A DNA stretch of 64,000 nt from Burkholderiales bacterium (GTDB taxonomy: Bacteria; Pseudomonadota; Gammaproteobacteria; Burkholderiales; Casimicrobiaceae), in assembly GCA_025354165.1 (NCBI GenBank), contig JANXNI010000032.1, positions 248,001 to 312,000 of the forward strand, written 5' to 3'. The position numbers and the translations under genes were made by a program. The notes below the pieces were generated by a model. That model saw only the letters and a program-made list of their open reading frames with translations. It was not told where the DNA came from and did no database searches. Below are positions 1-64,000 of the stretch, one piece after another (the stretch's first letter is position 1; each line of letters begins with the position of its first letter).

Positions 1-717
1 TGGGAGTGGGGGGTAGCGCTCGCCGCGTGGCCCATGCTCAAGATGATGGGCACATGGCCTAAACCTTCTGCCGCAATGGGCGAGCCGCAGCACGTCATCG
101 TGTACCCCGGTCTCGCGGCGGGCGACGCGTCGACACAACCGCTCCGCGCCTTTCTGAAAGACTTGGGCTACGAGGTTCATGGTTGGTATCAGGGCATGAA
201 TCGCGGGCCGCGCAAAGGCGTGCTGGAGCGCATGCAGGAGCAACTGGAGGCGGTTCACAAAGACACGCAGCAGCCGGTGTCGCTGATTGGCTGGAGCCTC
301 GGCGGCGTGTATGCGCGTGAAATGTCGAAGCTGGCGCCAAAGGCGGTGCGCAATGTGATCACGCTGGGCACGCCGTTCGCAAAGAGTCCGCGTTCGACCA
401 ACGCCTGGCGCGTGTATTCGATGCTCTCGGGCGAGACGTTGCCGGATGAGCTGATGCTGCGCGCCATCGCCGAAGCTCCGCCGGTGCCCTACACCAGTCT
501 GTATTCAAAAACCGATGGCGTGGTGGCCTGGCCTTCGAGTATTCAACAGCCTGATGCGAAGAATTCCGCCATCGAGAACATTGAAATTTTTGCCAGCCAT
601 CTGGGCATCGGCGCGAACCCGGCCGCATGGTACGTGATCGCTGATCGTCTGGCGCAACCGCCCGGTACGTGGAAAGCGTTTTCGCCGCCGATGGGCGCGC
701 GCTTTCTGTTCGGTTAG
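1..717 (+). CDS. Alpha/beta hydrolase, 5' end cut by window edge
   Basis: The reading frame is open from base 1, and the first residues (WEWGVALAAW) look like the interior of this hydrolase family, so the true start probably lies before the window. The first ATG in view is at 34. The nucleophile elbow GWSLGGVYA shows an alpha/beta-hydrolase fold, followed by VITLGTPF and a late His (ASHLG) that could complete the triad. An esterase or lipase-like activity is likely, but the substrate cannot be read from sequence. No signal peptide or membrane segment is visible in the part seen. The next gene, also an alpha/beta hydrolase, begins 12 bases downstream, so the two are probably cotranscribed. Confidence 0.8.
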   Translation, partial: WEWGVALAAWPMLKMMGTWPKPSAAMGEPQHVIVYPGLAAGDASTQPLRAFLKDLGYEVHGWYQGMNRGPRKGVLERMQEQLEAVHKDTQQPVSLIGWSLGGVYAREMSKLAPKAVRNVITLGTPFAKSPRSTNAWRVYSMLSGETLPDELMLRAIAEAPPVPYTSLYSKTDGVVAWPSSIQQPDAKNSAIENIEIFASHLGIGANPAAWYVIADRLAQPPGTWKAFSPPMGARFLFG

Positions 718-729
718 AGCGCTGCACGT

Positions 730-1620
730 ATGAAAGTCAAATCAAACGGCCTCGACTTCGAGGTCGAAATCAACGAGCCGGGACGCCCTGATGGCGCGCC
801 CACGGTGCTGCTCATCATGGGCCTCGGTATGCAGTTGGTGGCGTGGCCGCCTGAATTCGTGAAAGCCTTGACCGACGCGGGCTATCGCGTGGTGCGGCTG
901 GACAATCGCGACATCGGTTTGTCACACAAAACCACGGTAAAAGTACCGAACCTGGCATGGATGGGTCTTAAATTTCGACTTGGTCTGCCGATTCGTACCG
1001 CCTACACGTTGCGCGACATGGTGGAGGACACGCGCGGCGTACTCGACGCACTGAACATCACGCGCTGCCACGTCATTGGCGTGTCGATGGGCGGCATGAT
1101 TGCGCAGGGGCTCGCGAGCCATCATCCGGATCGCGTGCTCTCCCTGACCAGCATCATGAGCACGACCGGTGCACGCGGATTGCCGCAGGCGACGCCAGCC
1201 GCTACGATGGCTTTGTTGAAACGCCCGAAAAGCCGCAAGCGTGAAGACATCATCGAGCACTTTGTGAAAGTGCTCACCGTGATTGGCAGCCCGAAATATC
1301 CGATGATCGAAGCGGAAACGCGTCAGCGCATCGGTGAAGCGTTCGACCGCTCGTTTTATCCCGCAGGCACGATCAAGCAAATGGGCGCGATCATGGCCTC
1401 GGGTGATCGCAGCAACGAGGTGCGCAAAATCACTGCGCCGACGCTCGTGATTCACGGCAAGGACGATCCGCTGGTGCCTTTGAAGAACGGTGAAGACACC
1501 GCAAAAAAAATCGTCGGCAGCGAATACACCGAGATCGACGGCATGGGCCACGACCTGGGTGTACTGCCAGTTTTGATTGAGCGAATACTGCCATTTTTGC
1601 GGGCGCATACGCCCGTCTGA
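730..1620 (+). CDS. Alpha/beta hydrolase
   Basis: This is a 296-residue cytoplasmic alpha/beta hydrolase. It shows the oxyanion region LLIMGLGMQ, the nucleophile elbow GVSMGGM (Ser near residue 120), an acidic residue in HGKDDPLVP and a late catalytic His in GMGHDLG, so the Ser-Asp-His triad is complete and correctly ordered. Relatives include esterases and carboxylic-ester hydrolases; the substrate is unknown. It starts 12 bases after the preceding hydrolase and probably shares its transcript. A copy of the 120-bp palindromic element begins just after its stop codon and separates it from the convergent Bug receptor gene. Confidence 0.85.
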   Translation: MKVKSNGLDFEVEINEPGRPDGAPTVLLIMGLGMQLVAWPPEFVKALTDAGYRVVRLDNRDIGLSHKTTVKVPNLAWMGLKFRLGLPIRTAYTLRDMVEDTRGVLDALNITRCHVIGVSMGGMIAQGLASHHPDRVLSLTSIMSTTGARGLPQATPAATMALLKRPKSRKREDIIEHFVKVLTVIGSPKYPMIEAETRQRIGEAFDRSFYPAGTIKQMGAIMASGDRSNEVRKITAPTLVIHGKDDPLVPLKNGEDTAKKIVGSEYTEIDGMGHDLGVLPVLIERILPFLRAHTPV

Positions 1621-1625
1621 TCAAA

Positions 1626-1744
1626 GCAACTTCGCGTTGAAACGCTTACTTTAAAAGGGGCGGCGGCCAATAGGTGCAAAAGTCGACTTTTACAAAAATT
1701 AGCCGGTAGCCCCTGTGCAATGGTCGATTCCCGAAAGAGCTATT
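1626..1744. repeat. 120-bp palindromic element, copy 1 (degenerate left arm)
   Basis: This is an interrupted palindrome of about 119 bp whose centre falls on TCGA (1683-1686). The right arm carries TAGCCCCTGTGC (1707-1718), identical to the copy at 49755-49766. The core AGTCGACTTT (1681-1690) is also shared with that copy (49729-49738). The left arm (1626-1663) is diverged but keeps TTGAAA and AGGGGC at the expected spacing. The right end overlaps the stop codon of the convergent Bug receptor gene (1740-1742). See the family finding for the other four copies. Confidence 0.65.
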
Positions 1745-2786
1745 GCATGACTGCCTTGCTGTCGATCAGGTTCATCATTTCTCCCAGCGTGCGATAGAGC
1801 GTGTACTGGCGTAGCGCAAACTCCTTCGTCTCGTCAGGCGAGAGGACATAAGGCAGAGAGCCCGTTTGTCCAGTCGCAGCGATCCATGCCGGGTCGGTCG
1901 CAACGACCTTCAGTGCTGCCACCAGCTTGTCGCGAACATCCGCCGGAAGCTTGGCTGGGCCGTAAAGTGCGCTCCAGCCAACGATGGCCTCCATCTCGGT
2001 GTAACCCAGCTCGCGCGCCGTCGGAACATCGGGCAGCGCCGCCATACGCTCGGCATTGGTGATGAAAAGCGCACGCAGTCTGCCTGCTTTTATGAGCGCC
2101 ATGAATGATCCCAGACTGCCGCAGGCAAACTCGGTCTCACCGCCGAGCAGCGACATGACCGCATCACCAGTGCCCTTATAGCCAATCTGCGTCGGCACCT
2201 GATCGGTCAGTTTGAGTAGCTTAAACAGTTGTCGCGGCCCCATGTCGTTGGTCGTCAACGAGCCAGCGGTACCAAAATTCAACGTTTTGCCCTTGGTTCG
2301 TAGCGCAGTGGCGAGGTCATCAAACGTTTTATTCGGCGATTTGGCGTTGACGACACAACCATACGGGTTTAACTCCAGCGTCCCGATAAACGTGTAGTCA
2401 TCCCATTTGTATTTAGTCGACGTTGGCATGATGGCCGGCAGGATCGCCTGAGAACCGGTGCGCGCCAGCAGCAGCGTGTAGCCATCCGGCGGCGCAGCAA
2501 CGACCTGCGCCGAGCCGATCACGCCGCTAGCGCCGGTTTTGTTGACCACCACAATTGTCTGACCCAGAACCTTCGATGCGGCGATGCCGAAGTTTCGCGC
2601 CGCGACGTCGGCGTCGCCACCGGTGCTATACGGCGCGATCAGGGTGATCGGCCGATTCGGATAGGCACTTTGCGCGGCTGCGCTCGTAGAAGCGATGGCC
2701 ATCGCCGCCCCGACACCGATGGCGAACGACCGCGATGCGAATCGCAATATTCCCGTATGACGCATTAGCTGTGAAGCTTTGAACAT
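1740..2786 (-). CDS. Bug/TctC-family tripartite tricarboxylate transporter receptor
   Basis: This is a 348-residue periplasmic solute-binding protein of the Bug (TctC) family. It has an N-terminal signal sequence ending near AAAQSAYPNRPI, then the family hallmarks ITLIAPYSTGG and DVAARNFG and the loop around GSLTTNDMG. Such proteins bind carboxylates and usually occur in Burkholderiales without adjacent tctA/tctB membrane genes, as here. The start is supported by AAGGAG nine bases upstream of ATG 2786. It is the last gene of a minus-strand acyl-CoA catabolic cluster (72-base gap to the synthetase gene), so it probably captures the acid that the cluster degrades. The ligand is not predictable from the sequence. 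Confidence 0.9.
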   Translation of the reverse strand: MFKASQLMRHTGILRFASRSFAIGVGAAMAIASTSAAAQSAYPNRPITLIAPYSTGGDADVAARNFGIAASKVLGQTIVVVNKTGASGVIGSAQVVAAPPDGYTLLLARTGSQAILPAIMPTSTKYKWDDYTFIGTLELNPYGCVVNAKSPNKTFDDLATALRTKGKTLNFGTAGSLTTNDMGPRQLFKLLKLTDQVPTQIGYKGTGDAVMSLLGGETEFACGSLGSFMALIKAGRLRALFITNAERMAALPDVPTARELGYTEMEAIVGWSALYGPAKLPADVRDKLVAALKVVATDPAWIAATGQTGSLPYVLSPDETKEFALRQYTLYRTLGEMMNLIDSKAVMQ

Positions 2787-2858
2787 GCTGTTGTCTCCTT
2801 GTTGAATTATTTGAAGCGCCCTTGAAATGGCAGTACGCCGGGCTTCTTTTAGTAAGTG

Positions 2859-4997
2859 TCAGGAAGCTTTGTCGCCGCCCCCGCGTTCATCGTGCAGGAC
2901 CATCACGCAATCCACGGCGATGGGCCCCTCGGGCCCAACCATCACCGGGTTCAGGTCGAGTTCTGCGAGTACCGGTGCCATCCCGTACGCCCACTGAGCC
3001 AGATCGCTGAGCAGGCGGGCAATGGCGTTGCGGTCGACGGCTGGTTGCCCGCGCACGCCGTCCAGCAATGCGCCCATGCGCAGCTCTGCGAGCATGCGCA
3101 GCCCTTCTTCGGTGTCAAACGGCGCCCGACGAAACACCACGTCCTTGAGCACTTCAACCAGCACGCCGCCGAGGCCCACCATGACGATCATGCCAAACAC
3201 CGAATCGCGCTGCACGCCTACCACCAGCTCAAGATGACCGCTAGCCATAGGCTGCACCAAAATGCCACTGAGCCGCGCATCGGGCAGCGCCTGCTTCGCG
3301 CGCCGCATCAGAAGCTGATAGCCGTCGCGGATCGCCGCTTCGTCGTTGAGTTTGAGCAGCACGCCGCCAATCTCGGTCTTGTGCGTGATGTCGGGCGACT
3401 CGACCTTGAGCGCAACCGCTCGCCCTGCGGTTCGCCACAGTAGCACCGCCTCGTCCTCGGTTTTCGCGAGCGAAACCGTCGCCATCGGAATGCCCGCGTG
3501 GCGCAACCATTCGGTGGCCTGCACACTGGGTTGCACGCCATTGACGATCACCGGAGGTAGCGTTGTTTCGCGGACGCTTGCTGAGCGACCGTCGACGGTT
3601 GCGCGACGCTGAAATTCGCAGTACCGCGCCAGCGCACTCGCGGCTTCAACCGCTCGCTCACCAGCGCTGTAGACCACGATGCCCATTGCCCGCAGGCGCT
3701 GTATCGCTTCGGCAGGCGCGGCGACCCAGCAAACAAAAAACGGCTTGGTCGTACGCGCCTGAATCTCGGCAAAGATTCGCACCAGCGTATCAACGTGCGC
3801 GGTCATCAATTGCAGCCAGACAATGCCGATGTGAATGTCCGGATCATCGAGCAGCGCCACCACCGATTCACGCAAAAGCTCAGGTCGCGCAACAAATTGC
3901 CCGGTGACGTCCACCGGATTACCAGCCGCGCCGAAGGCCGGCATCACCGTGGCCAGTCGCGCGCGAATGGGTGCCGACAGTTCAGGAACACTGAGCCCCA
4001 TCTCCTCAGCCCGATCCGCCATCATCACGCCCGCGCCGCCCGACTGGGTCGCGATACCGAGGCCGAATCCCTGCGCGGCTCGCGGCTGGCTCAGAGCCTC
4101 CAGTATGTCGAGCATCTGTTCTTCGTTACGGGCGCGCAACACGCCGTACTGCCGGATCACGGCATCGAACACCGCGTCCTCCACCGCCAGTGCCCCGGTG
4201 TGCGAAGCAGCAGCGCGCGCACCGGACGCCATTCGTCCCACTTTGGTGAGCACCAGCGGTTTGCCGAGCGCCTGACACCGCTGCGCCAGACGCACCAGCG
4301 CGGCACCATCGTCCAGCCCTTCGAGATAGCCAGCCGCGACTCTGATGCGCGGATCTTCGATCACCGCCATCATCAGTTCGCTGAACGCCAGATCAATTTC
4401 GTTGCCAGTATTGATGAAGTAACCCAAGCCGAGTCCACGCTGGCGCACCAGCGCCGCAATAGCGGTTCCGAACGCGCCGGATTGCGTCACAAACGCGATG
4501 GGGCCAGAGCCCGTATCGCCGTCTGCGTACTGGCTGAACGTGGCGTAGACATTGTCAAAGGCGTTGATGAAACCGAGGCAATTCGGGCCACAGAGCACGA
4601 CGCCAGAGGCGCGCGCCTGATCGACGAGCGACTGTTCCAGCGCTTTGCCAGCAATACCCATTTCGCCGAAGCCCGAGCTGAAAATCACTGCCGCGCGAAT
4701 GCCGCGTTTGCCAAGCGCTTCGATGCACACCAACACCTCGCTCGCCGGCACCGCAACAATCGCAAGGTCTGCCGCGACGGGCAACTGCGCTATCGAAGGA
4801 AAACAGGGCAGTCCCGCGATCTCGGTGTACTTCGGATTGACCGGCAGAATCTGCCCGCCATAGCCCTTTTCCAGCAGATGTTTGAGTGGTCGGCCGTTGA
4901 TCTTTCCGAGATCAGCCGACGCCCCGATGACCGCGATGGAGCGTGGATGGATCAGGCGCTTGACGATGTCTGCGCGTTCGGCGGGCGTAACGGTCAT
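2859..4997 (-). CDS. NDP-forming acyl-CoA synthetase (acetate--CoA ligase family)
   Basis: This 712-residue protein has the layout of ADP-forming acyl-CoA synthetases. It begins with a CoA-binding Rossmann domain (RSIAVIGAS, residues about 18-26), followed by succinyl-CoA-ligase-like domains with GPNCLGF, THQSG-like FVTQSGAFG and SHTGAL (candidate phosphohistidine). A C-terminal ATP-grasp domain follows, with ALKVESPDITHKTEIGG. It would activate a carboxylic acid to its CoA thioester in the cytoplasm using ATP. No acetyltransferase domain is fused, unlike Pat. It lies 33 bases downstream of the acyl-CoA dehydrogenase gene and belongs to the same operon. The substrate is probably the acid taken up by the downstream Bug receptor, which is an inference from position. 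Confidence 0.9.
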   Translation of the reverse strand: MTVTPAERADIVKRLIHPRSIAVIGASADLGKINGRPLKHLLEKGYGGQILPVNPKYTEIAGLPCFPSIAQLPVAADLAIVAVPASEVLVCIEALGKRGIRAAVIFSSGFGEMGIAGKALEQSLVDQARASGVVLCGPNCLGFINAFDNVYATFSQYADGDTGSGPIAFVTQSGAFGTAIAALVRQRGLGLGYFINTGNEIDLAFSELMMAVIEDPRIRVAAGYLEGLDDGAALVRLAQRCQALGKPLVLTKVGRMASGARAAASHTGALAVEDAVFDAVIRQYGVLRARNEEQMLDILEALSQPRAAQGFGLGIATQSGGAGVMMADRAEEMGLSVPELSAPIRARLATVMPAFGAAGNPVDVTGQFVARPELLRESVVALLDDPDIHIGIVWLQLMTAHVDTLVRIFAEIQARTTKPFFVCWVAAPAEAIQRLRAMGIVVYSAGERAVEAASALARYCEFQRRATVDGRSASVRETTLPPVIVNGVQPSVQATEWLRHAGIPMATVSLAKTEDEAVLLWRTAGRAVALKVESPDITHKTEIGGVLLKLNDEAAIRDGYQLLMRRAKQALPDARLSGILVQPMASGHLELVVGVQRDSVFGMIVMVGLGGVLVEVLKDVVFRRAPFDTEEGLRMLAELRMGALLDGVRGQPAVDRNAIARLLSDLAQWAYGMAPVLAELDLNPVMVGPEGPIAVDCVMVLHDERGGGDKAS

Positions 4998-5030
4998 GAT
5001 CTGTTAAATGTCATTTGTTGTCAGCCGGCA

Positions 5031-6254
5031 TCAATTGGCAAATGCCGAAATGCCAGTCTGCGCCCGGCCCAGCACCAGCGCGTGGATATCGTGCGTGCCT
5101 TCGAGGGTGTTGACTGTTTCGAGATTCAATACATGCCGGATCACATGATATTCATCGGATATCCCATTGCCGCCGTGAATGTCGCGTGCCATGCGGGCAA
5201 TGTCGAGCGCCTTGCCGGCGCAGTTGCGTTTGAGTAGCGACACCATCTCTGAACTGGCTCGACCTTCATCGCGCAGACGGCTTAAGTGCAGACAGGCATG
5301 AATGCCCAGCGTGATCTCGGTTTGCATGTCGGCAAGCTTTTTTTGTATGAGTTGATTTGCAGCCAGCGGTCGCCCGAACTGCTTGCGGTCGAGCGCGTAC
5401 TGACGCGCCGCGTGCCAGCAGAACTCCGCCGCACCCATCGCACCCCAGCAGATACCAAAACGCGCGTTGTTGAGGCAGGAGAACGGCGCAGCGATGCCAC
5501 GCGCACCGGGCAGGCGCTGCGACTCTGGAACAAATACATCGTCCATCAAAATCTGCCCGGTCGGCGACGCGCGCACCGAGAACTTGCCCTCGATCTTGCT
5601 GGTGGCGAGCCCCTTCATGCCGCGTTCAAGAATGAACCCGGCAACGACGCCATCATCGTCTTTCGCCCAGACGATCATCAGGTCAGCAATCGGTGCATGG
5701 GTGATCCACGTCTTGCTGCCTGACAGCCGATACCCACCGTCGACCTTGCGCGCTCGTGAGCCCATGCTGCCGGGGTCCGAGCCATGATCGGGCTCAGTCA
5801 AACCAAAGCAACCGAGTTTGTCGGCGCGCGCCATCGCTGGAAGATACTGCTCTCGCTGTTCCTGACTGCCGAACAGATAAATCGGCAACATGCTGAGCGT
5901 GGTCTGCACGCCGAGCGCAGAGCGAAAACTGGTGTCAACCCGTTCGAATTCGCGAGCGATGAGGCCATAGCCGACGTAGCTGATACCGGCGCAGCCAAAG
6001 CCTTCAATCGTCGCGCCGAGAAAGCCAAGTTCGGCCATTTCGCGCATGACTTCTATATCGAAGTGCTCATGGCGGTGCGCCTCAAGAATGCGCGGCATCA
6101 GACGCTCCTGCGCATACTGCCGGGCGCTGTCGCGAATCAAGACCTCTTCCGGCGTCAGCAGAATGTCAAAGTGCAGCGGATCTTTCCAGTCGAAAGGCAC
6201 ATCGCGCATGCCAGCCTTGCGCAGCACCAGCGCGTCGGGCGCGTCATGCGGCAT
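5031..6254 (-). CDS. Acyl-CoA dehydrogenase, glutaryl-CoA dehydrogenase-like
   Basis: This is an FAD-dependent acyl-CoA dehydrogenase of about 407 residues. Its closest recognisable relative is glutaryl-CoA dehydrogenase: it has [17 protein letters not shown], in which the Arg corresponds to the carboxylate-binding Arg of that family, [16 protein letters not shown], and the C-terminal [16 protein letters not shown] carrying the catalytic Glu. Oxidation, perhaps decarboxylating, of a dicarboxylyl-CoA is therefore plausible. I chose ATG 6254, which overlaps the end of the preceding DUF35 gene by 11 bases; the frame stays open to 6419, and ATG 6209 is an alternative. It is translationally coupled within the cluster that runs from the thiolase-fold gene to the Bug receptor. 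Confidence 0.88.
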
Positions 6255-6708
6255 CAGGCGCACCCGCTTTAGCCGAAGCGACAAGTGGCCGAAACTTTGG
6301 AATCCCGGCGTCTTCGCTGATGTCAACGCAGTGCACTTCAACTCGCATGCCGATATGCAAATCTTCCGGTCGACAATCGGTGACCTGAGCATACATTCGC
6401 GCACCGTCGTCGAGGTCAATGAGACACATTAACAGCGGAATCTCGGACTGCCACTCGGGGGAATTCATGGCCACGTTGCGCGATACGGTGTGCGAATAGA
6501 CCGTACCGAAAGGTTTGGCGTCAACCCAGCTCAAATCGCGGCTTCCGCATTCGATGCACCACGGCTTGGGATGAAAATTAAAGGTTGCGCAACGCCCGCA
6601 CTTCTGCAGCACAAAGCGGCCGTTTTTTGCGGCAGACCAGAATGGGCGCGTCAGGTCAGTGATCGTGGGAAGCGGTTTGCTGGTGGATAGATCAGTCATG
6701 GCGCTCAT
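6244..6708 (-). CDS. Zn-ribbon/OB-fold protein (DUF35 family)
   Basis: This 154-residue protein has an N-terminal rubredoxin-like zinc ribbon (CGRC and CIEC, residues about 37-57) followed by an OB-fold domain ([11 protein letters not shown] to [10 protein letters not shown]). This is the DUF35/ChsH2 C-terminal type. Such proteins bind thiolase-fold partners and help position acyl-CoA substrates. In steroid side-chain degradation, the DUF35 part of ChsH2 is the obligate partner of the aldolase Ltp2. It lies 3 bases after the thiolase-fold gene and overlaps the dehydrogenase gene, so the three products probably work together. Confidence 0.88.
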
Positions 6709-6711
6709 CGG

Positions 6712-7920
6712 TTAAGGTTCTGTTCCAAGAATCAGCGAGATGCAGCTACGGCCCGGTCGGCCGTAGGGAATGCCACCGAAGCCGCAGGCAGCGCCGATAC
6801 GTGCATTCTTGACCTGGCGCTCGCCAGCCTCGCCACGCAGCTGGGTGACCGCTTCAACGAGCGGCATGAAGCCGCCAATGGCCCCCCCCGGCTGTCCGCC
6901 CGACAATTGCCCGCCATCGGTTGAGAGCGGAAAGTCGCCATCAAAGCGCAGATCATGCTCTTCTACAAAGCGTCCACCTTCACCTTTTTTGCAAAAACCG
7001 TAGTCCTCAATGGTCATCATTGCGATGAAAGGATAGTCATCATACGGTTGCAGAAAATCGATTTCGCGATGGGTCACGCCCGCTGCCTTCATCGCCTGCG
7101 GTGCCGCCTGTGTGAAGCCGGTGGTCGTGATGTCCGGCAGCGCGCGCGAGCCGTGGTAGTAGTTGTTGATCTCACCGAAGCCGCGCAGGTACACAGGCCT
7201 GTCGGTCAGCGTACGCGCCGTCTTCGCCGAGGTGACGACATAGGCGAGACCACCGTTGACGATGGGCACGCAATCGAGCAGGCGAATCGGATCGGACAAC
7301 ATGCGCGAACCGAGATATTCCTCCATCGTAAACGGCTTGCGGTAGATGGCACCGGGGTGCAGCGACGCGTGAAACCGGGCGTTCACTGCGATCTTGCCCA
7401 ATTGCTCCGGGGTCAGGTTGTACTGATACATGTAGCGCGTCTGCACCAGCGCGAACTGGGCGCTCGCACCCATCACGCCAAACGGCCCCTGAAAGTCCCA
7501 GTAAACGCCGCGCGTGCGCTCCGGCGACAGCGGAAGTCCCGGTGCCGCCGACGGGATGCTGAGCGGTGTATCAGCGCCCACCACCAGCACGCGATCAACG
7601 ATGCCAGCGTGAATCATTGCCGCAGCCCGAATCAACATCGACGCGGCTGAGGCACCGCCCTGATCAGCCCGCAGCAAAATCTGCGGACTGATGCCCAGAT
7701 TTTCGGCGGTGGCGGCCGACCAGTTGACGGTGTGCGCCACTTCGGCATGCGCGACGCCCAGCCCCTGTCCGTCAAAATCGTTCTTCGACAACCCCGCCTT
7801 TTGCAGCGCGAGATCAGCCGCCCAGGCAATGTACTCATCAACCGTGAGCACCGGCTCGCCGGGCTTGGCCCGGCTGTAGGGTGTTCGCCCGTAGCCAACG
7901 ATTGCGACTTCTCCGCGCAT
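6712..7920 (-). CDS. Thiolase-fold protein (SCP2/lipid-transfer type), nucleophile Cys replaced
   Basis: This is a 402-residue thiolase-superfamily protein of the SCP2/lipid-transfer branch (MRGEVAIVGYGRTPYSR at the N terminus, GFGGIPYGRPG near the C terminus). Where thiolases have the nucleophilic Cys (CASG-like), this protein has ADQGGASA, and the usual GHP motif reads GQPGG. Both catalytic positions therefore appear altered. Ltp2-type relatives lack the Cys and act as retro-aldolases on beta-hydroxyacyl-CoA together with a DUF35 protein, and a DUF35 gene follows after 3 bases. An aldolase role is thus as likely as thiolysis. It is the first gene of the minus-strand operon and is divergent from a LysR regulator. 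Confidence 0.87.
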   Translation of the reverse strand: MRGEVAIVGYGRTPYSRAKPGEPVLTVDEYIAWAADLALQKAGLSKNDFDGQGLGVAHAEVAHTVNWSAATAENLGISPQILLRADQGGASAASMLIRAAAMIHAGIVDRVLVVGADTPLSIPSAAPGLPLSPERTRGVYWDFQGPFGVMGASAQFALVQTRYMYQYNLTPEQLGKIAVNARFHASLHPGAIYRKPFTMEEYLGSRMLSDPIRLLDCVPIVNGGLAYVVTSAKTARTLTDRPVYLRGFGEINNYYHGSRALPDITTTGFTQAAPQAMKAAGVTHREIDFLQPYDDYPFIAMMTIEDYGFCKKGEGGRFVEEHDLRFDGDFPLSTDGGQLSGGQPGGAIGGFMPLVEAVTQLRGEAGERQVKNARIGAACGFGGIPYGRPGRSCISLILGTEP

Positions 7921-8202
7921 GTGAGGATTCCTTGTTGTGTGATTAAGCGACGTTGCGCGAGGTCAGCCGCGGCGAAGGCGCAGGCGCAGATGCATGCGCC
8001 TCCACGCAAGCTGCACGATGACGCGAACGATTGATCCGGTGGATGCCATATCGGAGCCTCCTCTTCTCTTGCTTGCAACCATTCTCGGGTCTATTTAATC
8101 ATTCAGCAACTTTCATTATGGAATGCTTTGTATTTGCAATTTGAATAACAGCGCAAAATACGGTTTGCACTAATGACAAGCCAACGGAATCTGCTTCGTC
8201 CC
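7921..8202. promoter_or_regulatory. Divergent promoter region, catabolic operon / lysR
   Basis: This intergenic region lies between the thiolase-fold gene and the divergent LysR gene. The segment 8091-8170 is clearly more AT-rich than its surroundings. It contains an imperfect inverted pair, TATTTGC (8131-8137) and GCAAAATA (8153-8160), with TTTGC/GCAAA arms 15 bases apart, which is plausible as a LysR-type operator. No other gene is seen here. The assignment rests on position and symmetry only. Confidence 0.4.
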
Positions 8203-9108
8203 ATGAATCTTCGCTCGCTGGATCTGAATCTGTTGCTCATCTTCGACTCGGTTTACGCTGAGCGCAGCATCTCGAAAGCCGCGCAGAAGCTGCACCTGTC
8301 GCAGCCTACCGTCAGCAATGCATTGGCCCGGCTGCGCGAGCGATTGCAGGATCCGTTGTTCGAACGAAGCGCGCAAGGCATGGCACCAACCGCGCGCGCC
8401 AAGGCGCTGGCCAAGCCGATCCGACAAGCGCTAGACGCCCTGGAGCGCGGACTGCGCGGCGATGATGCGTTTGAGTTCACGCGCTCGGATCGCGAATTCG
8501 TCATCGCGGTAGAAGACTACGGCGAAACTGTCATCTTGCCCCGGTTTGTTGACTGGCTGGCCAAGGTTGCGCCGGGAATTCGTATCCGGATCCGACCGGA
8601 ATCCGGATCTCAGCTCACCGGGGAGCTGCGTGAAGGCACGGTCGATCTGGCGCTGGATTATTTCGCGCTGCGCGAGCCTGGCTACGTGAGCACCAGCGTG
8701 CTGACTGAGACCTTGCTGAGTCTTTCGCGTCAGGATCATCCGGTGATTGGCGAGCGCCTGAGCCTCGACACCTACCTCGCCATGCGTCACGTCGTTCTGG
8801 CTCCGCGCACAACCAGCCTGCCGATGATCGATCTGGCGTTATCGAAGCGCGGCCTGCAGCGCCAGATCGCGGTCACCGTGCCGCACTTTCTGTCCATGCC
8901 GGTGATGGTGCAGAACTCCGACATGATCTGCACGCTGCCCCGGCGGATGGCGCACCTGTACGCCGACCACTTTCGCCTGAAGTCGCATAGCGTGCCGCTA
9001 CGCATCCCCAAATTTCCGGTCTACCTGATCTGGCACGACGCGCTGGAGGCCGACGCCGGTCATCAGTGGTTCCGCAACCACCTGATCGAGTTCTGCCAGC
9101 GGCTGTAA
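8203..9108 (+). CDS. LysR-family transcriptional regulator
   Basis: This is a LysR-type activator/repressor. The N-terminal winged helix-turn-helix is clear (LDLNLLLIFDSVYAERSIS, then AAQKLHLSQPTVSNALARL and LFERSAQGM), followed by a periplasmic-binding-protein-like effector domain to residue about 300. I placed the start at ATG 8203 (MNLRSLDLN, 301 residues), the usual family start; an in-frame ATG at 8173 would add ten residues. Neither has a strong ribosome-binding site. It is transcribed divergently from the acyl-CoA catabolic operon and probably controls that operon, with a pathway intermediate as inducer. This is inferred from the arrangement. Confidence 0.9.
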   Translation: MNLRSLDLNLLLIFDSVYAERSISKAAQKLHLSQPTVSNALARLRERLQDPLFERSAQGMAPTARAKALAKPIRQALDALERGLRGDDAFEFTRSDREFVIAVEDYGETVILPRFVDWLAKVAPGIRIRIRPESGSQLTGELREGTVDLALDYFALREPGYVSTSVLTETLLSLSRQDHPVIGERLSLDTYLAMRHVVLAPRTTSLPMIDLALSKRGLQRQIAVTVPHFLSMPVMVQNSDMICTLPRRMAHLYADHFRLKSHSVPLRIPKFPVYLIWHDALEADAGHQWFRNHLIEFCQRL

Positions 9109-9202
9109 GTACGGTTTTTCACACCGGGCCATTGGTAAAAAGGGATGACTGGTGCGTTAGGGACTGAAGCATTGCAAAAACAGTGGCCGACTCTTAGCGC
9201 TG

Positions 9203-9544
9203 TCAGCTTACGCACCACAGCAATCCATGCAGCGTTGCCATACCGATCACAAGCGAAATCAGCATGCCGCCGCGCCACCAGGCGTAAACGCCCGTGACCA
9301 ATGCTGCGACGATATGTGGCCAGCGAATCTGCATGTTGAATTCGCCCGCGTGCAGCAAAATCAGCGGCACAACGAGCGCCGCGAAGATCGCGGGAACGGC
9401 CAATTGCAGCGCACGATCGAATCTTGGCGGTAACTTTTTGCCCGCGAGCAAGCCGATGAACGAATAGCGAATGGCGAACGTCCCAATCGCCAGACCGACG
9501 ATTGCGAGCCAGCCGTCGACGGTGCCGAAGCTGCCCCAGTTCAT
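9203..9544 (-). CDS. azlD: AzlD-family branched-chain amino acid transport subunit
   Basis: This is a small, very hydrophobic membrane protein (113 residues from ATG 9544) with about four transmembrane stretches, such as WLAIVGLAIGTFAI and IFAALVVPLILL. AzlD proteins form an exporter of branched-chain amino acids (or azaleucine) with AzlC. The start codon overlaps the azlC stop as ATGA (9541-9544), which fixes the start and indicates translational coupling. The reading frame is open further upstream inside azlC, but that part looks non-coding in this frame. It is the last gene of the folA-azlC-azlD run. Confidence 0.9.
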   Translation of the reverse strand: MNWGSFGTVDGWLAIVGLAIGTFAIRYSFIGLLAGKKLPPRFDRALQLAVPAIFAALVVPLILLHAGEFNMQIRWPHIVAALVTGVYAWWRGGMLISLVIGMATLHGLLWCVS

Positions 9545-10284
9545 GGCGTCGCGCCCGAGGACATCGCGCGTTTTGCGAGCATCGTATCGACCAGCATGCC
9601 GACGCATGTCCCGAACACGCAGGCGGCGATGAGCCCCGTTTTCAGTGGCATCGCGTAGAGCAGAACACCCGCCACACCGCCCGCCATCGCCGCCAGAATT
9701 TGCCCACGTGACTTGAGCAGCGGCACTACCATCGCCACGAACGACAGCGGAATCGTGAATTCAAGCTGCCAGCTCGTCGGCAATTTCGCCCCCGCGAACG
9801 CACCAATCGCGTTCATGAGCACCCACCACGGCCACAGCGTGAACGCGCACCCGAGGTAGAACGCCAGCGGATGATCCATGTGTTCGCCGCGTTGATGCCG
9901 TGTTTCGTTCGAGATGAAGGTTTGATCGACCAGAAACGCCGCCCACAGCATGCGCTCCCTTCGCGTCGCCCCGGCGATACGTGACGAAATCGCAGCGCTG
10001 TAAACCGCCATGCGCAAATTCACCACGAGACCGGATAGCACCGCGATCATGAGCGGCGCACCGCCCTGCAAGAACTGCGTGAGCACCGCCTGCGAAGAAC
10101 CCGCAAACGCGAACGCAGCGAGCGCCACTGCACCCCATTCGCCGAGCCCTGCCTGTACGCCCGCCACGCCGCAGACGAGCCCGAACGGGACGTACGACGG
10201 AATCAGCGTCAGACATTCGAGGACGCCCGCGCGGAACGCGGCTCGCGAGGCGGCGCTAGCGGCTGCGCCGGTGTCGGCGGTCAT
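9541..10284 (-). CDS. azlC: AzlC-family branched-chain amino acid exporter subunit
   Basis: This is a 247-residue integral membrane protein of the AzlC family. The conserved opening LTLIPSYVPFGLVCGVAG is followed by several hydrophobic segments, including ALAAFAFAGSSQAVLTQFL and AVLSGLVVNLRMAVYSAA. With AzlD it exports branched-chain amino acids. Its ATG (10284) overlaps the folA stop codon by four bases (ATGA), and its own stop overlaps the azlD start in the same way, so the three genes form one coupled unit. No substrate-specific residues can be assigned from the sequence alone. Confidence 0.92.
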   Translation of the reverse strand: MTADTGAAASAASRAAFRAGVLECLTLIPSYVPFGLVCGVAGVQAGLGEWGAVALAAFAFAGSSQAVLTQFLQGGAPLMIAVLSGLVVNLRMAVYSAAISSRIAGATRRERMLWAAFLVDQTFISNETRHQRGEHMDHPLAFYLGCAFTLWPWWVLMNAIGAFAGAKLPTSWQLEFTIPLSFVAMVVPLLKSRGQILAAMAGGVAGVLLYAMPLKTGLIAACVFGTCVGMLVDTMLAKRAMSSGATP

Positions 10285-10796
10285 ACGCGCACGTAGTGAA
10301 CAAACGCGAAATTCACGTCATGACCGTTCGCCAGCAACGGCCCGCTATGCGACTCGCGCGACACTTCGCGAAACTCCGCACGATCCCAAGTCGGGAACGT
10401 CGTGTCGCCCTCAACATCGGCATTAATTTCAGTCAGATACAAATCATCCACCAAAGGCAAAGCGTCGCGATACATCGCATTACCTCCAATCACAAAAACT
10501 GGGGCCTCAGCGTGCGCCGGTAACGCCAACGCTTCCGCCAGCGAGCGCACGACGCGTACCCCATCGGGCACCACCAGTTGCTGCGACGAAACCACAACAT
10601 GTTCGCGATTCGGCAACGGCCTCGGGAACGATTCCCAGGTGCGCCGACCCATGATGATGCGTTTGCCCCACGTCATTTTTTTTAAGTATTTGAGATCGGC
10701 GGAAAGGTGCCACGGCATCGTACCGTCGCGTCCAATGACGCCGTTGGCAGCGACCGCAGCGATTAGCGCCAGGCGGGGCGAAGTGGAAATGCTCAT
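10281..10796 (-). CDS. folA: Dihydrofolate reductase
   Basis: This is a 171-residue dihydrofolate reductase (NADPH-dependent reduction of dihydrofolate to tetrahydrofolate, cytoplasmic). Family marks in order are LALIAAVAANGVIGRDGTMP (substrate pocket), WHLSADLKYLKKMT, GKRIIMGRRTWESF (NADPH-binding), VFVIGGNAMYRDAL and the C-terminal beta strands with TFPTWDRAEF. The length is normal. I chose ATG 10796 (MSISTSPRLALIA); the open frame runs to 10871, but the extra residues are not family-like. It overlaps azlC by 4 bases. No adjacent thyA is present in the window, although the pair is common elsewhere. Confidence 0.95.
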   Translation of the reverse strand: MSISTSPRLALIAAVAANGVIGRDGTMPWHLSADLKYLKKMTWGKRIIMGRRTWESFPRPLPNREHVVVSSQQLVVPDGVRVVRSLAEALALPAHAEAPVFVIGGNAMYRDALPLVDDLYLTEINADVEGDTTFPTWDRAEFREVSRESHSGPLLANGHDVNFAFVHYVRV

Positions 10797-10927
10797 GGCG
10801 AGATTGTATTGAGCCGGCGGGCAATCCGTTCGCCCGACCACAAATCGCAGCGGTGCGTCGAACTCCGTCACTACAAAACCGTCGACAACCCAGTATGCTT
10901 TGCCAATCGCAGCTTTCCTGAATTGCC

Positions 10928-11419
10928 ATGCCCGCCACTACCGACCTTTGCGACGCCCACGAAAACAAACTCGTCGACGGAACTTTACGCGTTCTCGCAA
11001 CGCATTTTCAGCGCTATGGCAAACACACAAGCTTCAGCGGTACGGTCAAAACGCTGAAGGTTTTCGAAGACAATTCGCTTGTGCGCAGTGCCGTCGAAAG
11101 CGCAGGTAATGGGCGCGTATTGGTGGTTGATGGCGCTGCCTCGATGCGCTGCGCATTGCTCGGCGGAAATCTCGGCAAGCTGGCTGAACAAAACGGCTGG
11201 GCGGGTGTGGTACTCAACGCGCCGATTCGCGATTCCGACGAGATTGATGCGTGCGCGATTGGCGTTCGTGCGCTGGGCACTTGCCCGGTAAAAAGCAAAA
11301 AGACGGGCGCTGGCAATTTCGATGTACGCCTTGCGTTTGGCGGTGTGACGATTAAGCCGGATGACTGGTGTTACACCGACCGCGATGGTGTTTTATTTTC
11401 TGATCTGGAGCTTTCATGA
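10928..11419 (+). CDS. rraA: RraA family protein (RNase E inhibitor / HMG aldolase fold)
   Basis: This is a 163-residue RraA-family protein. TTDLCDAHENKL at the N terminus, GGNLGKLAEQNGWAGVV and NAPIRDSDEI are typical. Family members either bind RNase E and damp its activity or act as class II 4-hydroxy-4-methyl-2-oxoglutarate/oxaloacetate aldolases; the Arg-Asp in IRD is the aldolase substrate/metal region and is present. Sequence alone does not decide the role. It starts a plus-strand operon: its stop overlaps the next hydrolase start (ATGA, 11416-11419). It is divergent from folA. Confidence 0.88.
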   Translation: MPATTDLCDAHENKLVDGTLRVLATHFQRYGKHTSFSGTVKTLKVFEDNSLVRSAVESAGNGRVLVVDGAASMRCALLGGNLGKLAEQNGWAGVVLNAPIRDSDEIDACAIGVRALGTCPVKSKKTGAGNFDVRLAFGGVTIKPDDWCYTDRDGVLFSDLELS

Positions 11420-12276
11420 TTCCTAAACCACATCGACGATCAAACGTTGCTTTTCCTGTTGACGGCGTGCTCAAGCACATGGCCGTGCACGAATGGGGCG
11501 ACGCGAAAAATTCTCGTGTCGTCGTTTGTGCGCATGGTCTGTCGCGCAACGGGCGAGATTTTGATGTGCTGGCCGATGCGCTGGCGAGCGACTATCGCGT
11601 GCTTTGTCCGGATGTGCCGGGACGCGGTGAGAGCGACTGGTTTGCCGGCGCCGATCACTACACGATCCCGAACTACATTCAGGCGATGAACGCGATGTTG
11701 ACCGAGTTTGGCGTGGGCACGTATGACTGGGTTGGCACCTCGATGGGTGGGCTGATTGGCATGGTAATGGCCGCTACGCCCGGTTCGCAAATGCGCCGTT
11801 TTGTGATCAACGACATCGGACCGGTAATTGAACGCGCGTCGCTGGATCGTATAGCAGGATACGTTGGCAAGACGCCGCTTTTCCCGACCTATATGTCGTT
11901 GTTCGATGCCGTGCAGCCGATCAATGCCACGTTTGGTCCGTTGACCGACGAACAGAAACATCACATGGTGAAGACCTCGGTTCAGGAACGCGCAGATGGT
12001 CAGTGGGAATTCAAGACCGATCCGAAAATTGGTGATGCCTTTCGTGCCGGTCTCAAGCAAACCGCAGCCGACATGTGGCCGTTGTGGGACACGATCAAAC
12101 AGCCAATACTGATACTGCGTGGCGTGAATTCTGACCTGTTGAGTGCGGCGACGCTTGAGAAGATGGTGGCGACGCATCCTGACGCGCGGGCGATCACGAT
12201 TGCCGACACGGGGCATGCGCCGATGATCATGGACGAGCCAACAATCAATGCCATCAAACAATTTTTGCTGCAATAA
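11416..12276 (+). CDS. Alpha/beta hydrolase
   Basis: This is a 286-residue alpha/beta hydrolase with a standard triad: nucleophile elbow GTSMGGLIG (Ser near residue 110), acid in the GVNSDLLS region, and His in ADTGHAPMI. The oxyanion area VVVCAHGLSRNGRDF and the PDVPGRGESDW segment place it with meta-cleavage-product hydrolase/esterase relatives, but the substrate is unknown. It is translationally coupled to rraA (4-base overlap) and followed after 3 bases by a flavin reductase gene. This operon context suggests a small catabolic or housekeeping unit. Confidence 0.88.
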   Translation: MIPKPHRRSNVAFPVDGVLKHMAVHEWGDAKNSRVVVCAHGLSRNGRDFDVLADALASDYRVLCPDVPGRGESDWFAGADHYTIPNYIQAMNAMLTEFGVGTYDWVGTSMGGLIGMVMAATPGSQMRRFVINDIGPVIERASLDRIAGYVGKTPLFPTYMSLFDAVQPINATFGPLTDEQKHHMVKTSVQERADGQWEFKTDPKIGDAFRAGLKQTAADMWPLWDTIKQPILILRGVNSDLLSAATLEKMVATHPDARAITIADTGHAPMIMDEPTINAIKQFLLQ

Positions 12277-12279
12277 AGC

Positions 12280-12948
12280 ATGAGCACGATTTCTTTATCG
12301 CCCAGCGATTTCACGCCTGATGAAATGTATCTGGTGCTGCGCGACGCGATCATTCCGCGGCCGATTGCGTGGGTGTCAAGCAATGACGCAAACGGCGTGA
12401 CTAACCTCGCGCCGTTTTCGTTTTTCAATGTGTGTTCTGCGACGCCGCCGATACTCGGTTTCAGTTGCGGGCCGCGCGGAGAGGATCGCAAGAACGAACA
12501 CTTTGAGTTGAAGGATACGTGGGCGAATATTCGTGAGACGAAAGAATTCGTTATCAATATTGTGCCCGAATTTCTGGCAGAGCCGATGGTACGTTCGAGC
12601 GATCCGCTGCCACATGGTGAGAGTGAATTTGCGCATGCCGGGCTGACGCCTGTTGCGTCTGTGCGTGTGAAGCCACCGCGTGTAGAGGGCGTGCCAATCG
12701 CGTACGAATGCGTGTTGCGTGAAGGCATTGCGCTCGGCCGCAGCACCTGGGTGATGGGTGAGGTCGTGCAGGTGCACATTGATGAGCGCGTGTATGTGGG
12801 CGAGAAACGCGGCCTCAATCACCGTATTGATGTGCTCAAGCATCTTGATCTGCGGCCCTATGCGCGGCTTGGCAGTAATTTTTACGCAAAGTTGCGTGAT
12901 ATTGAGACCCTGGAGCGGCGCGACGGTGGGCAGCTCGGCGGTACGTAG
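12280..12948 (+). CDS. Flavin reductase-like FMN-binding protein
   Basis: This 222-residue protein belongs to the flavin reductase-like (split-barrel FMN-binding) family. Characteristic stretches are RDAIIPRPIAWVSSNDANG, TNLAPFSFFNVCSATPP and TKEFVINIV. Members bind FMN and either reduce flavin for a partner oxygenase or act as flavoredoxins; no partner monooxygenase lies next to it. It is cytoplasmic, with no signal peptide. It starts 3 bases after the preceding hydrolase and ends 2 bases before the next gene, so it sits within the four-gene operon. Confidence 0.88.
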   Translation: MSTISLSPSDFTPDEMYLVLRDAIIPRPIAWVSSNDANGVTNLAPFSFFNVCSATPPILGFSCGPRGEDRKNEHFELKDTWANIRETKEFVINIVPEFLAEPMVRSSDPLPHGESEFAHAGLTPVASVRVKPPRVEGVPIAYECVLREGIALGRSTWVMGEVVQVHIDERVYVGEKRGLNHRIDVLKHLDLRPYARLGSNFYAKLRDIETLERRDGGQLGGT

Positions 12949-12950
12949 AC

Positions 12951-13859
12951 GTGAAGCTTCGCTGCAGCGTCATCGCGTTGTTCTTCGCATGCTTGAATGG
13001 AGGCGCAATGGCTGTCGATATTGATGCGTTGTGGGACTACGATCAACCGGGTATGAGCGAGCTGCGCTTTCGTGAGGCGCTGAAAGGTGAGTCCGGCGAT
13101 GACGCTTTGGAAATCGAAACGCAGATCGCGCGGACGCTCAGTCTGCGTCGCGAATTCAACAAAGCGCACACGCTGCTCGATACGATTGAGAAGCGGCTTT
13201 CGGAGAAAACGCGACCGACTGCACGCGTGCGCTATCTGCTGGAGCGCGGACGAACGTGGCGCTCGGCGGGCGATCCGGTGAAGGCTCGCCCGTTGTTTTT
13301 TGATGCGTGGCAGCTCGCGGATCGCGAGAAGATCACGCTGCTGGCGATTGATGCCGCACACATGCTCGGCATCGTCGATCCGCCCGAAGAAGCGATGCGC
13401 TGGAACGAGCGTGCGATGGCGCTCGCAATGTCCAGCAACGTGCCGCGCGCGCTGCGCTGGCGCGGTTCGCTCGCCAACAATATGGGCCACACCGAGCGCG
13501 AACGCGGCAATCTGGATGCTGCGATCAAATACTTCCGTGCATCGCTGACGGCGTTTCAGCTAACGCGCAGCGATTCGCAAATTCGCGTGGCGCAATGGCA
13601 GGTGGCGAATGTTTTGCGTTTGCAGAAAAAGTACGATGAAGCGCTGGCAATGCAGTTGCGACTGGAGAAGGACATGACCGAGGCGAATGCGCCGGACGGT
13701 TATGTGTATGAGGAGATCGCGGAGATTTATCTGGCTCAGAGCAAGCCGTCCGATGCCAAACCTTACTTCGCGAAAGCCGCGAGCGTGCTGGGCGCGGAAT
13801 CGTGGTTTGTTGAGAGTGAGAAGGCGCGATTTACTCGACTTCAGGAGCTTGCAAAGTAG
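12951..13859 (+). CDS. Secreted TPR-repeat protein
   Basis: This 302-residue protein has an N-terminal signal peptide (MKLRCSVIALFFACLNGGAM) and helical TPR-like pairs through the rest, for example ARTLSLRREFNKAHTLLD, NNMGHTERERGNLDAAIKYF and EEIAEIYLAQSKPSDAKPYF. It is probably periplasmic and a protein-binding scaffold; no catalytic motif was seen and no function can be named. The start is GTG at 12951, two bases after the preceding stop, and the gene ends the rraA operon. A 120-bp palindromic element starts 22 bases after its stop. Confidence 0.75.
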   Translation: MKLRCSVIALFFACLNGGAMAVDIDALWDYDQPGMSELRFREALKGESGDDALEIETQIARTLSLRREFNKAHTLLDTIEKRLSEKTRPTARVRYLLERGRTWRSAGDPVKARPLFFDAWQLADREKITLLAIDAAHMLGIVDPPEEAMRWNERAMALAMSSNVPRALRWRGSLANNMGHTERERGNLDAAIKYFRASLTAFQLTRSDSQIRVAQWQVANVLRLQKKYDEALAMQLRLEKDMTEANAPDGYVYEEIAEIYLAQSKPSDAKPYFAKAASVLGAESWFVESEKARFTRLQELAK

Positions 13860-13880
13860 GGCTCAATCTAATTGCGCCCT

Positions 13881-13998
13881 ACAGCTCTTTTACGAAATGA
13901 CCTGTGCATGTGGGCTATAGCTATGAAACGCCGCTTATCGACTTCCAGATAATTGCGCTTCTAGCCCATGTATAGTGGCGCTTTCATGCAAAAGCTGT
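13881..13998. repeat. 120-bp palindromic element, copy 2
   Basis: This is a 118-bp interrupted palindrome. The left arm (13881-13917) begins ACAGCT and ends in GTGGGCTA. The right arm (13962-13998) mirrors it, starting TAGCCCATG and ending AAAAGCTGT. The exact centre (13939.5) falls on TCGA (13938-13941). It sits between two convergent genes, 22 bases after the TPR gene stop and 15 bases before the acyl-CoA dehydrogenase stop. This copy has the best internal symmetry of the five. Confidence 0.75.
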
Positions 13999-14013
13999 AA
14001 AGGGAAAATTCCG

Positions 14014-15147
14014 TTACGCCGCTGCCAACAACGCATCTCCGTAGCGCGCCAGATGCCAGTCGCTGTCACCGAATGTCACGCTGATCATCGTCAGTCGCTT
14101 GAAGTAATGCGACGTGTTCAGCTCATGCGTGACGCCGATGCCGCCGTGCAGTTGCACCGCGTTCTGACCGACGAATCTGCAGGCTTGATTGATCGTTGTC
14201 TTCGCGCCGGAGATTGCTTTGGCGCGCGCAGCGGCATCTGGATTGTCCACGGCAGTCGCGGCCTCCAGCGCCATCGAACGCGACATTTCTACGTGCATCA
14301 ACATGTCCACGGCGCGGTGTTGCAACGCCTGATTGGTGCCCAGCGCACGACCGAATTGTTTGCGCGTTTTCAGATATTCGATGGTGATTTTTTGTAGCTC
14401 GGTCATCGCACCGACAGCTTCCGCGCAGAGCGCGGCGCAAGCCACGTCCAGCGCGTAATCAATCGCCGCTTGAGCTTTGCCACGTGTGCCGAGCAATGCG
14501 TCAGCACCCACAGTCACATTCGCAAATTCGATGTCGGCTCCGCGTTGCGCGTCCTGCATCGGGTACGCGTGACGCGTGACGCCTGCTGCGTTTGCGGGAA
14601 CGAGGAAGAGCGAAGCTTCGGCATCGCCCGGTACTTTCGCCGATACGATCAGCACATCCGCGCAGTCGCCACCGAGCACCGAAATCTTCTTGCCGCTCAA
14701 CACATAACCATCACCGTTCGGCGTTGCCGCCAGCGCAACCGATGCACGCTCATAGCGCTGCCCCGGCTCCGTGTGCGCAAATGCATAAAGCGTTTCGCCA
14801 CTGGCCAAACCTTCGCTCAGGCTCGTTCGTTGGGCCTCTGAGCCTGCCGCCTTGATCAGCGCCGCCGGCAGCACCACGCAGCCCAAATACGGCTCCAGTA
14901 CGAGACCTTTGCCGATCTGCTCCATCACCACCATCGTGTCGACGCCGCCACCGCCTAGACCGCCATCAGCCTCGGCAACAGGCAGCGCCATCAGGCCGAT
15001 TTCGGCGAGCTTATTCCAGTGCGCGCGCGACCAGCCTTCGGGCGAGCGAATGACCTTCCAGCGATCATCAAACGTGTAGTCACGTTCAAGAAATTTGCCG
15101 ATGGAATCTTTGAGTGCGGTTTGTTCTTCGGTCAGAGAAAAATTCAT
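14014..15147 (-). CDS. Acyl-CoA dehydrogenase (second of a pair)
   Basis: This is a 377-residue acyl-CoA dehydrogenase-fold flavoprotein. It has the N-terminal helical domain (MNFSLTEEQTALKDSIGKFL), a central beta domain (FAHTEPGQRYERASVAL, where FAD-contacting residues normally sit) and C-terminal helices with TRKQFGRALGTNQALQHR and VQLHGGIGVTHE. I could not place an obvious catalytic Glu, whereas its neighbour has a good candidate. Adjacent unequal dehydrogenase genes often encode heteromeric enzymes, as in steroid and dicarboxylate degradation, with only one catalytic subunit type. It starts 3 bases after the partner gene ends, in the same minus-strand operon. Confidence 0.88.
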   Translation of the reverse strand: MNFSLTEEQTALKDSIGKFLERDYTFDDRWKVIRSPEGWSRAHWNKLAEIGLMALPVAEADGGLGGGGVDTMVVMEQIGKGLVLEPYLGCVVLPAALIKAAGSEAQRTSLSEGLASGETLYAFAHTEPGQRYERASVALAATPNGDGYVLSGKKISVLGGDCADVLIVSAKVPGDAEASLFLVPANAAGVTRHAYPMQDAQRGADIEFANVTVGADALLGTRGKAQAAIDYALDVACAALCAEAVGAMTELQKITIEYLKTRKQFGRALGTNQALQHRAVDMLMHVEMSRSMALEAATAVDNPDAAARAKAISGAKTTINQACRFVGQNAVQLHGGIGVTHELNTSHYFKRLTMISVTFGDSDWHLARYGDALLAAA

Positions 15148-15150
15148 AAA

Positions 15151-16347
15151 TTACAGCCCCAGAACCAATTGCGTGATGATGTTGCGCTGAATTTCATTAG
15201 AGCCACCGTAGATCGATGTCTTTCTGAAATTAAAGTAATGACCCGTCGCATAGCGGAACGATTCGTCGGACAACCACGGAACATCCGCTGCTCCGTTATC
15301 ACCTTCGCGAACATACGGCAGTGCGGCAGGGCCAGCGGCCATCATCGTGAGCTCTGTCAGCACCTGCTGAATCTCAGAGCCCTTGATTTTCAGGAGCGAT
15401 GCTTCCGGCCCTGGCTGCCGCTTTTCGCGCTCGGCATCAAGCACGCGCAATAGCGTGATTTCCAGCGCGCGCAAATCGATTGCCACCTGCGCCAGACGGT
15501 CACGGAAACGCACGTCTTCGATCAACGGCCTGCCGTTCGCCAACGCCTTCCTGGCGACATTTTGCAGGCGCTTCACGATGCGTTTGCAACGACCGACACC
15601 GGCGATTCCGGTACGCTCGTGCGACAGCAAAAACTTCGCGTACGTCCAGCCTTTGTTCTCTTCGCCAACGCGGTTCGTGACCGGCACTTTCACGTCGTCG
15701 AACCATACCTCATTAACCTCATGTTCCTGATCGAGCATGATGATCGGGCGCACGGTGATGCCCGGCGTTTTCATGTCAATCAACAGGAACGAAATGCCCT
15801 CCTGTTGACGGCCTTCAGTCGACGTGCGCACGAGGCAAAAAATCCAGTCGGCGTGTTGCCCCAGCGTCGTCCAGGTCTTCTGACCGTTGACGATGTAATG
15901 ATCGCCCACTAGTTCGGCCTTGCACTTGACTGACGCGAGGTCAGAGCCCGATCCCGGTTCACTGTAACCTTGGCACCACCAGTTTTCGCCGGAGAGAATT
16001 TTTGGCAAGTGATAGTCCTGCTGCGCTTTGTTGCCAAAGTTCATGATGACCGGAGCCACCATGCGCAGACCAAACGGAATGAGCTGCGGTGCACCAGCGT
16101 CGGCAGTGACCTCATCAAAAATATGCTGCTGCGTAGCGTTCCAGCCGGTGCCGCCGAACTCTTTCGGCCAGCCGACACCGACCCAACCTTTTTTGTGCAG
16201 CGTGCGATGCCAGCCAAGGTAGTCTTCGCGGTCAAGACGCGAGCCTTCGAGCACTTTTCGGGCGACATGGGGGTCGAGATTGTCTCGGGTAAATTCCCGT
16301 ACCTCTTTTTCGAAAACCTGTTGCTCAGGTGAATGCCGTAAGTCCAT
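15151..16347 (-). CDS. Acyl-CoA dehydrogenase (first of a pair)
   Basis: This is a 398-residue acyl-CoA dehydrogenase with the full domain set: FEKEVREFTRDNLDPHV (N-terminal helices), WCQGYSEPGSGSDLASV and GQKTWTTLGQHADWIF (beta domain, FAD/substrate contacts), and C-terminal KTSIYGGSNEIQRNII. The Glu in LLSHERTGIAG is a candidate catalytic base for this subgroup. It opens the two-gene minus-strand unit with the other dehydrogenase 3 bases away. It is divergent from a nitronate-monooxygenase-like gene across a 68-base intergenic region. An alpha/beta-desaturation step in CoA-thioester degradation is the likely role. Confidence 0.9.
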   Translation of the reverse strand: MDLRHSPEQQVFEKEVREFTRDNLDPHVARKVLEGSRLDREDYLGWHRTLHKKGWVGVGWPKEFGGTGWNATQQHIFDEVTADAGAPQLIPFGLRMVAPVIMNFGNKAQQDYHLPKILSGENWWCQGYSEPGSGSDLASVKCKAELVGDHYIVNGQKTWTTLGQHADWIFCLVRTSTEGRQQEGISFLLIDMKTPGITVRPIIMLDQEHEVNEVWFDDVKVPVTNRVGEENKGWTYAKFLLSHERTGIAGVGRCKRIVKRLQNVARKALANGRPLIEDVRFRDRLAQVAIDLRALEITLLRVLDAEREKRQPGPEASLLKIKGSEIQQVLTELTMMAAGPAALPYVREGDNGAADVPWLSDESFRYATGHYFNFRKTSIYGGSNEIQRNIITQLVLGL

Positions 16348-16415
16348 AATTGCCTCAATTGCTCGACGTAATTTTTTGAATTTCAGTTAGCTCACAAGTG
16401 TAAGCAATCTTCTAT

Positions 16416-17387
16416 ATGTCTATACCCGCTTTTTTAGAGAATCAACTCAGTTTGCCCGTGATAGGGGCTCCGCTGTTCATCATTTCGCACCCGCCGCTAG
16501 TGCTGGCGCAGTGCATGGCGGGCGTGATCGGCGCGTTCCCTGCGCTCAATGCGCGACCGAAAGAGCAACTCGACGATTGGCTCGCCGAGCTCACTGAAAA
16601 GCTCGCCGCTGCGCGTACGGCTGAACCGAAAAGACGAATCGCGCCGTATGCTGTGAATCAGATCGTTCACGCTAGCAACGACCGCCTCGATCACGACATG
16701 CAGATGTGCGAAAAGTACAAAGCGCCGATGCTGATCACCAGCCTGCGCGCGCCTGGCGACGTGGTCAAACAGGCGCACGCGTGGGGCGGCATCGTGATGC
16801 ACGACGTGATTTCGGTTCGTCATGCAGAGAAGGCGTTGGAGGCAGGTGTGGACGGCCTGATCCTCGTGTGTGCGGGTGCCGGTGGGCACGCGGGTACGTT
16901 GTCGCCGTTTGCGCTGGTGCGCGAAGTGCGGCGTTTTTATAGCGGGCCGATTGCGTTGTCTGGCGCGATCGCGCACGGATCAAGCATCCTCGCGGCACAG
17001 GCGATGGGTGCCGACTTCGCGTACATGGGCACCCGCTTCATTGCGACACAGGAAGCGCGCGCAGTGGACGCCTACAAAGACGCGATTGTGAATTCCGCTG
17101 CGCAGGACATCATCTATTCGTCACTGTTCACCGGCATTCATGGTAACTACCTGAAAGCGTCGGTGAAGGCCGCAGGACTGGATCCGGACAACCTGCCAAG
17201 CGCTGACAAAACCTCCATGAATTTTGGTGGTGGCGCGGTGAAAGCGTGGAAGGATATTTGGGGCTCTGGACAAGGCGTTGGGCAGATGGATGATGTGCCG
17301 ACGACCGCGGTTCTGGTGGAACGATTGAAGGCGGAGTATCGCGAGGCTGTGGCAGCGCAAACGAGGAATACCGCGGCGTATGTTTAG
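16416..17387 (+). CDS. Nitronate monooxygenase family flavoprotein
   Basis: This is a 323-residue TIM-barrel FMN protein of the nitronate monooxygenase/2-nitropropane dioxygenase family. Visible hallmarks are LPVIGAPLFIISHP at the N terminus, VCAGAGGHAGTLSPFAL (phosphate-binding glycines and the catalytic His region) and AMGADFAYMGTRFIAT near the end of the barrel. Family members oxidise nitronates; several relatives encoded near acyl-CoA genes have unassigned oxidase or enoyl-reductase roles, so substrate and reaction remain open. It is divergent from the dehydrogenase pair, which suggests shared regulation. Confidence 0.88.
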   Translation: MSIPAFLENQLSLPVIGAPLFIISHPPLVLAQCMAGVIGAFPALNARPKEQLDDWLAELTEKLAAARTAEPKRRIAPYAVNQIVHASNDRLDHDMQMCEKYKAPMLITSLRAPGDVVKQAHAWGGIVMHDVISVRHAEKALEAGVDGLILVCAGAGGHAGTLSPFALVREVRRFYSGPIALSGAIAHGSSILAAQAMGADFAYMGTRFIATQEARAVDAYKDAIVNSAAQDIIYSSLFTGIHGNYLKASVKAAGLDPDNLPSADKTSMNFGGGAVKAWKDIWGSGQGVGQMDDVPTTAVLVERLKAEYREAVAAQTRNTAAYV

Positions 17388-17421
17388 CGTCTGCATTAGC
17401 TACCTACGCACCGGGAGGTGT

Positions 17422-17521
17422 CCCCTCGCTCCTTGCGGTAGAGGGCTAGGGCGAGGGGTTGGTTGCATTAGCGGCCATCTCTCATCGAGCCACCGTCACC
17501 CTCTCCCCTTAAAGGAGAGGG
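17422..17521. repeat. Paired hairpins in convergent intergenic region
   Basis: Two stem-loops lie between convergent gene ends. The first pairs CCCCTCGC (17422-17429) with GCGAGGGG (17451-17458). The second pairs CCCTCTCC (17499-17506) with GGAGAGGG (17514-17521) around a 7-base loop. C/G-rich elements of this look are common intergenic repeats in proteobacteria. They may also serve as bidirectional terminators, although no T-run follows. Confidence 0.55.
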
Positions 17522-17542
17522 GGCAGAATGCGCTCCAAACAA

Positions 17543-18343
17543 TCAGTGTTCTTTCGCCAATGCCGCCCGTGCCATTGCATCCACCTTCGCGGGTGCAATG
17601 AGCTTTAGCCATCTTCCCAATTTGCCCTTGGTACTCATCACCTCCTCACGCTTGCGCGAACGCATCGCCGAGACAATTAACCCCGCACATTCCTCAACGC
17701 TCATCGCATTGGTTTCGCTCAAACCCGATGTGCCCGCAGTTTCGCCTTCGGCGTTCCAGCCGTTGCGCCGAATTTCGGTAGCGACGACGCCGGGGTAGAC
17801 GATGCACACGTCAACGCCTTCTGGCTGCAACTCAACGCGCAGAGCCTCAAAAAATCCGGTCTGCGCAAACTTGGTCGCGCAATAAGTCGTGCGGCCCGGC
17901 ACGCCGAGCAGTCCCGCAAGACTCGCCACGGCAACAACCAAACCTTTACTTGATTTCAAGTATGGTAGTGCCGCATGGGTCGGCCAGATACTACCCATCA
18001 AGTTGATGCGCATCAGATTTTCATAGACCGAGGTGTCTGTGATTTCGTCGAAATTGGCGTGCATCGACACACCTGCGTTGTTGACGAGTGCGTCGATACG
18101 GCCAAATTTTTCAACAGTTATTGCGATCAGCGCACGGCAATCCGCCTCAATTGAAACATCCGTCGGCACCACAAAAGCCGTTGCGCCGAGCGCAGTGCAT
18201 TGATTGGCAACCACCTGCAAAGCCTCGCGACGCCGCGCCGCAAGTACCAGCCTGGGTTTATCGCTCGACAACTGCCGCGCGAGCTCGGCGCCTATGCCGT
18301 CCGAGGCACCCGTAATCACGATGACTGAACCACCAAAACGCAT
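17543..18343 (-). CDS. Short-chain dehydrogenase/reductase
   Basis: This is a classical short-chain dehydrogenase/reductase of about 266 residues. It has the Rossmann cofactor motif VITGASDGIGAELA near the N terminus, NNAGVSMHANF, and the catalytic YCATKFAQTGF (Tyr-x-x-x-Lys). An acidic or Arg pattern for cofactor choice cannot be read with confidence. I chose ATG 18343 (MRFGGSVIVITG), with GGGA about 8 bases upstream; ATG 18349 is nearly equal, and the frame is open to 18451. The substrate is unknown. Its position near the dehydrogenase pair suggests a hydroxyacyl or alcohol oxidation, an inference only. Confidence 0.87.
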   Translation of the reverse strand: MRFGGSVIVITGASDGIGAELARQLSSDKPRLVLAARRREALQVVANQCTALGATAFVVPTDVSIEADCRALIAITVEKFGRIDALVNNAGVSMHANFDEITDTSVYENLMRINLMGSIWPTHAALPYLKSSKGLVVAVASLAGLLGVPGRTTYCATKFAQTGFFEALRVELQPEGVDVCIVYPGVVATEIRRNGWNAEGETAGTSGLSETNAMSVEECAGLIVSAMRSRKREEVMSTKGKLGRWLKLIAPAKVDAMARAALAKEH

Positions 18344-18550
18344 ATCCATTTTCCCGAAACGCAAACACGACATTATTGCGCGCCTGCCTTCAGGCTGACC
18401 AACAACAGGTCGGTAGCAAAAATGCTGTGTTTCGTGTGTTTTTCGCCACAAGAGTCCGCGAAATTGATATAAAACCCGGTACGCAAACTTTCAACAGAGT
18501 GTGGTTCCCGCTTCGGGAAACCCACGGTTGTGTTTTTTTTCGGGGGTTCA

Positions 18551-21500
18551 ATGATTTATTCGGATTCAATACGCCGAGCGGCGGCGTTCGGTGCGCTTTT
18601 GTTCGGGCTATCGCTCGCCGGGCTTTCTCATGGTGTGATGGCACCAGAACAAGAGGGAACGAAAGCAGAGGCCATCAACATGCTAGATGCAAGGGTCAAC
18701 GCCAGAGATGCTTGGCAGCGATCGTTGGATGCGCAGCCGCAAGCCTCTGCAAACGGTACTGCCGCGCGCGCTAGCGCAAACTCAACTGTGTCAATCGCTG
18801 CTCAACAAATGCGCGATAACCCGGGCCTCTCAGTGCGTCTGTCCGGTCTAACGGGTGCGCCCAATTCGGTATCCCACACTATGGGAACGCTCACGCAGGC
18901 CGCACCTGGGAAATCAAGCGAATCCATCGTCCGCGAGTATCTACGTGGCTCTGGCGGTACTTTGATGGGACTGTCTGCTGGTGACGTAGACGACCTACGC
19001 GTTCTGGGCGATAGCAATGGCGGCCAGAGTGGTCTGCGCATGCTTCGCGTAGAGCAACAGATCGACGGCATCCCGGTTTTCCAAAGCGAAAGCCGCTTCC
19101 TGATTGATCAGAGCGGCCGCCTGGTGAAGTACGTTGGCGTCATGGTGCCGCGTGCTCGCGCGCTCGTGCCGACAAGCAGCAAAAATCTGACAGCGGCCGC
19201 CGCGTCTTCGCGTCTGTTTGCCAGCATCGGTCGGCAAATTCCGGAATCGTCCTTTAGTGTCAGCGGCTCGGGGGACGGTGGTCGCACCGAGCTCACCGCG
19301 TCAGACGAGTTCATTGCAGGTCCAGTGGTCGCACGCGAGGTGCTGTTTCCATTGGCCCCGGGTGTACTCGTAAAAGCCTGGTCACTGATCGCGTTTACGT
19401 CTGGCAAGAGCGATTGGTATTCGATAGTCGATGCAACGACAGGCGACGTGCTGTGGCGCAAAAACATTCGCGACTATGCCTCTGCGCACGAAGCGCGCTT
19501 CCGTGTTTATGTTCAGGCGGATCGCAAAACACCGGCTGACAGTCCTGCGCCACAGTCTCCAACAACGGCAACGCCAGGTTCCGGATTTCAGGCCGCCGCC
19601 ATCGCGCCGACCGTTGTCAATATGTCCGCGGTTCAGGATATTGTTGCCAGTCCGAACGGATGGATTAACGATTGTCCGGCTGGCGGATGCACAGCGAGCG
19701 AAACGCAGACTTTGGGCAACAACGTTATCGCGTGCGTCGATCAGGTTCAGGGCAATGTGGCAGGCGGCGCAAACCTTTGCGACACGGCAGCCGCTGGCGT
19801 TTTGGACGGCAATGGACGGCCCACTGGAAACCCCGACACAAATAGTCGCAATCGCGACTTCCTCGGCACGACGCCGCGCGATTTCGAGACCAATTTTCTG
19901 CCTGCTCCCCAAGGCGGCAATCCGGAGGCAGGACAAACAGCGACTGGTAACGGTACCAGCGGTACCGCTGCGATTGACCAATTCCGTCGCGGTGTTGTTA
20001 CTCACCTGTTTTATTTGACTAACTGGTATCACGACCAAACTTTCCAGCTTGGATTTGACGAGGCCGCTGGTAACTTCCAGCAGACAAACTTCTCGGCCAG
20101 TGGTGCTGGTAATGATCCAGTTCTTGCGGAGGCGGTGGACGGCTCAGGGACCAACAACGCAAATTTCTCAACGCCACCGGACGGCACATCAGGCCGCATG
20201 CAGATGTACCGTTTCACGGGACCAATAATCGACCGCGATGGCAGCCTCGATGCCGAGATCGTTTTGCACGAGTTAACGCACGGTCTGTCGAATCGCCTTG
20301 TCGGCAACGCAGCAGGCTTGAACTGGGATCACGCGCGGTCGATGGGCGAAGGATGGAGCGATTTCTATGCGCTTTCGTTGCTGAATAACACCAATGCGGA
20401 TGACCCCAACGGCTCCTATGCTTCCGGCGCCTATGCGACTTACAAGTTGAGCGCTGGTTTTACAGACAACTACCTTTACGGTATTCGTCGCTTCCCCTAT
20501 TCGACCAATATTGCAGTGAACCCGCTGACGTGGGCTGACGTCGATGACGTAACTAACGACATGAGTGGCGGCATCACGCCCACGCCCATCACGTTCAATC
20601 TGAATGGTGGCATGGAGGTTCACAACGCGGGTGAGCTTTGGGCTAACACGCTGTGGGGCATGCGCGCAAAGATCATTGCCGATCCTGCGGGCGCCAATGG
20701 CAATGTGCCCGCTGGCAACGTCGCGTCACTGAAGCTTGTTACTAACGCGCTAAAGATGACCCCCATCAATCCGACCTTTGTTGATGCGCGCAACGCACTC
20801 TTTGATGCCGATTGCGCGGTAAGTGCGTGTGGCAACGAGGACTCAATCTGGACCGCGTTCGCTTACCGCGGGTTTGGTTATCGCGCCGATAGCCCCTACG
20901 GCATCGCCGGACGCTATGTGAGCAGTCATACTGGCTTCCATGAGTCGTTTGCCAAGCCGTATCTGGATGTAAAGAACGAAGTAACCGATGTAACGATTCT
21001 TGATTCGGCCACCAACAACAACGGTGCGATCGATCCGGGCGAGTCTTTCTTCATGACCGTGAAGCTGTTTAACCCGTGGCGTGCTGCCGCAAAATCGGCG
21101 ACGGGCATTACCGCTACGCTGACCACCGCGACACCGGGCGTGACGATCTACACGGGCACGGCTACCTATGGAACGATTGCTGCCCAAGGCTCGGTAACGG
21201 GCGGTCAATTCAAAATTGGCGTCTCCACCTCGATGGTGGCGGGTGCCCCGATTGACTTCACGCTCACTACGACGTCCAGCCTAGGAACTACCGCCACAAC
21301 GTTCCGCGTTCGCGTCGGAACTCGTGCGGGCACAGATCCTGTGGTGACGTATTCCAAAGCGGAATCTCCAGCTTTAACTATCGCCAACAGTCGTCCTCGT
21401 GGCGTTTTTTCGGGCATCAGCATTACCGACGACTTCGAAATTGCGGACGTCAATTTCCGTGTCAACAGCATCACGCATCCAGCTGTCGGGGACTTAACGG

Positions 21501-23263
21501 TCATGCTCCGTTCGCCCACTGGAATCGGTACTGATTTGATTTCGCTCGTTGACGGCCTGAATGATTACGGCGGAGCGAGCATAGTCAACATGGTGATTGA
21601 TGATGACGTGGCCGCTATCGCAGCCAACGACATGGTTCAGGCAGTCTCAACGGCTGCGCCGTACACCAAGTCGTGGTTATCTGTTTACAACTCACCATGG
21701 GCGGCATTGGTCGATCCTACGGTTCCAGCGGACGCAGTACTCAATCTGTCGCGCTATGACGGCACCAGCACAAAGGGCACATGGAACGCGCTGGTTGCTG
21801 ATGTATTTAGCGCTGCTGCTGGGGGCGAGCCGACAAACGGAAACGGAACATTTGGTGGCTGGTCGCTACTGGTGACACCGGTTCACTTCAACGTGTCGGC
21901 AGTAACGCCCGCAGCGGTAGTAACAGCGACCAAGACCGTTGCCGGCACATTCCGAGTGGGTGGCACTGTTACCTACACGGTCACGTTGACCAACACCGGT
22001 AGCGGCAATCAGGCCGACAACGCCGGTAACGAGTTCACGGACGTACTGCCCGCAGGCTTGACACTGGTAAGCGCTACCGCCACCAGCGGCACCGCCGCAA
22101 CATCAGGCAATACCGCAACGTGGAATGGTTCGCTGGCGCCACTGGGCGGCAGCGTCACCATCACCATCACAGCCACCGTCAATGCTGGCACGCAGGGCAC
22201 CACGATCAGTAACCAGGGCACGGTTTCCTATGATGCCGATGGCAACGGCACCAACGAGTCCACCGTGTTGACCGATGATCCGGCAGTGGCGGGCGCGGCA
22301 AACCCAACGGTCTTCGCCGTAGCCTTTGCGTCGGTCACCGCCAGCAAAACTGTGAGCGGCGGACCACATGCCATTGGCAGCACTGTGACCTACACCGTCG
22401 TGTTGAACAACAGCGGCAACGCAGCAACGCTGAACAACGCAGGTAGCGAATTTACTGACATATTGCCTTCGGGCCTGACCTTGGTAAGCGCGAGCGCGAC
22501 AGGCGGCACCGCTGTGGCAACGGTGGGTACGAACACCGTCACCTGGGACGGCAGCATCCCTGCCACAGGCAGCGTCACCATCACCATCACGGCGACAATC
22601 AATGCAAGCGCATCGGGCACGATCAGCAATCAGGGCACCCTGTTGGTTGATACCGATCTCAACGGCAGCAACGAAACAACCGTGTTGACTGATGATCCGA
22701 CTGTAGCGGGCGCGGCAAATCCAACCGTGTTCAGCTTGAACTTTGCAACGGTCACCGCAACCAAGACCGTTAGCGTGGGACCACATCCGATTGGAAGTGC
22801 GGTGACCTACACGATCATCCTCACCAACTCGGGCAACACAGCGACCACGGACAATGCTGGAAACGAGCTGACTGACGTTTTGCCGATAGGGCTCACGCTG
22901 ACGGGTGCAACCGCCAGTGCCGGAACGGCCGTTGCAACGATAGCCACGCGCACTGTGACCTGGAATGGCGGCATTCCGGCAGGCGGCGCAGTGACAATCA
23001 CGATCAACGCACTGGTTAATGCGATCGCCGCCAGCAGCATCGTGAGCAATCAGGCGACTTACGCGTACGACGCCGATCTCAACGGAAGCAATGAAAGCAC
23101 GGGCCTCACCGATGATCCAACCGTCGCTGGCCCCGCAAACGCAACAACATTTGCCGCCGATGCACTGCCTCCTATACCGGCTGCTTCGTCAGAAGCACTG
23201 TGGCTCATCGGGTTGATGCTGATGGCGATGGGCGCACTGCGTCTGCGCAGCAAACGACGCTGA
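18551..23263 (+). CDS. Secreted M36 (fungalysin-type) metalloprotease with P domain and DUF11 repeats
   Basis: This 1570-residue exported protein has several parts. After a signal peptide (LLFGLSLAGLSHG) comes an FTP/PepSY-like propeptide (residues about 70-270). An M36 catalytic domain follows, with the zinc site HELTHGLSNRL (first His near residue 573) and the downstream EGWSDFY Glu ligand. Next come a CARDB-like stretch, a P/Homo-B-like domain (FSGISITDDFEIADVNFRV, nucleotides about 21390-21890) and three tandem DUF11 repeats. The protein ends in an IPTL-like tail: a Pro-rich linker, a hydrophobic helix and LRSKRR. It is probably a surface or secreted endopeptidase, trimmed by an exosortase-like or rhomboid-type sorter. 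ATG 18551 has GGGGG just upstream; an in-frame GTG at 18530 was rejected. A strong terminator follows. Confidence 0.9.
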   Translation: MIYSDSIRRAAAFGALLFGLSLAGLSHGVMAPEQEGTKAEAINMLDARVNARDAWQRSLDAQPQASANGTAARASANSTVSIAAQQMRDNPGLSVRLSGLTGAPNSVSHTMGTLTQAAPGKSSESIVREYLRGSGGTLMGLSAGDVDDLRVLGDSNGGQSGLRMLRVEQQIDGIPVFQSESRFLIDQSGRLVKYVGVMVPRARALVPTSSKNLTAAAASSRLFASIGRQIPESSFSVSGSGDGGRTELTASDEFIAGPVVAREVLFPLAPGVLVKAWSLIAFTSGKSDWYSIVDATTGDVLWRKNIRDYASAHEARFRVYVQADRKTPADSPAPQSPTTATPGSGFQAAAIAPTVVNMSAVQDIVASPNGWINDCPAGGCTASETQTLGNNVIACVDQVQGNVAGGANLCDTAAAGVLDGNGRPTGNPDTNSRNRDFLGTTPRDFETNFLPAPQGGNPEAGQTATGNGTSGTAAIDQFRRGVVTHLFYLTNWYHDQTFQLGFDEAAGNFQQTNFSASGAGNDPVLAEAVDGSGTNNANFSTPPDGTSGRMQMYRFTGPIIDRDGSLDAEIVLHELTHGLSNRLVGNAAGLNWDHARSMGEGWSDFYALSLLNNTNADDPNGSYASGAYATYKLSAGFTDNYLYGIRRFPYSTNIAVNPLTWADVDDVTNDMSGGITPTPITFNLNGGMEVHNAGELWANTLWGMRAKIIADPAGANGNVPAGNVASLKLVTNALKMTPINPTFVDARNALFDADCAVSACGNEDSIWTAFAYRGFGYRADSPYGIAGRYVSSHTGFHESFAKPYLDVKNEVTDVTILDSATNNNGAIDPGESFFMTVKLFNPWRAAAKSATGITATLTTATPGVTIYTGTATYGTIAAQGSVTGGQFKIGVSTSMVAGAPIDFTLTTTSSLGTTATTFRVRVGTRAGTDPVVTYSKAESPALTIANSRPRGVFSGISITDDFEIADVNFRVNSITHPAVGDLTVMLRSPTGIGTDLISLVDGLNDYGGASIVNMVIDDDVAAIAANDMVQAVSTAAPYTKSWLSVYNSPWAALVDPTVPADAVLNLSRYDGTSTKGTWNALVADVFSAAAGGEPTNGNGTFGGWSLLVTPVHFNVSAVTPAAVVTATKTVAGTFRVGGTVTYTVTLTNTGSGNQADNAGNEFTDVLPAGLTLVSATATSGTAATSGNTATWNGSLAPLGGSVTITITATVNAGTQGTTISNQGTVSYDADGNGTNESTVLTDDPAVAGAANPTVFAVAFASVTASKTVSGGPHAIGSTVTYTVVLNNSGNAATLNNAGSEFTDILPSGLTLVSASATGGTAVATVGTNTVTWDGSIPATGSVTITITATINASASGTISNQGTLLVDTDLNGSNETTVLTDDPTVAGAANPTVFSLNFATVTATKTVSVGPHPIGSAVTYTIILTNSGNTATTDNAGNELTDVLPIGLTLTGATASAGTAVATIATRTVTWNGGIPAGGAVTITINALVNAIAASSIVSNQATYAYDADLNGSNESTGLTDDPTVAGPANATTFAADALPPIPAASSEALWLIGLMLMAMGALRLRSKRR
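21900..23170 (+). repeat. Three tandem DUF11 repeat units within the protease gene
   Basis: The 3' quarter of the protease gene encodes three consecutive units of about 140 residues. Each begins near TKTV or SKTV, continues with a TYTV-type strand, contains DNAGNEFTDVLP or a close variant, and ends with a DGNGTNES or DLNGSNES Asp-rich loop and LTDDP. Nucleotide similarity between units is high over roughly 410 bp, so recombination or copy-number change between strains is likely. This is coding repeat structure, not a separate element. Confidence 0.85.
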
Positions 23264-23342
23264 TAGGTAAAGCACGGCGTGCAGGTTGAAAACCGGGCAC
23301 GCTTGAAGCTGGCGATGCCAGAGCAGTAAATGCAATGAAATT

Positions 23343-23368
23343 AAAACGGGGCACGGGCCCCGTTTTTT
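23343..23368 (+). terminator. Rho-independent terminator after the M36 protease
   Basis: This is a perfect 10-bp stem, AAAACGGGGC (23343-23352) with GCCCCGTTTT (23357-23366), loop ACGG, running into a T-run to 23368. The A-run on the left arm means it could work in both directions, but the gene on the minus strand ends only at 23466, so it may serve both convergent genes. Confidence 0.9.
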
Positions 23369-23465
23369 ATTGTTCGTAGCACAGAGGCGCTGGCGCGGCG
23401 CGACCCGGTCGTAACCCGACGCGGCGTCGACTCATCAACGCATTCACTCACTCACGGCAAAACGA

Positions 23466-25274
23466 TCAGGGCAAACCCATCGCGCAACTGTCATTCAGAT
23501 AGTTGCGAATATCGGCCCAAGTGCTGCGCGGCGATCCGACGACTGCGGCACTGCTCACGGCCGTACCGGTCAGACCAAGCATTACTCGCACCAGTATCAA
23601 TCCATCGGTGGTTGGATAAATGTGGCCGTCTCCGTCGATATCCATACGGCACGGCGCAGGCGCAGCGACCCCGCCAATCGCGAGCGTGTTGGTGGCCCCC
23701 GAAACCGTTCGCAACAACGTAAGCCACAATACGTTGTTCGCGGTATCCACGCTCATCAGCACGTCGGTTCCAGATACAAGTGTGGTGCCATTGAGCGTGA
23801 CCGATGTGGGCGTGGTCGCGCTGCTGTAGCTGCTCAGCCGCAACACTGGATTTTTCAACGCATCAACGCCCGATGTTGACCAGTTTACCGTAGCTGCGTT
23901 AGCCGCCGCGGTGACCTCCCACGTCGCATATACGGGGTTGTATCCTGGGCGGCTGTAAGTCTGCGTGTCAACGCGGCCGATCCCGGCGATTCCGCTCGTT
24001 GCGACCGTGCCCACACTGGCCGTCATCGTGACCGGTGAGGCAGCTTTCAAAATCATTTCCTGAGCCCGCACTTGCGCCATCGTTGGATCAACCGACGCGC
24101 CGGGGTTATGCTCGCCAAGCACAACAAACGTGCTGTAGCTTTTGAACTGCACCTGCGAGACCGTATCGCCCACATAGTTTGAGTAACTGTCGCGCCCAAT
24201 CGCGCCCAATTTCACGCCCCATGCGAAGCGACGCCCGTTGGTGGTGAGATTGCCGTCGACCACGCCTACGCCGTTATAGAAATTGTTTTCGATACTCTGG
24301 TACGGCCAGTTCCAGGTGCAGAGCATCTTGTGCGCTTCGTAGCCCGCGCAGGGCGTTACCGTGGCGCTAGTCTGGCCCTGAATGTTCGCGAGGAACCCGG
24401 CATTGCCCGCATCATGGGTGGCGAGCAGGCCTGTCTGCACGATGCCCATTTGCGCGTTGGCATTGTGCACCCAGAGCATGTTGTACGGGATCGCCGCTGC
24501 GCCGACCGTGTTCCACGTCCAGTTGCCATTGAGCGTGAACGGCGCGGTGGTGGTGATAAACCGCTGACTGTTGATCGCCCACGCCACGCCGCCGATCAAG
24601 GTGCCACTGCCGTTGATGCCGTCGAAATCCATCTCGCCGTACGGGCCGCGCGAATCGCCCTCAATCTGTTGCGTGAGTGGCACCGACGCCGGCACCGCCG
24701 ACCAGTCCCACGTCACCGACCACAGCGGATGATCTGTGCCATTCACGAACAGCCACTGAATCGTCACCGGCACGTTGTAGCGCACAAATTTTGGTGCAGT
24801 GGGGTGCGGTCCCGTGAAGCGCGGATAAGTCGTTTTGAATTCGTGAATCGCGTGGTGTGCGCCCGCAAATTTCACGCTGTAAGTTCCGGTGAAGCCGAGG
24901 CCCAGTGGGCTGTCGTCGCCGATCACGCGATATGACTCGCAATACTGCTCGTCCGGCGTAGCCGCGCAATCATTCACGTACGGCAGATGCGAAACAACAT
25001 AGCCGAAACCACCGGCACCGCCCGCGAGCGCATTGACGGTGCGCGTGGCCGTTGTGGCGAGTTGATAGACGTAGCGATCGAGCATGCCGCCGCCAGAGAC
25101 GTTGTTGCGAGCGAGAATTGCGCTGCGTGGTCGTCCGCTGGCATCCGTCCATGCGTACTGGTCTCCCGTACGCCCACCGTTGCCAGTGACCCCGGCGGTC
25201 ATCGTCAACGGCGTGACTGCCGCTCCTGGCAACGATGCGATCAACAACAGCAGCAAAGCTAAACGTCGCACCAC
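23466..25274 (-). CDS. Secreted protein with C-terminal dockerin-like calcium loop
   Basis: I do not recognise the main domain of this exported protein of about 602 residues. An N-terminal signal peptide (RRLALLLLLIASLPGAAVT) is followed by a long beta-rich region with many Trp, Gly and Thr residues. The C terminus holds MDIDGDGHIYPTTDGLILVR, an EF-hand/dockerin-like Asp loop plus helix, a motif often seen at the C termini of exported betaproteobacterial proteins. The start is probably GTG 25274, eight bases after GAGG; GTG 25283 is also possible. It is convergent with the M36 protease gene and has no operon partners. A cell-surface or extracellular binding or hydrolytic role is possible but unproven. 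Confidence 0.75.
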   Translation of the reverse strand: MVRRLALLLLLIASLPGAAVTPLTMTAGVTGNGGRTGDQYAWTDASGRPRSAILARNNVSGGGMLDRYVYQLATTATRTVNALAGGAGGFGYVVSHLPYVNDCAATPDEQYCESYRVIGDDSPLGLGFTGTYSVKFAGAHHAIHEFKTTYPRFTGPHPTAPKFVRYNVPVTIQWLFVNGTDHPLWSVTWDWSAVPASVPLTQQIEGDSRGPYGEMDFDGINGSGTLIGGVAWAINSQRFITTTAPFTLNGNWTWNTVGAAAIPYNMLWVHNANAQMGIVQTGLLATHDAGNAGFLANIQGQTSATVTPCAGYEAHKMLCTWNWPYQSIENNFYNGVGVVDGNLTTNGRRFAWGVKLGAIGRDSYSNYVGDTVSQVQFKSYSTFVVLGEHNPGASVDPTMAQVRAQEMILKAASPVTMTASVGTVATSGIAGIGRVDTQTYSRPGYNPVYATWEVTAAANAATVNWSTSGVDALKNPVLRLSSYSSATTPTSVTLNGTTLVSGTDVLMSVDTANNVLWLTLLRTVSGATNTLAIGGVAAPAPCRMDIDGDGHIYPTTDGLILVRVMLGLTGTAVSSAAVVGSPRSTWADIRNYLNDSCAMGLP

Positions 25275-25366
25275 GATACACACCTCAATTCCCGCTGATC
25301 GTAGCGCGAGCTCTGTTGCTTAGGACGTAATCGACGTGCAAATCACGTCAGCGCGATCTCGGCGGA

Positions 25367-25618
25367 CTACCGCTTCGCGGCGGACGCCATTTGGTACAGC
25401 TCGTCCTTCAAGTGCAGGCGCTGTTTCTTCAGGTCTTCCAGCTCCACGTCACCCATCGGAGCCACACCGGTTTCATCGCCAGTAATTTGCTCGTCAATCG
25501 CGTCGTGCTTTTTGAGCAGATGCGCGAAGTGCAAATCGGTTTCCTTCAAGTGAGCGACCGCAGCGGCCAGTTCAGGGAATTCACGGTTGAGTGCATGAGG
25601 TAACAGATCAGAGCGCAT
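25367..25618 (-). CDS. YdcH/DUF465 family small protein
   Basis: This is an 83-residue, strongly charged, helical protein of the YdcH (DUF465) family, recognised from REFPELAAAVAHLKETDLHF, the middle KKHDAIDEQI and the C-terminal ELEDLKKQRLHLKDELYQM. Two heptad-rich helices suggest a coiled-coil hairpin. The function of the family is unknown. The start is ATG 25618, supported by GAAGGA seven bases upstream; the frame extends to 25672 without a better site. It stands alone on the minus strand. Confidence 0.88.
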   Translation of the reverse strand: MRSDLLPHALNREFPELAAAVAHLKETDLHFAHLLKKHDAIDEQITGDETGVAPMGDVELEDLKKQRLHLKDELYQMASAAKR

Positions 25619-25930
25619 CGCAAGTCCTTCTTCGTTGATTGCAGTGTTGTTAACGATAGTAGCAAGACGCACGCTTTCGCAATGCTGAGCCGCACATTTT
25701 TACCGCAGCGCGCCATGACCACACTGAAGTTTGAATTGGCGAAAATGAGACAGGGTAAACGTTCATCCAATCTTGCACAAAGACGTTTTAGAAAAATCAG
25801 TACGCAAAATAAACCGATTCTGTGTTGAAACAATCATTCCGCAAGCGCACAAGCGATCCCACAAAAACAAAGCAGCAGCAGCGGTCAGAGCGGTTGCCCA
25901 GAATTAAGACTAACTGTGAGGAGGGGAGTC
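25619..25930. other. Intergenic region, no gene seen
   Basis: This 312-base divergent spacer lies between the YdcH gene and the receptor gene. The only sites I can support are the Shine-Dalgarno sequences of the two flanking genes (TCCTT at 25625-25629 on the minus strand, GGAGGGG ending near 25925 on the plus strand). The part around 25770-25880 is A-rich and may hold the receptor promoter, but no clear -35/-10 pair was identified. Confidence 0.5.
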
Positions 25931-27079
25931 ATGTGGAGTCAATTTGCGCGCGCCGTCGCTTGTACGATGGCAACGCTTTCGATGGTCGCAGCACAAGCGC
26001 AGACGCCGGGCGTCACCGCTAACACGCTGCTGCTCGGCCGCATTCTGCCGCGCACCGGCGTGCTGGCAAATGAGGCAAAACAATACGCAGATGGTATGGA
26101 CGTCCTGTTTGACCGCATCAACAAGACAGGCGGTATCAATGGCCGCAAGATCGTGGTCAAGGACTACGATGACGCTTACGCAGCCGATAAGGCGGCCGTC
26201 GCGGCCAAGACAGCGCTTGAAGAGGATCAAGTCCTGCTCCTGCTTGGTGGACTCGGTACGGCCAACGGCCTCACAATCGCGGCGATTGCGGAGCAGAACA
26301 AGACCGTGGGGATCGGCACCACCACCGGGGCTGTCGCCTTTCGCGATCCGACGCGGCGCTACATTTTTCCGGTGTGGCCGGGCAATGGCGACGAAGTTAA
26401 TCGGATGGTGGCTATCGGCAGCAGGATCGGTTGGGAAACCTACGCTGCGGTGTTTCAGGACGATGCGTTTGGCAAGGATGCATTGATCGGTTTGCAGGTC
26501 GGTGCGGCTCGCGAGCGCGCCAGCGTGGTCATCACGGTCCCGGTTGATCGTGTCGCTCCCGATTTAAAGACTGCGGTTGCTGCCGCCGTAAAGTCCAAGG
26601 CGAGTGTCGCAATGGTGTTTCTTACGCCAGGGCCAGCCATGAAGTTCATCAAGGCGTTGAAAGAGTCAGGCTACACCGGCGCCGTCGCGACGCTCTCAAT
26701 TAACGGGATCCCGGCGGTGATCAAACGCATTGGCGAAAAGAGCCGTGGCCTTGCGATACCGCGCGTGCTGCCACGGCCGGAAGACCGTACCAATCCGCTC
26801 GCTGCTGAGTTCAAGAAGGTAATGAAGGAAGGCGGTAAGGCCGACCCGCAGCCGGGTCACTTCTCTGCATTCGTCATCGCCAGGGTCGCTGTGGCAGCGT
26901 TGAAACGTGCCGGACGAAATGTGAACCGTGAACGCATTGTCACTGCGCTCGAAAGTTTCGCCGAATTCGACCTCGGTGCATTCCCCATCACCTATGGCCC
27001 GAACAAGTTACGTCAAGGCGCCAGCTCAAGCCGCATCGAGTTGCAGGTCGTGGGCAGAGACGGTGGGTTCGTATATTGA
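25931..27079 (+). CDS. ABC-type branched-chain amino acid/amide receptor (orphan)
   Basis: This is a 382-residue periplasmic binding protein of the Leu/Ile/Val (type I) family. It has a signal peptide to about AQAQTPGV, then LLLGRILPRTGVLANEAKQY, INKTGGINGRKIVVKDYDD (a strong family signature) and GLGTANGLTIAAIAEQ. It should bind an amino acid, amide or aromatic acid in the periplasm. The start ATG 25931 follows GAGGAGGGGAGTC; an in-frame GTG at 25916 overlaps that Shine-Dalgarno and is rejected. No permease or ATPase genes are adjacent, so it is an orphan receptor or uses a distant transporter. Confidence 0.9.
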   Translation: MWSQFARAVACTMATLSMVAAQAQTPGVTANTLLLGRILPRTGVLANEAKQYADGMDVLFDRINKTGGINGRKIVVKDYDDAYAADKAAVAAKTALEEDQVLLLLGGLGTANGLTIAAIAEQNKTVGIGTTTGAVAFRDPTRRYIFPVWPGNGDEVNRMVAIGSRIGWETYAAVFQDDAFGKDALIGLQVGAARERASVVITVPVDRVAPDLKTAVAAAVKSKASVAMVFLTPGPAMKFIKALKESGYTGAVATLSINGIPAVIKRIGEKSRGLAIPRVLPRPEDRTNPLAAEFKKVMKEGGKADPQPGHFSAFVIARVAVAALKRAGRNVNRERIVTALESFAEFDLGAFPITYGPNKLRQGASSSRIELQVVGRDGGFVY

Positions 27080-27230
27080 CCAAACCGCTTGAGCGTGGAC
27101 AGCGCCTTCCGCGCCCACACCTTGCGATTAGGGATTTTCTGAGCCCGTCGCCCGCCCGTGGGGATTGGCTTTCTGCGCAAATGGGTTCATTATCCCGCGC
27201 GGATACTCGACCCTTTTGAAAGGAAACATC

Positions 27231-27560
27231 ATGGCTGGAAAGTATGTCGTCAAGGCTGGCGCAAGCGGGCAATTCATGTTCAACCTGCATGCCGGAAATC
27301 ATCAGGTGATTCTCACGAGCGAAAGCTATAAAGAAAAGACCGGCGCATTGAACGGAATCAAATCGTGCCAGGAGAATTCGCAGAAAGATGAGCGCTTCGA
27401 GCGCAAGGTTGCCAAGGACAACAGCCCCTATTTCGTACTCAAAGCCAGCAACGGCCAGACCATCGGAAAGAGCGAGATGTACTCCGGCGCCAGTGCCATG
27501 GAAAACGGCATTGCTTCAGTCAAAGCCAACGGGGCGACTACGACGATTGACGAGAAATAA
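27231..27560 (+). CDS. YegP/DUF1508 family protein
   Basis: This is a 109-residue protein with two tandem DUF1508 repeats: KYVVKAGASGQFMFNLHAGN with SESYKEKTGALNGIKS, and SPYFVLKASNGQTIGKSEMY with ENGIASVKANG. This is the YegP family, small cytoplasmic proteins of unknown function. The start ATG 27231 has AAAGGA eight to nine bases upstream. The gene stands alone and is convergent with a lipoprotein gene; two hairpins follow it. Confidence 0.9.
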   Translation: MAGKYVVKAGASGQFMFNLHAGNHQVILTSESYKEKTGALNGIKSCQENSQKDERFERKVAKDNSPYFVLKASNGQTIGKSEMYSGASAMENGIASVKANGATTTIDEK

Positions 27561-27607
27561 CGACGGCCGCGACCGTCGTGCGGCGGATACCCGAAAAGGA
27601 TCCGCCG
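27561..27607. terminator. Two hairpins downstream of the YegP-family gene
   Basis: Directly after the stop codon, CGACGG (27561-27566) pairs with CCGTCG (27573-27578), and CGGCGGAT (27581-27588) pairs perfectly with ATCCGCCG (27600-27607). The structures lie between convergent genes and probably limit read-through. There is no U-run, so intrinsic termination is uncertain. Confidence 0.5.
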
Positions 27608-27655
27608 ACAGCGTGATTGGCGGAACCGCAGAGGCTCCGTCTTACGACTTGATGA

Positions 27656-28048
27656 TTACTTCTTGTAGCCCAACTGTGTGAGGCAAACAGCAGCCAGATC
27701 AAGAACTGGCTGCGTAGCGCGAACTTCGGCGGTAACGCCATCATTGACCGAGTTCATGCAAGGAAGCACTTCGTCAGCAATGTCGGAATCAGATTTGCCT
27801 TTTTTGTCGATTTCGGCTTTGACCTTTTCTAGCGCAAGCGGAATCACGGCGCGGCGATCAGCAGCGCTGGCGGCGTTGTAGGCGGTGAGCGTGTCGGTCA
27901 GCGCCAGCGTCGCAGCAGCCGGGGCGCTAGGCGCTGCGGCTGCAGGTGCTGCGACCGGGGCCTTAGCCTCTTCGGCTTTGCCGCAGGCTTGAAGTAAAAG
28001 AATGGCGGACAAACCTGTCACGCCGACCAATGTACGAATGGTTGACAA
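27656..28048 (-). CDS. Small Ala/Pro-rich lipoprotein
   Basis: This is a predicted lipoprotein of about 130 residues. The signal region ends in LLLQACGKAEEA, a lipobox-like motif (LQAC), followed by an Ala/Pro-rich linker (residues about 30-50) and a helical C-terminal part with two Cys (EVLPCMNSVND, AAVCLTQLGYKK) that could form a disulfide. The best start is TTG 28048 (MSTIRTLVGVTG) with AGGA seven bases upstream; no ATG gives a proper signal peptide, and the frame further upstream does not look coding. The function is unknown. It lies downstream of dnaK but behind a terminator, so it is probably transcribed separately. Confidence 0.65.
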   Translation of the reverse strand: MSTIRTLVGVTGLSAILLLQACGKAEEAKAPVAAPAAAAPSAPAAATLALTDTLTAYNAASAADRRAVIPLALEKVKAEIDKKGKSDSDIADEVLPCMNSVNDGVTAEVRATQPVLDLAAVCLTQLGYKK

Positions 28049-28231
28049 AATATTTTCCTGGGAAACGTGCGGCAAAGAAAAGTAGCCGCCACCTCGGAAT
28101 TGTCCCATAACGGGAGGCGTGCCTGTCGCTGTGCCTACGCTGCCGCGCGCGCCGTAGGGCAATGGAATGGACTCCTCTCCCTCAAAAGCATCTGGCAGCA
28201 GATAGTGGCATCTGTTGGCACGGCTGTCGCC

Positions 28232-28260
28232 AAAAAAATTCGGGCTCCCGAAGGAGCCCG
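28232..28260 (-). terminator. Rho-independent terminator after dnaK
   Basis: An 8-bp perfect stem, CGGGCTCC (28241-28248) with GGAGCCCG (28253-28260) and loop CGAA, is followed on the minus strand by AATTTTTTT (from 28240 to 28232). It lies directly after the dnaK stop codon, so the grpE-dnaK transcript ends here and no dnaJ is included. Confidence 0.92.
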
Positions 28261-28268
28261 ATTCACGC

Positions 28269-30254
28269 TTATTTAGCTTTCTTCTCGTCTTTCACTTCCG
28301 TGAAGTCCGCGTCAACCACCTTGGCGTCGTCGCCCGGTTTGCCTCCGCCTGCGGCACCACCGCCTGCACCGGCCGATTCACCGCCACCCGCCGCGCCTGC
28401 CGCAGCACCCGCTGCTGCTTGCTCAGCCTGCGCCGCCGCGTACATCTTCTCGCCCAATTTCTGCGAGACGGTGGACAGCGATTCGAGTTTGGCGTCGAGC
28501 GCTTCTTTCGTTGCCGCCTGATCTTTCAGCAACTCTTCCGCTTCTTTGAGCGCGGCTTCGATGCTCGATTTTTCTGAAGCATCAATCTTGTCGCCATACT
28601 CGGTTAGCGATTTTTTCACGCTGTGCGCGAGCGTGTCGAGGTTGTTCCGCGACTGCACTTCTTCGAGACGTTTTTTGTCCTCAGCCTCGTTGGCTTTGGC
28701 GTCGTTCACCATGCGCTGGATTTCGTCTTCGGAGAGGCCAGAGTTCGCCTTGATGGTGATCTTGTTTTCTTTGCCGGTGCCTTTGTCTTTGGCGCTCACG
28801 TGCAGGATGCCGTTGGCGTCGATGTCAAACTGCACCTCGATCTGCGGCTGGCCGCGCATCGAGGGCGGGATGCCTTCGAGGTTGAACTGACCTAGGCTCT
28901 TGTTGCCTGCGGACACTTCGCGCTCGCCTTGCAGCACGTGAATCGTCACCGCAGACTGATTGTCGTCAGCCGTTGAGAACACTTGCGATGCCTTGGTAGG
29001 AATCGTGGTGTTCTTTTTGATGAGTTTGGTCATCACGCCACCGAGCGTTTCGATGCCGAGCGACAACGGCGTTACGTCAAGCAACAACACGTCGGTGCGG
29101 TCGCCGGACAACACGCTGCCCTGAATCGCGGCACCGACGGCCACGGCTTCGTCCGGGTTAACGTCTTTGCGCGGCTCTTTGCCGAAGAAGGCTTTCACCG
29201 CTTCGATCACTTTGGGCATACGGGTTTGACCGCCGACGAGAATTACGTCGTCGATTTTGTCGACGGTGAGTCCGGCGTCTTTCAGCGCGACTTTGCATGG
29301 CTCGATCGTTTTATTGATGAGCGTTTCCACCAGCGATTCAAGCTTGGCGCGCGTGACTTTAAGCGCCAGATGTTTCGGGCCCGTCGCGTCCATCGCGATG
29401 TACGGCTCGTTGATTTCGCTTTGCTGGCTTGAGGACAATTCGATCTTCGCGCGCTCGGCGGCTGCTTTGATCCGTTGCAGCGCAATCGGGTCTTTGGTCA
29501 GGTCAATGCCGCTCTGCTTTTTGAATTCGTCACAGAGGTAATCAACCAGCAACTGGTCGAAATCTTCGCCGCCGAGGAAGGTGTCGCCGTTGGTCGCGAG
29601 CACTTCAAACTGTTTTTCGCCGTCGACGTCAGCGATCTCGATGATCGAGATGTCGAATGTGCCACCGCCCAAGTCATACACAGCAAATTTGCCGTCTTTT
29701 TTTACTTTGTCTATACCGAAAGCGAGCGCGGCTGCAGTTGGTTCGTTGATGATGCGTTTTACTTCAAGGCCTGCGATGCGACCAGCGTCTTTAGTTGCCT
29801 GTCGCTGGCTATCGTTGAAGTAAGCGGGCACCGTGATCACGGCCTCGGTGACTTCATGACCGAGATAATCCTCAGCCGTCTTTTTCATTTTGCGCAGAAT
29901 TTCTGCAGATACCGCAGGCGGCGAGAGCTTTTTGCCGCGCACTTCGACCCATGCGTCGCCGTTGTCATTTTTGACGATGGCGTACGGCATCAGCCCGATG
30001 TCCTTCTGCACTTCTTTTTCTTCGAAGCGACGACCGATCAGGCGCTTGACCGCGTAGATCGTGGCTTTCGGGTTGGTGACGGCCTGACGCTTGGCGGGCG
30101 CGCCAACGGTGATCTCGCCGTCTTCCATGTAGGCAACGGTGGAAGGCGTGGTGCGCGCGCCTTCCGAGTTTTCGATGACCTTCGGGACACCGCCCTCAAT
30201 GACTGCCACGCACGAGTTGGTCGTGCCCAGATCGATACCAATAATTCTGCTCAT
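28269..30254 (-). CDS. dnaK: Chaperone protein DnaK (Hsp70)
   Basis: This is a 661-residue Hsp70 chaperone, cytoplasmic and ATP-dependent, working with GrpE and DnaJ. The nucleotide-binding domain opens with [19 protein letters not shown] and shows [31 protein letters not shown] and [11 protein letters not shown]. The linker [16 protein letters not shown] leads into the substrate domain, and a long Gly/Ala-rich tail precedes [14 protein letters not shown]. The tail makes the protein slightly longer than the usual 640. The ATG at 30254 has AAGGAAA nearby. It lies 72 bases after grpE and is followed immediately by a clear terminator, with dnaJ absent from the neighbourhood. Confidence 0.98.
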
Positions 30255-30326
30255 GATTGATTTCCTTTTATTTTTGTTTGCGTGGGCACGGTGTGCTCAC
30301 CTTACGATGACTCATATGTTTGGGGA

Positions 30327-30944
30327 CTAAGCCTGCGGTTCAACTGGCGGAGTGCTCGAATTTTGAGCAGCGTCGGCAGACGCAGCTTCGGGTGCCTTCG
30401 CAACAGCGACCATCGCTGGACGCAATACGCGCTCAGCCATCGTGTAGCCCTTTTGAAAGACTTGAAGCACCGTGCCGGGCGCTTCGGTCGATTCGATTTG
30501 CGAGATGGCCTGATGCAGGTTCGGGTCGAACCGGGCCTTGTCGGCCTTAACCTCTTTCACTTTGGCGCGCTCGAACGCACTCGCCAGATTTTTGAGCGTC
30601 ATGTCGACGCCCATCTTGATTTGCTGGGTGTTGCTTTGTTCGTCCTTGAGCACCATTTCCAGTGTGTCTTTCACTGCCAAAAGCGAAAACGCGAAGTCTT
30701 TTGCCGCAAATTCACGCGCCGACTGCATTTCTTGCGCGTTGCGTTTGCGCAGGTTTTCCTGTTCGGCGAGCGAGCGAAGTTGCTGATCCTTCAACTGCTC
30801 TTTGAGCGCGGCGATTTCGTTTTGCGCAGCGGCGTACTTCTGTTCGTCGTTGAGCCACGGATCGGCGTCCGGCGGGACAGCCTTGAACGAGTCGAGCGGA
30901 TCGAGGGAGATATCGGGTGTGTTTTGTTCGTCGGGCGTAGCCAT
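30327..30944 (-). CDS. grpE: Nucleotide exchange factor GrpE
   Basis: This is a 205-residue GrpE, the nucleotide exchange factor of DnaK. A long N-terminal coiled coil (EIAALKEQLKDQQLRSLAEQ, with LRKRNAQEMQSAREFA) precedes the beta-wing domain with the family signature FDPNLHQAISQIES and GYTMAERVLRPAMVAV. It is the promoter-proximal gene of grpE-dnaK on the minus strand, with a sigma-32-like promoter about 45-70 bases upstream. The Shine-Dalgarno is poor (AAGAAA). It is an ordinary heat-shock component, and no HrcA CIRCE box was seen here. Confidence 0.96.
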   Translation of the reverse strand: MATPDEQNTPDISLDPLDSFKAVPPDADPWLNDEQKYAAAQNEIAALKEQLKDQQLRSLAEQENLRKRNAQEMQSAREFAAKDFAFSLLAVKDTLEMVLKDEQSNTQQIKMGVDMTLKNLASAFERAKVKEVKADKARFDPNLHQAISQIESTEAPGTVLQVFQKGYTMAERVLRPAMVAVAKAPEAASADAAQNSSTPPVEPQA

Positions 30945-30987
30945 TTTTTTCTTAGTAGCGCTTGCTAAAACAATGTGTTAGCCGACA

Positions 30988-31014
30988 GTTAGGGGTGGGT
31001 TCCCCTATTTCAAG
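30988..31014 (-). promoter_or_regulatory. Sigma-32 (RpoH)-like promoter of grpE-dnaK
   Basis: Reading the minus strand, CTTGAAA (31014-31008) is followed after 12 bases by CCCCTAAC (30995-30988), close to the heat-shock consensus of CTTGAAA and CCCCATNT, although the spacing is at the short end. Transcription would start near 30980, giving a 5' leader of roughly 35 bases before grpE at 30944. Position and sequence agree, but the start site is untested. Confidence 0.65.
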
Positions 31015-31032
31015 CAAGGGTATGAAAATTTT

Positions 31033-31152
31033 AAGCAGCTTTTTGATGAATTGCTTATTTTACTAGGGCTCGATGCGGTAAACGCCTCAAGTCGATATTT
31101 GGTCAATTTAGCGTATACCCCAAGTGCAATATAAGTTTCGGCATCAAGTTGT
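31033..31152. repeat. 120-bp palindromic element, copy 3 (diverged)
   Basis: This 120-bp copy lies in the 342-base spacer between grpE and the S9 peptidase. The left arm starts GCAGCTTTTTGATGAA and ends TAGGGCT (31073). The right arm ends in CAAGTTGTT and carries ACCCCAAGTGCA. TCGA at 31092-31095 is within one base of the geometric centre (31092.5). Divergence from the other copies is larger, but length, arm ends and centre agree. It is upstream of both divergent genes. Confidence 0.55.
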
Positions 31153-31163
31153 TACATGAGAAT

Positions 31164-31258
31164 CGGAAATTTCCGTTCCTCACCGCAACTCATCCCCCCA
31201 TCCCGCCAATTCATCGCAGCCATCTGGAGGCCACGATGCCGATGTCCTAAATTGGCGG
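31164..31258. promoter_or_regulatory. Symmetric sites upstream of the S9 peptidase
   Basis: A perfect 12-bp palindrome CGGAAATTTCCG (31164-31175) is followed by an inverted pair CCGCCAATT (31203-31211) and AATTGGCGG (31250-31258), with CATCG (31212-31216) and CGATG (31234-31238) nested inside. Together these can form a long hairpin in the leader of the peptidase gene, or operator sites for a dimeric regulator. No named regulator fits. The rest of the spacer holds no gene. Confidence 0.4.
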
Positions 31259-31286
31259 CTGTTTCAAATTCTCAAAGGTTGTCTTC

Positions 31287-33194
31287 ATGAAATTCACCCG
31301 TTGGCTGTTAGCGCTTACCAGCGCCAGCCTCATTGCCACAAGCGCGATCACCGCGCAAGCGCAGCCCGTAAAGCAGTATCCGCTGCGCGATTTCTTCAAA
31401 AAACCGGAGCAGACCAGTTTCCGGATTTCGCCTGACGGCAAAGCGCTCGGCTTCATGCAGCCGTACGAAACGCGCATGAACATCTTCGTGCAGCCGATTG
31501 ACAAGGTCGGCACTAAGGCTGGGATTAAACGCGTTACCAGCGAAACCGCGCGCGATATTTCGGGCTATTTTTTCAAAACAGCGACGCAGGTGCTCTACGT
31601 TAAAGACTTCGGTGGCGATGAGAATTTTCACGTCGTAGCCGTGGATGTGACGACCGGAGCGATCAAGGATTTGACGCCGCACGATGGCGTGCGCGCGAAC
31701 ATTCTTGACGCGCTGGAAGACGACGAAGATCACATTCTGGTCACCCACAACAAACGCGACAAGAAAATTTTTGATGTGTATCGCATCAACATCAAGACCG
31801 GCGAAGAAAAACTCGCGGCGCAGAATCCGGGCAACTTCACCGAATGGGTCACCGATCACGCCGGGAAACTTCGCGCTGCGATATCTACCGATGGTGTGAA
31901 CACGTCGCTGTTCTATCGCGACACCGAAGCCGACGCGTTCAAACCGCTGCTCACCACCAACTTCCGTGAAGGCGTGACGCCCGTCGGCTGGTCGGCGGAC
32001 AACGCGCTGATGTACGTCTCGTCGAATCGCGGCCGCGACAAATCGGCACTGTTCGAATTCGACCCGAAAACGGCGAAAGAAGGCAAGCTGATTTACGAAC
32101 ACCCCGAGGTCGACGTGTCCTCGCTCGCGTGGTCACGTGCGAGGAAGGTCTACACCTACACGACGGTCGATGTTGATAAAGAAGTACCAGTGTTTTTCGA
32201 CAAAGAATCTGAGCGCATTTACAAATCGCTGCAGGCGAAGCTCGGTGGCTATGACATCAGCTCGGTCGGCGCGACCAAAGACGAGCAACAGATGATCGTC
32301 GCGACTTACAACGACCGCACGCCGGGCGCGCGCTATTTGTATGACGTGAAAGCGGACAAATTGACCAAGCTCGCGGATATCAATACCGCGATTGCAGAGA
32401 CCGACATGGCTGAAATGAAGCCGGTGAAATACACGGCGCGCGATGGGCTTGTGATTCGTGGCTATCTCACGTTACCGAAGGGTGTCGCGGCGAAAAACCT
32501 GCCTGTGATCATCAACCCGCATGGTGGCCCGTGGGCGCGCGACCAATGGGGCTACAACCGGGAGATTCAGTTCCTCGCCAATCGTGGCTACGCGGTGTTG
32601 CAGATGAACTTCCGTGGCTCGACGGGTTTCGGTCGCAAATTTCTCGAAGCGTCATTCAAGCAATGGGGTCTTAGCATGCAGGACGACATCACAGACGGCG
32701 TTGAATGGCTCGTAAAGGAAGGCATTGCCGACCCAAAACGCGTCGCGATTTACGGTGGAAGTTATGGCGGTTACGCCACGCTGATGGGCATTACCAAGAC
32801 GCCGGATTTGTACGCGGCAGCGGTTGATTATGTCGGCGTATCGAACATGTTCAGTTTCATGAACACGATCCCACCGTACTGGAAGCCCATGCTCGAAATG
32901 TTCACTGAAATGGTGGGTGACCCCGAAAAGGACAAGGCGCAATTGACGGCAACGTCACCAGCCTTGAACGCCGAGAAGATCAAAACGCCGCTGTTCGTCG
33001 CGCAGGGCGCGAAAGATCCACGCGTGAACAAAGCCGAGAGTGATCAGATGGTTGAAGCGCTCAAGAAACGCGGTACCGATGTCGATTACATGGTCAAAGA
33101 CAACGAAGGCCACGGCTTCCGCAATCAGGAAAATCAGTTTGATTTTTATGAGGCTATGGAGAAGTTTCTGGCCAAGCATTTGAAGAAGGTGTAG
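31287..33194 (+). CDS. S9-family prolyl oligopeptidase-like peptidase, exported
   Basis: This is a 635-residue serine peptidase. A signal peptide ([20 protein letters not shown]) is followed by a beta-propeller part (residues about 35-370) and a C-terminal alpha/beta-hydrolase peptidase domain. The latter shows [15 protein letters not shown] (oxyanion), the nucleophile elbow [13 protein letters not shown], Asp in the QGAKDPRV region and His in NEGHGF. It probably removes dipeptides or short peptides in the periplasm or outside the cell, as in the S9C acylaminoacyl-peptidase/DPP group. The closest subfamily is uncertain. It is monocistronic, divergent from grpE. Confidence 0.92.
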
Positions 33195-33204
33195 CGCCCT
33201 CTCA

Positions 33205-33318
33205 TTTGACGTCATCCCCGGCGCAATGCGGGGTCCAGCTCGCCGCAAAAAAGGCTGTCCAGCGCAATTGCGGCTGCCACCGATCTGAATTCCCGCCCGT
33301 TGCGAGAATGACGGCAAA
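33205..33318. repeat. 114-bp palindromic intergenic repeat (GTCATCCCCG type)
   Basis: The terminal inverted repeats TTTGACGTCAT (33205-33215) and ATGACGGCAAA (33308-33318) match at 10 of 11 positions. An inner hairpin pairs CCCCG (33216-33220) with CGGGG (33229-33233), and the other end carries CCCGCCCGTTGCGAG. This resembles the widely dispersed proteobacterial repeat that begins GTCATTCCCGC. It separates the convergent peptidase and histidine-kinase genes and is distinct from the TCGA-centred family. Confidence 0.65.
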
Positions 33319-33345
33319 TGGGGCGGTGGTTCTAGGTTCTTTGCG

Positions 33346-34836
33346 CTAAGCGCTAACCGGCAACCAAACCGTAAACACCGCCCCACCACTCGCCTGATTC
33401 GCCGCCTGCACAGTTCCTTCGTGCAGTTGCGCGACGCGTTGAACAATCGCGAGACCGAGGCCCGCGTGGCCTCGCCCTTCGCGGTGACGGCTTCCCTGAA
33501 AGAAGCGTTCGAACACATGCGGCAAATCCTGCGGCGCGATGCCGGGGCCGGCGTCGGCGACGGTCAGCGCAACGCCGTCCGCGTCTGCTTTTGCCGACAG
33601 CGTTACCGCGCTGCCCTCCGGCGTGTAGCGCATAGCGTTGTCGATCAGGTTCGCAACGGCGCGCTCAATCAGCGCCGCGTCAATCGGCACCATCGGTAAA
33701 CCCTCCGCGTAGTCGACATTGATGTCGATGTTGCGTGAATGCCCGGCGGCGGAAAAGCGGGCAGCCAGATCATCGAGCAATTCACCGACATGCGCAGGCG
33801 CTTTTTCTACCGGCACTTCGTCGCTATCCAGCCGTGCGAAATCGAACAACGAAGCCGACAATCGATCCAGATGCTTGGCGTTTTGCATCGCGACTTCGAG
33901 GAAGCGTTTGCGCTCAGCGTCCGTCATTTGCTCGCCGCGCAGCTGCACCGTCTCCAGATGGCCCATCAGCGACGTCAACGGTGTGCGCAGATCGTGCGAG
34001 ATGCTGGCCACCCATTCGCGCCGTGTGGCATCCATGCGGCGAACGCGCTGCACTTGCTCGCGCAGGCGCGTCACCATCGCACGGAAGGCGCGCGAGAGAC
34101 GACCGATTTCGTCATTGCGCGATTCGTAGGGCATCGCCTTCGCTTCGATCGCGCTCTCAATGTCACCCGCGCTCACGGCGTCAGCCGCGTTGGTCAAGCG
34201 ACGCAGCGGCCGCGTAATGAGCGAGAGCACGGCGAGCACCAGGAGCGCGCTGACCAGCGTTGCCCCCAGCGCAACATAGAGCGCCGTGCGATTGGCCGAA
34301 CTGGACATCAGAATACGATTGCTGTCGACTCTTGGCGAGCGCATCAGGACGTACACGTATCCCGTCATCATGTCGCCGTCCTGCAACGGCGCAGCGGCGA
34401 ATAGCGCCTGCGAATTCGGAAACTCCGGGTCGTCGCCGAACACCGTCTGCCCGACCGGTGCGCTCATGAGCTGCTTGATTGGATTGAGCGAGAGCATGCT
34501 CTTGCTGCCAATCGAGCGGTCCTTGGTGTAACCCGCACGGACGTGTCCGCTGTTGTCGAGCAGATAGATCGCGCTGCTTGGATCGAGCAGCAACATCTGC
34601 TCGAAGCGGTTTTCGACTTCCTCCCGGTTCAGCGCGTCAAACTTGCCGAGCTCCGGGTACATCTGCGCCACGTTCTGCGCGAAGGCGAGACCCTGACGCT
34701 GGCGCAGTTCGTCGTAGTACGACATGTACGCGAAATTCGCAGCCATGACGAAAATGAGGCCGATCAGGATGCAAAAGGCGACGACCAGCGCGACGATGCG
34801 CGTGCGCAGGCTGTTGAATCCAAGACCAAAATTCAT
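33346..34836 (-). CDS. Sensor histidine kinase
   Basis: This is a 496-residue membrane sensor kinase. Its parts are TM1 (residues about 13-38), a periplasmic sensor region (about 39-184), TM2 (about 186-207), HAMP (about 208-262), a HisKA domain with phospho-acceptor His281 in ASISHDLRTPLTSLMGH, and an HATPase domain with NLIDNAMRYTP (N box), DAGPGIAP (G1) and GHAGLGLAIV (G2). It autophosphorylates and passes phosphate to the OmpR-type regulator encoded 111 bases upstream on the same strand. The signal is unknown; the periplasmic part has no motif I can name. Confidence 0.93.
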   Translation of the reverse strand: MNFGLGFNSLRTRIVALVVAFCILIGLIFVMAANFAYMSYYDELRQRQGLAFAQNVAQMYPELGKFDALNREEVENRFEQMLLLDPSSAIYLLDNSGHVRAGYTKDRSIGSKSMLSLNPIKQLMSAPVGQTVFGDDPEFPNSQALFAAAPLQDGDMMTGYVYVLMRSPRVDSNRILMSSSANRTALYVALGATLVSALLVLAVLSLITRPLRRLTNAADAVSAGDIESAIEAKAMPYESRNDEIGRLSRAFRAMVTRLREQVQRVRRMDATRREWVASISHDLRTPLTSLMGHLETVQLRGEQMTDAERKRFLEVAMQNAKHLDRLSASLFDFARLDSDEVPVEKAPAHVGELLDDLAARFSAAGHSRNIDINVDYAEGLPMVPIDAALIERAVANLIDNAMRYTPEGSAVTLSAKADADGVALTVADAGPGIAPQDLPHVFERFFQGSRHREGRGHAGLGLAIVQRVAQLHEGTVQAANQASGGAVFTVWLPVSA

Positions 34837-34947
34837 TTATCGGGATGCAGTGTTAGGCGCGCGGCGCACAGCAACCGCAATGTACGCCCTTGTACATGAG
34901 GATTGCGAGCACCGCGCAACGACACAATGCGCCCGAGAAATGAATTT

Positions 34948-35652
34948 TCACGCGGGGTCGGTGAAGCGGTAGCCGACACCACGCACCGTCAACACGTAAG
35001 TTGGATGCGCCGGATCGGCCTCGATCTTGGCGCGCAGCCGATTGATATGCGTGTTGACGTTGTGCTCGTAGCTCTCAAGCGTTGTCGACCACACCGCATT
35101 CAGCAACTGTGAGCGGGTGTAAACACGACCCGGATTCTGCGCGAAGAACAGCAGCAGATCGAACTCTTTTGCGGTGAGCGCAACGGGTTTGTCGGCAAGC
35201 TTCACTTCACGGCGCACCGGGTCAATGGTCAATCCTTCAAATTTCAATGCGCCACCAGCCGGTGAAGGCGCAGGCGTTCCCATGCGCTCCGCGCGACGCA
35301 GCAGCGCCTTGGCGCGGGCTTGCAGTTCGGGGATTGAGAACGGCTTGCCGAGGTAATCGTCGGCGCCCATTTCGAGGCCGACGACGCGATCAATCTCGCC
35401 CGCCTTCGCCGTGAGCATGAGGATCGGCGTGTAATGCGTCGGGTCGGCACGCAGCGCGCGGCACACCTCAAGCCCGTTCATGCCCGGCAACATCAGGTCG
35501 AGCACGATCAGATCAAACGGCTTCGCCTGCGCCGCCGCAAGCCCCGCCTTGCCGTCCAGCGCGCATTCGGCGTGATGACCCAAATCCTCCATGTGCAAAC
35601 GGATCAGCTGCGCGATTTCTGCGTTGTCTTCGATCACTAAAACGTTCGACAT
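34948..35652 (-). CDS. OmpR-family response regulator
   Basis: This is a 234-residue two-component response regulator. The receiver domain has VLVIEDN (acidic pocket), phospho-acceptor Asp52 in LIVLDLMLPGMNG, the Thr in LMLTAKAG and the Lys in DYLGKPFS. The C-terminal winged helix (residues about 135-232, KPVALTAKEFDLLLFFAQNP, GVGYRFTDPA) binds DNA. I chose ATG 35652 (MSNVLVIED), with AAAG seven bases upstream; ATG 35658 is almost equal, and the frame is open to 35796. It pairs with the histidine kinase gene downstream and is divergent from an ECF-type sigma factor gene. Confidence 0.93.
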   Translation of the reverse strand: MSNVLVIEDNAEIAQLIRLHMEDLGHHAECALDGKAGLAAAQAKPFDLIVLDLMLPGMNGLEVCRALRADPTHYTPILMLTAKAGEIDRVVGLEMGADDYLGKPFSIPELQARAKALLRRAERMGTPAPSPAGGALKFEGLTIDPVRREVKLADKPVALTAKEFDLLLFFAQNPGRVYTRSQLLNAVWSTTLESYEHNVNTHINRLRAKIEADPAHPTYVLTVRGVGYRFTDPA

Positions 35653-35835
35653 GTCCATGCTTTCTGGTCGCCCGGACGCAGCACTTCCTGACAAATTACA
35701 CAACAGCGCATAAAAACGCCACTTTTTGGGATTGTTATGAAAACGATATGTTGGCGCGATTAGACCGCGATTTTGGGCAAACAAAATTAATCCCATCGAA
35801 ACACGCCAGTCCCGGCATTTTTCAGGAGCCCAACC

Positions 35836-36507
35836 GTGAACCTATCCGACACCCAGTACCTTCTTCCCGCTACCGCTGATTGTGCCGTAGCCGCGAAGCT
35901 CTCCAGGTCGGAAATGAATGCGTTAGCCACGGAGGCCGCCACGCATCGTGACTACCTTTACAAATTCGCGATGAAAAAGGTGGGCGATGCTGATCTCGCG
36001 GACGATCTGGTGCAGGACACGCTGCTGGCCGCGATTCAATCCGTAGACAGCAAATCAGCGTTCGGCGGCCGCTCGCTGTTTCGTGGCTGGCTCACCGGCA
36101 TCCTCAAGCACAAAATCATGGACGCTTACCGTGACCGTTATCGCTTCGTGTCGCTCACGATGGAAAGCGACGATGGCGAGCAGATGGAGCCCACCGAGGA
36201 TCACCCGATGCTGCGCGAGCGCGATTCCGCCGGGCAGGCCGCGTGCGACCCGCAACGGGCGGCCGAACTGTCGCAGTTGCTGGATCATGTGAACGACGCC
36301 GTCGCCGCGTTGCCGGCGGGGGTTGCCGAAGTGTTCATGGCGCGCGAAATCGAAGGCGAAAGCACCGCATCAATCACCGCGCGGCTGGGCGTCACCGAAC
36401 AAAACATCTGGGTTCGCGTTCATCGCGCCCGCAAAGCGTTGCAAAGTCGTTTGCTGGCTGTTGGTGCCGTCGATGGATTGCGCGTCGTCGGAATGGCGAT
36501 GGCCTGA
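35836..36507 (+). CDS. ECF-type RNA polymerase sigma factor
   Basis: This is a 223-residue sigma-70-family factor with only regions 2 and 4. Region 2 reads DYLYKFAMKKVGDADLADDL with VQDTLLAAI, and region 4 reads AALPAGVAEVFMAREIEGES with the helix-turn-helix SITARLGVTEQNIWVRVHRA. The start is GTG 35836, supported by CAGGAG seven bases upstream. It would direct a regulon, but no anti-sigma gene is adjacent. A 120-bp palindromic element follows its stop directly, and the next gene is on the opposite strand. Its activating signal is unknown; divergence from the two-component system allows joint control. Confidence 0.9.
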   Translation: MNLSDTQYLLPATADCAVAAKLSRSEMNALATEAATHRDYLYKFAMKKVGDADLADDLVQDTLLAAIQSVDSKSAFGGRSLFRGWLTGILKHKIMDAYRDRYRFVSLTMESDDGEQMEPTEDHPMLRERDSAGQAACDPQRAAELSQLLDHVNDAVAALPAGVAEVFMAREIEGESTASITARLGVTEQNIWVRVHRARKALQSRLLAVGAVDGLRVVGMAMA

Positions 36508-36515
36508 TTTGGTTT

Positions 36516-36634
36516 AACAGCTTTTTCATCTATCCACCACTGCATTGGGGCTACAGTTGAATATCGTTCATTTTCGACTTGTGTCGTAAATAGCTGATAG
36601 CCCTCATGCAGCGGCGATTCTGACAATAAGTTGT
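36516..36634. repeat. 120-bp palindromic element, copy 4
   Basis: This 119-bp interrupted palindrome lies between the convergent sigma factor and amidase genes and fills almost the whole spacer. The left arm begins AACAGCTTTTT (36516-36526, same as copy 5) and ends GGGGCTA. The right arm carries TAGCCCTCATGCAGCGG and ends in AAGTTGT. TCGA (36574-36577) lies at the centre. It ends one base before the amidase stop codon at 36636. Confidence 0.7.
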
Positions 36635-36635
36635 A

Positions 36636-37982
36636 CTAACTAGCGCCTGCCAGCGCCGCTTCGCAGGCGAGTCCCAGCGCAAGGATAGAGTGGTCTGCAC
36701 CGTGTCGTCCAACGAGTTGCAACCCGACCGGCGCGTCGCCCGCCCGATGGCAGGGCAGGGTCAATGCGCAGCCATCCATGAAATTTACCCACGCCGTGTT
36801 GCGCAAAATGCGCGCGTTCGTCTTGAAGAAGAGTTCGTCGCTCGCAACCAGCGGCGCAATCTCAGGCGCGATGCAGGCGACGGTCGGACTCACCACTGCG
36901 TCAAATCCCGCCAGCGCCAGATTAATGCGATCAATACAAAACCGGCGGTACGCGATAGCGGCTGAATACTGCGCGCGCGTCACGCTTCGCCCCGCCTGCA
37001 TACGCTGCCAGACGCGCGGGTCGTAGCCCGCACCATTCACATTGATATGGGCCTCGTGCCAGTCGAGCGCTTCGGCGGCAATCACGCTCGTGCCGCTGAA
37101 TAAATCGTCGAGCGCGGTGACGCTCGTTTCAACAATTTCGGCCCCCGCTGCACGGAGTTTTTCAACCGCCGAATTTACGGCAGCCTCGACTTCAGGGTCC
37201 AGCTCACGCCAGATCACAGCGTTTGGTTTGAGCAGGCGCACGCCTTTGAGCAAACGTAGTGGCTTCGGCGAATAAACCTCGCCCGCCAGCACTGCGTCGA
37301 TGCGCGCGCAGCATTCCACTGAATTGGCAATGGGGCCGACAGAATCATGCGTGACCGACAGCGGAATCGCGCCGACCACGGGCACGCGAACCGCCGTTGG
37401 CTTGAAGCCGCAGACGCCATTCAGCGCCGCTGGCAGGCGCACGCTGCCGCCAGTATCCGAGCCCAGCGCGGCCGTCGCCATGCCATCGGCCACCGCGACG
37501 CCGCCGCCACTGGACGAGCCACCAGGCGCGCGCCCAGCGCCATCCGCCGTGCGTCCCCAGACGTTGCGCGGCGTGCCGAAGTGTGGATTGACGCCCACAC
37601 CCGAATACGCGAATTCAACCATATTATTGCGACCGAAAATGATCGCACCCGCCTCGCGCAGCCGCGCTACGACGGGACTGTCAGCCGTTGCCGCGGGACG
37701 CACGCGCAGCACTGTCGAACCCGCGCCTGTGACTTCGCCCTTGACGTCGAACAAATCCTTGATCGACAGGGTGATGCCTTCAAGTGGCCGCACGTCGCCT
37801 GCCATAAAACGCTGTTGTGAAACGCTGGCTGCATACCGCGCAGCCTGCCGATCCAGATGCAGGAAGGCGCGAACGCCCTCGCCCGCCGGATCGCTGACGC
37901 GGGCGATATGGCGCTCAGCCTGCGAGGTCGGTGAGTCGTCGCTTTTGGCGAAATCATTATGGAGAGCAGCGATTGTCGTCAT
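36636..37982 (-). CDS. Amidase-signature hydrolase
   Basis: This is a 448-residue amidase-signature enzyme. The Ser-cisSer-Lys machinery is visible: the Lys in ITLSIKDLFDVKG, the Gly/Ser-rich signature GGSSSGGGVAVADGMA and ALGSDTGGSVRLPAAL with the catalytic Ser. Members hydrolyse amides, from small carboxamides to allophanate, or act in GatA. The low conservation around the C terminus argues against GatA, and no gatB/gatC neighbours exist. It is cytoplasmic, monocistronic and divergent from a secreted hydrolase gene. The substrate is unknown. Confidence 0.9.
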   Translation of the reverse strand: MTTIAALHNDFAKSDDSPTSQAERHIARVSDPAGEGVRAFLHLDRQAARYAASVSQQRFMAGDVRPLEGITLSIKDLFDVKGEVTGAGSTVLRVRPAATADSPVVARLREAGAIIFGRNNMVEFAYSGVGVNPHFGTPRNVWGRTADGAGRAPGGSSSGGGVAVADGMATAALGSDTGGSVRLPAALNGVCGFKPTAVRVPVVGAIPLSVTHDSVGPIANSVECCARIDAVLAGEVYSPKPLRLLKGVRLLKPNAVIWRELDPEVEAAVNSAVEKLRAAGAEIVETSVTALDDLFSGTSVIAAEALDWHEAHINVNGAGYDPRVWQRMQAGRSVTRAQYSAAIAYRRFCIDRINLALAGFDAVVSPTVACIAPEIAPLVASDELFFKTNARILRNTAWVNFMDGCALTLPCHRAGDAPVGLQLVGRHGADHSILALGLACEAALAGAS

Positions 37983-38075
37983 GATTTTTCTGGCGCTTTG
38001 GGTTTGGCGGCGGAGTTACGTTTGTTTGCATTATGCGTGGCCGCAAATCGCGCCGCGAGGTATACATTCGCGCAG

Positions 38076-39074
38076 ATGACACGACTCATTGCCTGCCTCT
38101 TCTTCGCCGCTGCCGCAGTGCTTTGCCCGGCGCTCGCTCTGGCAGCACCGCAAGTGCTGGACATCGAATGGAAAGACAGTGGCCGGGAACGCACTTTGCC
38201 ATTGAAAGTGCGCATTCCCGACGGTTCGGACAAAGTGCCGCTGGTTATCTTTTCACACGGTCTGGGCGGGTCGCGCGAAGGCGGTAAAGCTTGGGGCGAG
38301 CACTGGTCCGCGAATGGCTATCTCGTCGTTCACGTGCAACACCCGGGCAGCGACGAATGGTTGTGGAAGGGGCCGGGCGACGGCCCGCTCAAACAGCGCA
38401 TGTCGCGCGGCGCAACGCCCGAGCAACTGCTGGGCCGCGTCGACGACATTCGCTTTGTGCTTGATGAGTTGGCGCGACAACAGGCGAAATCAGATGCACC
38501 CGCGTGGGTAAAGCGGATCGATCTGTCGCGCGTCGCGATGACCGGCCACAGCTTCGGCGCGCGTACGACAATGTCGCTGGCGGGTGAGCGGTACCCCGGT
38601 CCGATCAAATCGCTGGCGGACGGGCGCATCGTGGCGTTCATTGCCTTCAGTCCGACCGTGCAGGGCCTTAAGCGAAGCTGGCCCGAACGCTATGGCGAAA
38701 TGAGCAAACCCTTCCTTAGCGTCACCGGCACCATCGACAGTGATGTGATGGGCACTGGCAGCAATGCGGCCAAGCGCGCCGCGCTGTTCGACGCACAAAT
38801 GAATGGCGACAAGTATCGCGTTGTTTTTGAAGGGGGCGATCATTCTGTTTTCGGCGGTGGGGACATGCGCGACGCAGCTTGGCTCAATCGCGTCACCGGT
38901 GAAAATCATGAGAACACAACGGCATTAACTGCGCACGTTATCCGTGAGAAAACCAGTCTGCTGACGCTCAAATTTCTGGACGCATATCTCAAAGGGGACA
39001 GCAAAGCGAAAACGTGGCTTTCGAACGATGCGAAGTCTGCGCTGGGCGATGCCGGTGAATGGAGTGCGAAGTAG
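38076..39074 (+). CDS. Exported alpha/beta hydrolase (dienelactone/PAF-hydrolase-like)
   Basis: This is a 332-residue protein with a signal peptide (MTRLIACLFFAAAAVLCPAL) and a hydrolase core: IFSHGLGGSREGG (oxyanion), nucleophile MTGHSFGARTTMSLAG, Asp in the VTGTIDSD region and His in EGGDHSVFGG. This arrangement matches the platelet-activating-factor acetylhydrolase-like/dienelactone family of periplasmic esterases. ATG 38076 gives the signal peptide; the frame is open to 37959 but overlaps the divergent amidase gene. The substrate is unknown. It is a single gene between two minus-strand genes. Confidence 0.87.
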   Translation: MTRLIACLFFAAAAVLCPALALAAPQVLDIEWKDSGRERTLPLKVRIPDGSDKVPLVIFSHGLGGSREGGKAWGEHWSANGYLVVHVQHPGSDEWLWKGPGDGPLKQRMSRGATPEQLLGRVDDIRFVLDELARQQAKSDAPAWVKRIDLSRVAMTGHSFGARTTMSLAGERYPGPIKSLADGRIVAFIAFSPTVQGLKRSWPERYGEMSKPFLSVTGTIDSDVMGTGSNAAKRAALFDAQMNGDKYRVVFEGGDHSVFGGGDMRDAAWLNRVTGENHENTTALTAHVIREKTSLLTLKFLDAYLKGDSKAKTWLSNDAKSALGDAGEWSAK

Positions 39075-39092
39075 CCGCGTCGAGATCCGCCG

Positions 39093-39986
39093 CTAGTCGC
39101 GCAAAACCGCCGCAAAGCGTTCAATCGCGCCACGCGTTTGGGCGTCTGCGAGTTGAATTAAATTTTCGCGATATTCACGCGAAGCACCCGCGTAGTACGG
39201 CAGACGAACTCTAAACAGCAAGTCGGCACTTTTCGCTTCACGATCAATGATGGCACGCCGTTCAGCGTCTCTCGTACGCCAACTCTCGGGCGCTCGATCC
39301 GGTGTGTCGTCCAGAAAAGCTGACACGTCAACTGCCACGATCCGGGTAGCACCCAACGTGCGGGCAATCTGGATCGGCACCGGCGACACCATGTCGCCGT
39401 CTTCATACGCGACGCCACCGATATAGACCGCCCGAAACATGGACGGCAGCGCCGCCGATGCGCGTACAGCAGCCCCGGTGTTGCCGAACGTGAATGCCAC
39501 CAGTTCGCGTTTTCCGACCGGGGCGGCAACAGCGCAAAAATTGCGTGGCAGTGCTTCGATAGCTCGCTCGCCGACTTCCCGGTTGATAAAGTTTTGCAAC
39601 GCGCGCCCGATGAATCTCGTGGGTTGCAGAAACGCGGGGTCGGCGATTTCGGTGATGCCCAGATCGAGCGCGCGACGCTCGATTTCTGGCGTCGGTATTT
39701 TGGCGGCGTAGAGCGCACCAGCAATCGCGCCGGCGCTTGAACCAACTACGAGTGCAGGCTCGATACCGGCAGCTTCAAGCACCTTAAGCACACCGATGTG
39801 CGCGAAGCCGCGAGGCCCGCCGCTGCCTAATACAAGTGCAGTTTTTGGACGATTCTCCGGCCATGCAACAGATCCAGAACGCGGCATTTCGGCGGAGGAA
39901 TAACCATCGTCAAATTCCGCACATCCGGCCACGCTGCCGAGCACACTCATGGCTGCGATGCGTTGCAATGCGTCGCGTCGATCCAT
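39093..39986 (-). CDS. Patatin-like phospholipase, probable lipoprotein
   Basis: This is a 297-residue patatin-family acyl hydrolase. The N-terminal export signal ends in SVLGSVAGCAEF (lipobox-like). It is followed by the oxyanion motif GSGGPRGFAHIGVL, the nucleophile GSSAGAIAGAL and the catalytic Asp in EDGDMVSP (Asp-Gly). It probably cleaves lipid acyl esters at the inner or outer membrane. Its ATG (39986) shares one base with the hemH stop (TGATG), so it is translated after hemH in the hrcA-hemH-patatin unit. The frame extends upstream inside hemH, which I reject. Confidence 0.9.
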   Translation of the reverse strand: MDRRDALQRIAAMSVLGSVAGCAEFDDGYSSAEMPRSGSVAWPENRPKTALVLGSGGPRGFAHIGVLKVLEAAGIEPALVVGSSAGAIAGALYAAKIPTPEIERRALDLGITEIADPAFLQPTRFIGRALQNFINREVGERAIEALPRNFCAVAAPVGKRELVAFTFGNTGAAVRASAALPSMFRAVYIGGVAYEDGDMVSPVPIQIARTLGATRIVAVDVSAFLDDTPDRAPESWRTRDAERRAIIDREAKSADLLFRVRLPYYAGASREYRENLIQLADAQTRGAIERFAAVLRD

Positions 39987-41098
39987 CAGTCTATGGCTCC
40001 CAGTGCCTTGGCGCGCTGCACTTGCTCCACGAGCGCCGCCGCGTTCGGAGGCGGAGTAAGCCAACCCTGCAAGTGCGTCAGCGACAGCTCGGTCAGCGCT
40101 CGTATCAACGCCGGATGATCGTTGAGCGCGGAGATGTATTCGTACTGCTCACCACCCGCGTGCATGAAAATTTCCTTGCCTTCCATCGCGATTTCTTCGA
40201 GCGTTTCGAGGCAATCTGAAGGAAAACCGGGGCAGACCAAATGCACTCGTTTGACGCCCTGAGCGGGAAGGCCCGCAAGCGTCGCGTCGGTATAAGGTTG
40301 CAACCATTCGGCACGTCCGAACCGCGACTGAAATGTCAGCATCCATTGCGCCCCGGTGAGCCCCAATTCTTGCGCCAGAAGCCGCGCGGTTTTGTGGCAC
40401 ATACAGTGATACATGTCGCCCTTCATGAGCGTCGCTTTCGGCACGCCATGAAAGCTCATCACAAGCTTGTCGGGACGACCGTGCTTTCTCCAGTAGTCGT
40501 TGATCCGCGTAGCGAGCGCTTTGATGAAGTTCGGGTCGTCATGCCAGCTGCTGATCGTGCGCAGCGCAGGCATCGTCCTGTCTTTCGCAAGCTCGGCAAA
40601 CACTGCGTCGCAGGCCGTTGCCGTGGTGCTTGCCGCGTACTGCGGATACATCGGCAGCACAAGAATGCGGTCGCAGTTTTCAGTCTTCAACTTGGCAAGC
40701 GCGCTGGCAATGCTCGGGTTGCCGTAGCGCATGCCTACTTCCACTTTCACCAGATCGGCGGGCAGGCCCATCGCCTTAACGCGTTCGCCCAGATCGCCAC
40801 GCAAATACTGGGCCTGGCGCTGCGTCCAAACGAGCAAAGGCGAGCCTTCCGGCATCCAGACGCTCGCATATTTTTTCGCACTTTTCGCAGGTCGCGTGCG
40901 CAGAATAATGCCGTGCAAAATGAGTTTCCAAACCACCGGTGGAATCTCTACCACGCGGCGATCACTCAAAAATTCGGCGAGATACCGGCGTACGGCGGAC
41001 GCGGTCGGTGCGTCCGGTGTACCCAGATTGGTTAGCAGGATGCCGATGCGTGGCGAGCGACCGTGTGCGGGCGTGACGACGGGGAGTGAAGACTGCAT
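39986..41098 (-). CDS. hemH: Ferrochelatase
   Basis: This is a 370-residue ferrochelatase that inserts Fe2+ into protoporphyrin IX, the last step of heme synthesis, at the inner membrane. Hallmarks are [27 protein letters not shown], the catalytic His region [15 protein letters not shown] with [12 protein letters not shown], and [17 protein letters not shown] with the conserved Glu. The length is normal for betaproteobacteria. It follows hrcA by 25 bases and is overlapped by the patatin gene, so a three-gene transcript is likely. Confidence 0.96.
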
Positions 41099-41123
41099 GG
41101 AACTAACTGCTTCCTGACACTGA

Positions 41124-42161
41124 TTAGGACTCGCCCATTTCGCGCTGCATCGCCGACGACAGCAACTTCGCGGTCAAATCCACAATCGGAATCACGCGGT
41201 CATAGGCCATTCGCGTCGGCCCAATGACGCCGAGTGTGCCGATGATTTGACCGTTGACCTGATAGGGCGCAGTGACGAGCGAAAACTCATCGAGTGGCAC
41301 AACCTGCGATTCGCCACCGATAAAAATTTGCACACCGTCGGCCTTGTTGGCCAGATCGAACAAATGCAGGAGTTGCGTGCGCTGCTCGAACATGTCAAAT
41401 AGTTTGCGCAAACTCTGCATGCTGCCGGACAAATCCTGCGAATGCAGCAAGCGGCGCTCACCAGAAACGATCAGCCCGTCACTCGATTGTGAGGCGACTT
41501 CGCCCCCGGTTTCAACGGCAATCGTCATCAGCCCGACCATGTCTTCGCGCAAACGCTTCAAGTCCTCGGTCAAACGACCGCGCACCTGATCGAGCGGCAA
41601 TCCGGCGAAATGTTCGTTGAAAAAATTACCCGCCTCGACCAGTTGGGACGGCGAGTAATTGCGGTCTGCGTTCAGGATGCGGTTTTGTACGTCACCATCG
41701 GGCGCGACCAGCACCATCAGCACCCGGCGCTCGCTCAGGCGCACAAATTCGACATGGCGAAAGGCAGGCGTCTTGTGCGGCGCGGCGACCACGCCCGCAA
41801 AGGACGACAAGTCAGAAAGCATCCGTGCCGCCGCGCTGATCAGTTCCTGCGGTTGCTGGCCGTGAATTTGCGAATCCGCATCTTTCATCGCAAGCTGCTG
41901 CATCGGCTGCGTAATCAGCAACGTATCAACGAAAAAGCGATAGCCGCGCGGCGTAGGGATACGGCCCGCCGAGGTGTGTGGGCTGGTGATGAAACCCAGC
42001 TCTTCGAGATCCGCCATCACATTGCGGATGGTCGCGGGCGAAAGCTCCAGCCCGCTCTGCTTTGACAGCGTGCGCGATCCCACTGGTTCGCCATCGGCGA
42101 TATAGCGCTCAACAAGCGCTTTCAGCAGAATTCGGGATCGGGCGTCAAGCATGCGGACCAT
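41124..42161 (-). CDS. hrcA: Heat-inducible transcription repressor HrcA
   Basis: This is a 345-residue HrcA, the repressor of class I heat-shock genes at CIRCE boxes. The N-terminal winged helix is clear ([56 protein letters not shown]). The rest fits the GAF-like dimerisation domain ([19 protein letters not shown] near the C terminus). The start is ATG 42161 or 42152 (MLDARSR); no clear ribosome site is visible. Only about 50 bases remain between this start and the IS3-derived repeat, so its promoter may have been altered. No CIRCE box was seen in the window; groE targets are presumably elsewhere. Confidence 0.95.
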
Positions 42162-42210
42162 TGTAAAGTCGTACGGCGATTGTGCTGATCGAATACGGAC
42201 TGTTAGCGTC

Positions 42211-42243
42211 GGTTAATCACTCAATGACAAATTGTCAGGATCA
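42211..42243 (+). repeat. Left flanking direct repeat of the IS3 element
   Basis: This 33-bp sequence starts GGTTAATCACTCAATGA and ends CAGGATCA. It matches 43385-43417 at 28 of 33 positions, identical over the first 17 and last 8 bases. In the right-hand copy this forms the outer end of the element, with TGATCCTG as the tip. The left copy is in the same orientation, so it is a right end lying on the left side. Confidence 0.75.
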
Positions 42244-42400
42244 GTATGACAAAGGCTTGCTCACTGGTGAACCTGGGAGGCGCACGGTGTCGCCCGAGCA
42301 GGCCCAGATTGGCGCGCTGCGCTCGGAGCTCTCGCGGCTGAAGATGGAGAACGCGATATTAAAAAAGGCAGCCGCGTACTTTGCTCGCGAGAGTCTGTGA
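42244..42400 (+). pseudogene. IS3 transposase OrfA, C-terminal remnant
   Basis: Only the tail of OrfA is recognisable: GLLTGEPG, SPEQAQIGALRSELSRLKME and ILKKAAAYFARE, the leucine-zipper-like segment of IS3-family OrfA. The N-terminal helix-turn-helix, normally about 50 residues, is absent. The frame stays open to 42182, but the sequence before about 42250 belongs to the flanking repeat and does not look like OrfA. It is therefore a truncated gene that could not supply DNA-end recognition. Confidence 0.75.
42361..42367 (+). promoter_or_regulatory. Programmed -1 frameshift site of the IS3 transposase
   Basis: The heptamer A AAA AAG lies in the OrfA frame as TTA AAA AAG. A -1 slip here continues without a stop into the orfB frame, giving the OrfAB fusion typical of IS3 elements. 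It is intact although the N-terminal half of OrfA is lost. Confidence 0.8.
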
Positions 42401-43374
42401 AGTACGCTTTTATTGAGGCCGAATTGGTGGCTTGGTTTCCGATAGCCGTCATCTGCCGGGTACTGGCCGTCACGCAAGCCGGGTATCACGCTTGGCTTAA
42501 GCGGCCCGCCTCGCCAAGCTCTGTCGAGCGCGATGCATTGGCGGCACTGATCCAGCGCGTATTTGCCGCGTTTAAAGGCAAATACGGCGCGCCTCGGCTG
42601 TTCCGTGAACTCTGCAAACGCCACGGCTACACGGGCAGCTTCACACGCGTACAGAAACTCATGCAAGCGCTCGGTTTGAAAGCCAAGGCGGGGCGTAAAT
42701 ACAAAGTCACGACGGACTCAAAACACAAATTGCCGCTCGCGCCGAACCTGCTTGCGCAGGACTTCAGAGCCACCACCACCGCACCCGATCAGGTGTGGCT
42801 GTCTGACATCACCTACTTATGGACAAAAGAGGGCTGGGTGTACGTATGCTGCATGCTCGATCTGTTCACCCGCGAGATCAAGGGCCTGGCCGTTGATTCG
42901 CACATGCGCACGAGCTTGGTCATGGACGCATTGAGAATGGCCGAGTTTCGCGCCGGGCTCACCCAAAAGCGAGGTGCGAAAGGACTTATCTTTCACTCCG
43001 ATAAAGGCAGTCAATATGCTTCCGCTGAACTGCGCGTACACCTGCAAAACCACGGCTATCGGCAGTCGATGAGCGGCACGGGCAACTGCTACGACAATGC
43101 GCCGATGGAGAGCTTCTGGCACAGCTTAAAGGTCGAGGAGACGCACGGTCGAGGGTTCGAGACACGGGAAGAAGCCAGACGCTGTGTGTTTGGCTACATC
43201 GAGGGTTTCTACAACACCACGCGTATGCATTCATCAATTAACTGGATGTCGCCGCGCGAGTTTCAGCGGCAATTTGACGAGAAGCTTCGCGCAGAAAAGG
43301 AGCAGAAACAATATTTATCGGAGAACGAGCGTAGCGAGCCACTCCCCCTAAACACAGCCTTCTCACGCGGCTGA
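42397..43374 (+). CDS. IS3-family transposase OrfB (DDE integrase core)
   Basis: This is a 325-residue OrfB with the HTH_21-like N-terminal part (YGAPRLFRELCKRHGYTGS) and an rve integrase core carrying the full DDE triad: Asp in VWLSDITYLWT, Asp in IFHSDKGSQYAS and Glu in DNAPMESFWHSLK, plus YNTTRMHSSINWMSP. A start as GTG 42397 overlaps the OrfA stop; in active elements it is made as a fusion through the upstream frameshift site. The gene is complete, but the element around it is rearranged, so trans-activity on other copies is the most it could do. Confidence 0.92.
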   Translation: MKYAFIEAELVAWFPIAVICRVLAVTQAGYHAWLKRPASPSSVERDALAALIQRVFAAFKGKYGAPRLFRELCKRHGYTGSFTRVQKLMQALGLKAKAGRKYKVTTDSKHKLPLAPNLLAQDFRATTTAPDQVWLSDITYLWTKEGWVYVCCMLDLFTREIKGLAVDSHMRTSLVMDALRMAEFRAGLTQKRGAKGLIFHSDKGSQYASAELRVHLQNHGYRQSMSGTGNCYDNAPMESFWHSLKVEETHGRGFETREEARRCVFGYIEGFYNTTRMHSSINWMSPREFQRQFDEKLRAEKEQKQYLSENERSEPLPLNTAFSRG

Positions 43375-43384
43375 CTATTGCGTG

Positions 43385-43417
43385 GGTTAATCACTCAATG
43401 AATTGTTGACAGGATCA
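43385..43417 (+). repeat. Right end of the IS3 element (direct repeat of 42211-42243)
   Basis: This 33-bp sequence, starting GGTTAATCACTCAATGA and ending CAGGATCA, forms the presumed right terminus 11 bases beyond the orfB stop. The matching copy at 42211-42243 is in the same orientation. The nadK promoter must lie in the 110 bases between here and 43528. Confidence 0.75.
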
Positions 43418-43527
43418 TACCGAATAGTTCCACAGACGGTTGGCGATCGTTGTTTTGTCCCTTACCCTCCATGGGAGGTGGCAGAAAAGTCAATTTTGGC
43501 CCCGCCTGCGTGTGATTAAATCGGCGC

Positions 43528-44457
43528 ATGCCTTCCGCGCTCGCCTCCTGCCCAGTTGCCATTGCCGTCCGTCCTTCCCAGCGGGACGGCATACGCGACA
43601 ACACACGTGACCTGAGCGACACGGTAGCTGAGCTGGCGGGTCAACTGCGTAGCCTTGGTTACAGCCCCGTGCTTGAAGAAAGCAGCGCAACCGAGCTCGA
43701 TGAAGTAGCGCAATCAGCCGCGCCTGCCGCGTCAATGGACCAAATCGGCGCTACTTGCGGTCTCGTCATCGTGCTCGGTGGCGATGGCACCTTCATTTCG
43801 GTCGCGCGACAGGTTGCGGCGCATGGCGTGCCGATTATTGGGGTGAATCAAGGCCGTTTGGGCTTTTTGACCGATTTGTCGCTAGCGAGTTTGGCGGAGA
43901 CGTTGCCACGCCTGTTGGCGGGTGAATATCGCGAGGAGCGGCGCGTATTGCTTAGCGCTACCAGCTCGGTCGCGGGCTCGCCGGAATATCTTGCCGTCAA
44001 TGACGTCGTGGTCAATCGCGGTGGCGCGACCTCGCTCGTCGATCTCGAAATTTCGCTGAATGACCGATTCGCCTACGGCTTTCGCGCAGACGGCGTGATC
44101 GTGGCGACAGCGACCGGTTCAACGGCCTATGCGCTGTCAGCCGGTGGCCCGATCATGGCACCTTTTGTCAACGCCTTCACCATCGTGCCGATTGCGCCGC
44201 ACGCCCTGACCAATCGTCCCATTGTGGTCGCCGACGACTCGGTGATTCGCATCACCGTGGCGCGTGCGCGCGAGGCGCTGGCCAGTATTGATGGTCATCA
44301 TGTCATTCCGCTGAATGAGGGCGATTCCGTCGTGCTCAAACGGGCCGACGCAACCGTGCGGCTCTGGCATCCGCTTGATTACGACTATTACCATACGCTG
44401 CGCGAAAAATTGGGCTGGACGGAGACGCCTGAAGGTCTGGCTCCGATCAAGCGGTAG
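43528..44457 (+). CDS. nadK: NAD kinase
   Basis: This is a 309-residue NAD kinase (ATP-dependent phosphorylation of NAD+ to NADP+, cytoplasmic). Signature stretches in order are VIVLGGDGTFISVAR (GGDG), GVNQGRLGFLTDLSL, AVNDVVVNRGGATSLVD and VATATGSTAYALSAGGPI. The length is typical. ATG 43528 has no strong ribosome site. It is followed by recN after 15 bases, the usual order in betaproteobacteria. Upstream, the IS3 remnant separates it from hrcA. Confidence 0.96.
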   Translation: MPSALASCPVAIAVRPSQRDGIRDNTRDLSDTVAELAGQLRSLGYSPVLEESSATELDEVAQSAAPAASMDQIGATCGLVIVLGGDGTFISVARQVAAHGVPIIGVNQGRLGFLTDLSLASLAETLPRLLAGEYREERRVLLSATSSVAGSPEYLAVNDVVVNRGGATSLVDLEISLNDRFAYGFRADGVIVATATGSTAYALSAGGPIMAPFVNAFTIVPIAPHALTNRPIVVADDSVIRITVARAREALASIDGHHVIPLNEGDSVVLKRADATVRLWHPLDYDYYHTLREKLGWTETPEGLAPIKR

Positions 44458-44472
44458 GCGCGCGCTACTGAC

Positions 44473-46134
44473 ATGCTGAAGCAGCTTTCCATCCGCAACT
44501 TTGTCCTCATTGATCGTCTCGATATCGAGTTTGAGTCGGGCATGATTGCGCTCACCGGCGAAACCGGCGCGGGTAAATCCATCGTGCTCGACGCGCTTGG
44601 ACTGGCGCTCGGTGCTCGAGCCGAGAGCGCGAACGTTCGTGTAGGACAGAAGCAGGCCGATATCACTGCTGAATTCGACGTCTCGACCAACGCCGAAGCG
44701 CGCACCTGGTTGGCTGCGCAGTCCGAAACCGACTCCGATCACGTCGTTTTGCGCCGCGTGATTGACGCTGCGGGCAAGAGTCGCGCACAGATTAACGGTC
44801 GTCCGGTTTCCGTCGCCGAGATGCGCGAACTGGGCGCGACGCTGCTTGAACTGCATGCCCAACACGAGCATCAGGCCTTGTTGCGGGGTGCGACGCAGCG
44901 CGAGTTGCTTGATCGCTTTGGGGGTGCGGAGGCAGATGTTTTGGCGGTGCACATGGCGTTTCGTCATGCCTTGCAATCGCGTGAAGCGCTAGCGCATGCG
45001 CGAGCGGCAGCGGACGCGATTGCCCGCGAGCGCAGTGCGCTTGAAGCTGATTTGCATGAATTGCGTGCGGCCAAACTCAACGCCGAAGAATGGGCTGCGC
45101 TGACTCAGGAGCAGTCGCGTTTGAGTCACGGCAAAGAGCTGCTTCAGACGGTCGAATCGACGCGCGCAGCGATTGCCGATGATGATGGTGTTTCGGAGTC
45201 GTTGACTTCGCTGACGAGTGCGCTAATGGGTGCCGAGCGCATCGATCCCGCGCTTTCTGAAGCGCGGCTGTTGATTGAATCGGCAGGCGTACAGCTCGAC
45301 GAGGCGGCGCAATCGTTGCGCCATTACGCGGGTAAATTGAATCTCGATCCTGAGCGTTTGCAGCAGGCGGAGACGCGCCTCTCGACGCTCTTTAGTCTCG
45401 CCCGCAAGTTACGTGTTCGACCTGAGGAATTGACCGCGCATTGGCAAAGTCTTGAAGAGAAACTAACTGCGCTCGCGGCGGCCCAGGAGATCAATGCGCT
45501 GGAGCTGGAATGCGTTGCCGCTGAGTCAGCGCTAGTGAATGTTGCAGCGAAACTTTCGACACGTCGCAGTGCAGCCGCAAAAAAACTCGCAAAAGCAGCT
45601 ACTGCGGAACTACCCGATCTGGCGCTGCCGAATGCTGCTTTTTCGGTCACGCTTGCTCCGTATGCCAAAGTCGAATCCACCGGCGCGGAGTCGGTGGAAT
45701 TTATGTTCCGATCGCATGCGAGCCTACCGTTTGCCCCGCTCGCCAGGGTGGCGTCTGGCGGCGAGTTGGCGCGGCTGTCGCTGGCAATCCTGGTGGTCTG
45801 CGGCGATGCCGCCGCCGTTCCTACGCTGGTGTTTGACGAGGTGGATGTAGGCGTTGGCGGGCGCGTGGCGGCGCAAGTCGGGCGCAAACTGCAAACGCTG
45901 GCGACGCGGCGACAGGTGCTTTGCGTGACGCATATGCCGCAGGTCGCAGCGCACGCCGATCATCACTTCACGGTATCACGCGACAACGCACAGAGTCCGA
46001 CGACGCACGTGGCCGTGTTGAACAAGAAAGAACGTCACGTGGAAATTGCGCGCATGCTTTCGGGTCACGAAGTGGGTGCGGCAACGTCGAGCATGGCGAA
46101 GGAATTGTTGGAGACTTCGCGACGACCGCTTTAG
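44473..46134 (+). CDS. recN: DNA repair protein RecN
   Basis: This is a 553-residue SMC-like ATPase acting in double-strand break repair. The N-terminal ABC half has LIDRLDIEFESGMIALTGE and the Walker A GETGAGKSIVLDALGL. A long coiled coil covers the middle (residues about 160-370). The C-terminal half has the ABC signature VASGGELARLSLAI and the Walker B TLVFDEVDVGVGG, then THMPQVAAHADHHF. No LexA box was identified upstream; it lies 15 bases after nadK and is probably read from the same promoter. Confidence 0.96.
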   Translation: MLKQLSIRNFVLIDRLDIEFESGMIALTGETGAGKSIVLDALGLALGARAESANVRVGQKQADITAEFDVSTNAEARTWLAAQSETDSDHVVLRRVIDAAGKSRAQINGRPVSVAEMRELGATLLELHAQHEHQALLRGATQRELLDRFGGAEADVLAVHMAFRHALQSREALAHARAAADAIARERSALEADLHELRAAKLNAEEWAALTQEQSRLSHGKELLQTVESTRAAIADDDGVSESLTSLTSALMGAERIDPALSEARLLIESAGVQLDEAAQSLRHYAGKLNLDPERLQQAETRLSTLFSLARKLRVRPEELTAHWQSLEEKLTALAAAQEINALELECVAAESALVNVAAKLSTRRSAAAKKLAKAATAELPDLALPNAAFSVTLAPYAKVESTGAESVEFMFRSHASLPFAPLARVASGGELARLSLAILVVCGDAAAVPTLVFDEVDVGVGGRVAAQVGRKLQTLATRRQVLCVTHMPQVAAHADHHFTVSRDNAQSPTTHVAVLNKKERHVEIARMLSGHEVGAATSSMAKELLETSRRPL

Positions 46135-46177
46135 GCGCGCGGTGGCGCGTCGCAGTTACACCGTGCCTTACGCCGGT

Positions 46178-47110
46178 TTAGCGCCGACGCTTCTTGACGA
46201 TAACGACTTTACCGCGCTTGCCCTTGACCGCCTTACGAACGACGGCCTTGGGCTTTGGAATCGCCAGCACTTCGCCAGTTTCCATCCAGGTTTTGACGCG
46301 ATTAGCGTCCCCCAGGCGAGAAAATTTACCAACCGAATCAAGGAGCACCAGCACCACCGGACGCTGCGCGATTTGCGCCAGCATCACCACGCAGCGGCCC
46401 GCTTCACGAATGAAACCCGTCTTCTGCAGTGTGATGTTCCAGCCGTCGGATTTAACCAGCGCGTTGGAGTTGTTGTAATGCAATGTCTGGCCTGTGCTTG
46501 GCACTTGCACGTACTGGTCGGTCTGCGTGCTGTATTCGCGAATCAGCGGGTAGCGCTGCGCCGTTTGCACAAGCACGGCGAGATCGCGCGCGGTAGAAAC
46601 ATTCTCTGGAGACAGGCCAGAAGTATCGACATAGTGCGTATTGATCATGCCGAGCGATTTCGCTTTGGCATTCATCGCAGCGACCGCAGCCGCGAGCCCA
46701 CCGGGATAATGGCGGCCCAGCGTGCTGGCGGCGCGATTTTCCGACGACATGAGCGCAAGTTGCAGCATTTCGCGGCGCGACAGTTCGCTGCCAATCGACA
46801 AACGTGAACGGCTGGCTTTCAGGTAATCAAGATCGTTCAGATCAACCGACAGGCGCTCGTCCATGTTTTGCTGCGCATCGAGCACAATCATCGCGGTCAT
46901 CAGCTTGGTGATGCTGGCGATGGGTGTCACGGTATTGGCGTTTTTGGCGTAAATCGCCTCGCCTGAGCGGGCGTCGAGAATCAACGCGGCGGACGACAGG
47001 AGGTTCGGACCTTGCGCGAATGCCATCGAATAGGTGCAAAAAGCCCCAAGCGTCAACGCACTTGTAAGAAAAAGTCTAATAAAAACAAGGCTGCCGGTCA
47101 TATTCTTCAT
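46178..47110 (-). CDS. D-alanyl-D-alanine carboxy/endopeptidase (S11 family, PBP7-like)
   Basis: This is an exported penicillin-binding peptidase of about 310 residues. After a signal peptide (LFLTSALTLGAFCTYSMAFA) the three active-site motifs are present: SITK (SxxK, in TPIASITKLMTAM), SEN (in LMSSENRAAS) and KTG (in ITLQKTGFIREAG). It trims peptidoglycan cross-links or stems in the periplasm; the architecture is closest to PbpG (PBP7). A very basic tail (KGKRGKVVIVKKRRR) could bind the wall. I chose ATG 47110; a TTG at 47122 is possible. It is convergent with recN. Confidence 0.9.
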   Translation of the reverse strand: MKNMTGSLVFIRLFLTSALTLGAFCTYSMAFAQGPNLLSSAALILDARSGEAIYAKNANTVTPIASITKLMTAMIVLDAQQNMDERLSVDLNDLDYLKASRSRLSIGSELSRREMLQLALMSSENRAASTLGRHYPGGLAAAVAAMNAKAKSLGMINTHYVDTSGLSPENVSTARDLAVLVQTAQRYPLIREYSTQTDQYVQVPSTGQTLHYNNSNALVKSDGWNITLQKTGFIREAGRCVVMLAQIAQRPVVLVLLDSVGKFSRLGDANRVKTWMETGEVLAIPKPKAVVRKAVKGKRGKVVIVKKRRR

Positions 47111-47301
47111 TTTGCACTTCAATTGTAAGCTGTTATACCGGATTGGGCGAACGACGGCGGGTCAGAGCAGCAAAAAATGGGCCCCAAACCCTGTTAGACG
47201 TTGTAGACGCGCTCTAATGGTGCGGCGAGTTTGCCGCAGGCCCGTGAACGGTGCCTCGCCGCGCGCTAGTCAACACGTTGCGACGGCGCAGTCGCGGCAG
47301 A

Positions 47302-48318
47302 TCAATCGACCTTCGCGCCGCTTTCTTTGACGAGTCGCGCGTATTTGGGCAGCTCCTTGCCGATAAACGTCCGGAATTCGTCGGGCGTGCTGGCCGACGG
47401 TTCGGCACCGCTGGCGAGCCATTTTTCCCGCAAATCCGGCGCGGCGAGCGCTTTGGCGGTTTCAACGGAAAGCCTCTTTACGATCTCCGGCGGGGTTCCG
47501 GCGGGCGCAAACAGGCCCCACCAGGTGAACACGTCGAAGTCCTTGATGCCAACTTCAGCCATTGTCGGCAATTCCGGCGCGAGTGCGCTGCGCTTGGGCG
47601 TGGTGACAGCGAACGCCTTCAGCTTGCCAGCCTTGATCTGCGGGGCGCTGGAAGCCATGTTGTCAAACATCATTTGCACTTGCCCGCCGAGCAAATCGGT
47701 CATCGCGGGGCCAGCGCCTTTATAGGGAACATGCGTGATCGGAGCGCTGGTTTGAAGTTTGAATAATTCGCAGGCCAGATGCCCGGCGCTGCCGTTGCTG
47801 CCGCTGGCGCAATTGACCTTTCCGCCGCTCGATTTGGCGTAAGCGACGATGGCTGCAACATCGTTGGCGGGCATCGCCTGCGGGTTGGTCACGAGGACGT
47901 TGGGCGTCACTACGACGAGCGAAATCGGGGCGAAATCCTTCACCGCGTCATACGGCATTTTGGCGTAGAGCGACGGGTTCACGGCATGGGTCGATAGCGC
48001 GCCCATGCCCAGTGTGTAACCGTCTGCGCTTGATTTCGCGACCGCGTCCATGCCAATATTGCCCCCGGCACCGGGGCGGTTATCAACGATTACCTGCTGG
48101 CCCAATTGCTCGGAGAGTTTTTGCGCAAGAGCGCGGGAGGTGACGTCGACCGAGCCGCCCGCCGGGAACGGGACGACCAATCGAATGGGTTTGTTGGGGT
48201 AGCCGGTTTGGGCGTAGGAGAACGGCACGACGGTGCAACCGACGGCGGCACTAAGCGTGGCCAGCAGGGTCGAAACCCGAATGCGGCGGAGCGATGGGGC
48301 AGGAAGCATGGTTCGCAT
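47302..48318 (-). CDS. Bug/TctC-family tripartite tricarboxylate transporter receptor
   Basis: This is a 338-residue periplasmic receptor of the Bug family. The signal region runs to about SYAQTGYPNKP, then the signature IRLVVPFPAGGSVDVTSRAL, VIVDNRPGAGGNIGMDAVAK and HVPYKGAGPAMTDLLGGQVQ. Ligands are usually carboxylates or small acids; this one cannot be assigned. No transporter or enzyme genes are on the same strand next to it, so it is an orphan receptor. The start is ATG 48318, divergent from the RND adaptor gene. The second Bug receptor in the window is at 1740-2786. Confidence 0.92.
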   Translation of the reverse strand: MRTMLPAPSLRRIRVSTLLATLSAAVGCTVVPFSYAQTGYPNKPIRLVVPFPAGGSVDVTSRALAQKLSEQLGQQVIVDNRPGAGGNIGMDAVAKSSADGYTLGMGALSTHAVNPSLYAKMPYDAVKDFAPISLVVVTPNVLVTNPQAMPANDVAAIVAYAKSSGGKVNCASGSNGSAGHLACELFKLQTSAPITHVPYKGAGPAMTDLLGGQVQMMFDNMASSAPQIKAGKLKAFAVTTPKRSALAPELPTMAEVGIKDFDVFTWWGLFAPAGTPPEIVKRLSVETAKALAAPDLREKWLASGAEPSASTPDEFRTFIGKELPKYARLVKESGAKVD

Positions 48319-48420
48319 GAATTATCGATAGCAACAAGCGCGCATGATATGGAATGCTGCTTCGCAACATGTCGTAATACGAGTGCATAATCCACAAAAA
48401 ACCGGAAGTAGTTAGGTCTC

Positions 48421-49674
48421 ATGAAGAAAACAATTTACGGCGTTGTGGTCGCCGTGCTGGGTGCCGTATTAGGTGCGGGCGCGATGTTTATATTCGGCGT
48501 CGGCAAACCGGCCATCCCTGTTGCCGGCGGCACACCACCAACATCAACGTCGCCCGCAACCGCCGCAACAGCAGCCCCCGCAAAGTCTGGTGACTCCGCA
48601 TCGGCAACGGCGGGCGCAGCTAGCAAAGGCACAAATGCCGTCGGATCTCAAACGGGCACGGGCGCACCGGTCGAACTGGGCAAGCCGGAAAAACTTAATT
48701 GGCCAAAAACGGTGACGGCGGTGGGCAGCTTGCGCTCTGACGAGTCCGTGATCGTTCGCGCCGAACAATCAGGCCGCATTGTTGCCCTTAATTTCAAGGA
48801 AGGTCAGCCGGTTCGCATGGGTCAAATGCTCGTGCAACTTGATGATTCGGTCGCTCGCGCCGAGCTGGAACAATCGAAAGCCAATCAGAAATTAGCGAAG
48901 GCGAAATTTGATCGCGCGGTTGAATTAAAAGAGCGCAATTTCATCTCGGGTCAAGCCAAAGACGAGGCCGAAAACGCGATGCGTGTGGCGGATGCTACGG
49001 TATCGTTGTCGGAAGCAAAGCTCACGAAGCTTTTCATCAAAGCGCCGTTCGCTGGTACCGCAGGTTTGCGTACGGCGAGCCTTGGCGATTACGTGAAAGA
49101 CGGTCAGGACATCGTGAATCTGGAGAAGACGGACCCGATCAAAGTGGATTTCAAAATCCCGGAGGTGTTTCAGTCAAAAGTGCGCGTGGGCCAATTGCTG
49201 GCGGTGACGCTCGACGCGCTGCCGGGGCAGCCATTTAGCGGTAATGTTTATGCGGTGAATCCGCAGCTTGACACAGCAGGTCGCGCTTTGGTGCTGCGTG
49301 CGCAGATGGCGAATAAAGGCGGTCTGCTCAAGCCCGGTATGTTTGCCCGTGTGCGGCTCACGTTGTCAGATACCGGCGACGCGGTGGTGGTGCCGGAGCA
49401 GGCCGTGGCGATGCAGGGCGAGGATCAAATCATGTATCGCGTGGTGGATGGTCGCGCGCTACGGACCAAGGTTGAAGTCGGGCAGCGCCGCGACGGCAAA
49501 GCGGAAATTGTTGACGGTATCGGCGCCAGCGACACCATTGTGATCGCCGGTTGGCAGCGCTTGCGCGACGGCGCACCCGTCCGCCCGGCTGGCGGTGGCT
49601 CGGCTCCGGCGGAAGCGAAGAAAGAGGCCGTGGGCGTGGCACCTGCGGCGCCTGCTGCCAAGGAAAAAGGCTAA
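48421..49674 (+). CDS. RND efflux periplasmic adaptor
   Basis: This is a 417-residue membrane-fusion protein of the HlyD/MexA type. An N-terminal hydrophobic anchor (TIYGVVVAVLGAVLGAGAMF) is followed by a low-complexity Ala/Thr/Ser linker (residues about 40-75). The biotinyl-lipoyl strands come next (IVALNFKEGQPVRMGQMLVQ), then a short coiled-coil hairpin (LEQSKANQKLAKAKFDRAVE) and the beta-barrel domain (IKVDFKIPEVFQSKVRVGQL). It links an inner-membrane RND pump, whose gene follows, to an outer-membrane channel. No outer-membrane channel gene is nearby. A 120-bp palindromic element begins at its stop codon. Confidence 0.92.
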   Translation: MKKTIYGVVVAVLGAVLGAGAMFIFGVGKPAIPVAGGTPPTSTSPATAATAAPAKSGDSASATAGAASKGTNAVGSQTGTGAPVELGKPEKLNWPKTVTAVGSLRSDESVIVRAEQSGRIVALNFKEGQPVRMGQMLVQLDDSVARAELEQSKANQKLAKAKFDRAVELKERNFISGQAKDEAENAMRVADATVSLSEAKLTKLFIKAPFAGTAGLRTASLGDYVKDGQDIVNLEKTDPIKVDFKIPEVFQSKVRVGQLLAVTLDALPGQPFSGNVYAVNPQLDTAGRALVLRAQMANKGGLLKPGMFARVRLTLSDTGDAVVVPEQAVAMQGEDQIMYRVVDGRALRTKVEVGQRRDGKAEIVDGIGASDTIVIAGWQRLRDGAPVRPAGGGSAPAEAKKEAVGVAPAAPAAKEKG

Positions 49675-49792
49675 CAGCTTTTTGGTGAAAGCACCGCTTC
49701 ATTGGGGCTGAGTGCTATTTTGGTTAATAGTCGACTTTATTAGTTATTTCCCTTTAGCCCCTGTGCGTAAAGGGTTGGTTGTAAAAGCTGTT
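49673..49792. repeat. 120-bp palindromic element, copy 5
   Basis: This is a 120-bp copy with perfect ends AACAGCTTTT (49673-49682) and AAAAGCTGTT (49783-49792), inner GGGGCT and AGCCCC and TCGA exactly at the centre (49731-49734). It shares the TAGCCCCTGTGC and AGTCGACTTT cores with copy 1 and AACAGCTTTTT with copy 4. It begins inside the stop codon of the adaptor gene and ends 34 bases before the RND pump start, so it lies inside a probable operon. Confidence 0.8.
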
Positions 49793-49826
49793 GGCAACAA
49801 AGATTGCCGACACAGGGAGCAGACGC

Positions 49827-52800
49827 ATGAATTTCTTTGACCTCTGCATCAAACGCCCCGTGCTCGCCACGGTACTTTCGTTGGTGGTGGTGTTGCTTGG
49901 GCTGATTGGTTATCAACGGCTGTCGATTCGTGAATATCCAAAGATTGACGAGCCGATTGTTAGCGTCAGCACTACCTACAAGGGCGCATCGCCGGAAGTG
50001 ATCGAGTCGCAGATCACCAAGACGCTGGAGGATTCGCTCTCCGGCATTGAGGGCGTAAATCTCATCACCTCGAACTCGCGCTCGGAGCGCAGCGACATCA
50101 CCGTCACTTTCAAAATCACCAAGGATCCCGACGTTGGTGCGGCCGAAGTACGCGACAAGGTGGCGCGTGTGCGTGCCCGCTTGCCGGACGCGGCCGATGA
50201 GCCTGTGATCGCCAAGGTCGAGGCCGACTCGTCACCCGTGATGTGGTTCGCGCTGACCTCGGAAACGCACAATGCACTGCAACTGTCCGACGCCGTCAAT
50301 CGCATTATCAAACCGCGTTTGCTGGTGCTGCCGGGTGCTGCGGATCTGCGCATTTTCGGTGAGCGCAAAACATCGATGCGCATCTACATCGAACCGGCGA
50401 AACTTGCCGCATTCCGGCTCACGCCGCTTGACGTCGAAAACGCCTTGCGCGCGCAAAATCTGGAAATTCCGGCGGGACGCATCGAGAGTCTCTTGCGCGA
50501 ATTTAACGTGTTGACGCAAACCGATTTGCAGACGCCGGAGGAATTCGGTGCGATCCAGATTTCTCAGTCGGGCGGTTATCCGATCCGCATTCGCGACGTC
50601 GCCAAAGTTGAAGTCGCCGCTGCCGAAGAGCGCGGTTTCCAGCGCTTCATGGGTAAAACAGCGGTCGGCTTCGGCATCATTCGTCAATCCACCGGCAACC
50701 CGCTGGAACTGTCCAAAGCGGCGCGCGCCGAGCTGCCAAAAATTGAAGAAACGCTGCCGAAAGGCATGAAGATCGAGCTGAACTACGACAGCTCGGTGTT
50801 CATCGAGCAATCGATCAAGGCCGTGTTCTCGACGATTGGCGAGGCCGTCATTCTGGTGGCACTGGTGATCTTTTTCTTCCTGCGCAGCTTCCGCGCAACG
50901 CTTATTCCTCTGATGACCATTCCGGTCGCTCTGACGGGGGCGTTCTTCGTCATGTACGCGTTTGGTTTCACCATCAACACACTCACTTTGCTGGCGATGG
51001 TGCTCGCGGTCGGCCTGGTGGTGGACGATGCCATCGTCGTGCTGGAAAACATACATCGCCACATGGAGGACGGCATGGGTCGCCTGCAGGCAGCGCTGGT
51101 CGGCACGCGCGAAATCGGTTTCGCGGTGGTCGCGATGACGCTCTCGCTGGCCGCCGTATTTGCTCCGCTGTCGTTCGCCACAGGGCGTACCGGACGGCTG
51201 TTCATCGAATTTGCGCTGGCGCTAGCCGGTGCGGTCGTGGTGTCGGGGTTTGTCGCGCTCACGCTATCGCCCATGATGTGCTCGCTGCTGCTCAAGCATG
51301 AGACCAAACACTCCGCCATCTACAACTGGATCGAGCGTGGCTTCGTTGCCTTTACCAACGGCTATAAGCGTCTGCTTAATGCAGCACTCGATAACCGTTT
51401 GATTGTGGTGTTGGTCATGTTGGTCGTCGCTGGCGCGGCGGTTGTCATGTTCAAAATTACCAAAACAGAGTTGACTCCGCTGGAGGATCGCGGCGTGATC
51501 TTCGGCTTCGTCTCTGCGCCCGAGGGCTCAACGTCGGACTATCTGGTGAAATACATTCAGCAGATTGAAAGCATCTACAAGACGCTGCCGGAAACCAATG
51601 TCTACGGTGGCAACGGCGGCTTCCCGAACGTGGCTGACGGCACGGCGCTTCTACGGCTGAAAGACTGGAACGAGCGTACGCGCTCGCAGGCCGATGTGGC
51701 CAAAGAGTTGGGGCCGAAGTTCCAGAGCCTCGCCGGTGTGCAGGCATTTCCGTCGCAACCGGGCTCGCTGGGGCAGAGTCCTCGCGCGAAGCCGATTGAG
51801 TTCGTGATTCTCGCCGCTGTGCCGTATGACCAGATGCAGGGTTTCGTCCAGCGAATGCAGGCCGAAATGCAAAAGAATCCCGGTTTCGTCAATATCGATA
51901 CCGATTTGCGCATGAACACGCCGGAGTTGCGGGTGCGCGTCAATCGCGACAAAGTGCTCGACGTTGGGGCCAACATTGACGTTGTCGGACGCACGCTGGA
52001 GAGCGCGCTCGGCGGTCGTCTGGTGACACGGTTCAAACAGGACGGCGAACAGTACGACGTGATCGTCCAGGTTGCGCGGGACGGTCGCGACACGCCAGAG
52101 CGCATCAGCGAAATTTACGTACGCAACCGCACTGGTGACATGGTGCCACTATCGAATCTCGTGACCGTGCGCGAAGGCGTGAGCCCGCGCGGTATTGCCC
52201 ACTTCCAGCGGGTTCGCGCGGCCACCGTTAACGCCAATCTCGCGCCCGGATACACCCAGGGCGATGCGCTCAAATACATGGATGAAGCCGCCAAGCGCGT
52301 GTTGCCGTCCAATGTACAGACCGATCTGTCGGGTCAGTCACGCGAATTCCGCGATTCATCCAGCGACATTTACTTTGTCTTCCTGCTGGCGTTGGGATTC
52401 ATTTATCTCGTGCTCGCGGCGCAATTTGAGAGCTTCATTGATCCGTTTGTGATCATGCTTACCGTGCCACTGTCGATGACCGGGGCGTTGCTGGCATTGC
52501 AACTCACTGGCAACACGCTAAACATTTACAGCCAGATCGGGCTCATTACGCTCGTCGGGTTGATCACCAAACACGGCATTTTGATCGTGGAATTCACCAA
52601 TCAACTGCGTGATCAGGGTCGCAACGTGCGTGACGCCGTGGTCGAAGCCTGTGTGTTGCGCCTGCGACCGATTTTAATGACGACCGGCGCGATGGTGCTC
52701 GGCGCGATTCCGCTGGCGCGTGCCGTCGGTGCCGGGGCCGAGAGCCGGCAAGTGATCGGTTGGGTGATCGTGGGTGGGTTGATGCTAGGAACGTTACTGA

Positions 52801-52931
52801 CGCTGTTTGTCGTGCCCACCGCCTACACCCTGTTGGCACGCGAAGGTCGCGGTGCCCGCGAGCGGGAAATTGAAAAAGCCCAGCAAATAGCCGGGCAGGC
52901 GGCGCATCCAGCGCCGATGGCAGGCGAATAG
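49827..52931 (+). CDS. RND-family efflux permease (HAE1-type)
   Basis: This is a 1034-residue inner-membrane proton-driven pump with the RND layout: TM1 (CIKRPVLATVLSLVVVLLGL), a large periplasmic loop, TM2-TM6 including the TM4 Asp pair (LAVGLVVDDAIVVLENIH), TM7, the second periplasmic loop and TM8-TM12 (PFVIMLTVPLSMTGALLAL, GLITLVGLITKHGILIVEFT). It exports drugs, detergents or toxic organics. The start is ATG 49827, supported by AGGGAG eight or so bases upstream; an upstream TTG at 49791 is inside the palindromic element and rejected. It pairs with the adaptor gene; no regulator is adjacent. Confidence 0.95.
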   Translation: MNFFDLCIKRPVLATVLSLVVVLLGLIGYQRLSIREYPKIDEPIVSVSTTYKGASPEVIESQITKTLEDSLSGIEGVNLITSNSRSERSDITVTFKITKDPDVGAAEVRDKVARVRARLPDAADEPVIAKVEADSSPVMWFALTSETHNALQLSDAVNRIIKPRLLVLPGAADLRIFGERKTSMRIYIEPAKLAAFRLTPLDVENALRAQNLEIPAGRIESLLREFNVLTQTDLQTPEEFGAIQISQSGGYPIRIRDVAKVEVAAAEERGFQRFMGKTAVGFGIIRQSTGNPLELSKAARAELPKIEETLPKGMKIELNYDSSVFIEQSIKAVFSTIGEAVILVALVIFFFLRSFRATLIPLMTIPVALTGAFFVMYAFGFTINTLTLLAMVLAVGLVVDDAIVVLENIHRHMEDGMGRLQAALVGTREIGFAVVAMTLSLAAVFAPLSFATGRTGRLFIEFALALAGAVVVSGFVALTLSPMMCSLLLKHETKHSAIYNWIERGFVAFTNGYKRLLNAALDNRLIVVLVMLVVAGAAVVMFKITKTELTPLEDRGVIFGFVSAPEGSTSDYLVKYIQQIESIYKTLPETNVYGGNGGFPNVADGTALLRLKDWNERTRSQADVAKELGPKFQSLAGVQAFPSQPGSLGQSPRAKPIEFVILAAVPYDQMQGFVQRMQAEMQKNPGFVNIDTDLRMNTPELRVRVNRDKVLDVGANIDVVGRTLESALGGRLVTRFKQDGEQYDVIVQVARDGRDTPERISEIYVRNRTGDMVPLSNLVTVREGVSPRGIAHFQRVRAATVNANLAPGYTQGDALKYMDEAAKRVLPSNVQTDLSGQSREFRDSSSDIYFVFLLALGFIYLVLAAQFESFIDPFVIMLTVPLSMTGALLALQLTGNTLNIYSQIGLITLVGLITKHGILIVEFTNQLRDQGRNVRDAVVEACVLRLRPILMTTGAMVLGAIPLARAVGAGAESRQVIGWVIVGGLMLGTLLTLFVVPTAYTLLAREGRGAREREIEKAQQIAGQAAHPAPMAGE

Positions 52932-52970
52932 GGAGCGTGCTGACGGTGGCGTTTGTATTATGCTAAAGAC

Positions 52971-53507
52971 ATGGACGCAGGCATCTCCGTTAGAAAACTC
53001 ACGCAAACCGACGGCGGCTCGTACCGCGCGCTGATGCTGCGCGGCTACAGCGAGCACGACACTGCGTTCACTTCAACGTTTGAAGAGCGCGCGACCAAAC
53101 AGGTTGAATGGTGGACGCGTCGCCTGCAAGACCCGACCACGGCCACGCTTGGCGCGTTTGATGCTGGGGATTCGTTGATTGGCACGGTTCGCCTTGAGGC
53201 GTATCAACGCACGAGAGAGCGCCACAAAGTCACGCTGACCGCCATGTACGTCATGAAGGATCATGCAAGCACGGGCGTTGGACGCAAACTGCTCGACGAA
53301 GCACTGGTTGAGTCGCGTCGTTTAAACGGTATTGAGATCATCAATCTCACCGTGACCGCAGACAATTTACCAGCCGTTCGCCTTTATTCGAAGGTGGGAT
53401 TTCAGACTTTTGGTCGCGAGATTCGCGCGGTAAAGACGCCCGGTGCCTATCTCGACAAACTACACATGTGGCGGCCGGTCAGCGCGGATTACGTTACGCA
53501 GAATTGA
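52971..53507 (+). CDS. GNAT-family acetyltransferase
   Basis: This is a 178-residue GNAT N-acetyltransferase. The acetyl-CoA pyrophosphate-binding signature is ASTGVGRKLLDEALVESR (a variant of the Q/R-x-x-G-x-G/A motif), followed by LTVTADNLPAVRLYSKVGF, typical of motif B. The substrate cannot be inferred. The start is ATG 52971 (MDAGISVRKL); the frame extends 18 bases to a TTG. It follows the RND pump by 39 bases, and cotranscription is possible but not required. It is convergent with the SDR gene that follows. Confidence 0.88.
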   Translation: MDAGISVRKLTQTDGGSYRALMLRGYSEHDTAFTSTFEERATKQVEWWTRRLQDPTTATLGAFDAGDSLIGTVRLEAYQRTRERHKVTLTAMYVMKDHASTGVGRKLLDEALVESRRLNGIEIINLTVTADNLPAVRLYSKVGFQTFGREIRAVKTPGAYLDKLHMWRPVSADYVTQN

Positions 53508-53520
53508 TCTGTTGGCCCGC

Positions 53521-54279
53521 CTATATGGCGATGCTGCGACCGCCGTCCACGTTGATGGTTTGACCCGTCACAAAATCGGCGTCACACACCAGATATTTCA
53601 CCGCTTCGGCGATTTGTGCAGCGCCACCTTCGCGTTTGAGCGGAACATGGTCAAGAATGCGCGATTTTTCAGACTCAGAAATCTGCCCATCAACGGGCCA
53701 CTCAATCGGGCCCGGGGCAACCGCGTTGACGCGGATTTCCGGCGCTAGATCACGGGCCAAGGCTGCGGTCAATCCTCGTAGCCCCGCCTTCGCAACGTTG
53801 TAGACCACGTAACCGGCCATCGGTCTCTCGGCATGAATATCGGTGATATTCACGATCGAACCGAGGGTGCGCTGCAAATGCGGCGCGGCGGCTTGTGACA
53901 GAAACAGGGGTGCCTGCAAGTTACTTCCCATTAACTGCGCCCAGTCAGCAGGCGTCACGGCACCTATCGCGGTGGGATAAAACGTCGATGCGTTATTCAC
54001 CAGTGCGTCGAGTTGCCCGAACGCGCTGACGACCTTCTCGACCAGCTTTGGCAACGCCTGCAGATCAAGCAAATCAGCCGCAAACGCCATCGCGCTGTTT
54101 GCGCGTAGAGCGTTGAGTGAGGCTGCCAGGGCGGCTGCCGCGTCCACCGATACGCGATAATGAATCGCTACGCGCCAGCCCTCACGGTGCAGGCGCTGCA
54201 CGATGGCAGCCCCCACGCGCTTGCCACCGCCGGTCACCAAAACCACTGGACTTTTGAGATTATTTGCTGCGGTCGTCAT
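53521..54279 (-). CDS. Pteridine-reductase-like short-chain dehydrogenase
   Basis: This is a 252-residue short-chain reductase. The cofactor motif VLVTGGGKRVGAAIV with Lys-Arg is typical of the pteridine/dihydropterin-reductase (FolM-like) group that uses NADPH; NNASTFYPTAIG and the catalytic YNVAK (Tyr-x-x-x-Lys) follow. It may reduce dihydrobiopterin or dihydrofolate. I chose ATG 54279 (MTTAANN), with GGAG upstream; ATG 54312 is an alternative that would overlap the divergent methyltransferase start at 54299. The two genes are divergent with almost no spacer. Confidence 0.85.
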   Translation of the reverse strand: MTTAANNLKSPVVLVTGGGKRVGAAIVQRLHREGWRVAIHYRVSVDAAAALAASLNALRANSAMAFAADLLDLQALPKLVEKVVSAFGQLDALVNNASTFYPTAIGAVTPADWAQLMGSNLQAPLFLSQAAAPHLQRTLGSIVNITDIHAERPMAGYVVYNVAKAGLRGLTAALARDLAPEIRVNAVAPGPIEWPVDGQISESEKSRILDHVPLKREGGAAQIAEAVKYLVCDADFVTGQTINVDGGRSIAI

Positions 54280-54298
54280 GACCGGATGCTCCACGGAT

Positions 54299-55462
54299 AT
54301 GCCCACTGCCATTGAAGTTGGTCTCCCAACCCTTTACCCCACTCCTGAAGCCGAAGCGCACAGCAGCCACGTTCAGGCGCATCTTCATGCCTTGATCGCA
54401 TCCGCGCCGCAGTCAAAAAACTCATCACAGCAGCCATCCATTTCATTCGCCGATTTTATGCGGGCAGCGCTGTACGCGCCGGGGCTCGGGTATTACGCGG
54501 CGGGAGCGACGAAGCTCGGTGCGAGCGGCGATTTCGTGACTGCACCGGAGATATCGTCTTTTTTCGGCGCGGCATTGGCCGATGTATTCGCACCAATGAA
54601 TGCGAAAAACGTTCTTGAATTGGGCGCCGGTTCGGGCAAACTAGCCCGCAACTTCCTGGATGCATCGCCTGATAACAAGCAATACAGCATTCTCGACATC
54701 AGCGCCGATTTGCGCCAGCGGCAGCAGGCAATACTCATGGGTAGCGCGGTCAACTGGCTCGACGCCTTACCGGAAAAAATTGAAGGCATCGTGCTCGCCA
54801 ATGAAGTGCTGGACGCCGTTCCCTGCGAGATCGTGCGCTTCCGTAACGAGCATTACGAACAAGCGCGTGTTTGCACAGCGAATGGCGCGTTCGAGTGGAT
54901 GTGGCAAACCTTGCTTACCGGTTCATTGCTTGACGCCGCGAAACATCGAATCCCGCCCATCGAGGGATACACCAGCGAAATCAATCTTGAAGCTGAAGCG
55001 TTGGTCGCTACTCTCGCTGAACGCCTGACCGATGGCGCTCTCTGCTTCGTCGACTACGGTTTCCCGCAGCGCGAATACTACGTTCCCGATCGCAGCGCAG
55101 GAACCTTGGCCTGTCACTACCAGCATCGCGTTCACTTCGATCCGCTGCGGCTCGCAGGCTTGCAAGACGTTACCGCGCACGTAGATTTCACAGCGATGGC
55201 GGAAGCCGCTGTGGACGCGGGTGCGAGCGTGATTTGCTACGCCACACAAGCGCAATTTCTTTTACGCGCGAACCTGCTTCAGCGATTTGAAAATACCGTC
55301 TTTTCAAGTGAAGTCGAGCGCATCAAAGCCCTCGGCGACATACAAAAACTGCTGTCACCGACCGAGATGGGCGAGTTGTTCAAAGTGCTGACCGTCGGCA
55401 AAGGTAGCGCCGTTGATGCGCTTGCCCATCTCGCTGATATCGACCAGAGTTATCGGCTTTGA
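54299..55462 (+). CDS. MidA-like SAM-dependent methyltransferase (DUF185/NDUFAF7 family)
   Basis: This is a 387-residue class I methyltransferase of the MidA/NDUFAF7 (DUF185) family. It shows SFADFMRAALYAPGLGYYA (family opening), GDFVTAPEISSFFG, the SAM motif NVLELGAGSGKLARNF, ANEVLDAVPCEIVRF and GALCFVDYGFPQREYY. The mitochondrial relative methylates an Arg of complex I; the bacterial role is unclear. The start is ATG 54299, only 19 bases from the divergent SDR start, so the promoters must overlap the coding sequences. It ends 9 bases before the convergent crotonase gene. Confidence 0.9.
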   Translation: MPTAIEVGLPTLYPTPEAEAHSSHVQAHLHALIASAPQSKNSSQQPSISFADFMRAALYAPGLGYYAAGATKLGASGDFVTAPEISSFFGAALADVFAPMNAKNVLELGAGSGKLARNFLDASPDNKQYSILDISADLRQRQQAILMGSAVNWLDALPEKIEGIVLANEVLDAVPCEIVRFRNEHYEQARVCTANGAFEWMWQTLLTGSLLDAAKHRIPPIEGYTSEINLEAEALVATLAERLTDGALCFVDYGFPQREYYVPDRSAGTLACHYQHRVHFDPLRLAGLQDVTAHVDFTAMAEAAVDAGASVICYATQAQFLLRANLLQRFENTVFSSEVERIKALGDIQKLLSPTEMGELFKVLTVGKGSAVDALAHLADIDQSYRL

Positions 55463-55471
55463 GACGACAAT

Positions 55472-56197
55472 CTACTCTCGTGACGCCACGTATTTTTGCA
55501 TCCTTGGCTTGAGTGGTGTCGCCAGAAGCGATGCATGCAGATCGCGCATGTCCGCTTCAGCCGTGTCCGTTTGCAGCAGACGCTTCAATTGCTCGTAGGC
55601 TTTGGCGGGCAGTTTGGCATTGGTCGCCGCGATCTCTTCTACACGGCGCGGCCACGTCACCGGATCGGCAACTTCAGTGATGAACTGCTGCGCCAGCGCG
55701 AGCTCTGTATTGATGACGAGCGCGTCCCGCAAAAAGACAAACGCCCGCTCCGCGCCGACGCGTTGCGCCGTGCGTCGCGTCCCGAGCGCGAGGCCCATGC
55801 GCCAGCCCGGCATGCGGAATCGGGTGCCTGGCGCGGCAAGTCGATAGTCGCAAGCGGTCGCGAGATCAAAGCCCGCGCCGTATGCACCGCCATGAATTAG
55901 CGCGATGGTGGCGAACGGTGCGTAGTAGATCGATTGCAGCATGCGCTCAAGATCGAGCAGGCGCGGGATGAGCGTCTCGTCGGTCTCACGTTCGAGTGCG
56001 GACAGATCGAACCCGCCGCAGAAATTACTGCCGTTGCCAGTGATCGTGAACACGGTGGTGCCATCCGCTTTCGCGGCGTCAATCGCGACCTGCAATGCGG
56101 CGACGAGCGGTGCGGCGAGTGCGTTAGCTTTGTCGGGGCGGTTGAGCGTGAGTGCGGTGTGCGTACCGCTCCGCGTGATTTCCATGACATTTATCAT
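55472..56197 (-). CDS. Enoyl-CoA hydratase/isomerase (crotonase) family
   Basis: This is a crotonase-fold enzyme of about 241 residues. NRPDKANALAAPLVAALQVA at the start, the oxyanion loop NGSNFCGGFDLSALE and YAPFATIALIHGGAYGAGFD (the second oxyanion Gly) followed by ATACDYRLAAPGTRFRMPGW define the family. The usual catalytic Glu positions are not obvious, so hydratase activity is uncertain and an isomerase or hydrolase role is possible. The start ATG 56197 overlaps the preceding dioxygenase stop (ATGA, 56194-56197); ATG 56185 is a second option. It is coupled to the thiol dioxygenase. Confidence 0.85.
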   Translation of the reverse strand: MINVMEITRSGTHTALTLNRPDKANALAAPLVAALQVAIDAAKADGTTVFTITGNGSNFCGGFDLSALERETDETLIPRLLDLERMLQSIYYAPFATIALIHGGAYGAGFDLATACDYRLAAPGTRFRMPGWRMGLALGTRRTAQRVGAERAFVFLRDALVINTELALAQQFITEVADPVTWPRRVEEIAATNAKLPAKAYEQLKRLLQTDTAEADMRDLHASLLATPLKPRMQKYVASRE

Positions 56198-56766
56198 CGT
56201 GCACCGATCCACGGGGTGTCGTTGGAATAGCCAGAGACCATCGGTTGCTGCATCTGCTTTGCTGCGTCCCAATACTGGCGGTGAACGCGCCCGATATCGG
56301 CACCGTAAACATGAATGCTGACGGTGGTTTCGCCAGCCACCGCGTTGCTGACCTTGTGCCAGTCGCCAATCGTCGGCGATACGCGGTCGATTTCGCCACG
56401 CTCCAATTTGTGTTGGTGTGTCGACCGCATCAGAATCATTCCGGGTACCGGAAATTCCTCGCAAAGCTCGGCGCCGCGCAGCACACCGACTAACCCCCAT
56501 ACGGTGTGGTTGTGGACTACCGTGCCCTGGCCCGGCGCCCAAACGAAGCTGATCACGCTGTAGCGCGCTTCTGGATCGACGTAGAGCGCGTAGCTTTGGT
56601 AGCGCTCTGGAACGGACTTCGCATACTCAGGCGGGAGCCAGTCATCGTGAGCGATCAACGATTTGAGCGCTGAGTCGCCTTCATCAAGCACTAGGGTCTC
56701 GTGCGGCGAACGCTCTACGATACCGTCCATCGTTTCGAGAAAATTCAGAAATCGTTTTGTGTTCAT
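56194..56766 (-). CDS. Cysteine dioxygenase-family thiol dioxygenase
   Basis: This is a 190-residue cupin of the cysteine dioxygenase type I family. The iron ligands are visible as HNHTVWG (two His) and the third His in IGDWHKVSNA; the Tyr in IHVYGADIG corresponds to the conserved active-site Tyr. The pattern FVWAPGQGTVVHNHTVWG resembles bacterial 3-mercaptopropionate dioxygenases as much as cysteine dioxygenases, so the thiol substrate is open. It would oxidise a thiol to a sulfinate with O2. The crotonase gene overlaps its stop codon. Confidence 0.88.
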   Translation of the reverse strand: MNTKRFLNFLETMDGIVERSPHETLVLDEGDSALKSLIAHDDWLPPEYAKSVPERYQSYALYVDPEARYSVISFVWAPGQGTVVHNHTVWGLVGVLRGAELCEEFPVPGMILMRSTHQHKLERGEIDRVSPTIGDWHKVSNAVAGETTVSIHVYGADIGRVHRQYWDAAKQMQQPMVSGYSNDTPWIGAR

Positions 56767-56776
56767 GTTTGCGATT

Positions 56777-56839
56777 GTAGGAGCGGCTCTGCCGCGATCA
56801 ATACTGGAGCAAAGCCGGTCGCGGCAGAGCCGCTCCTAC
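56777..56839. repeat. REP-like perfect inverted repeat
   Basis: Two perfect 21-base arms (56777-56797 and 56819-56839) read GTAGGAGCGGCTCTGCCGCG at the left arm and its complement at the right, with a 21-base loop. This is the GTAGGAGCGGC type of repetitive extragenic palindrome found in many proteobacteria. It lies between mltA and the dioxygenase gene on the minus strand, and the mltA stop codon (56836-56838) lies inside the right arm. Confidence 0.85.
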
Positions 56840-58098
56840 ATTGTCGGTAGCGCTGTTCCTTTGGGCCACAAAACCCACATCCGCGCGTCCTGCTTCATGC
56901 GTCCAGCCTGCTCGCCCGCCTTCAGTCCTGTGCCCCAATAAAAGTCCGCTCGTACCACGCCGCGAATCGCGCCGCCGGTGTCCTGCGCGAACATCAGCCG
57001 GTTGAGCGCCACCAATGCGTTGGGATAGTTTGTGGCCAGATAAACGACCGAGCCAAGCGGGATGAAGCGCGTGTCCACCGCGATGGATCGTTCGGCTGTG
57101 AGCGGCACGCCGAGTGAGCCCACCGGACCGGCCGCCGTCGCATCAATTTCGCGGAAGAAAACGTAGCTCGCGTTCTCATTCAGGAGTGCGGTGGCCTTGC
57201 CCGGATTCCGCGCAATCCAGCCTTTAATGCCCTGCATGCTGACTTCCTCCAGCTTCATTTCGCCGCGATCTGCGAGGATGCGCCTGATACCGCGAAACGG
57301 ATGACCGTTTTGATCGGCGTAGCCTGCACGCATGCGCTTCCCGTCGGCCAATTCAATGAGGCCCGACCCCTGAATTTGCAGAAAGAAGGCTTCAACGACG
57401 TCATCCACCCAGACGAGCGGTTTAAATAGCAAGCGATCAGCGTCGATCTGCGCGCGGTCGTAGTAAGGCACCACGCGCTTGCCCTGTGCTGACTCAACCA
57501 ACCGACCGCGAACGCGCTTGCCTTTCAACTCAGGGTACAGATCGCTCAAATCAACCACCAGCAAATCATCGGGACGCGCAAACAGCGGCACATTGAAGCG
57601 CGCAGTTTTGGTTCGCGATCCCTTCAGCAAGGGCTCGTAGTAGCCCGTAATCAAGCCACGATCATCGGCATCTGCGCGCGTCAGTTGATACGGAACAAAT
57701 TCGCTTTCCAAAAATGTGCGTTGCTCCGACGTCGTGCCGGTGAACGGAAAGCGCGAACAGGCGCTGATCCACTCCGCTTTGCTGCGCAGGCCCTTGCAGT
57801 TCTCCGCAAACGCAACGCGTACATCGCGCAGGTCATCGGCGCGCCATCCCGGTAGATCAGCAAATAACGCGGGCGTCCAACGCGCTTTCGGCTCTGTGGG
57901 CGGCGCGACCACTGGGAGTGGCGGCGCGGTCGCTGGCGTAGGAGCAGCAAGTGGCGATGTAGCGACCACAACAGGTGCTGCTGGCACCTGCGGTATTGAT
58001 GGCGTGGGCAGGGGTTGCACCGTGCCGCACCCAGTCACCATCAGCGCCACTAAAATCGAAACACTCAGTGATGCAGTGATGCGGGAAACGGTTGCCAT
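56836..58098 (-). CDS. mltA: Membrane-bound lytic murein transglycosylase A
   Basis: This is a 420-residue lytic transglycosylase that cleaves peptidoglycan glycan strands. The N-terminal signal ends at ILVALMVTGCGTV (lipobox VTGC), so it is an outer-membrane lipoprotein, followed by a Pro/Ala-rich linker (residues about 25-60). The MltA domain (FEKE-like ADDLRDVRVAFAENCKGL, GYYEPLLKG) and a 3D domain with the catalytic Asp in MFAQDTGGAIRGVVRADFYW complete it. The start is ATG 58098; the frame extends to 58269 but is not family-like. Its stop lies in a REP-like palindrome. Confidence 0.93.
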   Translation of the reverse strand: MATVSRITASLSVSILVALMVTGCGTVQPLPTPSIPQVPAAPVVVATSPLAAPTPATAPPLPVVAPPTEPKARWTPALFADLPGWRADDLRDVRVAFAENCKGLRSKAEWISACSRFPFTGTTSEQRTFLESEFVPYQLTRADADDRGLITGYYEPLLKGSRTKTARFNVPLFARPDDLLVVDLSDLYPELKGKRVRGRLVESAQGKRVVPYYDRAQIDADRLLFKPLVWVDDVVEAFFLQIQGSGLIELADGKRMRAGYADQNGHPFRGIRRILADRGEMKLEEVSMQGIKGWIARNPGKATALLNENASYVFFREIDATAAGPVGSLGVPLTAERSIAVDTRFIPLGSVVYLATNYPNALVALNRLMFAQDTGGAIRGVVRADFYWGTGLKAGEQAGRMKQDARMWVLWPKGTALPTM

Positions 58099-58111
58099 GA
58101 TCGAAAGCGGA

Positions 58112-58285
58112 ATGTGGATATTTTTGGTCGAAGCGGCAGCGGCCGGCGGTCTGTTTATCGGGCTGATCTGGTGGGTCGTCAAAGGCACCGGGGAGCGTGA
58201 TCGCAAGCTGAAAGAGTTTGACGAAAAAGCACAAAAAGATGCCGAAACGACCGTGAACAAAGCGAACAAAACGGAAAACGGTTAG
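58112..58285 (+). CDS. Small single-span membrane protein, 57 residues
   Basis: This tiny protein fits between mltA and apaG. It begins MWIFLVEAAAAGGLFIGLIW, a clear transmembrane segment, then a charged coiled-coil-like tail (GERDRKLKEFDEKAQKDAET). GAAAGCGG just before ATG 58112 fits a ribosome-binding site; an in-frame ATG at 58097 is possible but overlaps the divergent mltA start. It overlaps the apaG stop at its 3' end (58282-58285). The function is unknown, and it has no domain I can name. Confidence 0.6.
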   Translation: MWIFLVEAAAAGGLFIGLIWWVVKGTGERDRKLKEFDEKAQKDAETTVNKANKTENG

Positions 58286-58662
58286 TGCAGAACGCGCTTC
58301 GCTGAAAGCGTAAATCGCGGAATTGGCGCATCAAATTTAACGCCGTCCTCCGCCACAAATTGATAGCTGCCGTGCATCGTGCCGACTGGCGTTTTGAACT
58401 GTGAGCCACTCGTGTATTCGAACGACTCACCCGGCGCGAGCGTGGGCTGTTTGCCGATCACGCCGGCACCGCGCACCTCCTCCACCTTGTCGTTGCCATC
58501 GGTGATGATCCAGTGCCGCGAGATCAATTGCACCGAGGCTTCGCCATCGTTGACGATGCTGATGTGATATGCGAAGGTGTAGATGTCGTTGGCGGGATCG
58601 CTCTGATCCGCCAAGTAAAATGGCGTCGGATCAACCTTGATGCTGTAGCGGTTCACTGGCAT
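58282..58662 (-). CDS. apaG: ApaG protein
   Basis: This is a 126-residue ApaG, a small beta-sandwich (fibronectin type III-like) protein. Family marks are [58 protein letters not shown] and [10 protein letters not shown]. It is linked to Co2+ resistance and Ap4A levels in enterics, but the biochemical role is not settled. ATG 58662 is the family start; the frame extends to 58689. It is divergent from rpe and convergent with the small membrane protein gene, with stops overlapping. Confidence 0.95.
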
Positions 58663-58713
58663 GATGCTAAGAGAGCCTCTCGTGCTCATTTCGTCGTCTT
58701 TTCGGAGCCTGCA

Positions 58714-59397
58714 TTGTCGCCCATCTCTAGTTCGTCACGACCCTACAAAATCGCGCCCTCCATTTTGTCGGCCGACTTTGCCCGACTGGGCGAGGAAGTT
58801 CGCGCCGTCATCGTAGCTGGTGCCGATCTCATTCACTTCGACGTCATGGATAATCATTACGTCCCGAATCTCACCATCGGGCCGATGGTGTGTGCCGCGA
58901 TCAAGCCGCATGTCGGTACTACGCCGATTGACGTGCATTTGATGGTGAAACCGGTCGACGCCCTCATCCCCGAGTTCGCCAAGGCAGGTGCGAACATCAT
59001 CAGTTTTCACCCCGAAGCGAGCGACCATGTTGACCGCACCATTGCGCTGATTCGCGAGTGCGGCTGCAAACCGGGGTTGGTGTTCAACCCAGCGACGCCA
59101 CTGACGTATCTGGACTACACGTTAGACAAGCTTGATCTGGTGCTCATCATGAGCGTCAATCCGGGATTCGGAGGGCAAAAATTCATTGATAGTGTGTTGC
59201 CGAAGATTTCCGAAGTCCGGCGGCGAATTGACGCTTCGGGAAGAGACGTGATGCTTGAAGTCGATGGCGGCGTCAAGATCGATAACATCGGCAAAGTCGC
59301 GGCTGCCGGGGCCGATACTTTTGTTGCGGGTAGTGCGATTTACGGCGCGAAGGATTATGCAGCCGCCATCAGTGCAATGCGAGAAGCGCTCGGTTGA
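58714..59397 (+). CDS. rpe: Ribulose-phosphate 3-epimerase
   Basis: This is a 227-residue epimerase that interconverts ribulose-5-phosphate and xylulose-5-phosphate in the pentose-phosphate and Calvin cycles. It is a TIM barrel with [19 protein letters not shown], the metal-ligand segments [18 protein letters not shown] and [30 protein letters not shown] and MLEVDGGVK. The best start is TTG 58714, with GGAG six bases upstream; no ATG lies between the family start and this region, and the open frame further upstream is antisense to apaG. In many betaproteobacteria gph and trpE follow; here an unrelated molybdoenzyme gene does. Confidence 0.94.
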
Positions 59398-59571
59398 ATT
59401 TCATTTCAAGGCACTGACCACTGCGGCAAACCGTAGCTCGCTTGTTCGCATTGGTAATAATGAAGTGGTACGGTGCAGTAAGCCGCGCTCGGAACGGATA
59501 ATGTTGTCAGTGCAGAGCTTTAGCGAGCGTTTCTGCGTGCGCAGCAAACGCTTCACCGCCCTCTTTTCACC

Positions 59572-61950
59572 ATGAGACCCATCATCTTGAACGCAATAAC
59601 TCAAGCCCCTTCCCCAGTTCACGTCGATACCAGCGCTGGTCGCGTGGGTGCTTTTGGAAGTGGCAAGGACGTGCGTCGCGTTGAGGACGATTTGCTGCTC
59701 AAAGGCTTGGGGCTATTCACTGATGACGTGAATGCTGAAGGGCTTACGCATCTTTTCTTTCTACGCTCGCCGTATGCACATGCCGACATCACGTCGATTG
59801 ATGTGCAATCTGCACGGACAATGCCGGGCGTGCTGCTGATTGTGACGGGGGCTGATCTGGTTGAAGCGGGCGTGATGCCTGTGCCCGGGGTTGCGGGCTT
59901 TAGGCGCGCGGATGGTTCGCCTGCGCGATCCGCGCCGCGTCATGCACTTGCCGTTAGTCGGGTTCGTTTTGTCGGCGAACCTGTCGCCGCCGTGGTCGCA
60001 CAGTCGCTGGAGCAGGCACGGCTTGCCGCTGAGGCGATTGAAGTGAGTTACGACGCATTGCGGGTGGCGGTTCATCTTGACGATGCAACTGCGCCTGGCG
60101 CGCCGGTGATGTGCGAGGAGCTGGGTGACAACATCGCAGCTGAAATGCGTCATGGCAACGCGAAAGCTGCGGCGGATGCGTTCGCGGCTGCCCGGCACGT
60201 GGTGAAGTTGAATCTGACTAATCAACGCGTGTCAGCGTTCTCGCTGGAGCCACGCAGTGTGCTTCACACGTTTGACGAGGCCAGCGGACGGCTGACGATA
60301 CGCATGAGCAGCCAGATGCCGTCGGGCTTGCGCGATACTGTCTGTGGCACGCTCAACATTCCCAAGGAGCAGGTTCGCGTGGTCGTGGGCGACGTGGGGG
60401 GTGGTTTTGGCATGAAGACTGGGGCCTACCCAGAAGACGTGGCGGTGGCGTTTTGTTGTCGGTCGTTAAAACAGCCGGTGAAATGGATTGGTGATCGCGG
60501 CGAAGAATTTCTGTCAGCGGGCCACGGTCGCGATGTCGAGTCCTTAGCGGAACTTGCGCTTGACGAACATGGCAAAATTCTTGCCCTGCGTGTCGTGAGT
60601 CAAGCGAACGTCGGTGCCTATGCGACCGGTGTGGCCGTTGCAATTTCGTTGCTGATCGGGCCGTGGGTGCAAACGAGCGTTTACGACATCCAGACTATCG
60701 ACTTTCACTTCAAAGGTGTGCTCACTAATACCGCGCCGATTGGCGCGTATCGCGGTGCGGGTCGGCCCGAGGCCATTTTCATCATGGAGCGGCTGATGGA
60801 CGAGGCCGCGCGCCAAATCGGCATGGATCGCATTGAACTTCGCCGACGCAATTTCATTCAACCCAGCCAGATGCCCTACGCCAACCCGATGGCGCAGGTG
60901 TACGACAGTGGCAAGTTTGAGTACGTAATGAATCAGGGGCTCGGGCTCGCAGATTGGGCGGGCTTCGATGCGCGCGAAGCTGCGTCAAAGCTTCGCGGCA
61001 AGTGGCGTGGAATCGGCATCGCGACGTTTCTGGAGTGGACCGGCGGCAATGTGTTCGAAGAGCGCGTCACCGTCACTGTGAAGCCTGAAGGCATCATCGA
61101 GGTGTTCTCAGCCGTACAGGCAATGGGTCAGGGGATTGCGACGACCCTCGCGCAACTGGTGGTGGACAGTTTTGGCATACCGCTGGACAAGGTGCGCATC
61201 GTGCTCGGCGACACGGATCGCGGCGATGGCTTTGGCAGCGCGGGTTCACGCTCCATTTTCACGGGTGGGTCGGCGGTGCGCGTCGGCTCCGAGCGCACGA
61301 TTGACGCTGCCAAGCTATTGGCCGCTGACGAACTGGAAGTTGCGGCGGGCGACTTAAGCTACGCAGACGCAAGGTTTACCGTTTCTGGAACGGACATTTC
61401 GATAGATTTGTTTGCGTTGGCTGCAAAGCAAACGGGCCGGCGTATTTTTGTAGAGTCCACCAGCACTGTCGCTGGGCCTTCGTGGCCCAACGGCTGCCAT
61501 ATTTGCGAAGTAGAAATTGACCCGGACACAGGGCACGTCGAAGTAGTCGCATATTCGTCAGTCAACGATGTCGGCAGAGTGATCAACCCGATGATCGTAC
61601 GGGGTCAGCTTGATGGCGGGGTCGTTCAGGGCCTCGGGCAGGCGCTGTGCGAGCACTTGCAATACGAGCGCGAGAGCGGTCAGCTAGTCACTGGCAGCTT
61701 GATGGACTATGCCGTGCCGCATACCGACATCATGGGTTCGATGACGCATGAGCTGGATCAATCTACGCCGTGTCTGAACAATCCGTTGGGCGTGAAAGGC
61801 GTGGGCGAGCTGGGCACCATTGGCGCGACGCCAGCGGCGGTCAACGCGGTTGCCGATGCGTTTGCCCGCAACGGACTTGCTGCGAAAACGCCACTGCTGC
61901 AGATGCCGCTAACCGCAGTACGTGTGTGGGAATTAATACGAGTAGTGTGA
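59572..61950 (+). CDS. Xanthine dehydrogenase-family molybdopterin-binding large subunit
   Basis: This is a 792-residue molybdenum hydroxylase large subunit (XDH/CoxL type). The first domain (FGSGKDVRRVEDDLLLKGLG, RSPYAHADITSIDVQSARTM) and the Mo-cofactor domain are complete: GDVGGGFGMKTGAYPEDVAV, IGAYRGAGRPEAIFIMERLM, VQAMGQGIATTLAQLV and the active-site Glu in KGVGELGTIGATPAAVNA. The CoxL-specific Cys loop is absent (AYRGAGR instead). Such enzymes need FAD and 2Fe-2S subunits, and neither gene is adjacent, which is unusual. The substrate could be an aldehyde, purine or aromatic; the sequence does not tell. Confidence 0.92.
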   Translation: MRPIILNAITQAPSPVHVDTSAGRVGAFGSGKDVRRVEDDLLLKGLGLFTDDVNAEGLTHLFFLRSPYAHADITSIDVQSARTMPGVLLIVTGADLVEAGVMPVPGVAGFRRADGSPARSAPRHALAVSRVRFVGEPVAAVVAQSLEQARLAAEAIEVSYDALRVAVHLDDATAPGAPVMCEELGDNIAAEMRHGNAKAAADAFAAARHVVKLNLTNQRVSAFSLEPRSVLHTFDEASGRLTIRMSSQMPSGLRDTVCGTLNIPKEQVRVVVGDVGGGFGMKTGAYPEDVAVAFCCRSLKQPVKWIGDRGEEFLSAGHGRDVESLAELALDEHGKILALRVVSQANVGAYATGVAVAISLLIGPWVQTSVYDIQTIDFHFKGVLTNTAPIGAYRGAGRPEAIFIMERLMDEAARQIGMDRIELRRRNFIQPSQMPYANPMAQVYDSGKFEYVMNQGLGLADWAGFDAREAASKLRGKWRGIGIATFLEWTGGNVFEERVTVTVKPEGIIEVFSAVQAMGQGIATTLAQLVVDSFGIPLDKVRIVLGDTDRGDGFGSAGSRSIFTGGSAVRVGSERTIDAAKLLAADELEVAAGDLSYADARFTVSGTDISIDLFALAAKQTGRRIFVESTSTVAGPSWPNGCHICEVEIDPDTGHVEVVAYSSVNDVGRVINPMIVRGQLDGGVVQGLGQALCEHLQYERESGQLVTGSLMDYAVPHTDIMGSMTHELDQSTPCLNNPLGVKGVGELGTIGATPAAVNAVADAFARNGLAAKTPLLQMPLTAVRVWELIRVV

Positions 61951-62060
61951 ATCGGGACGGGTGAGTTGTGCACAGTGTACGGCTGCGACTCGACGCTGTA
62001 AGGTAATCAAGGTTGCAACGTACCTATCACGGTGCGACCATTGCGCCAAAGGAGATCGAC

Positions 62061-62951
62061 ATGAACCAAGCGACGATAGCAAGCGAGCCGGCGGCGGGTA
62101 GGTTCCCTAAACCCGCACCCGCAGCCAGTTATCTCTACAAGCGCCATTCGCTGCCGGTGCGGCTGCTGCACTGGATCAACGTGTTGTCTCTCACCCTATT
62201 GCTGATGAGTGGGCTGATGATCTTCAATGCGCATCCATCGCTTGACTGGGGAAAGTCTTCGTACACTGGAAATCCTTCGCTGCTCAGCATTGGCGCTCGC
62301 GACGACGGTAAGGGTCGGTTGCAAGGTGTTACCACTCTGCTTGGTCATGAGTTCGATACGACTGGTTTGCTCGGCGCATCAACGGGGGCGAACGGCGCGC
62401 AGGACAACATCGCGTTTCCGTCGTGGATCACCATTCCAGGCAGCTATTCCCTTGCAGAGGGGCGGCAGTGGCATTTCTTTTTTGCGTGGCTGCTGGTGAT
62501 TAACGGCTTACTTTATGTGAGTCACGCTTTGATCAGCCGCCACCTCAGGCGCGATCTGATTCCGGGGCGTTCGGACTGGGGAAGTATCGGGCGTTCGATC
62601 ATCGATCACCTTAAGTTCAAGCATCCACAGGGCGAAGACGCCAAGCGATACAACGTGCTGCAAAAGTTGGCGTATCTGAGCGTGATTTTTGTAATGCTTC
62701 CGTTGATCATCCTGATGGGCTGGGCGATGTCGCCGTTTCTCAATTCGATATTTCCCGGTTGGATCGATTTTTTCGGCGGTCGGCAAGCGGCGCGCACCAT
62801 TCACTTTATTGTGGCGTGGCTGCTAGTGGCTTTTGTTGCAATCCATGTGTTCGAGGTCATAGTCAGCGGCCTGTGGAATCATCTGCGTTCGATGATCACG
62901 GGGCAATATCGCATCACAACGACGGTGGCGAAGGGGTCACGTCATGAGTAA
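62061..62951 (+). CDS. Membrane cytochrome b subunit (DHH/YedZ-like) for a molybdoenzyme
   Basis: This is a 296-residue integral-membrane diheme cytochrome b of the prokaryotic b561/b6 type. Hydrophobic helices include LLHWINVLSLTLLLMSGLMI, WHFFFAWLLVINGLLYVSHA, YLSVIFVMLPLIILMGWA and TIHFIVAWLLVAFVAIHVFE, with conserved His in HSLPVRLLHW, RQWHFF, RTIHFI and AIHVFE as heme ligands. ATG 62061 follows AAAGGAGATCGAC. Its stop overlaps the next gene start by 8 bases, so it is translationally coupled to the molybdoenzyme and passes electrons between it and the quinone pool. Confidence 0.9.
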   Translation: MNQATIASEPAAGRFPKPAPAASYLYKRHSLPVRLLHWINVLSLTLLLMSGLMIFNAHPSLDWGKSSYTGNPSLLSIGARDDGKGRLQGVTTLLGHEFDTTGLLGASTGANGAQDNIAFPSWITIPGSYSLAEGRQWHFFFAWLLVINGLLYVSHALISRHLRRDLIPGRSDWGSIGRSIIDHLKFKHPQGEDAKRYNVLQKLAYLSVIFVMLPLIILMGWAMSPFLNSIFPGWIDFFGGRQAARTIHFIVAWLLVAFVAIHVFEVIVSGLWNHLRSMITGQYRITTTVAKGSRHE

Positions 62952-63726
62952 CCCGGACAAACCAAGTCGCCGCGTATTGCTGGGCGCGTTTGCCGGAGCA
63001 GGAGCATGGCTATTGGCAGGTTGCGGCCGCCTTGGCGAGACAGAGTGGTTCCCCAAAGTATTGGGAATCGGCGAGTCACTTTCTAAAAGTGCGCACAAGT
63101 TGATCGGTGGACGTCGTTCAATGGCGCAAGAGTTCACGGAGGCTGATTTGTCGCCCAGCTTTCGTGGCAATGGCAACACCAATCCGGATGACGAGGACTA
63201 CAAAGAACACGCGAAGGCTGGATTCGTGGACTGGCAGCTGGAGATTGACGGGCTGGTTGAACAACCCAGCAAATTTACACTCACCCAGTTGAAAGCCATG
63301 CCGGCCCGCACGCAGATTACGCGCCACGACTGCGTTGAAGGCTGGAGCGCGATTGGCAAATGGACGGGCGTGCCGCTCGCGACGGTGCTGGCCGTCGCCA
63401 AGCCGAAGGCCGAGGCGCGCTACGTCGTTTTTCATTGCGCCGACGCGTTTCCGGGCGGCATGGATGGAGAAAAAGAATCGTATTACGAAAGTATCGATAT
63501 GGACGATGCCTATCATCCGCAGACGATTCTCGCGTACGGCCTGAACGGGCAGACGCTACCGGTCACCAACGGCGCGCCGCTGCGGCTGCGAGTGGAGCGG
63601 CAGCTCGGTTACAAGCACGCGAAATACATCATGCGGCTGGAGCTGGTAGAGAACTTCGGCGACATCGGCGACGGCAAAGGCGGCTATTGGGAGGACCACG
63701 GCTACCAGTGGTATGCCGGCCTGTAA
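62944..63726 (+). CDS. Sulfite-oxidase-fold molybdopterin oxidoreductase (YedY/MsrP-like)
   Basis: This is a 260-residue periplasmic molybdoenzyme of the sulfite-oxidase fold. The N-terminal signal has a twin-arginine-like SRRVLLGAFAG before a hydrophobic stretch and GCG. The Mo ligand Cys is in RHDCVEGWSAIGKWTGVPL, followed by VVFHCADAFPGGMDGE and GAPLRLRVERQLGYKHAKYI. The overlapping upstream cytochrome b acts as its electron partner, as YedZ does for YedY. The natural substrate is not known; methionine sulfoxide repair or sulfite/other oxoanion chemistry are options. It is a TAT substrate by appearance. Confidence 0.91.
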   Translation: MSNPDKPSRRVLLGAFAGAGAWLLAGCGRLGETEWFPKVLGIGESLSKSAHKLIGGRRSMAQEFTEADLSPSFRGNGNTNPDDEDYKEHAKAGFVDWQLEIDGLVEQPSKFTLTQLKAMPARTQITRHDCVEGWSAIGKWTGVPLATVLAVAKPKAEARYVVFHCADAFPGGMDGEKESYYESIDMDDAYHPQTILAYGLNGQTLPVTNGAPLRLRVERQLGYKHAKYIMRLELVENFGDIGDGKGGYWEDHGYQWYAGL

Positions 63727-63742
63727 TTTTTTTGCGGCGTAC

Positions 63743-64000
63743 CTACTTCCACCCCGGCATCCACTTCGATTGGTCGGTTAGTTCACGCCGCTGTACCGCG
63801 AAACTTCGCTTTGAATACGTCGCTACAAGGTCGATCATTTCGATTTGCGCATCGGGCACGTTGGGCTCGATCAGGCTGGTGACGATGAAGTGCTTTTCCT
63901 TGTTCTGCGGCTTGGCTGCGGTCCATTTGGTCAGCAGAAGTTTCTTGGCGTTCAGGCGTAGTGCCGCGCGATTGGGTTTGGGTTGAAAGCCATCGGTTGA
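63743..64000 (-). CDS. TIGR02450-type Trp-rich protein, 5' end cut by window edge
   Basis: The minus-strand frame open from the window edge to the stop at 63743-63745 encodes 85 residues: NAKKLLLTKWTAAKPQNKEK is followed by HFIVTSLIEPNV and ELTDQSKWMPGWK. This is the family of small Trp-rich proteins (TIGR02450) with the KLLLSKWTAVKPQNKEKHF signature. The function is unknown. The start is outside the window, so the length is a minimum. It is convergent with the molybdoenzyme gene, with a 16-base spacer. Confidence 0.85.
   Translation of the reverse strand, partial: STDGFQPKPNRAALRLNAKKLLLTKWTAAKPQNKEKHFIVTSLIEPNVPDAQIEMIDLVATYSKRSFAVQRRELTDQSKWMPGWK

Follow-up and report, generated by a model that had tools for sequence, protein, structure and literature searches.

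The window analysed here, a 64-kb stretch of DNA from a Burkholderiales bacterium, carries five dispersed copies of a palindromic element of about 120 bp. All five copies named in the original prediction were recovered by profile, with boundaries within a few bp of those claimed, and codon-model gene calls upheld the statement that all of them are intergenic. Searching the window with a profile of these copies (E up to 10) gave no sixth copy. The copies, with their scores and neighbouring genes, are as follows.

1625..1744, no strand assigned: copy 1, profile score 72.3 bits, between convergent genes for an alpha/beta hydrolase (ending at 1620) and a TctC-family receptor (ending at 1740), from Pfam and gene ends
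13880..14000, no strand assigned: copy 2, 83.1 bits, between convergent genes for a TPR protein and an acyl-CoA dehydrogenase (Pfam)
31034..31154, no strand assigned: copy 3, 67.5 bits, upstream of an S9 peptidase gene (Pfam)
36515..36634, no strand assigned: copy 4, 82.1 bits, between convergent genes for a sigma-70-type factor and an amidase (Pfam)
49672..49792, no strand assigned: copy 5, 86.2 bits, between the genes for an hlyD-type fusion protein and an AcrB-type pump (Pfam)

All five copies have TCGA at their middle or no more than ~2 bp from it (~1 bp was claimed), and the blocks CAGCTTTT and GGGGCTA at the ends of the arms are present as described, varying among copies. Across the centre, 30-32 of 62 gap-free pairs are complementary in the five copies, where chance would give one quarter (15.5). 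The expectation that most copies touch a stop codon held for four of the five, which have one at most 20 bp away, and failed for the copy at 31034, whose gap was called divergent and has no adjoining stop codon. Copy 5 starts on the TAA stop codon of the hlyD-type gene, which is co-directional with the AcrB-type gene. Copies 2 and 4 each have a counterpart at the orthologous place in the sister genome G001. Elsewhere in the window, 18530-23263 encodes a protein of 1577 residues in which DUF11 domains accompany an M36 fungalysin-type peptidase domain.

The idea of a family depended on further copies elsewhere in the host genome, G000 (4.72 Mb, 97 contigs). In a first look with a sequence-only model, 150 of 1526 candidates were scored and all 150 matched; since the site is symmetric, many of the 1526 were entered twice, once per strand. 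A census regardless of score covered 441,871 bp, made up of contig C72 (361,871 bp) and 80 kb from the start of contig C4. It returned 38 copies that score above 15 bits, with the remaining hits below 10 bits and a maximum of 8.6 on reversed sequence. The family claim therefore stands. Thirty-five of the 38 copies are 110-122 bp long (median 120), the other three measuring 64, 72 and 99 bp, and the density of 86 per Mb extrapolates to ~406 copies per genome. The census and the genus-wide matches described below support a dispersed family of constant length and without a known name; no published description of such a family was found in literature listings, whose scope lies mostly outside subscription journals.

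A profile of 80 gap-free G000 copies holds 99 bits of information across 120 columns. Its blocks are placed on copy 5 as follows.

49675..49682, no strand assigned: left end block CAGCTTTT (model columns 5-12, profile of 80 copies)
49690..49709, no strand assigned: left lateral dyad region, ending GGGGCT (model columns 20-39)
49731..49734, no strand assigned: central TCGA, the overall dyad (column profile)
49756..49775, no strand assigned: right lateral dyad region, beginning AGCCCC (model columns 86-105)
49783..49790, no strand assigned: right end block AAAAGCTG (model columns 113-120)

Counted from the dyad, CAGCTTTT lies at ~54 bp, TGAAA at ~44, TGCAT at ~32 and GGGGCT at ~26; in the 80 G000 copies AT-only pairs lie ~13 and ~4 bp from the dyad and TCGA on the dyad itself. 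The GGG stands at 97-100% in the G000 column profile. A second, lateral symmetry centre is found 33-34 bp either side of the dyad; among the centres tested it ranked first in three further species (G005, G013 and G007) and third in G000. AT-rich minima, read from the table, fall ~4, 13, 23.5, 31-35, 43.5 and 52.5 bp from the dyad, a spacing of ~9.7 bp. In the G+C spectrum the peak is at 9.5 bp for the whole half, where 5 of 2000 column shuffles attain the power seen at 10-11 bp, and at 7.25 bp for the flank alone, where 45/2000 attain that power. Information content is strongest at 13.5 bp, and 2/2000 shuffles attain its 10-11 bp power. Contact with the element is likely to occur about once per helical turn, the spectra being mixed and giving no exact period.

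The original prediction had offered selection for a long hairpin RNA as one source of the symmetry. We counted Watson-Crick cells at dyad partners and compared them with the number expected from independent columns. Observed and expected complementary cells were 2443 and 2435.3 of 4640 in G000 (80 copies), 318 and 313.0 of 660 in G005 (11 copies), 484 and 496.5 of 960 in G013 (16 copies), and 1121 and 1120.0 of 2700 in G007 (45 copies). The positive control, 16 tRNA acceptor stems, gave 97 against 39.8 expected, of 112. A pair count on 12 copies told the same story, with 62.2% paired against 63.3% after shuffling within columns and 40-45% in slid registers: although pairing is far above that of slid registers, nothing beyond the shuffled controls is left once letters are redealt within columns. 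Selection for a long hairpin RNA is contradicted by this absence of covariation in four species. The shuffle result refutes the hairpin reading of the element, not the family, and the dyad symmetry resides in the sequence, not in pairing. Small excesses were seen at the AT-only pairs 49/76 (48 against 40.6, of 80) and 58/67 (48 against 42.0, of 79). Pooling 104 copies from all groups gave 3179 of 6032 where 3126.8 were expected, or 0.0086 per pair on average (standard error 0.0053); in such a pool, mixing of species can by itself produce an excess.

Inverted repeats inside one half, picked out by eye in L154, L160, L173 and L174, were rejected as a general hairpin, pooled half-arm dyads being close to independent columns; the half-arm dyads departed most from independence in G013, with 91 pairs against 79.5 expected, of 272, at the register adjoining the best one. 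L173 (G008) and L174 (G003), each 3′ of an acyl-CoA dehydrogenase gene, are copies of the G013 dialect whose left half contains a perfect G+C-rich hairpin with a T run after it, resembling an embedded terminator.

The eight strongest column dependencies are all between neighbouring columns. Neighbour states are AG or TA at columns 59-60, CT or TA at 65-66 and TT or AA at 49-50. The two half-sites take up their states, AG/TA and CT/TA, independently of each other (Fisher p 0.75, from the 54 of 80 copies that could be counted). Independent half-sites together with neighbour dependence would be the behaviour expected of a duplex read by a two-fold symmetric protein. Neighbour dependence by itself is not proof of one, and is frequent in other kinds of DNA too.

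Comparison of copies within and between genomes separated constraint from transposition. Among G000 copies, identity in low-information columns is 0.306 against 0.315 expected (3160 pairs), and the closest pair of the 80, with both orientations compared, is 69% identical. Between G000 and G001, fourfold sites are 0.537 identical (n=6374); in orthologous elements the figure is 0.819 for high-information and 0.417 for low-information columns, from 7 of 8 orthologous pairs, the remaining pair being gapped. Over their whole length, orthologous copies exceed unrelated ones in likeness by little: identity is 0.60-0.77 in the eight orthologous pairs, and for unrelated copies it has a mean of 0.651 and a maximum of 0.782. 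Conserved columns at 82% identity between sister species, against 54% at fourfold sites, support the proposal that selection keeps sequence, symmetry and length.

G001 carries 51 copies in 398,589 bp, of which 9 have two-sided homology in the G000 DNA compared. Eight of these 9 are present in G000 and one is absent, with a bias toward presence from the 3 sites that were obtained via a gene beside a G000 copy. Read by eye, the single filled/empty pair has unrelated flanking sequence, with neither a target duplication nor a clean empty site visible. Present-day MITE-like transposition, the other explanation put forward originally, is at odds with the random identity of low-information columns, with a closest pair of only 69% and with copies at orthologous places. 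We conclude that the element is under purifying constraint and is inherited in place rather than jumping.

The gap occupied by copy 5 was readable in 14 of the 15 genomes with the hlyD gene. Twelve carry a copy (that of G011 weak, at 12 bits), and it is absent from G009 and G016 among these 14 genomes of the genus. With the general profile, 8 of the 12 matches begin at the stop codon, and that of G002 begins 225 bp further on. The genomes without a copy, G009 (2.5 Mb) and G016 (2.6 Mb), are small, and in them hlyD and acrB nearly abut. At the acyl-CoA dehydrogenase gap a copy is found in 7 of 15 genomes, so places are also gained or lost. The sigma-factor gene occurs in 3 of 17 genomes, with an adjoining copy in G000 and G001 and none in G006.

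Lineages differ in the sequence that they carry at these places. Among the hlyD-gap copies, those of G013 and G003 score well only with a profile built from G013 (75.9 and 70.0 bits, against 7.5 and 16.9), and those of G007 and G002 score highest with one built from G007 (53.0 and 29.0 bits, against 8.8 and 15.7). Consensus blocks are GGGGCT in G000, GGGCT in G005, CGGTCGTT with CGACC in G013, and TGGGC with CCC in G007, the GGG block of G000 being changed to GGTCG in G013; the sets behind these dialects were gathered by iterating each genome's own profile, which favours uniformity. Within the genus the G000 model matches 15 of the 16 other genomes; its match counts are 11 in G009, 3 in G010 and 0 in G016. 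It matches none of 19 genomes from other genera of the family and none of 24 from other families (0/43 outside the genus), a result that falls short of proving absence there since diverged dialects escape this model. Copy 5 as a query had no match in plasmid or phage collections.

A repeat of ~60 bp of the kind carried by Comamonadaceae-type genomes, AATAGCT..GCGCTT-N7-AAGCGCTAGAGGCC..TTT, was observed in another family of the same order (f49; L247, L249, L255 and L257-L286). Allowing at most 3 mismatches, it occurs 67 times in G126, 24 times in G234 and 4 times in G321, with none in the other five searched genomes of that family and none for a reversed control pattern in all eight. We considered it as a half-element and kept it apart, as its profile is no closer to the element than column-shuffled ones: 794 (G000), 124 (G005), 587 (G013) and 1249 (G007) of 2000 shuffles equalled or exceeded its likeness, on a harsh score that puts several true dialect pairs below 0 as well, so that the two may still be related.

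By our own codon-model gene calls, none of the 38 census copies lies inside a gene, a few overlapping a gene end by at most 30 bp. The flanking genes are convergent for 14 copies, in the same direction for 16 and divergent for 8. Among G000 gaps of at least 110 bp, 14/27 convergent gaps are occupied against 24/120 others (p 0.0013), and in 8 of the 14 convergent copies both stop codons lie within 20 bp of the element ends. Occupancy in G007 was 13/22 convergent against 47/133 other gaps, in a less clean set with 11 of 60 copies centred in a called gene. There was no evident convergent preference in the smaller samples from G005 (2/5 against 14/60) and G013 (3/12 against 14/77).

Spacing was compared with random draws of gaps of the same orientation class. 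The coefficient of variation (CV) was 0.636 in G000 against a random mean of 0.986 (12/5000 draws as low), 0.428 against 0.906 in G005 (3/3000) and 0.603 against 0.917 in G007 (0/3000); for the 17 copies of G013 the difference was not significant (0.688 against 0.911, 321/3000). Spacing is thus more even than random in three of four species; in G000 the average is about one element per 10-11 kb. In G005, which is a single contig, 150 scored matches look spread round the chromosome by inspection. Locus L026 holds two copies ~1 kb apart (405-525 and 1501-1615), and the closest pair in the census (C72 and C4) is separated by 2259 bp.

Terminator-like hairpins were found in 0/14 occupied and 5/18 free convergent gaps of at least 90 bp in G000 (p 0.052). 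Tandem gaps (1/16 occupied, 6/80 free) and divergent gaps (0/8 occupied, 0/40 free) gave no signal of exclusion. Exclusion of terminators from element-occupied convergent gaps is only suggestive.

Several explanations can be set against these data. A functional hairpin in RNA or single-stranded DNA, acting as terminator, stability element or cruciform, would fit the folding energies of the five copies, which run from -23 to -52 kcal/mol for both strands when 20 bp of flank is included (a figure with no shuffled comparison), and the two G013-dialect copies of G003 and G008 in which a perfect hairpin precedes a T run. It is contradicted by the absent covariation, no Rfam covariance model matched the window at its gathering score, and a scan found a terminator-like hairpin with a T run in 0/38 census copies; we hold it to be extremely improbable. 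A relic of an ancient MITE, two 60-bp ends once recognised by a transposase and now decaying or co-opted, would fit a dispersed, inverted-repeat, intergenic family seen in one genus only with the model used, and the one G001 copy that lacks a counterpart in G000. The symmetric end blocks of the 80-copy profile are terminal inverted repeats such as a MITE has, but the similar, recently spread copies of a MITE are missing. Unconstrained columns are saturated while conserved ones are held, 110-122 bp is kept in 35/38 copies, and the one filled/empty case has neither a visible target duplication nor a clean empty site. Such an origin seems to us distinctly unlikely.

At a strong site for DNA gyrase or topoisomerase IV, a dimer would be centred on the dyad, with both arms wrapped round it and cleavage close to the central 4 bp. 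The element is similar in size, dyad and 4-bp centre, convergent gaps are enriched in G000, and the 10-11 bp power in information content is rarely reached by shuffles. In the passages drawn on here, the E. coli enzyme has a 130-bp symmetric motif with phased G+C and probable indirect readout, and favours some BIME-2 (PMC6379681); gyrase cleavage specificity is described as varying among species (PMC12324340). However, the E. coli flank period is 10.75 bp whereas the element has AT minima at ~9.7 bp and a G+C peak at 9.5 bp, within mixed spectra, and the E. coli motif is degenerate whereas the element is base-specific (GGG in G000, GGTCG in G013) in a manner resembling direct readout. We hold such an enzyme site to be unlikely. 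Lineage dialects at orthologous places, even spacing and intergenic sites close to gene ends would alternatively suit a self tag like an uptake sequence, for which a receptor prefers element DNA, and hundreds of copies are maintained at their sites, and shifted from one dialect to another, by biased uptake and recombination. For DUS, both dialects and inverted pairs at terminators are on record (PMC3630211), as are AT-tract shape effects and a relatively even distribution for USS (PMC7811141). The tags described there are short, 10- or 12-mers for DUS and a 31-bp model for USS, with USS ~1 kb apart. The element has 120 bp and 99 bits, recurs every ~11 kb and, unlike a DUS or USS, which is also frequent in genes, was found inside genes in 0/38 cases. 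An uptake tag would explain the dialects and the even spacing, not the length or rarity of the element, and we rate it as quite improbable.

The best overall explanation, to which we give an even chance on the sequence evidence, is that the element is a two-fold symmetric duplex docking site for a putative protein assembly, serving as a chromosomal anchor or gene-end boundary. A multimeric protein with sequence specificity, or more than one such protein, would bind the double-stranded 120-bp site along its length and meet each half independently. That some protein binds the element is highly probable from these patterns. The DNA might lie on the protein or be wrapped round it, as proposed because AT-only positions recur roughly once per helical turn; wrapping is weakly suggested. 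Some 400 complexes could then act as chromosomal anchors, forming boundaries, topological or transcriptional, at which supercoil domains end or read-through from one convergent gene into the other is blocked. Even spacing, convergent-gap occupancy in G000 and the possible exclusion of terminators (0/14 against 5/18) make an anchor or boundary the likeliest role, one that we would put a little short of an even chance. A pure gene-end boundary is unable to explain the copy within the apparent hlyD-acrB operon or the 8/38 divergent copies, and the unclear context in G005 and G013 also speaks against it. In a bolder form, doubtful at present, a dedicated complex would wrap the ~400 evenly spaced, inherited sites in exact register as a nucleosome-like boundary system, its specificity and the sites shifting together between lineages to give genome-wide dialects.

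What the analysis shows is a family of fixed length, with symmetry and no pairing, under purifying constraint, inherited in place, with lineage dialects and even spacing. If one protein complex occupies the sites, then, as duplex recognition sites repeated along a bacterial chromosome, they would be of unusual length and specificity. How bacteria set domain and transcription boundaries would then become testable from sequence, and the dialects would constitute a natural experiment in which a protein and hundreds of sites shift specificity together. More generally, palindromic repeat families need a covariation test before they are labelled as hairpins.

Among known repeats, ERIC is an imperfect palindrome. 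This 127-bp repeat of enterobacteria resembles the element in being of similar length, dispersed, mostly intergenic and near transcribed genes. What sets it apart on present data is its description in a review as a MITE whose terminal repeats measure 7 bp, with target duplication, terminal TA and effects on mRNA stability (passages of PMC2229807). The CIR repeats of Caulobacter and Brucella are likewise ~110 bp, intergenic and conserved between species, and unlike the element are reported to have RNA secondary structures with two arms and to carry a GANTC methylation motif (passages of PMC2229807). DUS and USS, as their cited accounts describe them, share with the element genome-wide copies, lineage dialects, a relatively even distribution and inverted pairs at gene ends; they are much shorter and denser than this fixed 120-bp unit, whose census copies all lie outside genes. 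The E. coli gyrase motif and strong gyrase sites offer a likeness of another kind, a long symmetric duplex site with phased base composition, and BIME-2, which gyrase favours, is also intergenic (passages of PMC6379681). Whereas that motif is degenerate, 130 bp long and has a period of 10.75 bp, the element combines 99 bits of information with base-specific blocks, lineage dialects and AT minima ~9.7 bp apart.
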